The position numbers and the translations under genes were made by a program. DNA of 48,939 nucleotides from an uncultured bacterium. Lineage in GTDB: Bacteria; Desulfobacterota; Desulfobaccia; Desulfobaccales; 0-14-0-80-60-11. Position 1 is the first letter of the stretch; each line of letters starts with the position of its first letter. The notes under the pieces were generated by a model. That model was given only the letters and a program-made list of their open reading frames with translations, did no database searches and was not told the origin of the DNA. The DNA is taken from the NCBI GenBank assembly GCA_937943575.1, contig CALEAV010000022.1:1-48939 (forward strand), read 5' to 3'. Below are positions 1 to 48,939 of the stretch, piece by piece.

Positions 1-117
1 CACCTGGGGCACGTCTTTGACGACGGGCCGCCGCCCACCGGCAGGCGCTACTGCATCAACGGGGTGGCCCTGAAATTTGTCCCGGCCGGGGAGGAGGGGG
101 AAGCCGGGAGACCCTAA
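1..117 (+). CDS. msrB: Peptide-methionine (R)-S-oxide reductase, C-terminal 38 residues
   Basis: The window opens inside this gene; the frame starting at base 1 reads 38 codons to TAA at 115-117. The visible part holds the family signature [10 protein letters not shown] and RYCIN, whose Cys is the catalytic nucleophile of MsrB in studied homologues. MsrB reduces methionine-R-sulfoxide in proteins using thioredoxin. Everything upstream, including the zinc-binding cysteines, lies outside the window, so an MsrA fusion cannot be excluded. The next gene is convergent on the minus strand. Confidence 0.9.
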
Positions 118-169
118 GCCCCTCGCCCCATCCCCGCAAAGGGCCGGTGGCCGGTCGCCGCCCTGCATC

Positions 170-613
170 TCAAGCGGCCCCGGTATCCGGACCCTCCGGC
201 GGCACATAGGGCTTCAGGTCCAGGATGGGGGTGCCGTCGTACACGTCCAGGCCCTTGACCCGGAGGCGGTTTCCCTGCACCTCCAGCACCTCCACGATGG
301 AGAGGCCGATGGGGTTGGGGCGGTGGGGGGAGCAGGTGCTGAAAACCCCCAATTGCTCCTCCCGCTGGGGCGGTTTCTGGATGAGGCGCTCCGGGGTGAA
401 GGGCGGACTCCGGTGGAAGTGGAAGAGGACCACCAAGCGCTGGCCGGGCCGGATGTCCCTGAGGCCCGGTTCATAGGCCGGGTCCACCACCAGCTCCCCT
501 TCCAGCTCGGAGACCGTGTAATGCCGGGGCACGGTCTCTGCGGCCACGGACACATAGCCGATGGGCCAAAAAGTGACGGTTTGCCGGCGCAGAGGTTCCC
601 AATCCAGGGTCAT
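170..613 (-). CDS. trmO: tRNA (N6-threonylcarbamoyladenosine(37)-N6)-methyltransferase TrmO
   Basis: 147 aa, matching the TrmO/TsaA (UPF0066) beta-barrel family, which uses S-adenosylmethionine to methylate the t6A37 base of tRNAs reading ACN codons. Recognised from GVFSTCSPHRPNPIGLS at about residues 88-104 and the late GLDVYDGTPILDLKPY block; the SPHRPNP loop is the family hallmark. It lacks the C-terminal domain of enterobacterial TrmO, as many short bacterial and archaeal homologues do. Last gene of the minus-strand mla-type operon, 45 bases after the lipoprotein gene, so probably co-transcribed although functionally unrelated. The Shine-Dalgarno is weak (GGTGGA). Only the substrate specificity is inferred. 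Confidence 0.88.
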   Translation of the reverse strand: MTLDWEPLRRQTVTFWPIGYVSVAAETVPRHYTVSELEGELVVDPAYEPGLRDIRPGQRLVVLFHFHRSPPFTPERLIQKPPQREEQLGVFSTCSPHRPNPIGLSIVEVLEVQGNRLRVKGLDVYDGTPILDLKPYVPPEGPDTGAA

Positions 614-658
614 GTTCTGTCCACCAGGGAGGGCTTAGGCCCTTTCCGGCCCTCTCCT

Positions 659-1312
659 TCACGGGGCCGTCTCCGCCAGGCGGGTGCTGGCGGCCCGATA
701 GATGTCGTTGATGATCTCCCCGGAGAGGCGGCTCATGGCCCTGCTGATGGCCGCAGCCAGCCCTTGGGGGGTCTGGTCGGGCATGGGCTCCACGGCCCGA
801 TAGGACTTCTGGAACATCACCCGGCGGCTTACCTCCCTGGGGGGGTAGTGGGTGTCCAGGAGGGTGATGCTGAGGCCCAGGACGGCCTGCCAGCCGGCGG
901 GGTAGTTTTCCTCCTGCATCTCCGTCACCCCGCCCTCCACCCGGAAGCGGGCCCGGTCGGGGGAGTCCTCGGTGAAGACGGCCTGAAAGAGCCCGGCTTG
1001 GCGCAGGTCCCTCACCAGGCTGTCGGTGACCAGGGGCCCGGGGGTGATGCGCCACTGGTGGTAGACGTAGGCCTGGCGCTGGTAGGCGTCGGGGCGGTAG
1101 AGCATGGCGGTGGTGTTGATGGCCTCGGCGGCGGCGAACTGGTGCACCTTGACGGCTTCCGGCAGGGGCGCCTGGCGGGGAACAGCAGGCGCCGGGTATT
1201 CCAGGACATAGCGCTGCACCAGGATGGGGGGGCGGCTGCAGGCGCCGGCCATAAGGAGCAGAGCCAGCAGGGCCAAAATGAGGCACCAGAGAGGAGGCGT
1301 CCGTCCGTTCAT
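659..1312 (-). CDS. ABC-type transport auxiliary lipoprotein (PqiC-like)
   Basis: 217 aa. The N-terminus is a hydrophobic signal (LILALLALLLMAG) running into a Cys at about residue 25, indicating a lipoprotein although the lipobox (MAGAC) is not ideal. The rest resembles the ABC-type transport auxiliary component (PqiC, DUF330) found next to MCE transporters: a VQRYVLEYP opening strand and a middle segment around LVRDLRQAGLFQAVF. It probably joins the MlaD/MCE assembly to the outer membrane or periplasm. Its ATG overlaps the mlaD stop by 4 bases (ATGA), implying translational coupling. It takes the place usually held by mlaC in enteric operons; no MlaC is present here. Confidence 0.75.
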   Translation of the reverse strand: MNGRTPPLWCLILALLALLLMAGACSRPPILVQRYVLEYPAPAVPRQAPLPEAVKVHQFAAAEAINTTAMLYRPDAYQRQAYVYHQWRITPGPLVTDSLVRDLRQAGLFQAVFTEDSPDRARFRVEGGVTEMQEENYPAGWQAVLGLSITLLDTHYPPREVSRRVMFQKSYRAVEPMPDQTPQGLAAAISRAMSRLSGEIINDIYRAASTRLAETAP

Positions 1313-2226
1313 GGCTGCACCGTCACCTTTTCATTGAAGCGGGGCCGGGGGCTGCCGCCGAAGATGACATCCGAGGGCCGGTCTTTCAGCCGCCCCAGGA
1401 GCAGGTCCAGGTTCTCCAGGGACTGGTTGAGGCTGGCCCCGGTGTACTTCATGTCAGCCACCAGGCGGTTCACCCGGGCCACGGTATCCCGGAGATTGAG
1501 CTCCTCGAATTCAGTCTTCAGGGCCGCAGCCACCAGGCGCACCTCCCTGAGGGCCTCGGCCCCCTCCCCGAAGACCCGCTCCACCTTGCCCTCGGCCAGC
1601 ATTTTATCCACCCGGGCGGTGATGCTCTGGAGATTCCCCAGGGTGGCCTCCACTTTCTTGAGGATGTTTTCCATGCGCTCCCCCCGGAAGAAGATCTCGA
1701 TCTGGGCAGCGGTGGCCTTGACCTGATCCAGCACCCCCCTGGTGTCGATCTCCCCGAATTTGCTCACCACCACGTCCACGGACTGCAACAGGCGGCTGAT
1801 CTCCGAGGGCCGGGAGGGGATGACCGGATATTCGGTGGGGAAGGTGATTTTGGGGGTGCGGGCCAGGTCCTCGGGCCGCTGCAGGTCCAGGTTGACGAAG
1901 ACGATGCCGGTGATGCCCGCCAGCTGGAGCTGGGCCGCCAGGCGCTTGGTGAGGTCATCTTTCATGTCGATGCGCATCATCACCATGATGAGGCGGTTGT
2001 CCGGGGCCACCCGGATGTCCACCACCCGGCCCACATCCACGCCCCGGTATTTGACGGTGGAATCCCGCTGCAGGCCCTGCACCGATTCGTCGAAAAAGGT
2101 GAGGTAGGTGCGGCCCTTTTCGAAATAGTGGCTGGCGCCGATCCAGATGATGGCCGCCAGGGCCAGGATAAAGCCCAGGAGGGTGAAAAGACCCACCACA
2201 AACCGGGGAACGTGCCGTTTCAGCAT
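1309..2226 (-). CDS. mlaD: MCE-domain substrate-binding protein of lipid ABC transporter (MlaD-like)
   Basis: 305 aa. One N-terminal membrane anchor (FVVGLFTLLGFILALAAIIW, about residues 9-28) is followed by the MCE domain (about 38-120), seen as SVQGLQRDSTVKYRGVDVG and AGITGIVFVNLDL. The long C-terminal half is helical with heptad-like repeats, probably the coiled-coil extension of longer MCE proteins. MlaD proteins form periplasmic hexameric rings on the MlaE permease and hold phospholipid in transit. An AAAGGAG motif abuts the ATG with almost no spacer, unusually close. The start lies 14 bases after the mlaF stop. The MCE assignment is firm; the transported lipid and direction are not shown by the sequence. 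Confidence 0.92.
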   Translation of the reverse strand: MLKRHVPRFVVGLFTLLGFILALAAIIWIGASHYFEKGRTYLTFFDESVQGLQRDSTVKYRGVDVGRVVDIRVAPDNRLIMVMMRIDMKDDLTKRLAAQLQLAGITGIVFVNLDLQRPEDLARTPKITFPTEYPVIPSRPSEISRLLQSVDVVVSKFGEIDTRGVLDQVKATAAQIEIFFRGERMENILKKVEATLGNLQSITARVDKMLAEGKVERVFGEGAEALREVRLVAAALKTEFEELNLRDTVARVNRLVADMKYTGASLNQSLENLDLLLGRLKDRPSDVIFGGSPRPRFNEKVTVQP

Positions 2227-2240
2227 CTCCTTTACCCGTT

Positions 2241-3047
2241 TCAGCCCTCAGGAGGCCGGCGATGGAAGAAATTCACCACCCGGGGGTCGGTGGAGTGTTC
2301 TTTGAGATCGTGGGGATCCCCCATGGCGATGATGCCCTTGGCGTCCTTGTCCAGCATGATGACCCGATGGGCGATGGTGAGAATGGACTGGAGCTCATGG
2401 GTGACCACCACCATGGTGGCGCCCAGGCCGGCGTTGAGCCTGAGGATGAGCTGATCCAGGCCCACGGCGGTGATGGGGTCCAGGCCGGCGGAGGGCTCAT
2501 CGAAGAAGAGCAGGTCCGGGTCCAGGGCCAGGGCCCGGGCCAAGCCGGCCCGCTTTTTCATGCCGCCGGAGAGCTCCTCCGGCAGGTAGTCCTCAAAGCC
2601 CGCCAGGTTCACCAGCCGCAGTTTCAGACGCACGACGAGGTCGATGGCCTCAGGGGGAAGATCGGTGTATTCCTCCAGGGGCAAGGCGATATTCTGGCCC
2701 AGGGTCATGGAACCGAAAAGGGCGCTGGATTGGAAGAGCACCCCGATCTCCCGGCGCATCCGGGCCAGAGCCCGCTCGTCCCCGGAGGTGATGTCAATGC
2801 CGTTCACCACGATGCGGCCGGCGGCTGGGGGGTAGAGCCCGATGAGGTGCTTGAGCAGGGTGGACTTGCCGCAGCCGCTCCCCCCTAAGATGACGAAGAT
2901 CTCCCCCCGGTGGACCTCAAAGGAGACGTTCTCCAGGATGACCCGCTCCCCGAAGGCGCAGGTGAGGTTTTCCACCACGATGACCGGTTCCCGCCCTTGA
3001 AATGGGGTGGCCAGCTTCTGGGAGCTTCCGGTGACCGCTGCCGGCAT
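2241..3047 (-). CDS. mlaF: ABC transporter ATP-binding protein (MlaF-like)
   Basis: 268 aa from an ATG that overlaps the mlaE stop (TGATG). A GTG one codon earlier is the alternative. Walker A GGSGCGKST (about residue 55), Q-loop FQSSALF, signature LSGGMKKRAGLARAL, Walker B LLFFDEP and the H-loop VTHE are all intact, so it should hydrolyse ATP. SGGMKKR is the variant typical of the MlaF/Ttg2A (MKL) subfamily that powers MCE lipid transporters. Partners are mlaE upstream and mlaD downstream. The C-terminus ends FFHRRPPEG, resembling the short tail with which MlaF-type ATPases contact partner subunits. Confidence 0.95.
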   Translation of the reverse strand: MPAAVTGSSQKLATPFQGREPVIVVENLTCAFGERVILENVSFEVHRGEIFVILGGSGCGKSTLLKHLIGLYPPAAGRIVVNGIDITSGDERALARMRREIGVLFQSSALFGSMTLGQNIALPLEEYTDLPPEAIDLVVRLKLRLVNLAGFEDYLPEELSGGMKKRAGLARALALDPDLLFFDEPSAGLDPITAVGLDQLILRLNAGLGATMVVVTHELQSILTIAHRVIMLDKDAKGIIAMGDPHDLKEHSTDPRVVNFFHRRPPEG

Positions 3048-4210
3048 CACACGAAAGTATACGGGCGCAGGAACTGGCGCGCCACCGCAAAGGCGGAATC
3101 CACCACGATGATCATGAAGATGCTGGCCACCACGGCGGAGGTGGTGGCCGCGCCCACGGCCTCGGCGCCGCCCCGCACCTGGAAGCCCCGCTGGCAGCCG
3201 ATGCCGGCGATGAGCACCGCAAAGACCAGGCTCTTGGCGGTGCCGTAGAGGATGTCGAAGAGGGTGATGCTGCCCTGGACCTGCTTCAGGAAGGTGTAGA
3301 CGGTGAGGTCGAGGCTGATAGCCCCCACCACCATGCCCCCGAGAATGCCGAAGAGGTCGGCGTAGTAGGTGAGGAGGGGCAGGACCACCAGGCAGGCCAG
3401 CACCTTGGGCACCGCCAGGAAGCGCATCGGGTCAAAGCCCATGGTGGCCAGGGCGTCCACCTCCTCGTTGACCTTCATGGTGCCGATCTCGGCGGCGAAG
3501 GAGGACCCCGAGCGGCCGGCCACCATGACGCCGGTCATGATGGGGCCCAGCTCCTGCACCATGGCGATGGCGGTGAGGTCCGCCACATAGATGTTCGCCC
3601 CGAACTGCTTGAGCTGCATGGCGGAGAGGAAGGCCACGATGAGCCCCAACAGGAAGCTGAGGAGGGTGATGATGGGCAGGCCGTCCACCCCCACCCGCTT
3701 CATGGCGGTGATGACCTCGGGCCACCTGACCCGGCGGGGCCGGAAAGGTACGGTGAGGAGCTCCAGGATGAGGCCGCCGGTGAAGGTGATGAGCTCGGCG
3801 ACGTCGGCGACGAAGTTGAGGGTCCAGTCTCCCAGGCGCTCCAGGGGCAGGCCCCGTTTTTTGGGCGCCGGCGTCGGGGCGGCGAAAAACTCCTCCCAGG
3901 GGAGGAGGGCAAACATGCGCCGGGCTTCGGGGCTCAGGCGCACGAACTCACAGGGGGTCCCCCCCTCCCGGAAGTCGGCGGCCACCCGCTGGAGCATCAG
4001 GGTGGCGGCGGTATCGAGATACTCCAGACCCTCCAGATCCAAGCGGAGGGATTGCGGCCGCAGCCGGGCCACCTCCGCCTCCAGGGCGGCCAGGAAGGCG
4101 GTGAGATTATCCAGGGTGAGGCGGCCCTGCACCCTGAGGGTGATCTCCCCGCCCGGTTCACCGGCGACGCTGAGAGTGTAATAAGGCGCCTCCGGGGCGG
4201 TCAGGGTCAT
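3047..4210 (-). CDS. mlaE: MlaE-family permease with N-terminal STAS domain
   Basis: 387 aa when started at the ATG at 4210, which has GAGGTG six bases upstream. GTG and ATG codons 6-9 bases earlier are possible but lie inside that ribosome site. Residues 1-110 form a STAS/MlaB-like domain (LRVQGRLTLDNLTAFL, LRLDLEGLEYLDTAAT), and residues 130-387 are the MlaE permease with about five membrane helices and the family motifs MVQELGPIMTGVMVAGR and GTMKVNEEVDALATMG. The separate MlaB of enteric bacteria is therefore fused to the permease here. With MlaF it forms the inner-membrane core of the lipid transporter. This arrangement is common in delta-proteobacteria-like genomes. Confidence 0.95.
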   Translation of the reverse strand: MTLTAPEAPYYTLSVAGEPGGEITLRVQGRLTLDNLTAFLAALEAEVARLRPQSLRLDLEGLEYLDTAATLMLQRVAADFREGGTPCEFVRLSPEARRMFALLPWEEFFAAPTPAPKKRGLPLERLGDWTLNFVADVAELITFTGGLILELLTVPFRPRRVRWPEVITAMKRVGVDGLPIITLLSFLLGLIVAFLSAMQLKQFGANIYVADLTAIAMVQELGPIMTGVMVAGRSGSSFAAEIGTMKVNEEVDALATMGFDPMRFLAVPKVLACLVVLPLLTYYADLFGILGGMVVGAISLDLTVYTFLKQVQGSITLFDILYGTAKSLVFAVLIAGIGCQRGFQVRGGAEAVGAATTSAVVASIFMIIVVDSAFAVARQFLRPYTFV

Positions 4211-4333
4211 GCCCATCACCTCAGGCAGCCGGCCCGAAGCCGGGGGAGGGAGCGCTCATGGTACTCCCGGGCGCATGGCCCCGAAGGAACATTGCCTCCG
4301 CCCCTGTCCCGGTGCAGGCCGGTGGCACGGTTC

Positions 4334-4897
4334 TCAATTGAGATCGACGGCAAGGAAGTCTTCTTCCCCGAGGCCCCAGCGCTGCTGGACGAGAGCGGGG
4401 TCCAGGCGCACCACCAACAGCCCTGCCAGTTGCCGGTTTTTGAACATGGGGGCCAGGATGAGATACACTTCTTTCCCGTCCGGGGCATACAGGCGGGCAT
4501 TGGTGATGCGGCGTCCCTTCAGAGCTTCCCGCACCGCCTGGTATTGGGAGTAGTCCTCGCCGACGTTTTTCATGGGCGGGTTGACATAAATCAGGACCCC
4601 ATCCCGGTTGATGATGCCCAACCGAAAGGGAAAGGCCAAAGCGTCCCGCGGGGCCTCCGGGCAGAGCGTCATGATGGCCTGCTCACAGGCTTGGATGTCG
4701 TTATCGCAGACCGGCCCTGCCAGGGCCGACGTCAGTTTGCCGAGGGTTTCCCGCAATTCCTGCCGGAAGGCGGCGGCTTGGGGGCTCAAGGGCTTATCCT
4801 GGGCCGGGCATCCCAGCCAGAGGAGACACAGGAGAGCCCCCAGAACCAAGCGCCAAGTCAGTCGTGCCGGCGTGGCGCCCCCGTGGGAAACTGCCAT
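4334..4897 (-). CDS. Putative exported lipoprotein with a single Cache-like sensor domain
   Basis: 187 aa from the ATG at 4897, chosen because GGGAGGTG sits just upstream; an in-frame start 36 bases earlier lacks such a site. A hydrophobic N-terminus (LVLGALLCLLWLGC) suggests lipidation on that Cys. The mature part looks like a periplasmic Cache/PAS-like fold: LGIINRDGVLIYVNPPMKN, then YSQYQAVREALKGRRITNA and YLILAPMFKNRQLAGLLVV, the order seen in extracytoplasmic ligand-binding domains of chemoreceptors and kinases. No signalling output domain is attached. It lies 124 bases upstream of mlaE on the same strand and may be the first gene of the mla operon. Function unknown; the Cache call is from pattern only. 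Confidence 0.6.
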   Translation of the reverse strand: MAVSHGGATPARLTWRLVLGALLCLLWLGCPAQDKPLSPQAAAFRQELRETLGKLTSALAGPVCDNDIQACEQAIMTLCPEAPRDALAFPFRLGIINRDGVLIYVNPPMKNVGEDYSQYQAVREALKGRRITNARLYAPDGKEVYLILAPMFKNRQLAGLLVVRLDPALVQQRWGLGEEDFLAVDLN

Positions 4898-5002
4898 CCT
4901 TGCACCTCCCGCATCCAGGGGTGGGCCTACCACGTGAAAGGTGCATGTCCGACCGTGCCCTGAATGCTTTCATTTTTATTGAATTATCGGCAGTTAGCAA
5001 GT

Positions 5003-5008
5003 ATTATA
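5003..5008 (-). promoter_or_regulatory. Candidate -10 box for the minus-strand lipoprotein-mla operon
   Basis: On the minus strand this reads TATAAT, a perfect -10 hexamer, within the AT-rich divergent spacer 4898-5195. No convincing -35 is seen at 16-18 bases, so the call is tentative. The 5' leader to the ATG at 4897 would be about 100 bases. Confidence 0.35.
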
Positions 5009-5057
5009 AAATTCCAAAATTTGTGCTTTTTGCTCAAAATCGGTAAAATATGTGCAT

Positions 5058-5086
5058 TTGACAGGATAGGGGTGATGCAATAAAAT
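5058..5086 (+). promoter_or_regulatory. Sigma-70-type promoter upstream of alaC-hom
   Basis: TTGACA (5058-5063, six of six) and TAAAAT (5081-5086, five of six) are separated by exactly 17 bases. Transcription would begin near 5093 and give a leader of about 100 bases before the alaC ATG. That leader contains a 6-bp hairpin (GGGCTT at 5110-5115 with AAGCCC at 5124-5129) with no T-run after it. No known riboswitch is recognised in it. Confidence 0.72.
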
Positions 5087-5195
5087 TTACAGGCAATTCC
5101 GACTGGTTAGGGCTTTTGCCGTCAAGCCCCTGGCTGGACGGCCCCCCGGGAGGAGGCTCAGCCCGCAGCGGGTTGCCGCGGTTTTGGAGGAGGCC

Positions 5196-6452
5196 ATGGA
5201 AGAGTTCCCGCGCATGAAGCGGCTCCCCCCCTATGTCTTTGCCACCGTCAACGCCCTGAAGATGGAGGCCCGGCGGCGGGGGGAGGACATCATCGATCTG
5301 GGCATGGGCAACCCGGACATGGGCACGCCCCCGCATATAGTGGCGAAACTCATCGAGGCGGCGGGCAAGCCCAGCAACCATCGCTATTCCGCCTCCAAGG
5401 GGATCACCAAGCTGCGGGTGGCCATCTCCGATTGGTACAAGCGGCGCTTCAACGTGGATATTGATCCGGAGAGCGAAGCCATCGTCACCATCGGCGCCAA
5501 GGAGGGCCTGTCCCATCTGGTCCTGGCCACGGTGATGCCCGGGGACGTGGTGCTGGTGCCCAACCCCACCTATCCCATCCATGCCGCCAGCGTGGTGATT
5601 GCCGGGGGGCAGCTGGTGAGTGTGCCCCTGACCCATGAGCGGGACTTTCTCGCCGACCTGGTGCAGATCACCGAGCTCATCCGGCCCCGGCCCAAGATGC
5701 TCATCATCTCCTTCCCCCACAACCCCACCACCATGTGTGTGGAGCTGGACTTCTTCCGGGAGATCGTGGAGTTCGCCAAGCGCCACGACATGTATGTCAT
5801 CCATGACTTCGCCTATGCCGATCTGGTGTTTGACGGCTACCGGGCCCCCAGCTTCCTGGAGGTGCCCGGGGCCAAGGACGTGGGGGTGGAGCTCTTCTCC
5901 CTCTCCAAGAGCTACAACATGCCGGGCTGGCGGGTGGGGTTTGTGGTGGGGAACCGGCGCCTGGTGCATGCCTTGACCCGCATCAAGAGCTACCTGGATT
6001 ACGGCACCTTCCAGCCCATCCAGATTGCCTCCATCATCGCCTTAAACGGCCCGGACGACTGTGTGGAGGAGATTGTCGCCACCTACAAGGAGCGGCGGGA
6101 TGCCTTGTGTCGGGGGTTGAACAGCATCCCCTGGCGGGTGGAGCCGCCCAAGGGCACCATGTTCGTCTGGGCCAAGATCCCCCGCAAGTTCCGCAATCAC
6201 ATGAAGTCGTTTCTCTTCTCCATCCTGTGTATCCGGGAGGCCAAGGTGGCAGTCTCCCCGGGGCGGGGCTTCGGCGAGTTCGGGGATGATTACGTGCGCT
6301 TCGCTCTGGTGGAAAACGTGCACCGTACCAACCAGGCGGTGCGGGGGTTCAGGAAGATGCTGAAGATGCCGGAGGAGCAGATCAAGGCGGTGGCCGAAGC
6401 CATGGAGCGGGAGTTCGCCAGGGAACTGGCCCTCTTTGCCGTGGAGCGCTAA
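5196..6452 (+). CDS. alaC: PLP-dependent aminotransferase, AlaC-like (alanine transaminase family)
   Basis: 418 aa, class I/II fold-type I aminotransferase. It follows E. coli AlaC closely: [20 protein letters not shown] at the N-terminus, [36 protein letters not shown], then the PLP-lysine motif [15 protein letters not shown] (about residues 235-249). It probably interconverts pyruvate and alanine with glutamate/2-oxoglutarate. The ATG at 5196 is preferred because GGAGGAGG lies just before it; a TTG four codons earlier falls inside that site. Residues near 335-350 ([16 protein letters not shown]) are unusually hydrophobic but align without gaps, so no frameshift is inferred. The next gene, hom, starts 2 bases after the stop, which also allows a role in aspartate-family metabolism. 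Confidence 0.88.
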
Positions 6453-6454
6453 CG

Positions 6455-7780
6455 ATGGCGGCCGTTTCCGTCGGGGTCATCGGCTGCGGCACCGTGGGCC
6501 AGGGGGTGGCCCGGCTTTTGGTGGAGCGGGCGGGGGCCTTCCGGCGCCGCCTGGGGGTGCCCCTGGTGCTTCGCCGGGTGGCGGAGGTGGATGCGGCCCG
6601 GGTGGCGGCCTCGGGTCTGCCGCCGGAACTCTTCACCTCCCGGGCCCAGGACCTCCTGGAGGACCCGGCCATCGACATCGTGGCGGAGCTCATCGGCGGC
6701 ACCGAGACGGCCCGGGAGCTGGTGCTGGGGGCCCTGGAGCGGGGCAAGCACGTGGTCACCGCCAACAAGGCGTTGCTGGCTTTGCGCGGCAACGAGATCT
6801 TCGAGGCGGCGGCCCGGGCGGGGGTGGAGGTGGCCTTCGAGGCCTCGGTGTGCGGCGGCATCCCCATCATCCTGGCCCTGCGCCAGGGGCTGGCGGCCAA
6901 TAACCTCCAGGAGCTTCTGGGTATCCTCAACGGCACCACCAACTACATCCTAAGCCGCATGGCCGAGGACAATCTCCCCTATGAGACGGCCTTGGCCGAA
7001 GCCCAGGCCCAGGGCTATGCCGAGGCCGACCCCACTCTGGACGTGGACGGGGTGGATGCGGCCCACAAGCTGGCCATCCTCATGGCCCTGGCCTACGAGA
7101 CCCGCATTGACTTTGCAGCGGTGAGCGTGGCGGGCATCAGGGGCTTGGACCCCCTGGACCTGCAGTTCGCCCGGGAGTTCGGCTATGCCGTGAAGCTTTT
7201 GGCCATCAGCCGCAACGACGGGGAGCGGCTGGAGGCCCGGGTCCACCCCACCCTCATTCCCCGGGACCATCTGCTGGCCGGGGTGAGCGGCGCCATGAAC
7301 GCGGTGCACCTCATCGGCGATGCGGTGGGGCCCCTGCTCCTCTCCGGGGCCGGCGCGGGGCAGCTCCCCACCGCCAGCGCGGTGCTGAGCGACATCCTGG
7401 ATGTGGCCAGAAACCACCGCCTGGGGATCCGGCGGCGGCTGCCACCCCTGGGCTCGGAGGCGGCTTTGAGCCGCACGCGGCCGGTCAAACCCCTGGCGGA
7501 GGTGATCACCAATTACTACTTCCGCTTCGCCGCCCTGGACCGGCCCGGGGTGCTGTCCCAGATCTCCGGGGTGCTGGCCAAATACCAGATCAGCATCGCT
7601 GCGGTGATCCAGAAGGGGCGGGAGGTCAAAGGCGCGGTGCCCATCGTCATGATCACCCATGAGGCCCGGGAGGCGGACGTGCAGCAGGCCCTGGCGGAGA
7701 TCGACCGCCTGCCGGTGGTCAGTCCCCCCACGGTGATGTATCGCATTGAGGACCCGCATCTGCACAGCGCCCGGCTCTGA
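6455..7780 (+). CDS. hom: Homoserine dehydrogenase with C-terminal ACT domain
   Basis: 441 aa. The NAD(P)-binding motif GVIGCGTVGQGVARLL lies at residues 6-21, with TANKALLA near 105, the substrate motif NGTTNYILSRM near 165 and EADPTLDVDGVDAAHKLAIL near 190. The ACT domain (about 350-430) shows RPGVLSQISGVLAKYQIS. Hom reduces aspartate semialdehyde to homoserine, the branch point to threonine and methionine; the ACT domain usually gives feedback control by threonine. It begins 2 bases after alaC and is almost certainly co-transcribed with it. No fused aspartokinase. Confidence 0.96.
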   Translation: MAAVSVGVIGCGTVGQGVARLLVERAGAFRRRLGVPLVLRRVAEVDAARVAASGLPPELFTSRAQDLLEDPAIDIVAELIGGTETARELVLGALERGKHVVTANKALLALRGNEIFEAAARAGVEVAFEASVCGGIPIILALRQGLAANNLQELLGILNGTTNYILSRMAEDNLPYETALAEAQAQGYAEADPTLDVDGVDAAHKLAILMALAYETRIDFAAVSVAGIRGLDPLDLQFAREFGYAVKLLAISRNDGERLEARVHPTLIPRDHLLAGVSGAMNAVHLIGDAVGPLLLSGAGAGQLPTASAVLSDILDVARNHRLGIRRRLPPLGSEAALSRTRPVKPLAEVITNYYFRFAALDRPGVLSQISGVLAKYQISIAAVIQKGREVKGAVPIVMITHEAREADVQQALAEIDRLPVVSPPTVMYRIEDPHLHSARL

Positions 7781-7798
7781 AGGGTCAGCTGCCCCATT

Positions 7799-7872
7799 CG
7801 GGAGGGGAGAGCGCCGGCTTCTGGCTGCCCCTTGCCTGGCGGGACCGGCCGCACCCCTCCGGGAGGGGAGAG
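7799..7872. repeat. Short direct repeat in the hom-downstream spacer
   Basis: CGGGAGGGGAGAG occurs exactly at 7799-7811 and 7860-7872, each followed within a few bases by CCGGCT. The second copy is part of a palindrome (CCCCTCC at 7854-7860 with GGAGGGG at 7862-7868). Significance unknown; it may only reflect local GC richness. Confidence 0.5.
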
Positions 7873-7957
7873 CCGGCTGCCTTGCCCGCCGGGGGCGGCG
7901 GCCCCATCTTGTAGGAAGAGATGATTCCATCGGCATATGCCAGGCGAGGAGACCGAG

Positions 7958-8140
7958 ATGGCCAAGATGTACGTGCATCGCAACTGTGAGATTTATCTTC
8001 CGGGCAGCCCTTACCGGGAGGACATGGCGAGTCTGCCCCTGGACTGCTTCCTCAGCGAAGAGGAATATGAGGCCCTGCCGGAGGAGAAGAAGAAGGAGTA
8101 CTGCCTCCTGGTGGACGGCAAATGTGAGTGCCGGGTGTAG
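7958..8140 (+). CDS. Small conserved-looking protein, function unknown
   Basis: 60 aa from the ATG at 7958, which has GAGGAG seven bases upstream; an in-frame ATG at 7937 lacks one. Four cysteines occur (HRNC, LDC, EYC and the terminal GKCECRV), with no classical zinc-finger spacing except the final CxC. The middle is acidic and helical (SEEEYEALPEEKKKEY). No family is recognised. It lies 177 bases after hom and 33 bases before the DUF4282 gene on the same strand. Coding is supported by codon use and the ribosome site; no function can be offered. Confidence 0.6.
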   Translation: MAKMYVHRNCEIYLPGSPYREDMASLPLDCFLSEEEYEALPEEKKKEYCLLVDGKCECRV

Positions 8141-8173
8141 GGCCAGGCGCCGGGCAGGCGGGAAGGAGGCAGC

Positions 8174-8485
8174 ATGCGGGATTTTCTCACCTTCCGCACC
8201 ATGCTGACGCCGCTGCTCATCCAGGCGGTCTTCTGGGTGGGCTCAGCGGTGGCGGTGGTAGTGGGGCTGGCCTATCTGGGCCGGGGGCTTTCGCTCCAGC
8301 ATGGGGGCGGGCCCTTCGTCTTCTGGGGCCTGGTGATTTTGCTGGGCGGGCCGCTGCTGGTGCGGCTGTATTGCGAGATCTTTATCGTCTTTTTCCGCAT
8401 CAATGAGACGTTGACGGAGATCAAGCACGTCCTGGAGGAGAGGCGGACCGCCGGGCCGGCACCCGCGGAGGAGCCGGGAAATTGA
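8174..8485 (+). CDS. DUF4282-type small membrane protein
   Basis: 103 aa with two predicted membrane helices (about residues 13-33 and 48-66). The opening LTFRTMLTPLLIQAVFW and the stretch GPLLVRLYCEIFIVFFRINETL match DUF4282, a bacterial inner-membrane family of unknown function. The C-terminal 30 residues are charged and probably cytoplasmic. The ribosome site GGAAGGAGG is good. It follows the 60-aa gene and is separated from apgM by a hairpin and a possible promoter. Confidence 0.8.
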   Translation: MRDFLTFRTMLTPLLIQAVFWVGSAVAVVVGLAYLGRGLSLQHGGGPFVFWGLVILLGGPLLVRLYCEIFIVFFRINETLTEIKHVLEERRTAGPAPAEEPGN

Positions 8486-8489
8486 ATTG

Positions 8490-8512
8490 CCCCCGGGGCA
8501 TTCTCCCGGGGG
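8490..8512 (+). terminator. Hairpin after the DUF4282 gene, terminator-like without T-run
   Basis: A perfect 8-bp stem (CCCCCGGG, 8490-8497, with CCCGGGGG, 8505-8512) encloses a 7-base loop. No T-run follows, so it is either a weak terminator or an mRNA 3'-end structure. It starts 5 bases after the DUF4282 stop. Confidence 0.45.
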
Positions 8513-8519
8513 GATGACA

Positions 8520-8548
8520 TTGGTGGGGAGATCAAAACAAGGTATATA
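8520..8548 (+). promoter_or_regulatory. Weak candidate promoter for the apgM-like gene
   Basis: TTGGTG (three of six) and TATATA (four of six) with a 17-base spacer, in the only AT-rich stretch between the DUF4282 hairpin and the apgM ATG. Tentative. Confidence 0.35.
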
Positions 8549-8591
8549 TGGTTAAATATTCATTCCTGACAAAGAGGACAGGCGTAATTCC

Positions 8592-9791
8592 ATGAAATAC
8601 GTCATTCTGGTGGGGGATGGCATGGGGGATTACCCTATCCCGGAGTTGGGGGGCCGCACGGTGCTGGAGGCGGCCGCCACCCCCAATCTGGATTTTCTGG
8701 CCAGCCGGGGCGAGCTGGGGCTGGCCCGCACCATCCCGCCGGGGATGGAGCCGGGGAGCGATGTGGCCAATCTGGCGGTGATGGGCTATGATCCGGCCCG
8801 CTACCACACCGGCCGGGCGCCTTTGGAGGCCGCGGCCCTGGGGGTGGCGCTTGGGCCTGAGGAAGTGGCCTTCCGCTGCAACCTGGTGACCCTCACGGCC
8901 GAGGACGGCCGCCTGATCATGGAGGACTACGCCGCCGGCCACATCTCCAGCGGCGAGGCCCGGGAGCTCATTGCCGCCCTGGAGGCGGCCCTGGGGGAGA
9001 AGGGGCGCCATTTTTACCCCGGGGTGAGCTACCGGCACCTGCTGGTCTGGGACCGGGGCCGGGAAGACTGGCAGACCTATCCCCCCCATGACTGGAGCGG
9101 CCGGGACGTGGCCCCCCTGATGACCCCGGAGGGGGGGCGGGAGCCTTTGTGGGAGCTGATCCGGGCCTCCTGGCCGGTCCTGGCGGAACATGAAATCAAC
9201 CGGCGCCGTCGGGCGCAGGGAAGGCGCCCCGCCACCTCCATCTGGCTGTGGGGGCAGGGGCGGCCGCCGGCGCTTCCCACCCTGAAAGAGCGCTTCGGCC
9301 TGACGGGCGCGGTGATCTGCGCTGTGGACCTCATCCGGGGCATCGGTCTCTATGCGGGCCTCACCCCCATCCGGGTGCCGGGGGCCACGGGCTATCTGGA
9401 CACCAACTATGAGGGCAAGGTGGCGGCGGCCCTGGAGGCCTTGCAGACCCGGGATTTCGTCTTCATGCACGTGGAGGCGCCGGATGAGGCGGGCCACAAA
9501 GGGGAGGTGCGCCTCAAGCTCCAGGCGGTGGAGGACTTCGACCGCCGGGTGGTGGGGCCCCTGGTGGCAGGGCTCAGGCGACTGGGGGATTTCCGGCTGC
9601 TGGTGCTTTGCGACCACCTCACCCCCATCTCCGTGCGCACCCACACCAGTGAGCCGGTGCCTTTTGTGCTATATGATTCCCGCCGCAATACTGACCTGAA
9701 GCGGCCCTACACGGAAGCCGCAGCTGCGGCCACCGGCCTCTTGCTGGAGCGGGGCTGGGAGCTTTTGCCCCGTCTGGTGGAGAGGGCCTGA
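8592..9791 (+). CDS. ApgM-family phosphoglycerate mutase homologue; probable homoserine kinase
   Basis: 399 aa of the alkaline-phosphatase superfamily, cofactor-independent phosphoglycerate mutase (ApgM, COG3635) type. Metal and catalytic elements are intact: GDGMGDYP (residues 8-15), the nucleophile serine in MEPGSDVANLAVMGYDP, HTGRAPLEA, HVEAPDEAGHKG and CDHLTPISVRTH near the C-terminus. ApgM itself interconverts 2- and 3-phosphoglycerate. In several bacteria without thrB, homologues beside hom have been proposed to be the homoserine kinase. Here the gene follows hom on the same strand about 800 bases on, and no other homoserine kinase is visible in the window. The family is certain; the substrate choice is inference. 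Confidence 0.85.
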   Translation: MKYVILVGDGMGDYPIPELGGRTVLEAAATPNLDFLASRGELGLARTIPPGMEPGSDVANLAVMGYDPARYHTGRAPLEAAALGVALGPEEVAFRCNLVTLTAEDGRLIMEDYAAGHISSGEARELIAALEAALGEKGRHFYPGVSYRHLLVWDRGREDWQTYPPHDWSGRDVAPLMTPEGGREPLWELIRASWPVLAEHEINRRRRAQGRRPATSIWLWGQGRPPALPTLKERFGLTGAVICAVDLIRGIGLYAGLTPIRVPGATGYLDTNYEGKVAAALEALQTRDFVFMHVEAPDEAGHKGEVRLKLQAVEDFDRRVVGPLVAGLRRLGDFRLLVLCDHLTPISVRTHTSEPVPFVLYDSRRNTDLKRPYTEAAAAATGLLLERGWELLPRLVERA

Positions 9792-9871
9792 AGAGGAGGT
9801 GGTGCGGGAAAAGGGCCGCCGGCGCCGGGGCCTTTGAGCCCGCCAGCCCCTGGCGGGGTCGGCCGGGGAGG

Positions 9872-9901
9872 GGGCCGGGGACTGCCTCTCCGGCCCTTTT
9901 T
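9872..9901 (+). terminator. Rho-independent terminator after the apgM-like gene
   Basis: A 7-bp GC stem (GGGCCGG, 9872-9878, with CCGGCCC, 9890-9896) and an 11-base loop precede five Ts (9897-9901). A second hairpin without T-run (CCCGCCAG 9839-9846 with CTGGCGGG 9850-9857) lies just upstream. Together they close the plus-strand unit before the convergent nifS-like gene. Confidence 0.82.
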
Positions 9902-9981
9902 CCCTGCGATCGCTCAGAGTAATCCGGCGCAGCCCAAAGACAGGGGGACCGGGCCTGTGGACCCGCTCCCCGCTCTGATCT

Positions 9982-11148
9982 TTACTGGGCCTTTTTATAC
10001 AGGGGCGACATCTCCCGCAGTGTCTGGACGATGGGGGGCATGACCTCCAGGACCCGGTCGATCTCCGCCTCGGTGGTGTCCCGGCCGAGGCTGAAGAGGA
10101 GGGTGCCCTGAGCGGTGGCGAAATCCATCCCGGTGGCGATGAGGACGTGGGAGGCCCGCAGCGACCCGGAGGCGCAGGCGCTGCGGGTGGCCACCTCGAT
10201 GCCCTCCTCGTCCAGCATGAGCATGAGACTTTCGCCCTCGATGTATTTGATGGACACGCTCAGCAGGTGGGGCAGGCACTGAGTGGGGTGGCCGTTGATG
10301 ATGATCTCGGGGATGCGGGCCACCAGGCCGTCCCGCAGTCTGTCCCGCAGGCGCCGGATGCGGGGCAGGCGCTGGGGGATCTCTTCTTTGGCCACCTCCG
10401 CCGCCACCCCCAGGCCCACGATGCCGTAGAGGTTTTCGGTGCCGGCCCGGCGTTTGTTTTCCTGGGCGCCGCCGTCCAGGAGCGGCCACACCGGGGTGCC
10501 CTTCTTGATATACAGGGCCCCGACCCCGGGAGGGCCATAGAACTGGTTGGCGGCCAGGGAGAGCAAATCCACCCCCAGCTCCTTCACGTCCACCGGGATG
10601 ACCCCCACCGCGTCCACCGCGTCCGTATGGAAGAGCACCTTGTGCTTCTTGCAGATTGTGGCGATGTCGGCGATGGGCTCGATGGTGCCGATCTCGTTGT
10701 TGGCCAGCATGATGCTCACCAGGATGGTGTCCGGGGTGATGGCCTTCTCCACCTGGGCCGGGTCCACAAGCCCGGAGGCGTCCACATCCAGGGAGGTGAC
10801 CTGGTAGTCCAGGAGCCTTAAGGTGCGCAGGGAATTGAGGACGGATTTGTGCTCGATGTTGGAGGTGATGATGCGGCGGCCTTTTTCCCGGAGCCCCAAA
10901 GCCACCCCCTTGATGGCGTGGTTGACGGATTCGGTGCCGCAGGATTCAAAGACGATCTCCCCGGGGTCGGCATTGATGAGGGCGGCCACCTGTTCCCGGG
11001 CCCGCTCCAGCAGGGCGGCGGCCCGCTGCCCCACCTGGTGGTCGCTCACCGGGTTGCCGAAGACATTCTGGATGCAGTGGATCATGGCCTCCTTCACCCG
11101 GGGGTGCAAAGGGGTGCCGGAGAGGTGGTCCAGATAGATGAGTGCCAT
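9982..11148 (-). CDS. NifS/IscS-family cysteine desulfurase homologue lacking the PLP lysine
   Basis: 388 aa, class V aminotransferase fold of the NifS/IscS type. Conserved landmarks include GTES (71-74), His100 of NIEH, NNEIGTIEPI (150-159), HTDAV (174-178), the GTEN turn (236-239) and the mobile-loop Cys325 in RSACASGS. The PLP pocket is altered: the SxHK motif reads LAANQFYGPPG, so the Schiff-base Lys is Gln202 and the preceding His is Asn201, while the usual Gln of DAVQ is Asp179. It therefore should not perform normal cysteine desulfuration. Archaeoglobus fulgidus IscS also lacks this lysine and has been described as supplying its Cys as a cluster ligand to IscU. Here it lies 26 bases after iscU in the same operon. 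Confidence 0.85.
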   Translation of the reverse strand: MALIYLDHLSGTPLHPRVKEAMIHCIQNVFGNPVSDHQVGQRAAALLERAREQVAALINADPGEIVFESCGTESVNHAIKGVALGLREKGRRIITSNIEHKSVLNSLRTLRLLDYQVTSLDVDASGLVDPAQVEKAITPDTILVSIMLANNEIGTIEPIADIATICKKHKVLFHTDAVDAVGVIPVDVKELGVDLLSLAANQFYGPPGVGALYIKKGTPVWPLLDGGAQENKRRAGTENLYGIVGLGVAAEVAKEEIPQRLPRIRRLRDRLRDGLVARIPEIIINGHPTQCLPHLLSVSIKYIEGESLMLMLDEEGIEVATRSACASGSLRASHVLIATGMDFATAQGTLLFSLGRDTTEAEIDRVLEVMPPIVQTLREMSPLYKKAQ

Positions 11149-11174
11149 AGATGCTCCTTCCCGCCGCCCAGGGC

Positions 11175-11699
11175 TCAGTGGTCGTGCTCGTGGGGGATTT
11201 CAGCGCCACAAAAGAGGCAGAAAGGAGCCTCCTCCAGGGTCTCTTTGTGGCAGTAGGGGCAATAGCAGCCTCCCTCCCCCGCCCCTTTGATGTGCTCCTC
11301 CCGGTCTTTGGCCAGGTCCGGGATCTTGCCGGCCTTCCGGTCCAGGTAGTTTTTGATGGCGGCATGCAGGGCGTCGGCCCCCAGGTTGGAGCAGTGCAGT
11401 TTGTTTTTCGGCAGGCCGCCCAGGGCCTCGGCCACGTCCCTGTTGGTGATCTTCATGGCCTCTTCCAGGGTCTTGCCCTTGGCCAGGGTGGTGATCATGC
11501 TGGAGACCGCAATGGCGGCGCCGCAGCCGAAGGTCTTGAATTTCACGTCTTCAATGACGTTGTCTTTCACCTTGATGTAGACATTCATCATGTCCCCGCA
11601 GACGGGATTGCCCACTTCGCCGATGCCGTCGGCGTCCGGGATTTCCCCCACGTTGCGGGGATTCTTGAAATGGTCCATGACGATTTCGGAATAGGCCAT
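11175..11699 (-). CDS. iscU: IscU/NifU-type Fe-S scaffold with C-terminal zinc-ribbon extension
   Basis: 174 aa. Residues 1-125 are an IscU domain with all cluster ligands: Cys34 and Asp36 (NPVCGDMMN), Cys59 (FGCGAAIA) and His102-Cys103 (LHCSNLG). The scaffold assembles [2Fe-2S]/[4Fe-4S] clusters before transfer to apoproteins. Residues 143-174 form an extra Cys-rich tail (C145, C147, C150, C161, C164 in GCYCPYC and FCLFCGAEI) ending in a His-rich HEHDH, most likely zinc-binding. It is the first gene of a two-gene operon with the lysine-less nifS homologue and is driven by a strong promoter about 30 bases upstream. No regulator (IscR), hscA/B or ferredoxin gene is nearby. Confidence 0.92.
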   Translation of the reverse strand: MAYSEIVMDHFKNPRNVGEIPDADGIGEVGNPVCGDMMNVYIKVKDNVIEDVKFKTFGCGAAIAVSSMITTLAKGKTLEEAMKITNRDVAEALGGLPKNKLHCSNLGADALHAAIKNYLDRKAGKIPDLAKDREEHIKGAGEGGCYCPYCHKETLEEAPFCLFCGAEIPHEHDH

Positions 11700-11731
11700 T
11701 GCTGCATCCTTCCTTTTCTTTGAGTGCTTCC

Positions 11732-11760
11732 ATTATAATAGCGTCATACTCGGAAATCAA
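11732..11760 (-). promoter_or_regulatory. Strong sigma-70-type promoter for iscU-nifS
   Basis: On the minus strand: TTGATT (11755-11760), 17-base spacer, TATAAT (11732-11737, six of six). The start of transcription would be near 11725, giving a leader of about 25 bases that carries an AAGGA ribosome site before the iscU ATG. No IscR-like operator is recognised. Confidence 0.78.
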
Positions 11761-11801
11761 GGAGGCGGACCGCCCCGGCCCGGGAAAGTCCGATTTTGCC
11801 C

Positions 11802-12317
11802 ATGCTGCTCACGTGCACATTGGTGGAGGCCATCTTCCCCGGGGTCCCGGCGGCCTTGGAGGCGGCGCCGCCCCTGTCCCTCAGCCTGGACTGCCACGAC
11901 CGGCCACCCTATATTTTGCGGCTGGCGCCCCTGCGGGCCACCCCGGTTCCGGAAGAGGCGGCCTCGGAGCGGATCCGGCTCAGCCTCAGCCTCTTCCCGG
12001 GAGAGGAGGTGCAGGCGGCCCTGAGGGCCTTTGCGGCGCTGCATTCCCTGCCGTTGGCGCCCCCGGGGGCCCCGGAAGGGGTGTGGGAGGAGCCCCTCAT
12101 CCTGGCCGCCAGCCATCTGGCGGAGGGCAGGATGTTTGTCTTCTCCGAGCAGGCGGTGTTGCGCTGCCGGCGAAGCGGGCCCCTGCAGGTGGAATGCGAA
12201 GTGACCGGACCCTTCAAAGCCCGGCGGCTGCCCTGTCAGGAGACGGACATCATCCTCCATCTGGAGGCGCCGGCCACGGCCCGCCTGCTTTCCTGGCTTT
12301 CGGCGGTCATCGGTTAG
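11802..12317 (+). CDS. Hypothetical protein
   Basis: 171 aa from the ATG at 11802 (a TTG two codons earlier is also possible; neither has a good ribosome site). Strand and frame are supported by strong GC3 and a leaderless-like distance from the divergent iscU promoter. The sequence is soluble, rich in Ala, Leu and Pro, with amphipathic strands such as IRLSLSLFPGEEVQAALRAF and PLQVECEVTG, and three cysteines without a metal-site pattern. No family recognised. It ends 43 bases before the ornithine-cyclodeaminase family gene and may be its upstream partner. Confidence 0.6.
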   Translation: MLLTCTLVEAIFPGVPAALEAAPPLSLSLDCHDRPPYILRLAPLRATPVPEEAASERIRLSLSLFPGEEVQAALRAFAALHSLPLAPPGAPEGVWEEPLILAASHLAEGRMFVFSEQAVLRCRRSGPLQVECEVTGPFKARRLPCQETDIILHLEAPATARLLSWLSAVIG

Positions 12318-12360
12318 GAAGGGGGCGCCTTCGCCTGGCGGCACCCGACGGGAGGACTGT

Positions 12361-13353
12361 ATGAGTCTGATTCTCACGGCGGCGGAGGTGATGCAGGTCC
12401 TGGAAATGGACCTGGCCCTGGCCGCGGCCCGGGAGGCCTTCCTGGCCTACGGCGAGGGAAGGGTGAACATGCCCCCCAAGGCCTATCTCACCCTGGCCAG
12501 GGGGGATTTCCGGGCCATGTATGGGGAGATTTTCCTTCCTGAGGCCCATGTCTGCGGGCTCAAGTGGGTGAATGTGCACCCGGGGAACCCCCAGGTGGGC
12601 CTGCCCACGGTGATGGCCAAGATCCTCCTCAATGACCCGGAGACCGGGCGGGAGTGGGCCGACATGGACGGCACCCACATCACCAACTACCGCACCGGCG
12701 CAGCGGGGGGCCTGGCGGCGGCGGTACTCTCCCGGCCGGAGTCCCGGCGGTTGGGGGTGATCGGGGCCGGGGCCCAGGCCCGCACCCAGATCGCCGCGGT
12801 GCTCAAGGTGCGCCCCATCGAGGAGGTGATCATCTGCGACTGCGCCCTGGCCCGGGCCCGCCTCCTGGTGGAGGAGACCAAGGCGGCTTACGGGGTCAAA
12901 GTGACCCTGGCGCCCACCCCCAGGGAGACGGCGGAGGCGGCGGACATCCTCGTCACCGCCACTCCCAGCACGGCGCCCCTGGTGTCCCGGGAGTGGGTGC
13001 AGCCCGGCACCCACATCAACGCCATCGGGGCTGATGCGCCGGGCAAACAGGAGCTGGACCCCGCCATTCTCCAGGCGGCCAAGATTGTGGTGGACGACTG
13101 GGCCCAGGCCCGCCACTCCGGGGAGATCAACGTGCCCCTGAGCCGGGGGGAGCTGAAGCCCGAGCAGATCTACGGCAGCCTGGGGGAGGTGGTGGCCGGG
13201 AAAAGACCGGGGCGGGAGCGCCCCGAGGAGATCACGGTGTTTGACTCCACCGGCCTCATCATCCAGGACCTGGCCCTGGGGTGGGCGGTGTACCGGCGGG
13301 CGCAGGAAAAAGGGCTGGGGGAGGAGAAGGATTTCCCGGGTCTGGGCCGCTGA
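12361..13353 (+). CDS. Ornithine cyclodeaminase/mu-crystallin family dehydrogenase (alanine dehydrogenase-like)
   Basis: 330 aa. The substrate-binding Lys lies in CGLKWVNVHPGNP (about residues 60-72), followed by GLPTVMAKILLNDPETG, TGAAGG and the NAD-binding GVIGAGAQARTQ near residue 134. The family holds ornithine cyclodeaminase, archaeal alanine dehydrogenase and related imine reductases, and sequence alone does not settle the substrate. The overall layout resembles Archaeoglobus-type alanine dehydrogenase, which would fit nitrogen assimilation or alanine breakdown together with the AlaC-like enzyme elsewhere in the window. Ribosome site GGGAGGA lies six bases before the ATG. Confidence 0.88.
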   Translation: MSLILTAAEVMQVLEMDLALAAAREAFLAYGEGRVNMPPKAYLTLARGDFRAMYGEIFLPEAHVCGLKWVNVHPGNPQVGLPTVMAKILLNDPETGREWADMDGTHITNYRTGAAGGLAAAVLSRPESRRLGVIGAGAQARTQIAAVLKVRPIEEVIICDCALARARLLVEETKAAYGVKVTLAPTPRETAEAADILVTATPSTAPLVSREWVQPGTHINAIGADAPGKQELDPAILQAAKIVVDDWAQARHSGEINVPLSRGELKPEQIYGSLGEVVAGKRPGRERPEEITVFDSTGLIIQDLALGWAVYRRAQEKGLGEEKDFPGLGR

Positions 13354-13527
13354 GGGGCGGGAGATTGCCCCTGTAGGCGGCGGCGCCTTCGGGGAGCCGA
13401 TGATCCCGGGCATCTATGGCCAGGTAGATCCGCAAGGGGGCTTAGCCACGGCGGCGCAGCGACCGGAAAGCGGCTGATTAAGGGCCCCCCGGGGGGGCCT
13501 GTGACCCTCCTTCAGCTGAACGGCGGC

Positions 13528-13737
13528 TCAGTCTCCGGAGGAGCGGGAGGTGAGGGAGTGGCAGCGGCGGCAGAGGAGGCCGTCGGCGGCGGGCGCCTGC
13601 CAGCCCTCCAGCACCACGGCGCCGCACTGCCGGCAGATGCCCAGGATCACCGGGGGCTGATCCCCCCAGACCGGCGGCCGGGGCCGGGCCGGCCGGCGCC
13701 AAGCCTGCCAGAGGCGGCGCAGCAGAGCAAAGGGCAT
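13528..13737 (-). CDS. Small zinc-ribbon protein
   Basis: 69 aa from the ATG at 13737, preceded by AAAGGAA. The first 25 residues are basic (LLRRLWQAWRRPARPRPP). Then come two CxxC knuckles 19 residues apart, GICRQCGAV and LLCRRCHSL, a rubredoxin-like zinc ribbon. No known family beyond that; small basic zinc ribbons often bind nucleic acid or ribosomes, but nothing here shows it. The gene stands alone between two plus-strand genes. A longer start at 13821 is open but lacks a ribosome site. Confidence 0.6.
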   Translation of the reverse strand: MPFALLRRLWQAWRRPARPRPPVWGDQPPVILGICRQCGAVVLEGWQAPAADGLLCRRCHSLTSRSSGD

Positions 13738-13804
13738 CAGGTTCCTTTCCGCAGCGCAGGGTGTCGGAGGGAGGGATGGGAGATTAAGGAACCCTCCCCC
13801 CTTT

Positions 13805-13819
13805 CCTGACCCTCTCCCC
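13805..13819 (+). repeat. Dispersed 15-bp intergenic repeat, copy 1
   Basis: CCTGACCCTCTCCCC here is identical to 40670-40684. It lies between the zinc-ribbon gene and the radical SAM gene and is followed by an AGAGGG that can pair with CCCTCT. Similar GC-rich motifs of this kind occur between genes in many genomes; function unknown. Confidence 0.45.
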
Positions 13820-13937
13820 ACGCAGAGGGGAGCATGAGGGGGATGAGGGGCAGCCGCCCCCGGCCCCCCTTCCCTTTCATCATATCACAAACGGTAAGCG
13901 GGAAAAGCTCTGCCCACGGTGGGCAGCGGGGAAGCCG

Positions 13938-15089
13938 ATGCGGCTGAAGCGGATCTGGGTGGAGGAGGCGGCTCTGCCCTATGAAACCACCCGGCGGGTG
14001 CTGGCCCGGCTCCAGGGGGTGCAGGTGCGCGTCATTCCGCATCGGGAGGCGCTGCGGCCCCGGGGCGGGCTCGGCGCGGATTGGCCGCCCAGGGCCAAGG
14101 AAACCCTGCTGCTGGCGGTGCAGCGGGGGCCGTTCTGTCGTCCCTGCCCCGGCACCCCGGGGTATGTCTGCTGCGGCTACCAGGTGGTGCAGTGGGGGCT
14201 GAACTGCCCCTTCGACTGCCGCTACTGCATCCTCCAGGGGTATCTCAATCTGCCGGCCCTCACCGTGTTTGTCAATCAGGAGGATCTCCTCAAGGAGCTG
14301 GAGGAGCGGTTGCCGGCGGGCGAAATCTGGCGTCTGGGCACCGGCGAATTTGGGGACAGTCTGGCCCTGGATGAGCTCACCGCCCTGCATGCGCGGCTCA
14401 TCCCCCTCTTTGCCCGCCAGGGGGAGGCGGTCCTGGAGATCAAAAGCAAGGGGGCGGCCCTCGACCATCTCCTGCCACTGGGACCCAATCCCCGGGTGAT
14501 CTTTGCCTGGTCCCTCAATCCGCCTGCAATGATCCGGGAGCTGGAGCCGGGCACCGCGCCTCTGGAGTCCCGGTTGCAGGCGGCGGCCCGGGCGGCGGCG
14601 GGCTTCCGGCTGGCCTTTCACTTTGACCCCCTCATCTGGGGTGAGGGCTGGGAGGCGGCTTATGAGGAGACCGTGGCGCGGCTGGCCCACGCGGTGCCGG
14701 CCGGGTCGGTGGTCTGGGTCAGCCTGGGGGCCCTGCGCTTTCCCCCGCCCCTGAGGCGCCGGATTTTGGAGCGCTTTCCCCTGAGCCGCTTTGCCGCCGA
14801 GGAGATGGTCCTGGCCCCGGACGGCAAGCTCCGTTATTTCCATACCCGGCGGGTGGAGATGTATAGCCGCCTGCGGGAGTGGCTCACCGCCGCCTTTCCG
14901 GCCGCCACCCTGTATCTGTGCATGGAAAGCCCCAGGGTGTGGCGGCAGGTCTTCGGGGAGGCGCCGGACCCGGAGGGCCTGGCGCACCGCCTGGACGCCG
15001 CCGCCCGGAAAGCCTCCGGGGCGGCGGTAAGACAGGCCCGGGATGGGGGTGTGTCTGAGGCGGCCGGCAGAGCCCCAAGGCCAGGGTGA
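13938..15089 (+). CDS. Spore photoproduct lyase-like radical SAM protein
   Basis: 383 aa. The radical SAM cluster motif CxxxCxxC is at C90, C94, C97 (LNCPFDCRYC), preceded by PCPGTPGYVCCGYQVV, as in spore photoproduct lyases (SplB). Later blocks EIKSKGA, VIFAWSLNPP, FHFDPLIWGEGW and RYFHTRRVEMYSRL also follow the SPL family. In Firmicutes SPL repairs UV-induced thymine dimers in spore DNA using a radical generated from S-adenosylmethionine. This organism need not form spores, so the homologue's role (other DNA photoproducts or another substrate) is open. No photolyase-type chromophore domain. The last 40 residues are low-complexity and probably unstructured. Confidence 0.85.
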   Translation: MRLKRIWVEEAALPYETTRRVLARLQGVQVRVIPHREALRPRGGLGADWPPRAKETLLLAVQRGPFCRPCPGTPGYVCCGYQVVQWGLNCPFDCRYCILQGYLNLPALTVFVNQEDLLKELEERLPAGEIWRLGTGEFGDSLALDELTALHARLIPLFARQGEAVLEIKSKGAALDHLLPLGPNPRVIFAWSLNPPAMIRELEPGTAPLESRLQAAARAAAGFRLAFHFDPLIWGEGWEAAYEETVARLAHAVPAGSVVWVSLGALRFPPPLRRRILERFPLSRFAAEEMVLAPDGKLRYFHTRRVEMYSRLREWLTAAFPAATLYLCMESPRVWRQVFGEAPDPEGLAHRLDAAARKASGAAVRQARDGGVSEAAGRAPRPG

Positions 15090-15479
15090 GGGCGCCTTGA
15101 GGCGTCGCCGCCCTCGCAGGCCGGTCAGTAGCGGGGATGTCCGGCCCGGCCAGGGGCACCCGACCGGGGGGGAAGCGGGGGAATGCCTTTTGGCCTCCCA
15201 GGCCGTCCCGCCTGAGGCGGGGGCCCGGGCGGGAATCCGGCCGGTGACGGATCCCATCACCGCAACAACTCCTGAGCCTGGCGGGAAAGGATCTTCCTTT
15301 TGCCGGCGCCTGCTCATAAGCTCTCCCCCAGGAGTTTCTCATGGCCGTCCCTCCCTTTTGGCCGCATCGGAGCGCCTCTTCCCCCGATTTGAGCATCCCC
15401 TGGTTTTCCCGCCAAAATCCGCGTCCATTGCCTGGTCAAGCCAGGGTGGCCGGCCTCCGACGGGAAATCCCGGTGGGCC
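15090..15479. other. Intergenic region between convergent genes
   Basis: No supported gene. A perfect 6-bp hairpin (CCCGCC 15207-15212, GGCGGG 15216-15221) without a T-run is the only clear structure. Confidence 0.5.
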
Positions 15480-17030
15480 TCAATAAAGCCGGCTGAGGAG
15501 GCGGCCGTGGCGGTAGAGGGAGATGAAGCCGTCCTGGGAGATGGCCAGGCCCAGGACATTGGGGTAGCAGGCGGTGAACTCCCGGGTCACTTGGTGGCGC
15601 ATGCCGCTTCCCAGGTCGTCCCGCTCCACGGGCAGGGGTGCGGCCATGGCCTTGAGGCGGGTGCGGAACTGCACCGCCTCCAGGCGGTTGTTGAACACCA
15701 GGGCGCCGTCGGATTTGGCCAGGCCGGCGAAGTGCGGCAGCCAGGAGGTGCTCAGGGGCGGGGGCGGGGTGAGGCGCACCTGGTTCTCCATGGGGAGGTC
15801 CGGAGCGGCGAGCTGTTCCGGGGTCAGTCCCACCAGGAGGATGGCGCCGTGGCCGCTGCGGCGGATCATCTCCAGGAGCCTCTTCAGCACCGGCAGGGGC
15901 CGGGGCTCCCGGGGCGTCGGGCAGACCTCCGCCAGCTGACGCTCCAGGCGCTGCCAGAAGATGTCCTGGAAGAGGGGGATGTGGAGATGGCCCTGGCGGT
16001 ATTCCAGTACCCCCAGAGGGATGCGGTTGCTGTGCCGGCCGCGCAGGGGCACCCAGATGAAGATGCGGCCCCGGGAGGAGATGGAGGCCAGGGGCAGCGC
16101 CGAGCGCCAGGCCTTGATGGAGGCCAGTTGGCGGTAAATGCCCTGGGACAGGTGCAGCAGCCCCACCAGCTGCTGGCCGTAGAGGGCGAGGAAGGTGGTG
16201 CGGCCGTCGGCGTTGAGCAGGAACTGCTTCAGGGCCGCCAAACCCTCATTCAGGGAGACCCGGCTGGCCTCCTCATACAGCAGCAGGGTGGGCCAGCGTC
16301 TGCGGTGGGCCTCCAGGGGCTGTGCCGCCGGGAGGAAGGCGAAGCCGGTAAAGAGGCGCTCCCCTTCCACGGAGTAGTAGAGGAGGCGCTTGAAGAGCCG
16401 CCAGGCGTTGACCACCGCCTCTTCCTGCAGGATCCCCGGCATCTCGCAGCGCCTCAGGTCGGCCCCGGTGTGGAGCATGGAGCCGATGTAAGGGTTGTCC
16501 TGGGCGTCCAGCTTGATGGTGGCACAGGGCACCGCCTCCAGGCTCTGGAGGTAGCCCGCCACCACCATCTCCTCCAGGGAAAAGGGAGTATAGGCCAGGA
16601 TGCCTTCCGCTCCGGGGGTGAGGGAGAGCTGCTGCAACACCAGGCGGCCGAAGAGGATGCTCAAAAACCGGATGTGAAAGGGGGACAGGAGAAAGGTGGT
16701 GTGCGGCGTATAGAGGCGCAGATCCAGATGGAAATGGGGGGAGTGCAGCCGGATGAGGTGCGACAGGCCCTCCCAGTCCCGGGACACCAGGTTGGGGAAG
16801 ATGGTGGCCTTGAGCTCCACCAGGTGGCGCTGGAAGTAGAGGCGCAGGCAGGGAAAGAGCTCCAGACCCTGGGCCTGGGGAGGCACGGCGGCGTGGGGGG
16901 CGTCGTGGCACTCCACATAGCAGGAGGTGACGTCATGGATGAGGCGCACCACCTCGCTGGAGGTTACCAGCGACTGCAAGTATTCCTTCAACGGGTTGGC
17001 TGACTTGCGGGCGATGCGCCTGCCCTCCAT
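15480..17030 (-). CDS. Large protein with divergent C-terminal diadenylate cyclase (DAC/DisA_N-like) domain
   Basis: 516 aa. The C-terminal 150 residues resemble a DAC domain: HGAILLVG, then SDGALVF (DGA at 441-443), LGSGMRHQ (478-480, the place of the RHR motif) and LGLAISQDGFISLYRHGRLL, matching the last strands of DisA/CdaA. The third motif residue is Gln rather than Arg, so activity is uncertain. DAC enzymes condense two ATP into c-di-AMP. Residues 1-370 have no recognised family but contain no membrane helices, suggesting a cytosolic sensor region. It is convergent with the radical SAM gene and lies downstream of the MtaD-like gene on the same strand. A canonical CdaA is also encoded at about 41 kb. 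Confidence 0.6.
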   Translation of the reverse strand: MEGRRIARKSANPLKEYLQSLVTSSEVVRLIHDVTSCYVECHDAPHAAVPPQAQGLELFPCLRLYFQRHLVELKATIFPNLVSRDWEGLSHLIRLHSPHFHLDLRLYTPHTTFLLSPFHIRFLSILFGRLVLQQLSLTPGAEGILAYTPFSLEEMVVAGYLQSLEAVPCATIKLDAQDNPYIGSMLHTGADLRRCEMPGILQEEAVVNAWRLFKRLLYYSVEGERLFTGFAFLPAAQPLEAHRRRWPTLLLYEEASRVSLNEGLAALKQFLLNADGRTTFLALYGQQLVGLLHLSQGIYRQLASIKAWRSALPLASISSRGRIFIWVPLRGRHSNRIPLGVLEYRQGHLHIPLFQDIFWQRLERQLAEVCPTPREPRPLPVLKRLLEMIRRSGHGAILLVGLTPEQLAAPDLPMENQVRLTPPPPLSTSWLPHFAGLAKSDGALVFNNRLEAVQFRTRLKAMAAPLPVERDDLGSGMRHQVTREFTACYPNVLGLAISQDGFISLYRHGRLLSRLY

Positions 17031-17117
17031 GCCGTCCCTTTCGGGGGCCCCCCCGCCTGCCGGCCCGCCGGGAATGAAGTCAGGAGGGAGGCGGCCCAGG
17101 GTGGGTTTTTCCTTAAC

Positions 17118-18476
17118 TTAAAGGCAATCCGGCCCCGATGCAAGCCTGGGGGCGAAGGCCGCCAGCTCCTGGGCCTCCGACCGCACCCGGGCGGCCAGCT
17201 CCGGCCAATCCAGAGTGAGGAGCCGGCGGTGGCGCATCAGGAAGCGGCCGTTGACCATCACGTGGCGGACGTCTGCGGCCCCGGCGGCGTAGACCAGGTG
17301 GGAGAAGGGGTCGTACAGGGGCGTCAGGTGGGGCTGCTGCAGGTCCAAACAGATGAGGTCCGCAGCCTTGCCAGGGGTGAGGGTGCCCACGAGGTGCTCC
17401 AGGCCCAGGACTTTGGCCGCCTCCCGGGTGGCCAGGACCACCAGCTGAGGGGCGGGGAGCACCGTGGGGTCCAGGCGCCGGACCTTGTGCAGCCGGGCCG
17501 CCAGGGACATGTCGCTCCAGAGGTCCAGACGGTTGTGGGAGGCGGCGCCGTCGGTGCCCAGACCCACCGTCACCCCGGCGGCCAGCAGCTCCGGCACCGG
17601 CGCTGTCCCGGCGGCCAGCTTGCAGTTGCTGGCGGGGCAGTGGCTCACCTTGACCCCCCGGGCGGCCAACAGCTCCACTTCCTCCGGCTCCAGCCAGACG
17701 GCATGCACCGCCACGGTATGCTCATCCAGCAGGCCCAGGCCATCCAGCCAGCGGGCCGGGGTGAGGCCGGTCTGTCTGCGGCATTCCTCCACTTCTGCCT
17801 TTGTCTCCGCCAGGTGGATGAAAAAGGGGAGATTGCGCTCCCGGGTCAGATCCTTGGCGGCGGTGAGGGTCTTGGGGCCGCAGGTGTAGGGGGAATGGGC
17901 GAAGAGAGTGGAGACGGTGAGCCCGGCGGGGAAATCCCTGCCGGAATCCATGAACTCCCGGGCCACCCGCAGGTTGTCTTTGGGGTCGGGGACTCCGGGG
18001 GCGGGGAAGTCCACCACCCCCTGGGCCGCCACGGTCCTGAGCCCCGCCAGGGAAAAGGCCCGGCGCACTTCCTTTTCATGGAAATAGCCGTCGGCCACGG
18101 TGGTGACGCCGGCCCGGATGAGCTCGGCGGCGGCGAGCTGCGCCCCCAGGAAGACCCGTTGGGGGGTCAGCCAGCGGGCCTCCGCCGGGAAGATGACCCG
18201 GGTGAGCCAGTCCTGCAAGGTCAAATCATCCGCCCGACCCCGGAACCAGACCATGGGGGCGTGGCAGTGGGTGTTCACCAGGCCCGGCATGACCAGCAGC
18301 CCGGTGGCGTCCAGCTCCTCCCGGGCGGGGGGCAGGGGCCGGCCCGGGTCGCACGGCCCTACTGCCAGGATGCGTCCGCCTGCGATGGCAACATAGCCGG
18401 ACGCCAGGGGGGCGGCTCCCGGCTCCAGGGTGAGGAGGAGGGCGTGGTGGATGAGCAGATCACAAGGGGGGGTCAC
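17118..18476 (-). CDS. mtaD: Amidohydrolase of the MTA/SAH deaminase (MtaD) family
   Basis: 452 aa from a GTG at 18476, chosen because the conserved N-terminal strand (CDLLIHHALLLTL) begins right after it; no strong ribosome site is visible and a TTG at 18500 is the alternative. Metal ligands: HCH in PGLVNTHCHAP, His in FIHLAETKAEVEEC, His in VSHCPASNCKLAAG and Asp in GLGTDGAASHNRLD. The family deaminates S-adenosylhomocysteine or methylthioadenosine and salvages purine/methionine moieties; it also includes MqnX (aminofutalosine deaminase, menaquinone synthesis), which cannot be excluded. It lies 88 bases downstream of the YkuD gene. Confidence 0.88.
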   Translation of the reverse strand: MTPPCDLLIHHALLLTLEPGAAPLASGYVAIAGGRILAVGPCDPGRPLPPAREELDATGLLVMPGLVNTHCHAPMVWFRGRADDLTLQDWLTRVIFPAEARWLTPQRVFLGAQLAAAELIRAGVTTVADGYFHEKEVRRAFSLAGLRTVAAQGVVDFPAPGVPDPKDNLRVAREFMDSGRDFPAGLTVSTLFAHSPYTCGPKTLTAAKDLTRERNLPFFIHLAETKAEVEECRRQTGLTPARWLDGLGLLDEHTVAVHAVWLEPEEVELLAARGVKVSHCPASNCKLAAGTAPVPELLAAGVTVGLGTDGAASHNRLDLWSDMSLAARLHKVRRLDPTVLPAPQLVVLATREAAKVLGLEHLVGTLTPGKAADLICLDLQQPHLTPLYDPFSHLVYAAGAADVRHVMVNGRFLMRHRRLLTLDWPELAARVRSEAQELAAFAPRLASGPDCL

Positions 18477-18564
18477 GGGATGAGGTCCAGTGGCCTTCAA
18501 GCTGCAGGCCGGCGCCGGGGGAGGGGCGCAGCAGGACCGCCCCTCGTCTCTAGGGCTGCCGCCC

Positions 18565-19473
18565 TCAGCGGGTGATGTCCAGGGGGGCGCCGTTGTGTTC
18601 CTCCACGGCCTGAAGGAAGCGGAGCCAGTTGATCCGGGGCCCCAGGCCTTTTTCCTCCACTTTTTTGACCGCATAGCGGAAGAAGTCCGGGATGCGCAAA
18701 TAGATGTCTTCATGGACTTCCGCGAAGATGCGGCCCTGCAGGTAGCCGAACTTCACCGGCTCGTAGATGATCTCCACGGTGGTGCCCACCGGGGTGAGGT
18801 CGAAGAGCTCCTTGATGTCCTCCGGATAATGGCGCATGCAGCCGTGGCTCACCAGGCGGCCCACCCCCATGGGGGCGTGGGTGCCGTGGAGGCCGTAGGT
18901 GCCCAGGCCCAGCCAGTGGGAGCCGATGGGGTTGTCCTCCCCGGGGGGCATAAAGGCGCGGCCATACTTGCCCTGGAGGCTGCGGGGGATGCGCCAGCCG
19001 GGGTTTTCCGCCTTGCTCTGTACCCGGAAGCGGCGGCCGATGGGGGTCTTGTAGTCCAGGACCCCCACGCCGATGGGATAGGTGCGCACCTCCCCCCGGT
19101 CGAAGAAGAAGCGGTAGCCCCGCAGTTCCGCCACGTTGATGAGATAGCCGGGGGGGGAGGGGTGCTCGGGCACAATCCAGCGGCTGGGGATATCGATCTC
19201 CGTGTCCCAGGGCAGGTAGAAGTGGTCCAGATGGCGGTGGTAACGGGCCAGCTCCCAGAAGCCCAGGCCGTAGCGCCGGGCGATGTCGTACATGTTCTCG
19301 TAGCGCACCAGCCGGTGGCGCTGAAACTGGCCCACCACCGTCACCGCCTCGGGATCGCCGGCATAGCGGGGTGGGCGGTAGGGGAAGGGCCCGGCGGCGA
19401 AGGCGGCGGCGGTGAGGCACAAGACCGCCGTGGGGAGCAGGAGCCGGGGCAGGAGAGCCAAGATTATTGACAT
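18565..19473 (-). CDS. L,D-transpeptidase (YkuD) with signal peptide and LysM-like domain
   Basis: 302 aa. The signal peptide is about residues 1-27 (LLLPTAVLCLTAAAFA). Residues 50-100 look like a LysM peptidoglycan-binding motif (YENMYDIARRYGLGFWELAR, then DTEIDIPSRWIVP). The YkuD catalytic domain at about 115-260 has HGTHAPMGVG and the active-site SHGCMR near residue 220. Such enzymes make 3-3 peptidoglycan cross-links or attach outer-membrane lipoproteins to the wall in the periplasm. The start codon lies 55 bases from the divergent amidohydrolase gene. Confidence 0.92.
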   Translation of the reverse strand: MSIILALLPRLLLPTAVLCLTAAAFAAGPFPYRPPRYAGDPEAVTVVGQFQRHRLVRYENMYDIARRYGLGFWELARYHRHLDHFYLPWDTEIDIPSRWIVPEHPSPPGYLINVAELRGYRFFFDRGEVRTYPIGVGVLDYKTPIGRRFRVQSKAENPGWRIPRSLQGKYGRAFMPPGEDNPIGSHWLGLGTYGLHGTHAPMGVGRLVSHGCMRHYPEDIKELFDLTPVGTTVEIIYEPVKFGYLQGRIFAEVHEDIYLRIPDFFRYAVKKVEEKGLGPRINWLRFLQAVEEHNGAPLDITR

Positions 19474-19528
19474 GGGGTAAATTTTATATGAAAACTAGCG
19501 GCAGCGGAAGGGAAAGGACGCCGCCGCC

Positions 19529-20389
19529 ATGCTGTGGGACGCCCACACCCATGCCTTCCCGCCGGAGGTCTGCCGCCGGCGGGAGGACTATTTTGCCGAT
19601 GAGCCCGCCTTCCGGCTCCTGTATGGCAGTCCCACGGCCCGGCTGGTGGACCCCGGGGAGCTGGTGGCGGCCCTGGGCGACGCCGGGGTGGCCCGGGCGG
19701 TGGTTATGGGCTTTCCCTGGCGCCAGGAGCGCCTGTGGCGGCGGCATCACGAGGTGCTCCTGGAGGCGGCCCGCCGCTGGCCGGAGGTGGTGATTCCCTT
19801 TTGTGCCGTCAACCCCCTGGAGTCCGGGGCGGTCAGGGAAGTGGAGCGCTGTCTGGCGGCGGGCTTCCGGGGGGTGGGCGAGCTGGCTTGGTATACCGAG
19901 GACCCCCGGGGGTCTCTGGCGGCGGCGCTCCTGCCCCTGGCGGAGCTCTGCCGGCACTACCGGGTGCCCCTGGCGGTGCACGTCAATGATCCGGTGGGCA
20001 TTGGCCACACTTATGCCGGCAAGGCTTCGGTGCCCCTGGAGGAACTGTATGCCTGCCTCAGCCAGGCCCCGGAGGTCACCTGGATTCTGGCCCACTGGGG
20101 TGGGGGCCTGCCCTTCTACGGCCTGTGCAAACGGGGGGCCCCGGAGGTCTTCCGCCGGGTCTATTTCGACACGGCGGCGTCGCCCTATCTCTACCGTCCG
20201 GCCATTTACCGGGCCGCCCTGGAGATGGTGGGGGCGGAGAAGATCCTTTTCGGCACCGACTTCCCGCTGCTGACGGCCGCCCGCTGCCTGCGGGACCTGG
20301 AGGAGGCCGGCCTGTCCCCGGAGGTCCAGGAGATGATCCGGTATCGGAACCTGGCGGGCCTTCTGGCCGGCGAGGAGGTCGCCGCCTGA
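19529..20389 (+). CDS. TIM-barrel amidohydrolase (amidohydrolase 2 family)
   Basis: 286 aa. An N-terminal metal motif DAHTHAFP (4-11), AHWGGGLPFYGL with His in the middle and GTDFPLL near residue 240 identify the amidohydrolase-2/ACMSD-like superfamily of metal-dependent hydrolases and decarboxylases. The substrate is unknown. Weak ribosome site AAAGGA about 11 bases before the ATG. It is followed by nadB on the same strand after 157 bases with no gene. Confidence 0.85.
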   Translation: MLWDAHTHAFPPEVCRRREDYFADEPAFRLLYGSPTARLVDPGELVAALGDAGVARAVVMGFPWRQERLWRRHHEVLLEAARRWPEVVIPFCAVNPLESGAVREVERCLAAGFRGVGELAWYTEDPRGSLAAALLPLAELCRHYRVPLAVHVNDPVGIGHTYAGKASVPLEELYACLSQAPEVTWILAHWGGGLPFYGLCKRGAPEVFRRVYFDTAASPYLYRPAIYRAALEMVGAEKILFGTDFPLLTAARCLRDLEEAGLSPEVQEMIRYRNLAGLLAGEEVAA

Positions 20390-20546
20390 AGGCGTCGGGG
20401 CTCCGGGCGGCCTGCGGCCCCGGACGGTTCCAGGGCGCGCCGGGCAGGCGGCGCCCCTTGGGGGGGAAGCGGCGGGGATGATCCTTCATCTCCCCGGGCC
20501 CCTGGAAAGGACGTTCATCATTCTCCCGACGTAAAGGACGTGGCCC

Positions 20547-22166
20547 TTGTATCGTATCTCTGATGTCCTGGTCCTCGGCTCCGGTCTGGCAGGTTTGGGC
20601 TATGCCCTCAAAGTGGCCGACGTGGCCACGGTGAACATCATCACCAAACGGGAGATCACCGAGACCTCCACCCGCCTGGCCCAGGGGGGCATCGCCGCAG
20701 TGTTGGGGGCCGATGACCGCTTTGAATTCCACATCCAGGACACCCTGAACACCGGGGAGGGCCTGAGCCACCCGGACGTGGTGGAGCTGGTGGTGCGCCA
20801 GGGTCCGGAGCGCATCCGGGAGCTGGTGGCCCTGGGGGCCCAGTTCGACACCACCACCGACAACGGCTTTGACCTGGGCCGGGAGGGGGGCCACTCCCAC
20901 CGCCGCATCATCCACGCCCATGACATGACCGGGGCGGAGGTGGAGCGCATTTTGGTGGAAAAGATCCAGAGCCACCCCAACATCAAGGTCTATGAATACC
21001 ACATGGGGGTGAACCTCATCACCGAGGAACGGCTGGTGCGCCGGGGCAGCTCGGTGGTGAACCGGGAGGCCACCTGTCTGGGGGCCTATGTCCTGAATAC
21101 CCGGACCGGGGAGGTGGACACCTTTCTGGCGGCCATCACCCTGTTGGCCACCGGCGGGGCGGGGAAGGTCTATCTCTACACCAGCAATCCGGACATCGCC
21201 ACCGGGGACGGGGTGGCCATGGCCTACCGCGCCGGCGCCGTCATCGGCAACATGGAGTTTGTGCAGTTTCACCCCACCTGCCTCTACCATCCGGCGGCCA
21301 AGAATTTCCTCATCTCCGAGGCCCTGCGGGGTGAGGGCGCCGTGCTCCTGGACAAAAACGGCCGGGCCTTCATGGCGGACTACCACCCCATGAAGGACCT
21401 GGCGCCCCGGGACACGGTGGCCCAGGCCATTGACCATGAGCTGAAAAAATCCGGGGCCGAGTGTGTCTATCTGGACATCAGCCACCGGCCGGCGGAATTC
21501 ATCATCCAGAGGTTTCCCAACATCTACCAGAAGTGCCTGGAATTCGGGTTTGATCTCACCAAAGAGCCCATTCCGGTGGTGCCGGCGGCGCACTACATGT
21601 GCGGCGGGGTGGTGGTGGACCACTTCGGGCGCACCAGCATCGGCAACCTCTTTGCGGTGGGGGAGGTGAGCATGACCGGCCTGCACGGCGCCAACCGGCT
21701 GGCCAGCAACTCGCTTCTGGAGGCTTTGGTCTTTTCCCATCAGGCGGCCCTGGCCACCAGGGAGATGCTGCCCAAGACCCCCATCCCGTCGGTGTCCGCC
21801 GTGCCGGAGTGGAACCCCGGGGGCGCCACGGACAGCAACGACGCCGTGGTGGTGTCCCACAATTGGGATGAGATCCGGCGCATGATGTGGAATTATGTGG
21901 GCATTGTGCGCAGCGACAAGCGCCTCATGCGGGCCAAGCACCGCATCGACCTCATCACCCAGGAAATCACCGAATATTACTGGAACTTCCTTATTACCGG
22001 GGACCTCCTGGAGCTGCGCAACATCGCCGCCGTGGCGGATCTCATCATCCGCTGTGCCCTCAGTCGCAAGGAGAGCCGGGGCCTGCACTACACGCTGGAC
22101 TATCCCCGGCGGGACGACCAGCATTTCAAGCGGGACACCCTCCTGTCTCTGGAGGGCTTTCTCTGA
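20547..22166 (+). CDS. nadB: L-aspartate oxidase
   Basis: 539 aa flavoprotein. FAD-binding [15 protein letters not shown] (about 8-22) lies near the N-terminus, then [42 protein letters not shown] with SEALRGEGA, and [19 protein letters not shown]. It oxidises L-aspartate to iminoaspartate, the first step of NAD synthesis by NadB-NadA; in anaerobes fumarate replaces oxygen as acceptor. The start is TTG at 20547 with AAAGGA eight bases upstream; no ATG or GTG fits. The stop overlaps the start of the next gene by one base (TGATG). nadA and nadC are not in the window. Confidence 0.96.
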
Positions 22167-23530
22167 TGCCCGAGCAGATTCTGGTGCTGGACGACGACCC
22201 GGCGCTTCTCCAGGTCCTGAGCCGCTTCCTCAAGGCTCAGGGGTTTGAGGTGCGGGCCCATCAGCGGGGCGAGGAGGCCCTGGCGGCCCTCAGGGACGGG
22301 GAGCCGGCGGTGGCCATTTTGGACCTCAACCTGCCGGGCCTCTCGGGCCTGGAGGTGATGCGGCACCTGAAGGCCAGCTGTCCCGACACCGAGGTCATCC
22401 TGTTCACCGGCCTGGGGGGCCTGGACAGCGCCGTGGCGGCCCTCAGGCTGGGGGCCTATGACTACCTGGTGAAATCCGAGCTCAAGCTGCCGGAGCTGGC
22501 GGCGGTGGTGGAGCGGGCCCTGGAGCGGCGTTACCTGACCCGGGCCAACCGGGAGCTTTTGGAGGATCTGAAGCAGGCCCGGGAGGCCCTGGCCCAGCGC
22601 CGGGCCCAGGAGCTGGTGCAGATCCGGCGCATCGGGGAGCGGCTGGCGGGCCCCCTGACCCTGGAGGAGCTTATCCACGGTCTGGCGGAGCTCATCTGGG
22701 AGAGCCTGCCCCTTGCCTGCCTCAGCTTGGTGCTCCGGGGGCCGGAGGGCGAGCTGCGGGGGGAGGCCCACCGCCGGCGGCCGGAGCTCCCCCCGGAGGC
22801 CCTGGCCGCTTGGCAGAGCTGGCTGAGGCAGTGCCTGACCGGCTCCGGGGACCTGCCCGGGGAGGCCCCCGGGGGCTGGGCCCTGTTGCGGGGGGAGATG
22901 GCGGCGGATGGCCTCACGGGTCTGGCCCACGCAGCCCGCCCGGAGCCCTTTGAGCCGGAGGAGGCGGAGCTCTTCCGCATCTTTGTGCTCCAGGGGGAGG
23001 CGGCCCTGCGGAACCTGCTCCTCTTTGAGGAGGTAAAAAGCCTGGCCATCCGGGACGGCCTCACCGGGCTGTACAATTACCGCTATTTTAAGGAAATGCT
23101 CACCCAGCAGGTGGGGCAGAGCCGGCGCTACGGCTGGCCCCTCTCCCTCCTGTTCCTGGACCTGGACGATTTCAAGGCGGTGAACGACACCCTGGGGCAC
23201 CCGGCGGGGGATCTGGTGCTGAAGACGGTGGCGGACTATCTCAAAGGCTCGGTGCGCCAGGCGGACATCCTGTGCCGCTATGGCGGGGAGGAGTTCGTCG
23301 TGCTCCTGCCTCAGACGCCCCCGGGGCAGGCGGCCATGTTGGCGGAGCGCCTGCGGCTCGGGATTGCCGGCCTCAAAATCCCCCTGCCGGAGAAGGAGCT
23401 GAAGGTCACGGTGAGCATCGGGGTGGCAGGGTTGCCGCCGCACGGGGACGGCGCCGGCTTGGTGGCGGCGGCGGACCGGGCCCTGTATCGGGCCAAGGAG
23501 GAGGGCAAAAACCGGGTGTGCCGGGAATAG
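22166..23530 (+). CDS. Response regulator with GAF-like and GGDEF domains (diguanylate cyclase)
   Basis: 454 aa. A receiver domain (1-120) has LDDD at 8-11, the phospho-acceptor Asp53 in ILDLNLPG and Lys of YLVKS; then a GAF-like middle (about 150-285); then a GGDEF domain (about 290-454). The active GGEEF sits at 373-377, with an I-site RQAD five residues before it, so an active, product-inhibited diguanylate cyclase is likely. It is coupled to nadB by a TGATG overlap; why a c-di-GMP regulator follows NAD synthesis is unclear. No histidine kinase is in the window. Confidence 0.93.
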   Translation: MPEQILVLDDDPALLQVLSRFLKAQGFEVRAHQRGEEALAALRDGEPAVAILDLNLPGLSGLEVMRHLKASCPDTEVILFTGLGGLDSAVAALRLGAYDYLVKSELKLPELAAVVERALERRYLTRANRELLEDLKQAREALAQRRAQELVQIRRIGERLAGPLTLEELIHGLAELIWESLPLACLSLVLRGPEGELRGEAHRRRPELPPEALAAWQSWLRQCLTGSGDLPGEAPGGWALLRGEMAADGLTGLAHAARPEPFEPEEAELFRIFVLQGEAALRNLLLFEEVKSLAIRDGLTGLYNYRYFKEMLTQQVGQSRRYGWPLSLLFLDLDDFKAVNDTLGHPAGDLVLKTVADYLKGSVRQADILCRYGGEEFVVLLPQTPPGQAAMLAERLRLGIAGLKIPLPEKELKVTVSIGVAGLPPHGDGAGLVAAADRALYRAKEEGKNRVCRE

Positions 23531-23731
23531 GGGTGCAGCCTGCCTCCCCGATGCGGGTGATTCAAGGGAAGGGGCACTGCATGCGGCCCGGGGCCGGGGG
23601 CTAAGGCCCGGCAGGCTCTGAAATTCCCCGCTAAACTTTGAGGTGGGGAGTCTGGGGAGAAAAAGGGCGCACGCCCCCTGACCCCTCCTTTCGATCCCCC
23701 TATCAGACGAGATCAGACAAAAGGAGCCCAT

Positions 23732-24676
23732 ATGCCCGGCTGGCGGCTCATCGCCTTTCCCCTCATCATTCCCTGGCGGGAGGAGTTCTGGACCCTCCCC
23801 GTATATTTTCCGCAGTTGGAGGTGGGGGTGGCCCCGAACTGGCCGGCGGCCATGCCCTATGAGACCCGACCCCTCCCCCAGGAGGCCCAGCGGCCCTTGA
23901 AGGAGCTGGCCCACTACCGGCCCGGGGAGCTCACCCAGCAAAAGGCCTTTGAGGATTTTCTGGCGGCCCAGGAGGAGGGAGTGGGGGACATCCTCCGGGA
24001 GCTCAAAGGCCTGCCGCCGGAGGAGAAGCCCGCGGCGCCCAGGGTGGAGGCCCAGGCTTTGACCCTGGCCTGGCAGTTGGAGAAGCTCCAGGCCGACGAG
24101 GAGGCGCAGATGACCCTGGTGGACCGGGGGCATGCCTGGCTGGCGGAGATCCTGGCCCCGGAGCCCTGGGAGCCCCAGCCGCAGTTCGGCACCGTGCCCG
24201 GGCTGAAGGAGATGGTGGACCCGGGGCTGGCCCGTCTGCGCTTTGCCCTCTGGCAGCGGGAGATGGTGGGGGAAAGCACCCGGTCCTGGGCACCGCTGCT
24301 GCTGAGCCGCACCTCCCGGGCCATCTTCGGGGTGCTCCAGGGCTGGCCCGACTGGACCCAGGTGGCCCGGGAGACCTTCATCCTGCCGGGGGTCAGGACG
24401 GAAGAGGACTGGCGGCGGCAGGCCGAGCCGCCCTGGCGGGATGACTTTGCCGGCGAGCTGGAGGAGCTCCTGGCCGCGGCGGCAGAGGGTGAGGAGACCC
24501 TGGCGGAGCAGGCGGGGATCTTCCGGGAGTTCATCGAGGAAGAAGTGACCCCGGCCTGGACCGGTCCCCAGGTGAGCTGGGAGCTGGAGGTCTGGGCCCA
24601 AAGCCCGGGGCAGGAGGAGTTCGGGCCGGTGCTGTGCTGGGGGGGCGTCAACGCCGACATCCTGCCCGGGGCGTGA
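23732..24676 (+). CDS. Hypothetical soluble protein
   Basis: 314 aa from an ATG with AAAAGGAG at optimal spacing. Rich in Glu, Trp and Pro, no signal peptide or membrane helix. It starts WRLIAFPLIIPWREEFWTLPVYFPQL and contains two acidic helical stretches (ELEELLAAAAEGEETLAEQA). No family recognised. Preceded by a 200-base spacer with no gene, followed by the convergent TGS GTPase. Codon use fits its neighbours, so a native gene. Confidence 0.72.
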   Translation: MPGWRLIAFPLIIPWREEFWTLPVYFPQLEVGVAPNWPAAMPYETRPLPQEAQRPLKELAHYRPGELTQQKAFEDFLAAQEEGVGDILRELKGLPPEEKPAAPRVEAQALTLAWQLEKLQADEEAQMTLVDRGHAWLAEILAPEPWEPQPQFGTVPGLKEMVDPGLARLRFALWQREMVGESTRSWAPLLLSRTSRAIFGVLQGWPDWTQVARETFILPGVRTEEDWRRQAEPPWRDDFAGELEELLAAAAEGEETLAEQAGIFREFIEEEVTPAWTGPQVSWELEVWAQSPGQEEFGPVLCWGGVNADILPGA

Positions 24677-24838
24677 ACCTCCGGGAGGGCCGCAGGGCAA
24701 AGTCCGGCAAGGACCGGGCGCCGGAGAGATGTGGTTCCGGGGCGGCCGGGAGGGCAGGGGTACTGCGGCCGTCCGGTTTTATAGTGCGGAAATGGCCGGA
24801 GAAGGGGTCATCGGCCCCTGATTCCCTGCCCCTCCCCC

Positions 24839-25786
24839 TCAGGTGTGAATTTCCACCACATCGCCCTCCTGCAGGACATAGTCCCGCTGCACCCGCTGGC
24901 CGGGGAAGGTTTCCCGGCCCCAGACCCGGGCGAACTTGAACTGGCGGGCCAGGTCATGGTGGATGCGGCCGGCCAGCTCCAGGACGGTGGTGTTTCGGGG
25001 CAGCACAAAGGGGGCGTTGTAGTTGGCGGCCTTGCCCGGGGCCCGGGTATAGACCCGGATGAGGCCCAGGATGCCGAAGAGGGCGGCCTTGAGTTCCGGC
25101 AGTCCCCGGCGGGTCTCCGCGGAGACGGGCCAGGTGGGCAGGCGCTCCCGCAGGAGGTCCAGGTAGAGCGCCTCCTCCTCCGGGTCGTCCAGGAGGTCCA
25201 CCTGATTGAGGATGACCAGGGCCGGGCGGGAGGCGAGGCTGAGCTGACAGCCGGTCAGGATGGCGGCCAGCCGGTCCAGCTCTTCTGTGGGATCGGCGGG
25301 AGGCGCCAAGACGATGGCCCAGGCGTCGGCCCGGCGCAGCAGGTCCGGGAACCAGGGCTCCAGGAAATCTCCCCCCACAGGGGGAGTGTCCACCAGCTGC
25401 ACCTGAACATTTTCGAAGCGCATCATGCCGGCCAGGGGGGTGCGAGTGGTGAAGGGGTAGGGGGCGATGAGGGGCTGGGCCTTGGTGAGGGCGGCCACCA
25501 GGGAGGATTTGCCGGTGTTGGGGGGGCCGATGAGGGCCACCTGGCCCACCCCCTCCTTGTCAAGGAGATAGACCGGGGCCCGGCGGCCGGGGCCGTGGCG
25601 GGCGCTCCCCAGGTCCCGAAGCTGGGAGAGACGCCGGCGCAGGTCGGCCCGGAGCTTGTCCGTGCCCTTGTGCTTGGGCATGATGGCCAGCATCTCTTCC
25701 AGGCAGCGGATCTTGTCGCTGACCGACCGGGCCTCCCGGTAGCGCTTTTCAGCTTCGAAATAGGCGGGCGGCAGATTAGCCGGCAT
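24839..25786 (-). CDS. Obg/DRG-type GTPase with C-terminal TGS domain
   Basis: 315 aa. An N-terminal helical part (1-70) precedes the G domain: P-loop GPPNTGKSS, switch [12 protein letters not shown] (G3, DRG-like), NQVD (G4) and PVSAETRRG (G5). A TGS domain closes the protein (about 250-315; [32 protein letters not shown]). DRG/Obg proteins bind ribosomes or RNA. The ATG at 25786 overlaps the end of rpoZ by 11 bases, so the two are translationally coupled. The GTPase family is clear; the ribosome role is by homology. Confidence 0.88.
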
Positions 25787-26012
25787 CCTCGTCCCGGTAG
25801 GGGGTCTTCTCCGGGAGGGCGGGCAGGGGCGAGGTGGGGATGACCTTGCCCGCGGCGATCTCCCGCAAGGCCATGACGATTTCCTTGTTGTCGCCCGGCA
25901 CCAGGACCGGGGCGCCGCGATGCAGCTGGCGCACCCGCTTGGCCGCCATGTGCACCAGGGCAAAGCGGTTGGGGACCCGGCGCAGGCAGTCTTCAATGGT
26001 GACGCGTGCCAT
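25776..26012 (-). CDS. rpoZ: DNA-directed RNA polymerase omega subunit
   Basis: 78 aa. [29 protein letters not shown] is typical of omega, followed by [16 protein letters not shown]. Omega helps fold beta-prime into RNA polymerase. The ribosome site GGGAGGT is seven bases before the ATG and a promoter (TTGCAA-16-TATACT) lies about 95 bases upstream. In many bacteria rpoZ sits with gmk and spoT; here its downstream partner is a TGS GTPase instead. Confidence 0.95.
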
Positions 26013-26105
26013 AGACCTTACCTCCCTGACTGGAATGTGGCGCCGGTCGTGGGCGGCACCCAGTGAAGGGGCCCGAACCGGTGATTCACATGCGATGCAT
26101 TAATT

Positions 26106-26133
26106 AGTATAAATGGCGCCCGCCGGATTGCAA
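26106..26133 (-). promoter_or_regulatory. Promoter for rpoZ and the TGS GTPase
   Basis: Minus strand: TTGCAA (26128-26133), 16-base spacer, TATACT (26106-26111, five of six). It lies just downstream of the interrupted small ORF. Confidence 0.6.
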
Positions 26134-26142
26134 CGGCGAGCT

Positions 26143-26331
26143 TCACTTACGCCCCGTGCGGGTCGCCGGCGGGGTGGGGTCCCCAGGGCGCTGCCCCTCC
26201 CTCGCCTGCCGCACCAGGAGGGCGAAGCTCTCCGGGGCCACCTCCCGTCCGCACGCCGTGCAGACCACCGTCACGCCCTGTCAGTCCGGGCGGAGGCGCA
26301 GGGGATGGCGGCAGGCAGGACAGGGCAGCAT
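26143..26331 (-). pseudogene. Small zinc-ribbon ORF with an in-frame UGA at codon 17
   Basis: The ATG overlaps the stop of the preceding gene (TGATG), indicating coupling. Reading on gives MLPCPACRHPLRLRPD, then TGA (26281-26283), then QGVTVVCTACGREV and on to a TGA at 26143. The two CxxC knuckles (residues 4-7 and 24-27) form a zinc ribbon only if the UGA is read through. GC3 is high on both sides. Either a nonsense mutation or sequencing error, a short 16-aa product with restart at a GTG (codon 20), or UGA recoding. A 7-bp hairpin with a GGC loop begins 16 bases after the UGA, like the SECIS of mvhD, but hairpins are common at this GC. Confidence 0.4.
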
Positions 26332-27110
26332 CACAGATAGCGGGAGAGCCGGGGCAGACCGGGGTCCACCTGCCGATACTCCCGGATCAGGGCATTGATA
26401 TACAGCCAGGCGAAGCTCAGCAGGATCTCGGGGACGTATTTGCGGGCCCCGTGGCGGTCGAAGGCCAGCTCCACCTCCTTCCCCGCCAGGCTGAGGCGGA
26501 AGGCCGCATCCCCCAGGATGCGCCAGATGACCTGCCAGCCCCCGGGCAGGGGATGAACGGAGCCGCTCTCCAAGCGGGCCACCGCCACCTCCACCAGGGG
26601 GGCCGCCAGACGCGGCAACACCTCCTCCCGCACCCCCAGGGCCTGCTCCTGGATGGGCCGGGCCTCGGGCGGGGCAAACTCCGCCACCGGCAGCCACCCG
26701 GGGTCCGGGGCGCCGGGAACCAGGGCGTATTCCCCCCGGCCGTAGCGGGCCAGCACCGCCAGGTAGTCCCAGGCGAAGACGTAGGCATCCTCGGTGGGCA
26801 CCGCCCGGCTCAAAGGCCCGAAATAGACCCGCAAATCCGTGCCGAACTCCTCGTCGGCGATATAGAGAAAGAAAAGCTCCAGGGGCCGGAAGGGCCGGAG
26901 ATGCAGCACCCAGCGCACCCCGGGGTAGGGGGTGTCCTCAAGGAGTTGGCCTCCCACCAGCCGGGCCAGCAGCGCGGCATCCAGCTGTGCCAGTCCCTCC
27001 AGGTCGGCCCGGTATTTTTTGCCGACGTAGTGGCGGAGCTGGGCGTCCCAGCCGAAGCCACCCTCAAAGTCCCTCAGGGGGAGCAGCCCACAGAGGCTCC
27101 CGGCGTTCAG
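26331..27110 (-). CDS. Hypothetical protein with apparent CTG start (vaguely DUF3786-like)
   Basis: 259 aa if begun at CTG 27108-27110, which overlaps the stop of the thioesterase gene (CTGA) and has GTGGAGG ten bases upstream. No ATG, GTG or TTG exists in frame between the upstream stop and a GTG at 26957, yet codons in that 150-base stretch have the same high GC3 as the rest and read a plausible protein (SLCGLLPLRDFEGGFGWDA). The core IADEEFGTDLRVYFGPL recalls DUF3786 proteins of Desulfobacterota, but weakly. Function unknown. Alternative: translation starts at GTG 26957 and gives 208 aa. Confidence 0.55.
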   Translation of the reverse strand: MNAGSLCGLLPLRDFEGGFGWDAQLRHYVGKKYRADLEGLAQLDAALLARLVGGQLLEDTPYPGVRWVLHLRPFRPLELFFLYIADEEFGTDLRVYFGPLSRAVPTEDAYVFAWDYLAVLARYGRGEYALVPGAPDPGWLPVAEFAPPEARPIQEQALGVREEVLPRLAAPLVEVAVARLESGSVHPLPGGWQVIWRILGDAAFRLSLAGKEVELAFDRHGARKYVPEILLSFAWLYINALIREYRQVDPGLPRLSRYL

Positions 27111-27493
27111 CCCTTTTTGGCCTCCACTTTCTGCATGAACTTGGCTGCATCAATTATATACCGGATGTGGGTGGCCTCGCCGATCTTTTCCTTGTCGTCG
27201 AAGGCCTCCAGCCTGAAGACGTGCTTGCGCTTGTCCACCTCGATGAGCTCGGTGACCGCCCGGACCTTCATCCCCAGGGGCGTGGGGGCGGTGTGCTTGA
27301 GCTCCATGCCGGCCCCCACGGACTGCTCTCCCGGGGCCAGGTGCGGGGCCATGAGCTCGGCGCTCACCCCCTCAAAGAGGCCCACGAGGTAGGGCGTGCC
27401 GAAGACGTCCGGCAGGTCCGGGAAGAAATTGCGGGCGGAGTGCTCCGGGCCGGTGGTGATCTCCTTTTCATGCTTCATGCCCACGGTCAGCAT
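27107..27493 (-). CDS. Thioesterase (FlK-like hotdog fold)
   Basis: 128 aa. The sequence HTAPTPLGMKVRAVTELIEV then RLEAFDDKEKIGEATHIRYII matches the fluoroacetyl-CoA thioesterase (FlK)-like hotdog family, which hydrolyses acyl-CoA esters; the usual catalytic region THR/GLF is seen as LVGLFEGVSAELM. Ribosome site AGAGGAGG six bases before the ATG. In anaerobes it may clear dead-end acyl-CoAs; substrate not determined. Upstream, 27494-27756 holds no gene; a near-palindrome AAGAGTGCTCTT lies at about 27554-27565. Confidence 0.82.
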   Translation of the reverse strand: MLTVGMKHEKEITTGPEHSARNFFPDLPDVFGTPYLVGLFEGVSAELMAPHLAPGEQSVGAGMELKHTAPTPLGMKVRAVTELIEVDKRKHVFRLEAFDDKEKIGEATHIRYIIDAAKFMQKVEAKKG

Positions 27494-27756
27494 CGGTTGC
27501 CTCCTCTGATGAAAAATTTTCGGAAATAGGGATGGCCTTGCTTGGGATTAAATAAGAGTGCTCTTGGGGGAAGGGGCCAAGGGTCGGCGACCCCATACCC
27601 TTCCCTCAAACCCCCATCCCCAACCCCATGTGGGGGTGGGCGGGAGTGCAAGGAGACAGGTGAAAATCACCCCCGGTTCTCCCTAAAGAATCATATGCAG
27701 AAAGGCGTTTGCCTGAGAAAAACCGGCATTATGCCAAGCGTTCCCCGGGCGGCTCC

Positions 27757-28362
27757 TCAGACCGCCAGGGGCGAGAGTTTGATGGGGCCGAGCTTTTCCC
27801 CCTGGGCCAGGCGCCGGCCCAGGAGGCGGGCCTGCTCCAGCACCTCCGGCCGCCCCAGGATGGCGCCCTTTTCATCCACCCCCCGCACCAGGATTTCGGC
27901 GGCGTAGGTGACGTTGATGGCGTCGAAGAAGTATTTGGCGGTGAGGCGAGCCCCCACAAAGAGCAGTCTGCCGTGGGTGGCGCCGGTGCACAGAAGCACG
28001 CCCTGGCGCTCCGGGCCGGGGAAGTCCCTTTTGAGAACATACCGCCGGGACCACAGGGCCTGGGTGCGGTCAATGAAGGCCTTGGCCTGGGCCGAGACGC
28101 CGTAAAAGAAGATGGGGGAGGCCAGGGCCACCACGTCGGCCGCCAGGAGCTTGTCATACAGGGGGAGCATGTCGTCCTTGATGGGGCAGGTGCCGTCCTT
28201 GAAGCAGTGGTAGATCTCCAGGCAGGGGGTGATCTTCAACTCCCGGAGGGCCAACCGCTCCACCTCCCCGCCGACTTCGGCGGCCCCGTCCAGAAAGGCC
28301 TGCAGGAGAATCTCGGAGTTGCCGCCTTTGCGGGGACTGCCCCAGATGCCGAGAATTTTCAT
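27757..28362 (-). CDS. Flavodoxin-fold NAD(P)H-dependent FMN reductase family protein
   Basis: 201 aa. FMN phosphate loop GSPRKGGNSEILLQAF lies at 8-23. The CLEIYHC plus GTCPIKDDM block (Cys at about 47, 53 and 59) is typical of iron-sulfur-flavoprotein-like flavodoxin-fold reductases; here the Cys count is too low for the canonical 4Fe-4S pattern to be asserted. ASPIFFYGVSAQAKAFIDR lies in the second FMN loop. Electron carrier or quinone/flavin reductase, substrate unknown. Ribosome site GAGGAG. Divergent from the tlpA-like gene. Confidence 0.82.
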   Translation of the reverse strand: MKILGIWGSPRKGGNSEILLQAFLDGAAEVGGEVERLALRELKITPCLEIYHCFKDGTCPIKDDMLPLYDKLLAADVVALASPIFFYGVSAQAKAFIDRTQALWSRRYVLKRDFPGPERQGVLLCTGATHGRLLFVGARLTAKYFFDAINVTYAAEILVRGVDEKGAILGRPEVLEQARLLGRRLAQGEKLGPIKLSPLAV

Positions 28363-28484
28363 GTCCCGCTCCTCACCGTGGCCCCCAGACCCCGGGGCCG
28401 GGCAGGCTTGTGCTTCCCAATATGAGAGAGGAAAGGGGGGATTGTCAAGGCCGGGATGACCTGGACAGCTTCCTCCGGGGTGAA

Positions 28485-28513
28485 TTGCCGCCGCCGGGTG
28501 GATTTGTTATAAA
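28485..28513 (+). promoter_or_regulatory. Candidate promoter for the tlpA-like gene
   Basis: TTGCCG (three of six), 17-base spacer, TATAAA (five of six). Lies in the divergent spacer 28363-28555, 43 bases before the ATG, leaving a short leader with a GAAGGAG ribosome site. Confidence 0.5.
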
Positions 28514-28555
28514 GGAGCCACAGGAAACCCATTCTGCCGTGAGAAGGAGAATCCC

Positions 28556-29053
28556 ATGGCGTACAGAACCGGCGCCCGGCTGGGGATACTGCTGGTTGCG
28601 AGCGCCCTGCTGATGGCGTTGACCGGGCCGGCGGGGGCCCAGGGCAAAGCGGCCCCGGATTTCACCCTCAAGGACATCCTGGAAGGCAAGGAGTACAGTC
28701 TCAGCCAGTTCAGGGGCAAGGTGGTGCTCATCAACTTTTTCACCTTTTTCTGCGGGCCCTGCCGGGATGAGATGCCGGATCTGGAAAAGATCAACCAGGA
28801 GCTCAAGGGCAAGGGCTATGAGACCCTCGGCATCGGGCTGTCCTCGGATCCCACCCAGCTGCGCTTCCTCATCAAGCAGTTGGGGGTCACCTACCCGGTG
28901 CTTTTGGGGGATGACAAGGTGGCCAAGGCCTACGGGGGGGTGGAGGTGGTGCCCACCAGCTTCATCATCGACAAACAGGGGAACATTGCCCACAAGGTCC
29001 TGGGGACCCGGAAGAAAGAGGAATTCCTGAAGATGATCCAGCCGCTCCTGTAA
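28556..29053 (+). CDS. TlpA/ResA-like periplasmic thiol-disulfide oxidoreductase
   Basis: 165 aa. Signal peptide about 1-28 (LLVASALLMALTGPAGAQG). Thioredoxin fold with active-site CGPC (about 64-67, in FFTFFCGPCRDEMPDL) and cis-Pro in VVPTSFIIDKQGNI. Such proteins reduce periplasmic disulfides, often in cytochrome c maturation. Single-gene unit with its own promoter and terminator. Confidence 0.9.
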   Translation: MAYRTGARLGILLVASALLMALTGPAGAQGKAAPDFTLKDILEGKEYSLSQFRGKVVLINFFTFFCGPCRDEMPDLEKINQELKGKGYETLGIGLSSDPTQLRFLIKQLGVTYPVLLGDDKVAKAYGGVEVVPTSFIIDKQGNIAHKVLGTRKKEEFLKMIQPLL

Positions 29054-29128
29054 CGGCTGACCGGGAACGGAGGCAAAAGCCGGGCGGGGGCGGGCCCGAG
29101 CCGGCCCCCCGATCGCCGGCGCAGGCAT

Positions 29129-29165
29129 AAGGCCGGAGGCGTTAGCTGCCGGCCTTTTCATTTTT
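29129..29165 (+). terminator. Rho-independent terminator after the tlpA-like gene
   Basis: AAGGCCGG (29129-29136) pairs with CCGGCCTT (29149-29156) around a 12-base loop, followed by TTCATTTTT. Confidence 0.85.
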
Positions 29166-29330
29166 GGCGGGGCTCAAAATAAGGGTCGGAGCCGGGCTCC
29201 CGCCTTGGCCGCGGGGTGACGGAGGTTTTGGGGGCAGGGGGCAAGGGCCGGGGATTCCTGCCCTTCTCCCGGACCCTCTTCCCCACCCCCCAATGCTCTG
29301 CCGGCCTGGCGGTCGGGCCAGGGCGAGTTC

Positions 29331-29792
29331 TCAGGCGCTGGCGGCCTTCTGCCTGGCCAGCCAAGCCTCCCGGGCCTCCCGGCGCACCGGGCTGGGCCCC
29401 AGGCGGTAGGCCCGCTCCGCCATCTCCTTGGCGATGGCGGCGAATTTGGGCCCCTCGGAGGACGACAGGTTGAACATCTCCAGGCGCTCGGGCTCAAAGC
29501 CGATGGCCTCGAAATCCTTCTTCAGCTTGGTGACCCGCTTCCGGGCCCGGATGTTCCCGGAGAGGTAGTGGCATTCGCCCTCCAGGCAGCCGGCCACGAA
29601 GACCACGTCGGCGCCGCCTTCGAAGGCCTTGAGGAGGTGGAGGATATCCACCCGGCCGGTGCAGGGGACCATGATGATTTTGATTTCCGGGGGGTATTGC
29701 AACCGCATCGAACCTGCCAGGTCCGCGGCGCTGTAGGCTCAGTAGCGGCAGCAGAAGGCGATGATCTTGGGGGTCCAGTCGGTGGCGGTCAT
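29331..29792 (-). CDS. mvhD: MvhD/HdrA-associated [Fe-S] subunit, selenocysteine-containing
   Basis: 153 aa including selenocysteine encoded by TGA at 29739-29741 (codon 18). Conventional reading would begin only at 29708 and lose the N-terminus. The full frame from the ATG at 29792 (GGGAGG upstream) reads FCCRY-Sec-AYSAADLAG, then the canonical MvhD stretch YPPEIKIIMVPCTGRVD, AGCLEGECHY and GNIRARKRV. Methanogen VhuD and Desulfobacterota homologues carry selenocysteine in this cluster. A SECIS-like hairpin starts right after the UGA. MvhD is a [2Fe-2S] link that passes electrons between HdrA and hydrogenases or other donors. It lies 61 bases downstream of the hdrA fusion gene, surely the same operon. 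Confidence 0.9.
29703..29728 (-). promoter_or_regulatory. Bacterial-type SECIS hairpin downstream of the mvhD UGA
   Basis: On the minus strand, starting 10 bases after the UGA: CCGC, then GGACCT, loop GGC, AGGTTC, 3-base bulge GAT, GCGG. That is a 4-bp lower stem, a 6-bp upper stem (one G-U) and an apical loop about 20 bases from the UGA, the placement expected of bacterial SECIS elements read by SelB. Confidence 0.72.
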
Positions 29793-29853
29793 GATGCCTC
29801 CCTCATAGCACGAAATTTGACGGGGAGGGCGGGGTGCCCTCCCCGGATAAGGC

Positions 29854-32800
29854 TCAGCTGGCGGCCAGGGCCAGTTCCTGGGCGATGATCTGGGTATCGG
29901 TGTAATGCTTCAGCTGGATGGCCTTGGCCGGGCATTCCGAGACGCACACCCCGCAGCCCTGGCACTTGGCCGGATCGATGTAGGCGGCGTCCACGGTGTA
30001 GTCGATGACCGGCACCATGAAGGGGCAGGTGCGCACGCAGGTGAGGCAGACGGCGCACTTGTCCTGGTCCACCACGGCCACGATGCCGCCCACCTTGACG
30101 GTGTCCTGGGCCAGGAAGGTGGCGGCCCGGCCCGCCGCCGCCTTGGCCTGGGCGATGGATTCGTCCATGGGTTTGGGGTAGTGGGCCAGGCCGGCCAGGA
30201 AGATGCCGTCGGTGGGGAAATCCACCGGCCGGAGCTTGGCGTGGGCCTCGTTGAAGAAGCCCTCGGCGTTGCGGGGCACCTTGAAGGTCTCACCCAACTC
30301 CTCCACATCGTTGGGCAAGACGGCGCTGGCCAGGGTGAGGATGTCGGGGTGCAGCACCACGGGCAGGCCGAGGATGGGATCGGTGACGGTGACCTCGAGG
30401 CCCCGGTCCGGTTTGGTTTTGACCTTGGGCTTGTTGTCCAGGTCATAGCGGATAAAGACGATGCCCTTTTCCCGGGCCTCCTTGTAGAGGAGCTCCTTTT
30501 CGCCGTAGGTGCGCATATCCCGGTAAAGGATGAAGATATCCATTTCGGGGTTGAGCTCCTTCAAGGCCAGGGCGCTTTCCACCGAATGGGTGCAGCACAA
30601 GCGGCTGCAATAGGGGCGCTGCGGCTCCCGGGAGCCGACGCACTGGATGAAGACCGCCTGCCGGGCCTCTTCCAACCGGGGGTCCTTCCCGGCGATCAGT
30701 TCATCCAACTCGAAGGCAGTGTAAACGTGGGGATGCCTGCCGTAGAGGTATTCCTCCGGCTGGTAGGGCTGGCCGCCGGTGGCCATGATGGTGACCCCGT
30801 GCTCCAGGTCCCGGTTGCCCTGGGGGGTCTTGACGGTGGAGCGGTAGTTGCCGATGAAGCCGCCGGTCTCCACCACCTCGGAGTTGAACATGATCTCGAT
30901 GTTGGGGTGGGTCTCCACCGACTTGATGAGGTCGGTGAGGAAGCCCCGGTAGTCGTAGCCCCGGTGGCTGATGACGAGCTTCCAGGCGTTGCCCCCCAGT
31001 TTGTCGGTCTTTTCCACCAGGTAGGCCTTGAAGCCCATATCGGCGATGGAGCGGGCGGCGGTCATGCCGGCGACGCCGCCGCCGATGACCAGGGCGGCCT
31101 TGGTAACCGGGAACTCCATCTTGTGGAGGGGCTCCAGATTCCGCAGCCGGGCCGCCACGCCCCGCACCAGGTCCTTGGCCTTCTCCAGTGCGGCCTCAGG
31201 CTCGTGCATGTGCACCCAGGAGTCCTGGTCCCGGATGTTGGCCATCTCGAAGAGGTAGGGGTTGAGGCCCGCCTGCTGGATGGTCTCCATGAACATGGGG
31301 GCATGGGTGCGGGGGCTGCAGGAGGCCACCAGGACCCGGTTGAGCTTGTGCTCCTGAATGGCCTGGACGATCTTGGCCTGGGTGTCCGCCGAACAGGTGA
31401 AGAGGTTTTCGTCGGCGAAGGCCACGTTGGGAAGGGTCCGGGCGTATTCCGTCAGCTTGGGGATATCGATGACCCCGCCGATGTTGATGCCGCAGTTGCA
31501 CACAAAGACGCCGATGCGGGGCTCTTCGCCGGTGACGTCCCGCTCCGGGGGGATCTCCGGCTTCTTGATGGCGGTGTTGCGGGCGGCGGCCAGAAGCTCC
31601 CCGGCGGCCGCGGCGGCGGCGGAGGCCTCCATCACCGACTGGGGGATGTCCTTGGGGGCCTGGAAGACGCCGCAGACGTAGATGCCGTCCTTGCTGGTGT
31701 TCACCGGCGCGAAGGGCGAGCTGGCGGCGAAGCGGGTGTCGGGTTTGATCTCCACCCCCAGGGTTTTGGCCAGCTTCAGGGCGTCGGGAGAGGACTCCAG
31801 GCCCACGGAGAGGACCACCAGGTTGAAGGTCTCTTCCTTGATCTCGCCGTTTTCCGCCACGTAGCGGATGGAGACGTCGTCGGAGCCCGGCACCCGGTCG
31901 ATGCTGTGGATGCGGGAGCGGATGAAGCGCACCCCGTGCTCCTGCTCGGCCCGCCAGTAGTATTTTTCAAAGTCCTTGCCGTGGGTGCGCATGTCCATGA
32001 AGAAGATGGCGGTGTCCAGGGTGTATTCCTTGCAGTGCTCCTTGGCGATCACCGCCTGCTTGATGGCGTACATGCAGCACACCGCCGAGCAGTAGCTGTT
32101 GTCGCAGTGGTGCAGGTCCCGGGAGCCCACGCACTGCAGCCAGGCGATCTTTTTGGGCTCCATGTGGTCGCTGGGCCGGATAAGGTGGCCGGCATAGGGC
32201 CCGGAGGCGGAGAGGATGCGCTCAAACTCCAGGCTGGTGAGCACCCCGGGGTACTGGGCGTAGTGGTAGGCCGCGTACAGGGAGGGGTCGTAGGTCTGGA
32301 AGCCCGGAGCCAGCACCACTGCGCCCACGTTGAGATCCAGGGTCTGGGGGCCCTGCTGATGGGCGATGGCCCCGGCCTGGCAGGCGATGACGCACTGCAT
32401 GCACTCGGAGCACAGCCCGCAGTTGATGCACCGGGCCGCCTCGGCCACGGCCTGCTCCGTGTCGAAGCCCAGGTTGATCTCCTGGAAGCCTTTGAGCCAT
32501 TCCTCCACCGGCAGATGGGGCATGGCGGCCCGGGGCTTTTGGGGCTGATCCTTGGGGATCGGAGCCCACTGCCCGTCCTTGATGGGCCGCAGCGGCATCT
32601 CCCGGTCGGCCTTGAGATCCCGGCCCGTAAGATAGCGGTCAATGGAGATGGCCGCCTCCCGGCCGTCGGCCACCGCAGCGATGGCGATCCAGGGGCCGGA
32701 GACCACGTCCCCGCCGGCAAAGACGCCCTCCCGGCTGGTGGCCTTGGTGTCCGGGTCCACCTTGATGAGGCCCCGGGGGGTGAGCTCAATGCCGTCTTCC

Positions 32801-34314
32801 GGGGTGAGGAAGGAGAGGTTGGCCTTCTGGCCGATGGCCAGGATCACCACCTCGCAGGCCTCGGTCTGGGTCTGATCCTCGAAGTAGGTGGGGGCAAAGC
32901 GGCCCTGCTCGTCGAAGACCCGCTCCACCGCCTTCATGGTGAGGGCCTTGACCTTGCCGCCCTCGGCCACGATCTCCTTGACCCCCCAGCGGTGCAGGAT
33001 GGGGATGCCTTCGGCTTCCGCCTCCTCCACTTCCCAGGGGTTGGCGGGCATCTCCTCCCGGGTCTCCAGGCAGACGATCTTGACGTCGGCCGGGCCCAGG
33101 CGCTTGGCGGTGCGGGCCACGTCCATGGCCACGTTGCCGCCGCCCACGACGATGACCTTCTTGCCCTTGAGGTCCGGGGCCTTCCCGGAGGCGGTGTCTT
33201 TGAGGAACTCCACGCCCCAGAGCACCCCCTGGGCCTCGGCGCCGGGCACCGGCAGGCGCAGGGAATCCTGGCAGCCCACGCCGAGGTACACCGCCCGGAA
33301 GCCGTCCCGGGTGAGGAGGTCGTTGATGGTGCGGCCCGGGCCGATGGGGGTGTTGCAGCGGATCTCCACCCCCAGCTTTTTCAGGTAGTTGATCTCCCGG
33401 TCAATGACCTGGCGGGGCAGGCGGTATTCCGGGATGCCGTAGCGCAGCCAGCCGCCGGGCTCCGGGGCGGCCTCGAAGATCACCGGCTTGTAGCCCTTCA
33501 GGGCCAGGTGATAGGCACAGGAGAGACCCCCGGGGCCGGAGCCGACGATGGCCACGGGCTGGTCATTTTTCTGGATCTCCGGCACCGGCAGGGCGTCCCA
33601 GTCCACCTGGTCGGCCACAAAGCGCTTCAGGCTGCAGATGGCGATGGGTTCATCCATCTCCTGGCGCCGGCAGTCGCTCTCGCAGGGATGGGGGCAGATG
33701 CGGCCGATGGTGCCCGGAAGCGGCAGCCGGTCCATGATCAGGCTCAGGGATTCGGGGAATTTCCCCGCCTTGATGAGCTGCACGTAGCCCTGGGCGCTCA
33801 AGTTGGCGGGGCAGGCCCTCACACAGGGGGCTCGGTCGTACTTCTTAATGGCAAAGGTGGCCGGAATGGCCTGGGGGTAGAGGCGATAGGTGGCCCGGGA
33901 CTTGTCCAGGCCCACGTTGAACTCATTGGGGAGCTCCACCGGGCAGACTTCCGTACAGGCGCCACAGCCGGTGCACTTGGCCGGGTCCACATAGCGGGGT
34001 TCCTGCTTCACCGTGACGGTGAAATTGCCCGGCTCCCCCTTGATGGCCTCAACCTCGCTTAAGGTGAGGATTTCGATATTGAGATGCCGGCCGCACTCCA
34101 CCAGCTTGGGGGAGATGATGCACATGGAGCAGTCGTTGGTGGGGAAGGTCTTGTCCAACTGGGCCATGACGCCGCCGATGGCCGACTTTTTCTCCACCAG
34201 GTAGACATAAAATCCGGCATTGGCCAGGTCCAGGGCGGCCTGAACCCCGGCGATGCCGGCGCCGATGACCATGACTTTGCCTACCGGAGCCTGGGGCTGT
34301 GCCTGTGTCGCCAT
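29854..34314 (-). CDS. hdrA: Giant HdrA-type FAD/Fe-S oxidoreductase: HdrA-GltD-HdrA fusion
   Basis: 1486 aa from the ATG at 34314 (AGGAAGGA upstream). Order: HdrA FAD-binding (VMVIGAGIAGVQAAL, about 14-28), Cys cluster DCSMC (61-65), ferredoxin CTGCGACTEVCP (114-125); GltD-like NAD(P)H module at about 160-590 with its own Cys motif, FAD site (IVGSGPGGLSC) and NADPH site (VVGGGNVAMD); Fe-S motif CINCGLCSECMQC near 630; HdrA catalytic Cys block CVGSRD...YCSAVCC near 745; a second HdrA copy from about 940 (FVCNCGINIGG, VIGGGVAGMTAA, CVGSREPQRPYCSRLCC); two [4Fe-4S] ferredoxin motifs at the end (about 1430-1470). Expected to link NAD(P)H, ferredoxin and a third carrier by flavin-based bifurcation. 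HdrB and HdrC are absent nearby; the Sec-MvhD follows. Confidence 0.9.
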   Translation of the reverse strand: MATQAQPQAPVGKVMVIGAGIAGVQAALDLANAGFYVYLVEKKSAIGGVMAQLDKTFPTNDCSMCIISPKLVECGRHLNIEILTLSEVEAIKGEPGNFTVTVKQEPRYVDPAKCTGCGACTEVCPVELPNEFNVGLDKSRATYRLYPQAIPATFAIKKYDRAPCVRACPANLSAQGYVQLIKAGKFPESLSLIMDRLPLPGTIGRICPHPCESDCRRQEMDEPIAICSLKRFVADQVDWDALPVPEIQKNDQPVAIVGSGPGGLSCAYHLALKGYKPVIFEAAPEPGGWLRYGIPEYRLPRQVIDREINYLKKLGVEIRCNTPIGPGRTINDLLTRDGFRAVYLGVGCQDSLRLPVPGAEAQGVLWGVEFLKDTASGKAPDLKGKKVIVVGGGNVAMDVARTAKRLGPADVKIVCLETREEMPANPWEVEEAEAEGIPILHRWGVKEIVAEGGKVKALTMKAVERVFDEQGRFAPTYFEDQTQTEACEVVILAIGQKANLSFLTPEDGIELTPRGLIKVDPDTKATSREGVFAGGDVVSGPWIAIAAVADGREAAISIDRYLTGRDLKADREMPLRPIKDGQWAPIPKDQPQKPRAAMPHLPVEEWLKGFQEINLGFDTEQAVAEAARCINCGLCSECMQCVIACQAGAIAHQQGPQTLDLNVGAVVLAPGFQTYDPSLYAAYHYAQYPGVLTSLEFERILSASGPYAGHLIRPSDHMEPKKIAWLQCVGSRDLHHCDNSYCSAVCCMYAIKQAVIAKEHCKEYTLDTAIFFMDMRTHGKDFEKYYWRAEQEHGVRFIRSRIHSIDRVPGSDDVSIRYVAENGEIKEETFNLVVLSVGLESSPDALKLAKTLGVEIKPDTRFAASSPFAPVNTSKDGIYVCGVFQAPKDIPQSVMEASAAAAAAGELLAAARNTAIKKPEIPPERDVTGEEPRIGVFVCNCGINIGGVIDIPKLTEYARTLPNVAFADENLFTCSADTQAKIVQAIQEHKLNRVLVASCSPRTHAPMFMETIQQAGLNPYLFEMANIRDQDSWVHMHEPEAALEKAKDLVRGVAARLRNLEPLHKMEFPVTKAALVIGGGVAGMTAARSIADMGFKAYLVEKTDKLGGNAWKLVISHRGYDYRGFLTDLIKSVETHPNIEIMFNSEVVETGGFIGNYRSTVKTPQGNRDLEHGVTIMATGGQPYQPEEYLYGRHPHVYTAFELDELIAGKDPRLEEARQAVFIQCVGSREPQRPYCSRLCCTHSVESALALKELNPEMDIFILYRDMRTYGEKELLYKEAREKGIVFIRYDLDNKPKVKTKPDRGLEVTVTDPILGLPVVLHPDILTLASAVLPNDVEELGETFKVPRNAEGFFNEAHAKLRPVDFPTDGIFLAGLAHYPKPMDESIAQAKAAAGRAATFLAQDTVKVGGIVAVVDQDKCAVCLTCVRTCPFMVPVIDYTVDAAYIDPAKCQGCGVCVSECPAKAIQLKHYTDTQIIAQELALAAS

Positions 34315-34394
34315 ACAGTTCCTTCCTCGGGCCGCCGGCGGAGCCCGCACCTGTCCTTCCGGCGACCATGAATTGTGAAATTACCCACTAGAGC

Positions 34395-34422
34395 ATTTTA
34401 TAGAAATGGGAAGGGGCGTCAA
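34395..34422 (-). promoter_or_regulatory. Strong promoter for the hdrA-mvhD operon
   Basis: Minus strand: TTGACG (34417-34422, five of six), 16-base spacer, TAAAAT (34395-34400, five of six). The leader to the ATG at 34314 is about 75 bases. The rest of the 34315-34657 spacer shows no gene. Confidence 0.72.
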
Positions 34423-34657
34423 GCACGAATACGCCCAAAAGGGGAGGAAACCGCAGCGGCGGGAGCCGGTGGCGGAAGCACCCCGGGAAAGTGGGGGGGG
34501 TAGGCGCGGTCCCGGAACCGGCGGGTCCTGCAGCGGGGGATCCCCAGGGGAGAGCTGGGTGGAAAGGTCAGCTCCTGCCGTTTAAGGGAGAGGGGCGGGG
34601 TGCAGTGCCTCCCCCGCCTCCCATGGGCGGGTGCCTGCGGTTCCCGCCCCCTCCCCC

Positions 34658-34969
34658 TCAAAGATTCGCCTGGTCAGCCCGACCTCGGCCGCCGATGATT
34701 CTGACATCCTCGGCAGAAAAGCTCCGGGGGAGCCGACCATGATCAGGGACGGCCTCCCCGCCCGCAGGGTGCGCCGGGTCATAGGGGAGGCGTCCGGCCA
34801 ATTGGTCCGCCACCTCCCGGCGACAGGACTGGCAGTGGAGCTTCAGCCTCTCCAATTTCCGTTCCAGCCTGCCCAGGACCCGCCCCAGCCAGAGGCCGTA
34901 TCCCACAAGCAGCGCCAGGACCGCACCCAGGAGGGGCAGGCCGAAGTCCAGGGAAGTTGCGACATTCAT
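34658..34969 (-). CDS. Small single-pass membrane protein, unknown
   Basis: 103 aa. One N-terminal membrane helix (FGLPLLGAVLALLVGYGLWLG, about 9-29) then a basic amphipathic stretch with a CQSC pair (RLERKLERLKLHCQSCRREV). The last 40 residues look disordered. A site AAAGGGTGG precedes the ATG. No family recognised; alone between hdrA and the HTH-fusion gene. Confidence 0.5.
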   Translation of the reverse strand: MNVATSLDFGLPLLGAVLALLVGYGLWLGRVLGRLERKLERLKLHCQSCRREVADQLAGRLPYDPAHPAGGEAVPDHGRLPRSFSAEDVRIIGGRGRADQANL

Positions 34970-35055
34970 GCTGTGCCACCCTTTCGGTTGGCCGCCCCCG
35001 GAGGGGTGGGGGACTGCCGGGTGAGGCTCCGGATCAGGGGAGCCCTCCAGAGGTT

Positions 35056-36063
35056 TCAGCGGCGGGACTTGGCGGGCCGGGCCAGCTCCAGCTCCACCCG
35101 GCGCCGGTTCAGGTCCACGGTCTTGCCGAAGAGGGTGAACTCCTCCCCCTGAAAGCCGTGGAAATCCGAGGTGATGGCCACCGTGTCCCCCACTTCCAGG
35201 CGGACGCCTTCCAGCCAGGTGACCAGGTGCACCATCTCCCAGGGGAGCGACAACCGCTCAAGGAGGCGCTGGGCCATCAGCCGGGCGGCCTCCGGGTCCT
35301 CCACGATGACCGGCGCCCCGTAGCGGCAGTCCACGTCCAGGGCCTGCTCCCCCCAGGCCCTCACGGCCGCCTCATGCCTCTCTTCCACGTAACTGGCCGG
35401 ATTGCGGTCAAAATCGGCAAACCGCAGCCGGATCACATTTCTCACCCCCGCGGCGCTGCGGGAAAAAGAGAGGCGGCTGATCTGATGGGGGCCCAACCCC
35501 ACCCGATGGTCCGCCAGAATGAACCCGTGCAGGACCTCATACCAGCTCCAGTCCCCGGAGAACCGCCCCCAATCCACCGCCGCCTGCAGCATCAGGACCA
35601 CCCCCTCCATGGACCCCATCCGCCGCTGCATGATGTAGTGCGGGGCGTAATCCCAGATATCGGTGTCCTCCACAAAGGCGAAGGGGATGAGGTCGGAGTT
35701 GAGGACGTTGGGCTTGGAGTCCCCGCTCATGGCGAAGAAGGTCTGCACCAGGTTCCGGAAGTGGGCCCGGTCCTCCGCGGTCGCGGCGAAGTCATAGGCC
35801 TGCCCCGGTCTCCCCGTCACGGCCAGGCCGAAGGCATGGGCCACCAGGGCGTTCAGCCAGGCATAGTGATAGTCGCTCCTGTAGAGATACTGGTAGGTGG
35901 GGCTTTGCCGGTTGACCCTGAGGTCATCCAGAATCCGCACCGGCCCCCCTCTCAGCTTCACCCCCTTGAGCTTCCCTTCCCAAAACCAGCGATACACCGA
36001 CGACTTGGAGATCCCCAGCCGCATCGCCACTTCCCTCGGGCGCAGCAACTTCTCCTTGTCCAT
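35056..36063 (-). CDS. Fusion of an excisionase-type HTH to a phage tail-hub/baseplate-like region
   Basis: 335 aa. Residues 1-45 are a MerR/excisionase-type winged HTH (LLRPREVAMRLGISKSSVYRWFWEGKLKGVKL). Residues 50-335 resemble the receptor-side hub or baseplate domains of tailed phages and gene-transfer agents: NVIRLRFADFDRNPASYVEERH, then ARLMAQRLLERLSLPWEMVHLVTWLEGVRLEVGDTVAI and TLFGKTVDLNRRRVELELARP. An HTH has no expected place in a tail protein, so this is either a domesticated fusion or a decayed prophage remnant; the frame is fully open. No other phage gene is nearby. Ribosome site AAGGAG eight bases before the ATG. The tail assignment is from pattern, not a database. Confidence 0.5.
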   Translation of the reverse strand: MDKEKLLRPREVAMRLGISKSSVYRWFWEGKLKGVKLRGGPVRILDDLRVNRQSPTYQYLYRSDYHYAWLNALVAHAFGLAVTGRPGQAYDFAATAEDRAHFRNLVQTFFAMSGDSKPNVLNSDLIPFAFVEDTDIWDYAPHYIMQRRMGSMEGVVLMLQAAVDWGRFSGDWSWYEVLHGFILADHRVGLGPHQISRLSFSRSAAGVRNVIRLRFADFDRNPASYVEERHEAAVRAWGEQALDVDCRYGAPVIVEDPEAARLMAQRLLERLSLPWEMVHLVTWLEGVRLEVGDTVAITSDFHGFQGEEFTLFGKTVDLNRRRVELELARPAKSRR

Positions 36064-36284
36064 CCCCCTCGCTCCTTGCCGGTTTTGCCCCCTCCTCTTT
36101 CAAGAACCATGTCCGGGCGCAATACTCCTGTCCCAGGATGTCACCAAACCCGGCAGCCTCAGGGGGGGCCCCCTGGGGCATGGAGAGAAAAACAATATGA
36201 TTCCGGTGGGATAATCGATGGAAGGGGCCGCTCAGCGACTCTAGGTGGCCGGCACCTGGCCATGGCCCGCCTGCTGGTCTCATA

Positions 36285-36324
36285 TTTATCCTGATGCAAA
36301 ACACAGGATAAAACTGATGTAAAA
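36285..36324. repeat. 28-bp palindrome overlapping an 11-bp direct repeat between two HTH genes
   Basis: TTTATCCTG (36285-36293) and CAGGATAAA (36304-36312) are perfect inverted arms around a 10-base spacer. CTGATGCAAAA (36291-36301) and CTGATGTAAAA (36314-36324) form a direct repeat with a 23-base period. The whole lies in the AT-rich part of the 36064-36494 spacer, which otherwise holds no gene. An operator for one of the flanking HTH proteins is the simplest reading. It does not match the XerCD dif consensus. Confidence 0.55.
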
Positions 36325-36494
36325 ATAAGGAAAAAACCTAGAACAATTCTCCCGGGTGCCTCTTTTCCCCCAAGAAATACCGGCCCATCCGCCGCCCGTC
36401 CGCCTCCCGTCCCCTTTTCCTGGCGGCATGTCCTTTGCTACTCCGGGAAAAAAAGCGGGAGACGGCCGCCCGTCTCCCGATGAGGAGGACTTCC

Positions 36495-36677
36495 ATGGAG
36501 CTCATCTGGAAAAAGCGCTTTTTCCGGCCCGACGAGGTGGCGGAGATCCTCTGTCTCTCCCGCCGCACCGTCTATCGCATGATCAGGGACGGCCGCCTGC
36601 CCGGCACCCGCTTCGGCTCCGGTCCGTGGCGCATCGCCCGGGAAAACCTCCTGGCCCTGCTGCCCTTGGCCGGCTGA
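36495..36677 (+). CDS. Small excisionase-family HTH DNA-binding protein
   Basis: 60 aa from an ATG with GAGGAGGA five bases upstream. Almost the whole protein is one HTH_17/excisionase-type domain: FFRPDEVAEILCLSRRTVYRMIRDGRLPGTRFGSGPWRI. Related to phage Xis, plasmid and regulatory proteins; with no integrase here, a transcriptional role is as likely. Followed by a rho-independent terminator. Confidence 0.85.
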   Translation: MELIWKKRFFRPDEVAEILCLSRRTVYRMIRDGRLPGTRFGSGPWRIARENLLALLPLAG

Positions 36678-36700
36678 CCTCTCACCTCTTCCTCAGCCCG

Positions 36701-36725
36701 GCGGGCCTCTGGCCCGCTTTTTTTT
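36701..36725 (+). terminator. Rho-independent terminator after the small HTH gene
   Basis: GCGGGCC (36701-36707), loop TCT, GGCCCGC (36711-36717), then eight Ts. Confidence 0.92.
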
Positions 36726-36785
36726 CTTAAACCTTCCTGAAAGCCTTGCCGATAGCATCAGCAAAGTGGCAGAGGTGACCTCCCC

Positions 36786-37523
36786 ATGAGCCAGGTCTCC
36801 CCCTCCCAGGCGCCGGACGGCACTTCCCGGGACCTCTTCGCCCTTTTGCAGGTCCTGGTGGTGGACGATATCCCCGCTATCCGACGCCTGCTGACCCAAA
36901 TGCTCCAGCAGCTGGGGGTGACTGCCCCCATCTGTCAGGCCGCCGACGGCCTGGAGGCCTGGGAACTTCTTCAGGAGCGCCTCTTTGACGTCGTGGTCTG
37001 TGATATCAACATGCCCCGCATGAACGGCCTGGAGCTCTTAAAGCGCCTCCGGGGCCACCCCCGCCACGAGCACACCCCCTTCCTCCTCATCACCGGCGAA
37101 GTCGCCGAACAGATTGTCGCCGGTGCCGTGGAAAGCGAGGTGGACGGCTACCTCCTCAAACCCTTCCGCCTCCCCGCCCTCCAGCGTCAGCTGACCGCCG
37201 TCCTCAAAGGCCGGCACTCCCCCGGCCCCGGGGAAAGGCTCCTCCGGGAGGCCCACCGCCGCCTGGCCGCCGGCTTCCCCGACCAGGCCCTGGACCTCAT
37301 TCATCAGCTCCCTCCCTGCCGCCGGAAAAAAAGCGCCCGGGTCCTCAACCTCCTGGGCGAGTGCCTCCAGGCCCGGGATTCCCCCCAGGAGGCCGCCCGC
37401 TGTTTTCAGGAGGCTCTGAAAATCAACCCTTACCATCAGCGGGCTGCCCATAACCTGGCAACCCTCCTGGCCCGCTTCCCCGCCAGCAGCCCCTCTCCGG
37501 ACAACACCCCGCAGCTCCCCTGA
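36786..37523 (+). CDS. Receiver-domain protein with TPR-like C-terminus
   Basis: 245 aa. CheY-like receiver (about 20-140): LVVDDIPAIRRLL, phospho-acceptor Asp in VVCDINMPRMNGL, Thr/Lys conserved in LLITGEV and YLLKPFR. The C-terminal 80 residues contain a TPR-like repeat (ARVLNLLGECLQARDSPQEAARCFQEALKINPYHQRAAHNLA). No DNA-binding output; probably a single-domain phosphorelay or scaffolding protein. The partner kinase is not in the window. Single gene before ftsH. Confidence 0.85.
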   Translation: MSQVSPSQAPDGTSRDLFALLQVLVVDDIPAIRRLLTQMLQQLGVTAPICQAADGLEAWELLQERLFDVVVCDINMPRMNGLELLKRLRGHPRHEHTPFLLITGEVAEQIVAGAVESEVDGYLLKPFRLPALQRQLTAVLKGRHSPGPGERLLREAHRRLAAGFPDQALDLIHQLPPCRRKKSARVLNLLGECLQARDSPQEAARCFQEALKINPYHQRAAHNLATLLARFPASSPSPDNTPQLP

Positions 37524-37563
37524 CCCCGCTGCTCCTTTCAGCCCGGCAACCCCAAGAATCCCT

Positions 37564-37591
37564 TTGCTTTTTGCCAAAATAAACGTATATT
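37564..37591 (+). promoter_or_regulatory. Candidate ftsH promoter
   Basis: TTGCTT (three of six), 16-base spacer, TATATT (five of six), about 45 bases before the ftsH ATG, in an AT-rich patch. FtsH is often heat-shock controlled; no sigma-32 motif is seen. Confidence 0.45.
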
Positions 37592-37635
37592 TCTAGTAAA
37601 CGTGCACGATTACCCCCCAAAGCCCCAGGGTTGGC

Positions 37636-39507
37636 ATGAATAACCGGTTAAGCCCCTTGTACAAGAACATCGCCCTCTGGCTGCTCATCAGCCTGGTGAT
37701 GATCTTCCTCTTCAATTACTTCAACACCTCTGAGCAGACCCGCGCCAAGACCTCCATCAGCTACACCCAGTTCCTCGAGCTGGTGAAGAGCGGCAAGGTC
37801 ACCAAGGTGCTGCTCCAGGGCGAGGAGATCACCGGCGAGCAGGCGGACGGCAAACCCTTTAAGACCTACTCCCCCAATGACCCCAACCTCATCCGCCTCC
37901 TCCAGGACAAGAAGGTGGAGATCAGCGTCCGGCCCAAGGAGGACAATCCCTGGTACACCACCCTCCTGGTCTCCTGGCTCCCCATGCTCCTGTTGGTGGG
38001 CATCTGGATCTTCTTCATGCGCCAGATGCAGGCCGGCGGCGGCAAGGCCATGTCCTTCGGCAAGAGCCGGGCCCGCTTGATGACGGAAAACTCCGTCAAG
38101 GTCACCTTCAAGGATGTGGCCGGCATCGAGGAAGCCAAGGAGGAAGTGGCGGAAATCATTGAATTCCTCAAAGATCCCAAAAAATTCACCCGCCTGGGCG
38201 GCCGCATCCCCAAGGGCGTCCTCCTGGTGGGCTCCCCCGGCAGCGGCAAGACCCTCCTCGCCCGGGCCATCGCCGGCGAGGCCGGCGTCCCCTTCTTCAG
38301 CATCAGCGGCTCCGACTTTGTGGAAATGTTTGTGGGCGTCGGCGCCGCCCGGGTCCGGGACCTCTTCCTCCAGGCCAAGAAAAACGCCCCCTGCATCATC
38401 TTCATCGATGAGATCGATGCCGTCGGCCGCCACCGGGGCGCCGGCCTGGGGGGCGGCCACGATGAGCGGGAGCAGACCTTAAACCAGCTGTTGGTGGAAA
38501 TGGACGGCTTCGAGTCCAATGAGGGCGTCATCCTCATCGCCGCCACCAACCGCCCCGACGTCCTGGACCCCGCCCTCCTGCGTCCCGGCCGCTTCGACCG
38601 CCAGGTGGTGGTCCCCATCCCCGATGTCAAGGGCCGGGAGGCCATCCTCCGGGTCCACACCCGGCGGGTCCCCCTGGACCCCTCCGTGGACCTCTCCATC
38701 CTGGCCCGCAGCACCCCAGGCTTTTCCGGCGCCGACCTGGAAAACCTGGTCAACGAGGCCGCCCTCCTGGCCGCCCGGGTCAACCGCGAATCCGTCTCCA
38801 TGGAGGACTTTGAGCGGGCCAAGGACAAGGTCCTCATGGGCTCCGAGCGCAAAAGCCTCATCTTGAGCGAGGAGGAGCGCACCAACACCGCCTACCATGA
38901 GGCCGGCCACACCCTGGTGGCCCGGCTCCTCCCCGGGACCGACCCCATCCACAAGGTCACCATCATCCCCCGGGGGCGGGCCCTGGGCGTCACCCAGCAG
39001 CTCCCCCTGGATGAGCGCCACACCTACTCCAAGGACTACCTCCAGGCCACCCTGGCAGTCCTGCTGGGCGGCCGCGCCGCCGAAGAGCTAATCTTCAACC
39101 GCTTCACCACCGGCGCCGGCAATGACCTGGAGCGCGCCACCGAGCTGGCCCGCAAGATGGTCTGCAACTGGGGCATGAGCGAGGAACTGGGGCCCATCAC
39201 CTTCGGCAAGCGGGAGGAGCACGTCTTCCTGGGCCGGGAGATCGCCCAGCCCAAGGACTTCAGCGAGGAGACCGCCCGCACCATCGACGCCGCCATCAAA
39301 AAGCTGGTCCTGGGCGCCTACGAATGCGCCAAGAGCCTCCTGGCCAGTCATCGGGCCGGCCTCCAGGCCCTGGCCCAGGCCCTCCTGGAAAAGGAGACCC
39401 TGGACAGCGCCGACATCGACCGCATCATCAGCGCCGCGGAACAGACTGCCCCCGTCGCCGAGGAGAAGCAGCCTCCACCCCTCTCCCTGGGCCTCCAGCA
39501 GGCGTGA
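37636..39507 (+). CDS. ftsH: ATP-dependent zinc metalloprotease FtsH
   Basis: 623 aa. Two N-terminal membrane helices (11-29 and 110-128) flank a periplasmic segment. The AAA+ domain has Walker A GSPGSGKT (199-206; Ser replaces the usual Pro), Walker [12 protein letters not shown] and [23 protein letters not shown]. The zinc-protease motif HEAGH lies near residue 420. Membrane-anchored hexamer degrading misfolded membrane proteins and regulators. Heads the ftsH-folP-cdaA-cdaR block. Short Pro-rich tail. Confidence 0.97.
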
Positions 39508-39648
39508 CCCCTGGGCTCTCACCCTTGGAACAGGAGAAGCAGGCAGGGGAGGGTTCTTGAGGAGGCCAGGGGGGCATCGCACCTGCGCCCTCCCCTTGAA
39601 ATCTTCGTCGCAAACCCCCTTGAAGGGCTGAGGGAGAGGGCTCGGATG

Positions 39649-39668
39649 GGGGGGCCCTGAGGCCCCCC
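39649..39668 (+). terminator. GC hairpin in the ftsH-folP spacer
   Basis: GGGGGGCC (39649-39656), loop CTGA, GGCCCCCC (39661-39668). Very stable but no T-run; may attenuate transcription or protect the ftsH mRNA end. Confidence 0.4.
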
Positions 39669-39755
39669 TCCCCCCATCCGTGTGCCCCAGGGCGGAGGCC
39701 CCCCGCTCTTTCTCCCGGGATGGCGGAAAATTTCAGGCATTCGGAAAGGTAGGGT

Positions 39756-40589
39756 ATGACCTCCCCTTCCTGGCCACAACTCCTGGCCCACAACCGCCCC
39801 TTGGTCATGGGCATCCTTAACATCACCCCGGACTCCTTCGCCGACGGCGGCCGGCATTTCTCCCGGGAAGCCGCCCTCGCCCACGCCCGGCACCTGGTGG
39901 CCGCCGGCGCTGACATCCTCGACGTGGGCGGCGAATCCACCCGGCCCTTCTCCGAGCCGGTGCCCCTGGAGGAGGAGCTGCGCCGGGTCCTGCCGGTGAT
40001 TGAAGCCATCCGCGCCGACCTGCAGGTGCCCCTCTCCATCGACACCTACAAGGCCGAGGTGGCCCGCCGGGCTCTGGAGGCCGGGGCCCACATCATCAAC
40101 GACATCAGCGCCCTCCGCTTCGACCCCGACATGGCCCCCCTGGCCGCTGCCACCGGCGCCCCCGTCATCCTCATGCACATGAAAGGCACCCCCCGGGACA
40201 TGCAGAAAGACCCCCACTACGAGGACCTGCTGGGGGAAATCAAGGCCTTCCTGGCCGAGCGCCGGGACTTCGCCTTGGCCCAGGGCATCGCCCCCGAGGC
40301 CATCGCCCTGGACCCCGGCATCGGCTTCGGCAAAACCTTCGCCCACAACCTTCAGATCCTTAACCACCTCGATACCTTCCTGGACCTGGGTTGCCCCCTC
40401 CTCGTCGGGCCTTCCCGCAAGGCCTTCATCGGCCACTACCTGGGAGGACTGCCCCCCGACGACCGGGATTACGGCACCCTGGCGGCCGTGGCCGCCGCCG
40501 TCCTCAAAGGCGCCCAAATCCTCCGGGTCCACAATGTCGCCGCCGCGGTCCAGTTCCTCACCCTCTTTCAGGCCATCCGGGCCGCCTGA
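39756..40589 (+). CDS. folP: Dihydropteroate synthase
   Basis: 277 aa. LVMGILNITPDSFADGG (near 16-32), ILDVGGESTRP, SIDTYKAEVA, HIINDISALR, ILMHMKGTP, LDPGIGFGKT and GPSRKAFIG are the full DHPS set. Condenses dihydropterin-PP with p-aminobenzoate, folate pathway. 248 bases after ftsH. Confidence 0.96.
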   Translation: MTSPSWPQLLAHNRPLVMGILNITPDSFADGGRHFSREAALAHARHLVAAGADILDVGGESTRPFSEPVPLEEELRRVLPVIEAIRADLQVPLSIDTYKAEVARRALEAGAHIINDISALRFDPDMAPLAAATGAPVILMHMKGTPRDMQKDPHYEDLLGEIKAFLAERRDFALAQGIAPEAIALDPGIGFGKTFAHNLQILNHLDTFLDLGCPLLVGPSRKAFIGHYLGGLPPDDRDYGTLAAVAAAVLKGAQILRVHNVAAAVQFLTLFQAIRAA

Positions 40590-40669
40590 CCTTCCGCCCG
40601 GGAGTCGACAGCCGCAGGAAAATCCGGTAACATAAGGCAGGTGGCACTCAGGGGGGAGGCGGCCCCTGC

Positions 40670-40684
40670 CCTGACCCTCTCCCC
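40670..40684 (+). repeat. Dispersed 15-bp intergenic repeat, copy 2
   Basis: Identical to 13805-13819, in the 268-base gene-free spacer between folP and cdaA. A related but inexact motif appears reversed near 39622-39640. Confidence 0.45.
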
Positions 40685-40857
40685 TCTGCCGAGGAGGAAA
40701 ATCCCGGTTTCCCCACCGATGGCGGCAGGAGCAGATATGGGGGAATGACCCGCCATCTTGAGCCCTTAACCCCAAAGGTCCAGGAAAGCCCAAGGGAAGT
40801 GGACCGCTTCCCTGAGACGCGGCCTTTTCCCGCCCGGCTTCCCCGCTCACTCGGCTG

Positions 40858-41658
40858 ATGTCCCCGTTTTTCACCAATCTCCGCTGGCAGGACGGCCTGG
40901 ATATCCTCCTGGTGGCCGTCCTTATTTACCAGGTCCTCCTCATCCTCCGGGGCACCCAGGCCATCTGGGTCCTGGCCGGTCTCTTTCTCATCTTCCTCGG
41001 CTATCTCACCGCCCGGCGCCTGGAGCTCTTCACCCTCGAGTGGCTCCTGGACGGGGTGGTCAAGAGCTTCTTCCTCATTATCATCATCCTCTTTCAGGCT
41101 GACATCCGCCGGGTCTTGAGCCGCATGGGCCGCAAAGCCCTGGCCCCCTCCAGCGGCCCCGGCCCCGGGATCTCCGAGGAGATTTGCGAGGCGGTGGACA
41201 CCCTGGCCAACCATCGCATCGGTGGCCTCATCGTCTTCGAGCGCCAGGTGGGCCTCTCCGATTACCTGGAAGGCTCCGTGCGCCTGGATGCCCTCATCAC
41301 CTGGGAGCTCTTGGTAACCCTCTTCTGGCCCCACAACCCCACGCATGACGGCGCAGTCATCATCCAGGGGGACCGCATCCTGGCCGCCGGCTGTCTTCTC
41401 CCCCTCTCCAAGGCCCCGGACCTGGACCCCACCCTGGGAACCCGCCACCGGGCCGCCGTGGGCATCACCGAAAACTCCGATGCCGTGGCCCTGGTGGTCT
41501 CCGAAACCCACGGCACCGTCTCTTTGGCCCGCAACGGCACGCTCACCCAGAACCTCTCCCGCCTGCAGCTGCGCCAGGAACTCCAGAACCTCCTGGAACC
41601 CAACGACCAGAGGAGGTCCCTCCTTGACCGGCTGGCTCGCTTCCTGGGGACGTCATAA
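40858..41658 (+). CDS. cdaA: Diadenylate cyclase CdaA
   Basis: 266 aa. Three hydrophobic N-terminal segments (about 16-30, 36-50, 68-80) anchor it in the inner membrane. The DAC domain contains HDGAV (DGA at 164-166) and GTRHRAA (RHR at 196-198), the complete active site. Makes c-di-AMP from two ATP. cdaR starts inside its last 35 bases. The gene order ftsH-folP-cdaA-cdaR is common in Desulfobacterota and other phyla; the usual next gene glmM is missing here. Confidence 0.95.
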   Translation: MSPFFTNLRWQDGLDILLVAVLIYQVLLILRGTQAIWVLAGLFLIFLGYLTARRLELFTLEWLLDGVVKSFFLIIIILFQADIRRVLSRMGRKALAPSSGPGPGISEEICEAVDTLANHRIGGLIVFERQVGLSDYLEGSVRLDALITWELLVTLFWPHNPTHDGAVIIQGDRILAAGCLLPLSKAPDLDPTLGTRHRAAVGITENSDAVALVVSETHGTVSLARNGTLTQNLSRLQLRQELQNLLEPNDQRRSLLDRLARFLGTS

Positions 41659-42541
41659 ATTGCTCAAAGTCCTCTCCCTCTTTCTGGCGGTGGCCCTGTG
41701 GTTCGCCGTGGGGGGGGAGGAGCGCATCGAGACCACCCTGAGCGTCCCCTTGGAGATCGTCAATCTGGACCCCCAGCTCATGATCACCAGCGAGGTCCCC
41801 TCCGGCCTGCAGCTGCGTCTGGCCGGGCCCCGCAGCCTGATCAGGACCCTCACCCAGAGTCGCTTGGTTCACTCCGTGGACTTGAGCGGGGCCAAGCCCG
41901 GACGGCTAAGCCTCCCCTTCGGCCCCGCCTCCTTTACCCTGCCCCGGGGAGTGACCCTCCTCCGGGTCCACCCCAACCCGCTGACTCTCACCATTGTGGA
42001 GACTGCCGTCCGCACCCTGCCCCTCCAACCTGCCCTCGCCGGCGCCCCCCCGGAAGGCTATGAGATCAAGGCCGTGAAATTGCGCCCCTCCTTTGTCTCC
42101 GTCAAAGGTCCGGTGGAGGAGCTCCAGGACCTCAAGGTTCTCTCCACCCTGCCCATCGATGTCTCCACCCTCACCGCGCCCGCTACCCTGGTCACCGATC
42201 TGGACCTGAAAAATCTTCACCTCACCCTGACCAACCCGATTCCCCTGCTGGCGGAGGTCACGGTGGTCGAGAAAACCATCACCCGCACCCTCACCGGCCT
42301 CCCGCTGTCGGCCCAGCCCCTGCCCGCCCGGCTGGCCCCCTCCCAGGTGACCGTGACCCTGGAAGGCCCCTACCGGGAGCTCAAGGATCTCAAGGCCGCC
42401 GACCTCCAGGCGGTCGTGGATACCACCGCTCTTAAACCTGGCCACCACCGTCTCCCCGTCAGGGTGGAACTCCCCCCGCGCCTGAAACTCCTCAAAGTCA
42501 CTCCCGCCACCGTCTCCGCCCAGCTGCGGCGCCCCTCCTGA
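41624..42541 (+). CDS. cdaR: YbbR-domain regulator CdaR
   Basis: 305 aa from a TTG at 41624, supported by AGGAGGT six bases upstream and a typical YbbR N-terminus (WLASWGRHKLLKVLSLFLAV, membrane anchor about 12-30). Three or more YbbR repeats follow (for instance IVNLDPQLMITSEVPSGLQLRL, GYEIKAVKLRPSFVSVKGP). CdaR binds and modulates CdaA in Firmicutes. It overlaps cdaA by 35 bases, so translation is coupled. Confidence 0.9.
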   Translation: MTGWLASWGRHKLLKVLSLFLAVALWFAVGGEERIETTLSVPLEIVNLDPQLMITSEVPSGLQLRLAGPRSLIRTLTQSRLVHSVDLSGAKPGRLSLPFGPASFTLPRGVTLLRVHPNPLTLTIVETAVRTLPLQPALAGAPPEGYEIKAVKLRPSFVSVKGPVEELQDLKVLSTLPIDVSTLTAPATLVTDLDLKNLHLTLTNPIPLLAEVTVVEKTITRTLTGLPLSAQPLPARLAPSQVTVTLEGPYRELKDLKAADLQAVVDTTALKPGHHRLPVRVELPPRLKLLKVTPATVSAQLRRPS

Positions 42542-42656
42542 GACCCACCCGGCCGCCTTTCCGGTTGCCTCACCCCCGCCTTCGTGATATGTCAAACACG
42601 GCGGACCGCGCCCTGCGCCGCGGCGTCGACCCCGCCACTCATCTCCCGGAGACCTC

Positions 42657-43463
42657 ATGCACCCGCTTTACGCCATCTTCCTCGGTGTCGTCCAGGGAAT
42701 CACGGAGTTTCTCCCCATCTCCTCCTCCGGCCATCTGGCCCTGCTGGAGCATTATTTTCAGGCCCCCGGGGCCGGCCTGACCTTCGATATCCTCCTCCAT
42801 CTGGGCACCGTGGCCGCCCTCCTCACCTACTTCCGCCGGGACTGGCTGGCCATGGCTCAGGCGGTGTGGCGTCCTTCCCCCTACACCCGCCTGGACCGGC
42901 GCCTGCTCATCTGCATCCTGGCGGCCTCCGTTCCCGGGGCTCTGGCCGGCGTTTTTCTGGAGCACCAGGCCGAAACCGTCTTCCGTCTCCCGTGGCGCAT
43001 CGCCCTGCTGTTGGGGAGCGTCGGCCTCCTCCTCATCCTGGCGGAGCGCCTGGCCCGCCACGACCGCCCCCTCACCAACCTGCACCTGGGGGACGCCCTC
43101 CTGATCGGCCTCTCCCAGGCCCTGGCCATCATGCCCGGGGTCTCCCGCAGCGGCATCACCATGACCTGCGCCCTCTTTTTAGGCTTCACCCGGGAGGCCG
43201 CCGCCCGCTTCTCCTTTCTTATGGCCACCCCCATCATCGCCGGCGCCGGCCTCTTTCATCTGCGCAAACTCTTTCACGCCCCCCCGGAAAACCTCTCCGT
43301 TGCTGCCGGCGTCCTGGGTTTCCTGGCTGCCCTCTTCTCCAGTTACGCCGCCATCCGCTTCCTCCTCCGCTTCCTGCGGCGTCACACCTTCCTGCCCTTC
43401 GCCCTCTATCGCCTGCTTCTCGCGGCGATCGTGCTGACCCTCACTTTCCTGGGTATCGGCTGA
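42657..43463 (+). CDS. uppP: Undecaprenyl-diphosphatase UppP/BacA
   Basis: 268 aa polytopic membrane protein. VVQGITEFLPISSSGHL (11-27) and MPGVSRSGITMT (about 160-171) are the two catalytic motifs. Recycles undecaprenyl pyrophosphate for cell-wall synthesis, bacitracin resistance. Ribosome site GGAGACC is modest. Takes the place glmM usually has after cdaR. Confidence 0.95.
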   Translation: MHPLYAIFLGVVQGITEFLPISSSGHLALLEHYFQAPGAGLTFDILLHLGTVAALLTYFRRDWLAMAQAVWRPSPYTRLDRRLLICILAASVPGALAGVFLEHQAETVFRLPWRIALLLGSVGLLLILAERLARHDRPLTNLHLGDALLIGLSQALAIMPGVSRSGITMTCALFLGFTREAAARFSFLMATPIIAGAGLFHLRKLFHAPPENLSVAAGVLGFLAALFSSYAAIRFLLRFLRRHTFLPFALYRLLLAAIVLTLTFLGIG

Positions 43464-43903
43464 CCTTCCGGGGAAATTTGGGACCGGCGCCAAAGGCAAT
43501 GGTGCCGGAGGCGGCCCGGGAAAGCCGCAGGGGAGGGCTTGCGTCTGCTGGCGAAGAGGCCCGGGGAGAGGCCTCGGCTTCCTGCCTCCTTCCGCCGACC
43601 CGACCGCCCCCCCAGGGGAGGTCAGCCCTGGCGGATGTGGCCCAGTTGCCGCCCTGCCCCCTCCGGCGACCCTGCTGCCGGGAAATGCCCGAATTTTCCC
43701 TCGGATAATTTCCCACCCCTTCCCCTTTTCCCCCTGATCTGGTAAGAGTGGGACGAGGGGCGGCAGCAGCCCTCCAGGCTCCGGGGCCCTGGCAGGGCGG
43801 AGCATTTCAATCCGAAACGATCGCAGCCGGACTTTGGGGGAGGGCCGGTCCCTTTGCCTCCGGCCGCCGACGACCCCCGGGGTCCTTTCCGTTCTCACAT
43901 GCC
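43464..43903. other. Gene-free spacer between uppP and comM
   Basis: 440 bases with no supported gene. A hairpin CCGGCGCC/GGTGCCGG (one G-U) at about 43484-43507 follows uppP without a T-run. An open frame upstream of comM is rejected because ComM homologues begin at MLAK. Confidence 0.45.
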
Positions 43904-45427
43904 ATGCTGGCCAAGGCCATCAGCGGTGCCCTGAAGGGTGTGGATGCCTACCTGGTCTCCGTGGAGGTGGACCTGGCTCCGGGTCTCCCCGCCTTCAGCG
44001 TCGTCGGTCTGCCCGAGGCCGCCGTCAAGGAGTCCCGGGACCGGGTGCGGGCCGCCCTCAAAAACTCAGGCTACCAGTTCCCGGCCAACCGCATCACCAT
44101 CAACCTCGCCCCCGCCGACGTCCGCAAGGAGGGCACCGGCTTTGACCTGCCCGTGGCCGTGGCCCTCCTGGCCGCCCAGGGCCTCATTCCTCCCGAGCGC
44201 CTGGAGCGCTTTCTCCTCTTCGGCGAGCTCTCCCTGGACGGCAGCCTCAAACCCACCCGGGGGGTGCTCTCCGTGGCCCTGGCCACCCGGGCCGCCGGCT
44301 TGAGCCTCATCCTCCCCCGGGACAACGCCCCGGAGGCCGCCGTCGTCCAGGGGCTGGAGGCCTACCCGTTGGCCACCCTGGCCCAGACCGTGGAATTCCT
44401 CGCCGGCCGGGAGGAGGTCTCCCCGGTGCCTCCCTCCGCCCCCGGCCTCCTGGCCGGAGCCCCCGCAGAAGACCTGGATTTCCGGGAGGTGCGGGGCCAG
44501 GAGCCGGTAAAGCGCGCCCTGCTTCTGGCCGCAGCCGGCGGCCACAATGTCCTCATGGTGGGCCCCCCCGGGGCCGGCAAGACCATGCTGGCCCAGCGCC
44601 TCCCCTCCATCCTGCCTCCCCTCTCCTTCGAGGAAGCCTTAGAGACCTCCAAAATCTACAGCATCATGGGCCTCCTGCCCCCGGGCCGGCCCCTCCTCAC
44701 CCACCGCCCCTTCCGGGCCCCCCACCACACCATCTCCGATGCCGGCCTCATCGGCGGCGGCACCACCCCCCGCCCCGGCGAGGTTTCCCTGGCCCACCAC
44801 GGCGTCCTTTTTTTGGACGAGCTGCCGGAATTCAAGCGGGCCACCCTGGAGGTGTTGCGCCAGCCCCTGGAGGACGGCTGCGTCACCATCTCTCGGGCCG
44901 CCACCACCCTCACCTATCCGGCCCGCTTCATGCTGGTGGCCGCCATGAACCCCTGCCCCTGCGGCTTTTTCGGCGATCCCCGCCGCCCCTGCAGTTGCAC
45001 CCCCTCCCAGATCAATGCCTACCGGGCCCGCATCTCCGGCCCCCTCCTGGACCGCCTGGATCTCCAGATCCAGGTCCCCGCCGTGCCCTTCCGGGAGCTG
45101 GACGCCCCCTCCGACGGCGGCGGGTCCCCGGAGCTCCGGGAACGGGTCCTGGCCGCCCGGGAGCGCCAGGCCCGCCGCTTTGCCCGCTCCCCCATCTTCT
45201 GCAACGCCCATATGACGCCCCGCCTGCTCAAGGAACACTGCGCCCTGGGCGAAGACAGCCGCCGCCTCCTGGAGCGGGCCATGGAGCGCCTGGCCCTCTC
45301 CGCCCGGGCCTACACCCGCATCCTGAAAATCGCCCGCACCATCGCCGATGTGGAAGGGGAGGCGGCCATCGCCCCGGCCCACCTCGCCGAGGCCATCCAG
45401 TACCGCTCCCTGGACCGCCGCTTCTAA
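43904..45427 (+). CDS. comM: YifB/ComM-family Mg-chelatase-like AAA+ ATPase
   Basis: 507 aa, the family's usual length, from the ATG at 43904 (MLAKAISGAL). N-terminal Lon-protease-like fold (FSVVGLPEAAVKESRDRVRAAL), Walker A GPPGAGKTML near 228-237, HTISDAGLIGGG, FLDELPEF, MNPCPCGFFGD with Cys cluster. ComM is a helicase that helps integrate transforming DNA. No other competence gene in the window. Confidence 0.95.
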   Translation: MLAKAISGALKGVDAYLVSVEVDLAPGLPAFSVVGLPEAAVKESRDRVRAALKNSGYQFPANRITINLAPADVRKEGTGFDLPVAVALLAAQGLIPPERLERFLLFGELSLDGSLKPTRGVLSVALATRAAGLSLILPRDNAPEAAVVQGLEAYPLATLAQTVEFLAGREEVSPVPPSAPGLLAGAPAEDLDFREVRGQEPVKRALLLAAAGGHNVLMVGPPGAGKTMLAQRLPSILPPLSFEEALETSKIYSIMGLLPPGRPLLTHRPFRAPHHTISDAGLIGGGTTPRPGEVSLAHHGVLFLDELPEFKRATLEVLRQPLEDGCVTISRAATTLTYPARFMLVAAMNPCPCGFFGDPRRPCSCTPSQINAYRARISGPLLDRLDLQIQVPAVPFRELDAPSDGGGSPELRERVLAARERQARRFARSPIFCNAHMTPRLLKEHCALGEDSRRLLERAMERLALSARAYTRILKIARTIADVEGEAAIAPAHLAEAIQYRSLDRRF

Positions 45428-45781
45428 CGGGGGTGGGTGCGGGAGAGGGGGGGAAGAAAGGCGGGGGTCCCCCAGAGCTGCATAAAAAGGGAGTCTGCCA
45501 CCGCTGGGAGAGTGAGGTTTGGGGATGACCCCAGGGAAACGAGATTCCCGCCCCGTGAGGATGGGGCAGTCGAGGCCACGGCCCCCGTGGCATGGATAAT
45601 CATTAAGGTCTGGAGGGAGTGGATCTGAGGGGAGGGGCCCCCTGTCATCCCCGCTTCATCGGGGGCAAAGGCACAGGTTCAGCGGCAGGGGATGCAAGGG
45701 AAGGGCAGGGGGATGAGGGCTCAGTGCTCCGCCAAGGAGACGGACCCGGGGCGCCTCGGGCGTTCTTCAGGCCCCCCGGGC
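45428..45781. other. Gene-free spacer between convergent comM and merR
   Basis: No supported gene, only a 5-bp hairpin (CCCCG 45649-45653, CGGGG 45660-45664). Confidence 0.45.
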
Positions 45782-46135
45782 TTACTCCGCCAGCATCTCA
45801 CGCAGGGCCTCCAGCTCGGCCGTCAGCTCCTTGAGCAGCGCCGCCACCTGGGCGGCCCAGGCCCGGGAGCCGGGGGCCGGGCCCATGCTTCTCCGGGCCT
45901 CCACTTGGCCCCGCAGCGCCGCCAACGGCAGCCGTTCCTCCTCCCGGAGCCGCTTGATCTCCAGGATGAGCTGGATGTCCGCGGGGCGATACAGCCGGTG
46001 CCGGGAGCGCCGCCGGCTGGGCCGCAGGATCTTCGCCCGGCTCTCCCAGTAGCGCAGCACATGGGGCTTCACCCCGGTGAGACGGCTCACCTCCCCAATG
46101 GTGTAATACTGCTTGGGAGGGAGGCTCTCCTCCAC
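45782..46135 (-). CDS. MerR-family transcriptional regulator
   Basis: 117 aa from a GTG with AAGGAGGGG upstream. Winged HTH YTIGEVSRLTGVKPHVLRYWE (about 11-31), SRHRLYRPADIQLILEIKRL, then a coiled coil (AAQVAALLKELTAELEALREML). MerR family of the short HspR/MlrA-like type; no metal-binding cysteines. Follows pheT by 41 bases, an arrangement frequent in Desulfobacterota where ihfA is often in between; here it is not. Confidence 0.92.
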   Translation of the reverse strand: MEESLPPKQYYTIGEVSRLTGVKPHVLRYWESRAKILRPSRRRSRHRLYRPADIQLILEIKRLREEERLPLAALRGQVEARRSMGPAPGSRAWAAQVAALLKELTAELEALREMLAE

Positions 46136-46176
46136 CGTTGACCCCCTCCTTAGGGGAGCTCCCGCTGCAGGGGCCC

Positions 46177-48564
46177 CTACCGGAGCTCCGCCCCCAGCTC
46201 TCGGGCCAGCGCCCCCACCAGCCGCTGGTGGTGCCGGTCCACCGCCTCATCGGTGAGGGTGCGGTTGGGATCCCGGTAGACCAAATGAAACGCCAGGCTG
46301 CGCTTCCCCGGCGGAATCTGTTCCCCGGAATACACATCAAAGAGGCGGGCCTCCACCAGCCACGGCGCCCCCTGGCGATACAGGGCCTCCATCACCGCCG
46401 CCGCCGGGATCGAGGCGTCCAGCACCAGGGCCACATCCCGATAAACCGCCGGATACCGGGGCAGGGGGGTATACAGGGGGAAAGGCTGGGCGGCCCGGGC
46501 CAGCGCCGCCACCTCCAGCTGGAAGACCAGCACCGGCGCCTCCAGGTCCAGGGCTTCCAGAATCTCCGGAGCCGGCTCCCCCAAAAACCCCAGCTCGTTT
46601 TTGCCCGCCCGGATCCGGGCGCCGTAGCTCAGATACGGCGGCAGGCCCTCCGGGCTGAACTCCGCCTCCGTGATCCCCAGCCCGCCAAGGAGATTCTCCA
46701 CCACCCCCTTGGCGTCGAAAAAGTCCACCGTGCCGCCCCCGCCGTGCCAGCTCTCCTCCTCCCGGGCCCCCGCCAGCACCCCGGCCGCCAAGAGCCGCTC
46801 GGTGGGCAGCTCCTCACCGGGCTGCGCCTCAAAGCCCGGGGCAATCTCAAAGAGCCGCACCCCCTCGGCCCGGCGCTGGAGATTCCGCTGGGCCGCCTCC
46901 AGCAGCCCCGGCAGCAGCGACGCCCGCATCACCGCCTGCTCCTCGCTCAGGGGATTGGCCAGCCTCAGGGGCGGCGCCCCCGGCGCCAGCAGGCCATACA
47001 GCCTCTCCGACTGGAAGGCGTAGGTCACCGCCTCGCAAAATCCCATGCCCACGAGCAGCCGTTTCAGGTCCTCACGCACCCGCACCTCCGGCGGCGCCGC
47101 CGGCACCGCCCCGCTCCCTCCCGGCAGGGTCACCGGGATCACCTCATAGCCCTTGAGGCGCGCCACCTCCTCGATGAGGTCGATCTCCCGCTCCAGATCA
47201 CCCCGGTGCGACGGCACCTGCACCACCAGGTGCTCCTCATCCAGGGCCACCACCGGCAGGTGCAAAGCCGTGAGCACCTCCTCCACCTCCCGCCGGCTGA
47301 AGTCCGTCCCCAGGACCTGGTTGGTGCGGGACAGCCTCAAGGCCACCCGGGGCCGGACGATGGGCGTGGGATACTCATCCAGGCGCCCCTTCAGCACCCG
47401 GCCCCCTCCCAGCTCCGCCATCAGCCGGGCGGCCCTATCCAGGGCCCGGATCACCCCCTCCGGATCCACCCCCCGCTCAAAGCGATAGGAGGCCTCGGTG
47501 CTCAACCCCAGCCGCTTGCTGGTGCGCCGGATGGCCGCCGGCAGAAAATAGGCGCTCTCAATCAGCACCCGCCGGGTCTCCGGCCTCACCTCGGATTCCA
47601 GCCCCCCCATCACCCCCGCCAGGGCCACCGGCGCCTTCCCGTCGCAGATGAGCAGAGTCTCTGGCGTCAGCTCCCGCTCCTGCCCGTCCAGGGTGACAAA
47701 GCTCTTCTCCCCCGCCCGGGGCCGGCGCACCACAATCTCGCCCCCCCACAGCCGGTCAAAGTCAAAGGCGTGCAGCGGCTGCCCCTGCTCCAGGAGCACG
47801 TAGTTGGTGACGTCCACCAGATTGTTGATGGCCCGGATGCCACAGACACTCAGCCGCCTTCTCAGCCAGAAAGGCGAGGGCCGCACCGTCACCCCCTCCA
47901 CCAGCCGGGCGGCATAGCGGGGGCAATACACCGGATCCAGGATGGTGACCTTGGCCACCGTCTCGATGGGCGTCTCCGCCTCTGCCACCTCCGTGGGCGG
48001 CAGTCTGAGGGGCCGCCGGAGCAACGCCGCCACCTCCCGGGCCAGCCCCAGGATGCTCAGGCAATCCGGCCGGTTGGGGGTCACGGCCACCTCCAGCACC
48101 ACATCCCGAAGCCCCAGGGCCTCGCCCAGGTCCTGCCCCGGGGGCAGGTCCGGGGGCAGCTCCATGATCACGGAGTGGTCCTCCGACAGCCCCAGCTCAT
48201 CCTCCGCCAGGAGCATCCCCTCGGAGAGCACCCCCCGGATGGTGGCCGCCTTCAGTTCCCGGCCGCCGCTCAGCACCGCCCCGGGCGGCGCAAAGGGATA
48301 CACCCCCCCCGCTGCCACGTTGGGGGCGCCGCACACCACCCGGTAGTCCCGGCGGCCGTCCGTCACCTCCGCCACCACCAACCGGTCCGCCTGGGGGTGG
48401 GGCTCCACCTTGCGCACCTGCCCCACCACCACCCCGGTGAACTCCGGGGCCAGGGTTTCCATGGCCTCCACCTCCAGGCCCGCCATGGTAAGGCGCTCGG
48501 CCAGCTCCGCCGGGGAGACCGTCACCTCCACCAATTCCGTAAGCCACGACAATGAGAGCCGCAT
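46177..48564 (-). CDS. pheT: Phenylalanyl-tRNA synthetase beta chain
   Basis: 795 aa from the ATG at 48564 (MRLSLSWLTELV). tRNA-binding EMAP domain (FTGVVVGQVRKVEPHPQADR, about 42-62), B3/B4 and B5 domains (LSRTNQVLGTDFSRREVEEVL), catalytic-like core (GMGFCEAVTYAF), C-terminal FDX-ACB anticodon domain (YPAVYRDVALVLD, RSLAFHLVYRDPNRTLTDEAV). The alpha chain gene pheS is expected just upstream but is not here; the next upstream element is a terminator and a PEP-CTERM gene. Confidence 0.97.
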   Translation of the reverse strand: MRLSLSWLTELVEVTVSPAELAERLTMAGLEVEAMETLAPEFTGVVVGQVRKVEPHPQADRLVVAEVTDGRRDYRVVCGAPNVAAGGVYPFAPPGAVLSGGRELKAATIRGVLSEGMLLAEDELGLSEDHSVIMELPPDLPPGQDLGEALGLRDVVLEVAVTPNRPDCLSILGLAREVAALLRRPLRLPPTEVAEAETPIETVAKVTILDPVYCPRYAARLVEGVTVRPSPFWLRRRLSVCGIRAINNLVDVTNYVLLEQGQPLHAFDFDRLWGGEIVVRRPRAGEKSFVTLDGQERELTPETLLICDGKAPVALAGVMGGLESEVRPETRRVLIESAYFLPAAIRRTSKRLGLSTEASYRFERGVDPEGVIRALDRAARLMAELGGGRVLKGRLDEYPTPIVRPRVALRLSRTNQVLGTDFSRREVEEVLTALHLPVVALDEEHLVVQVPSHRGDLEREIDLIEEVARLKGYEVIPVTLPGGSGAVPAAPPEVRVREDLKRLLVGMGFCEAVTYAFQSERLYGLLAPGAPPLRLANPLSEEQAVMRASLLPGLLEAAQRNLQRRAEGVRLFEIAPGFEAQPGEELPTERLLAAGVLAGAREEESWHGGGGTVDFFDAKGVVENLLGGLGITEAEFSPEGLPPYLSYGARIRAGKNELGFLGEPAPEILEALDLEAPVLVFQLEVAALARAAQPFPLYTPLPRYPAVYRDVALVLDASIPAAAVMEALYRQGAPWLVEARLFDVYSGEQIPPGKRSLAFHLVYRDPNRTLTDEAVDRHHQRLVGALARELGAELR

Positions 48565-48663
48565 GCCCCCCAATGTACTCCCCCCCGGCAAAAAACTCAA
48601 GGCCCTGGCCGCCTGCAGTCCGCATCGGGCCGCCGGCCGCCCCCGTCGCCTCTGCGACCGGGC

Positions 48664-48692
48664 AAAAAAAAAGCCCGGGGTCGATCCCCGGG
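48664..48692 (-). terminator. Rho-independent terminator upstream of pheT
   Basis: Minus strand: CCCGGGG, loop ATCGA, CCCCGGG, C, nine Ts (48664-48672 as As on plus). Ends the PEP-CTERM gene; a role as a pheT leader attenuator was considered, but no Phe-rich leader peptide is visible. Confidence 0.9.
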
Positions 48693-48849
48693 ACGGGGGC
48701 CAAGGTTGTGCCCCGGCCCCTTCCCCCCTCGGCTTGAGCTGCTGCTGCCCCCGGCGGTGGCCTCCTGCCTCCTACTTCGGCCGGGCGCCACCGGAAGCCA
48801 GCTCCCTGGCTGCCCGTCTCAGCGGCGCCCGCCGTCTCCCCCCCAGGGT

Positions 48850-48939
48850 TCAACGGCGCCTGAGCCGGCGGCTCATCAGCGCCAGTCCGGCCAGCCCGCT
48901 CCCCAGAAGGAGCGCCGTCCCGGGCAGCGGCACCGCCGG
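48850..48939 (-). CDS. PEP-CTERM (VPLP-type) sorting-signal protein, C-terminal 29 residues
   Basis: Only the end is inside the window: [19 protein letters not shown] followed by MSRRLRRR and TGA. This is the tripartite PEP-CTERM signal (VPLP variant, hydrophobic helix, basic tail) recognised by exosortase in exopolysaccharide-producing Gram-negatives. The rest of the protein lies beyond 48939. Confidence 0.8.
   Translation of the reverse strand, partial: PAVPLPGTALLLGSGLAGLALMSRRLRRR

Follow-up and report, generated by a model that had tools for sequence, protein, structure and literature searches.

The iscU-iscS operon and its altered active site

The window, by which we mean the whole stretch of 48,939 nucleotides that was analysed, comes from an uncultured bacterium of the Desulfobaccales and carries an operon composed of iscU and a gene for an IscS/NifS homologue (Table 1). 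The iscS gene starts 26 bp downstream of the iscU stop and has a ribosome site resembling GGAAGGAG. The equivalents of the IscU residues Cys37, Asp39, Cys63, His105 and Cys106 are intact in the window IscU. Two promoter-like matches were found in the region, against 0.2 expected.

Table 1. Features of the iscU-iscS region in the window; residue names in brackets follow E. coli IscS numbering.
Feature	Position	Strand	Details and basis
Lys-less IscS/NifS homologue, type A	9982-11148	-	388 aa, ATG start; ORF, family match and AlphaFold2 model
Leu351, replacing active-site Arg354	10096-10098	-	Arg in 120/120 Lys-type sequences, never in Lys-less rows
Cys325 (C328), mobile-loop Cys in TRSACAS	10174-10176	-	kept in 102/103 Lys-less rows
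Asn201-Gln202, replacing His205-Lys206	10543-10548	-	sequence
DAVD, residues 176-179: Asp176 (D180) kept, Asp179 replacing Gln183	10612-10623	-	sequence and alignment
His100 (H104)	10849-10851	-	kept in 103/103 Lys-less rows
iscU/NifU_N scaffold, 174 aa, same operon	11175-11699	-	TIGR03419, 202.7 bits, over cut-off; PF01592
C-terminal zinc ribbon of IscU (CPYC...CLFC)	11196-11267	-	PF13240, 25.3 bits
Sigma-70-like promoter upstream of iscU, TTGATT-17-TATAAT	11732-11760	-	consensus match only

The IscS homologue matched Aminotran_5 (PF00266) over its full length (E 5e-71, 240 bits) and scored 484 bits against the NifS model TIGR03402, which is under the equivalog cut-off of 531. Its AlphaFold2 model (pLDDT 93.2) had NFS1 and IscS structures as best PDB matches (Foldseek TM 0.95-0.97), with values of 0.97 to NFS1 and 0.95 to the IscS of Archaeoglobus fulgidus (4eb5). 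The window protein belongs by descent to the NifS/IscS family of class V aminotransferases. Among the residues expected of a cysteine desulfurase, the mobile-loop Cys is present as Cys325; the Schiff-base Lys is replaced by Gln202, and Gln183 and Arg354 (E. coli IscS numbering, inferred via Pantoea IscS in the alignment) are replaced by Asp179 and Leu351. The region of the SxHK motif reads SLAANQFYGP, with Asn201 encoded by AAC (10548-10546) and Gln202 by CAG (10545-10543); the ANNEIGT block is intact, and Gly11 sits at the site of Thr12. An earlier, sequence-only reading of this DNA had reported LAANQF, DAVD, His100, NNEIGT and Cys325, all of which were borne out, and had missed the losses of Thr12 and Arg354, which are added here. 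Judged by its defining residues, the window protein is an IscS homologue that would not qualify as a cysteine desulfurase.

The Asn-Gln pair was also found in two genomes of the same genus (94% identity), and every member of the same family that was read (76-94% identity) has Asn together with Gln or Ile at the motif; the family includes MAGs labelled Desulfobacca acetoxidans. The dN/dS of the window iscS against four family members was 0.09-0.19, and the Lys-less form occurs in 28 families of the phylum. A degenerate or mis-sequenced desulfurase that has no function would account for the missing catalytic residues, but the identical losses are kept across 28 families, the dN/dS is low and the operon is retained, so that sequencing error and pseudogene were ruled out and this explanation is refuted for practical purposes. 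The sequence-only reading would have fallen had the substitution proved to be a sequencing error in close relatives; this did not arise, as the relatives keep the substitutions.

A clade of IscS homologues without the Schiff-base Lys

We searched 297 genomes of the phylum, together with relatives and collection matches; the sequences were sampled by their similarity to the window protein, and the counts are therefore not unbiased frequencies. The 193 distinct IscS/NifS sequences comprise 92 with the Lys and 101 without it, and the residue at the Lys site in the latter is mostly Gln, followed by Pro, Ala, Thr, Ser, Ile and Val. The Lys-less rows formed one clade in a FastTree tree of 126 rows, and under an IQ-TREE mixture model (49 rows, from which the DAVQ and SxHK columns had been taken out) a single change was recovered with support of 100/100. 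As read from these phylogenies, the clade-wide Lys loss is of one origin, and we infer that the variation at the Lys site fits relaxed constraint after that single loss.

The Lys-type sequences have Gln183 in 120/121, His205 and Lys206 in 121/121 each, and Thr12 and Arg354 in 120/120 each. The His-Lys pair, found in 121/121 Lys-type sequences, is found in 0/103 Lys-less rows; in these rows His205, Lys206 and Arg354 never occur, and Thr12 and Gln183 are not among the residues listed. The same 103 rows all keep His104 and Asp180, and Thr243 is present in 94 and Thr76 in 80 of them. No new near-invariant Lys near the active site, as would be expected of a relocated Lys, was detected in the clade alignment.

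Given that His104 and Asp180 are invariant, non-covalent binding of PLP like that in the A. fulgidus structure cannot be excluded, and it is conceivable that these proteins are PLP enzymes that work without the Lys, holding the cofactor through Asp180, His104, Thr76 and Thr243 and catalysing slow cysteine desulfuration or some other reaction. The retention of these four residues fits such an enzyme, as do the PLP held in the A. fulgidus IscS structure (PMC9769115), the title of PDB entry 4hvk, which calls that protein 'an unusual L-cysteine desulfurase', and the observation that E. coli IscS K206A still binds some PLP (PMC9978102). However, the single mutants K206A and Q183E of E. coli IscS showed no desulfurase activity (PMC9978102). 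In the same work H104Q was inactive too, and the conservative mutant R354K was active. In the clade, Thr12, Gln183, His205 and Arg354 are gone in addition to the Lys, for which no substitute near the site was detected, and A. fulgidus IscS was reported to be without desulfurase activity (PMC7585200). We consider a Lys-free PLP enzyme improbable.

The mobile-loop Cys (Cys328) is present in 102/103 Lys-less rows, and residues flanking it have changed in the clade (Gly325 to Arg, Ser323 to Ala or Asn). The one exception, L161, lacks the entire loop. The in-frame deletion at this locus (L161:1999-3120), by which the complete loop including the Cys is missing, is either a real variant or an assembly artefact. 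A Lys-less subclade (L164, L194 and L205) has an altered loop, AGASACMSITA, and no adjoining iscU, and possibly has another function.

Partner genes, host genomes and the association with dsrA

A copy of iscU lies at most 1.2 kb away and on the same strand for 92/101 Lys-less genes, and it is the only neighbour consistently shared across some 28 families. The survey of relatives and that for a second NifS, both proposed in the first reading, gave what it predicted or more. The IscU ligands Cys37, Asp39, Cys63, His105 and Cys106 are intact among the partners of the clade. A C-terminal CxxC...CxxC zinc ribbon was found in 68/92 IscU partners of Lys-less IscS, spanning 22 families, vs 0/34 partners of Lys-type IscS. 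We regard the ribbon as an added, lineage-specific IscU module; a role in interaction or in metal buffering is a guess.

The near-universal linkage to iscU, the strong purifying selection and the conserved fold would also suit a purely structural partner whose task is to stabilise or regulate the folding of IscU and the release of the cluster, with the loop Cys kept for that contact surface or for redox sensing. Yet the Cys is invariant while its flanks have changed, which suggests that the thiol acts chemically, and we find a purely structural partner very improbable.

The host genome (2.58 Mb, 95.8% complete) bears dsrA, and it contains a second Lys-less pair in L001, where IscS (1489-2679, with SGPALGGP at the motif), Rrf2 and IscU are found. 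The sequence-only reading had proposed that a second, canonical NifS be sought in the same genome; a second NifS-like protein is indeed present, but it is also Lys-less and not canonical. PF00266 and protein searches of this 95.8% complete assembly detected no Lys-type NifS, IscS or SufS. Sister genomes have a Lys-containing IscS that does not adjoin iscU (type C), the locus of which is missing from the host assembly, and most family members also carry this separate Lys-type IscS. An assembly gap cannot be distinguished from true loss, and the absence of a canonical desulfurase from the host remains unproven. An SMS-like SufC-SufB pair is present in the host genome (L222:302-2262), its SufC ending with a CxxC motif (EECIRCRR).

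Two further observations concern other genes. The stand-alone Lys-type IscS of L095-L113, which has a GAACH loop, is located in relatives near acyltransferase, SppA and FlgM genes and never beside iscU, and is missing from the host assembly. Positions 13938-15089 (+) of the window match the spore photoproduct lyase family (PF20903); the host is probably a non-spore-former.

At the same cut-off, dsrA was detected in 56/68 genomes with the Lys-less form vs 0/27 genomes that have only a Lys-type, and, counted by family, in 25/28 vs 0/16. As there was a single loss of the Lys, the association amounts in essence to one evolutionary contrast, and the Fisher values obtained for it do not speak for independent events. 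The gene order iscU-iscS(Lys-less)-dsrA on one strand was found in three genomes (G194, G185 and G146; loci L147, L124 and L126), with the dsrA of all three loci over the TIGR02064 cut-off. The presence of dsrA does not imply a Lys-less IscS: among 31 genomes sampled outside the first match list, 27 that bear dsrA had a match, and 26 of these show only Lys-type proteins, either NIF-type or stand-alone. One complete genome of the same order, G024, gave no Lys-less match, though it bears dsrA.

Lys-less loci of type B in the family (L077, L083, L087, L089 and L090) are located near HcyBio (PF01837), NIL-ferredoxin, Rrf2 and Hdr/Fer4-CCG genes. According to published work, the HcyBio and NIL-ferredoxin families make homocysteine from sulfide. 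A TusA-family gene (PF01206, 56.6 bits) is present in the type-B operons, and a DsrE-family gene (PF13686) in several other Lys-less branches. These carriers favour the main rival explanation, a persulfide relay, in which Cys325 takes sulfane sulfur from type-C IscS, from a TusA/DsrE-like carrier or from DsrC-linked sulfur and passes it to IscU. The retention of the loop Cys, which a single Lys-less row lacks, the Lys-type IscS elsewhere in most relatives and the binding of TusA by E. coli IscS (PDB 3lvj) are in agreement with a relay. However, the type-A operon of the window has no sulfurtransferase neighbour, a canonical desulfurase was not found in the host assembly, and the A. fulgidus precedent is one of cluster ligation, not of sulfur relay. 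A relay is unlikely on this evidence, although it has to be kept in mind.

Proposed role and comparison with known systems

Cysteine is regarded as the compound from which bacterial ISC systems obtain their sulfur. For the window pair, we think it reasonably probable that a desulfurase-dead IscS, with IscU as its dedicated partner, serves as a ligand donor in sulfide-fed Fe-S assembly; the lack of activity, the sulfur source and the ligand role are all inferred. A. fulgidus IscS is reported to contribute a Cys as ligand to the cluster on IscU (PMC7585200, PMC5176006), and a cluster-release step via IscU Asp35 has been proposed (PMC7585200, PMC5176006, PMC9769115). In E. coli lacking IscS, H2S feeds Fe-S synthesis through IscU under anaerobic conditions (PMC13015791). 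On the A. fulgidus precedent taken with the H2S-fed IscU of E. coli, the window pair is best explained by cluster assembly that draws on sulfide and in which IscS donates a ligand. According to this model, the window IscS would be unable to take sulfur from L-cysteine. A dimer of it would bind IscU, and Cys325 of the mobile loop would complete the site of the nascent [2Fe-2S] cluster by serving temporarily as its fourth ligand, for which the crystal structure of A. fulgidus IscS-IscU is the model. Asp39 of IscU would then displace Cys325, and the holo-scaffold would be released. The sulfur would be free sulfide, which should be abundant in a dsrA-bearing anaerobe.

The sequence-only reading had arrived at a ligand donor or scaffold working with environmental sulfide, and this remains the best inference, although not a proven one, on the basis of the lost residues, the A. 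fulgidus precedent, the host dsrA and the sulfide feeding of E. coli. Against it, there is no biochemistry on any bacterial member, the type-C Lys-type IscS of most relatives could supply persulfide, and some PLP role may persist, given the invariant PLP-contacting His104 and Asp180.

Lys-less IscS is already known in A. fulgidus and was noted in IscS1 of Methanosarcina acetivorans. In the open-access literature (subscription journals were not covered) we found no report of a bacterial Lys-less IscS clade or of its single origin, and none that describes the Arg354 and Thr12 losses, the zinc-ribbon IscU or the dsrA operon. A broader proposal, which we put forward only tentatively and which may well prove wrong, is that a desulfurase-free ISC system is widespread in bacteria: one ancestral loss of five catalytic residues would have given rise to a Cys-ligand IscS for a sulfide-fed, often zinc-ribbon, IscU, with a link to dissimilatory sulfite reduction (some genomes having dsrA in the same operon), and in hosts like that of the window all Fe-S assembly would bypass cysteine. 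The bacterial clade, most of whose hosts make sulfide, keeps the IscS-IscU pair without the defining chemistry of IscS. What was an archaeal oddity thereby becomes a natural experiment, open to testing, on the roles of IscS for IscU beyond sulfur donation. The clade also bears on whether anaerobes build clusters directly from sulfide, and also on annotation, as many of these proteins are currently named 'cysteine desulfurase'.

The A. fulgidus IscS-IscU pair (4eb5/4eb7/4hvk/4r5f), which provides the only solved Lys-less IscS structure, resembles the window pair in that the Lys and His of SxHK and Gln183 are replaced, the loop Cys is kept and IscU is the partner; its host, like that of the window, is a sulfidogenic anaerobe. 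The parallel that the first reading drew with this protein held up, as the A. fulgidus fragment reads DATA and SSND and is thus changed at the same three sites; the comparison covers residues 168-253 only, and the archaeal protein was not in the tree. A. fulgidus IscS differs in having Asp at the Lys site, where the clade has Gln, Pro or Ala, and in being archaeal and about 44% identical. M. acetivorans IscS1 (MA0808) is likewise Lys-less and encoded beside iscU, and the IscU1 that goes with it is enlarged too (24.2 kDa) (PMC7585200); this IscS1 is insoluble when expressed alone, and it is unstudied.

E. coli IscS, NifS and NFS1 share with the clade the fold, the loop Cys, His104, Asp180 and the IscU partner, but they have Lys206, His205, Gln183, Thr12 and Arg354, whereas the clade lacks all five and no desulfurase chemistry is expected of it. 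The minimal system MIS is similar to the window operon in consisting of two genes, for a scaffold and an IscS-like unit, and in having no HscAB, Fdx or carriers in the operon. MIS was described with a cysteine desulfurase (PMC12192291); the window pair meets the scaffold criterion and fails in the desulfurase residues. An SMS-type system was shown elsewhere to use sulfide (PMC12192291), and SmsB-SmsC is like the window pair in having sulfide as the proposed source and no desulfurase, but it is built on an unrelated scaffold, an ABC ATPase with a SufB-like protein.
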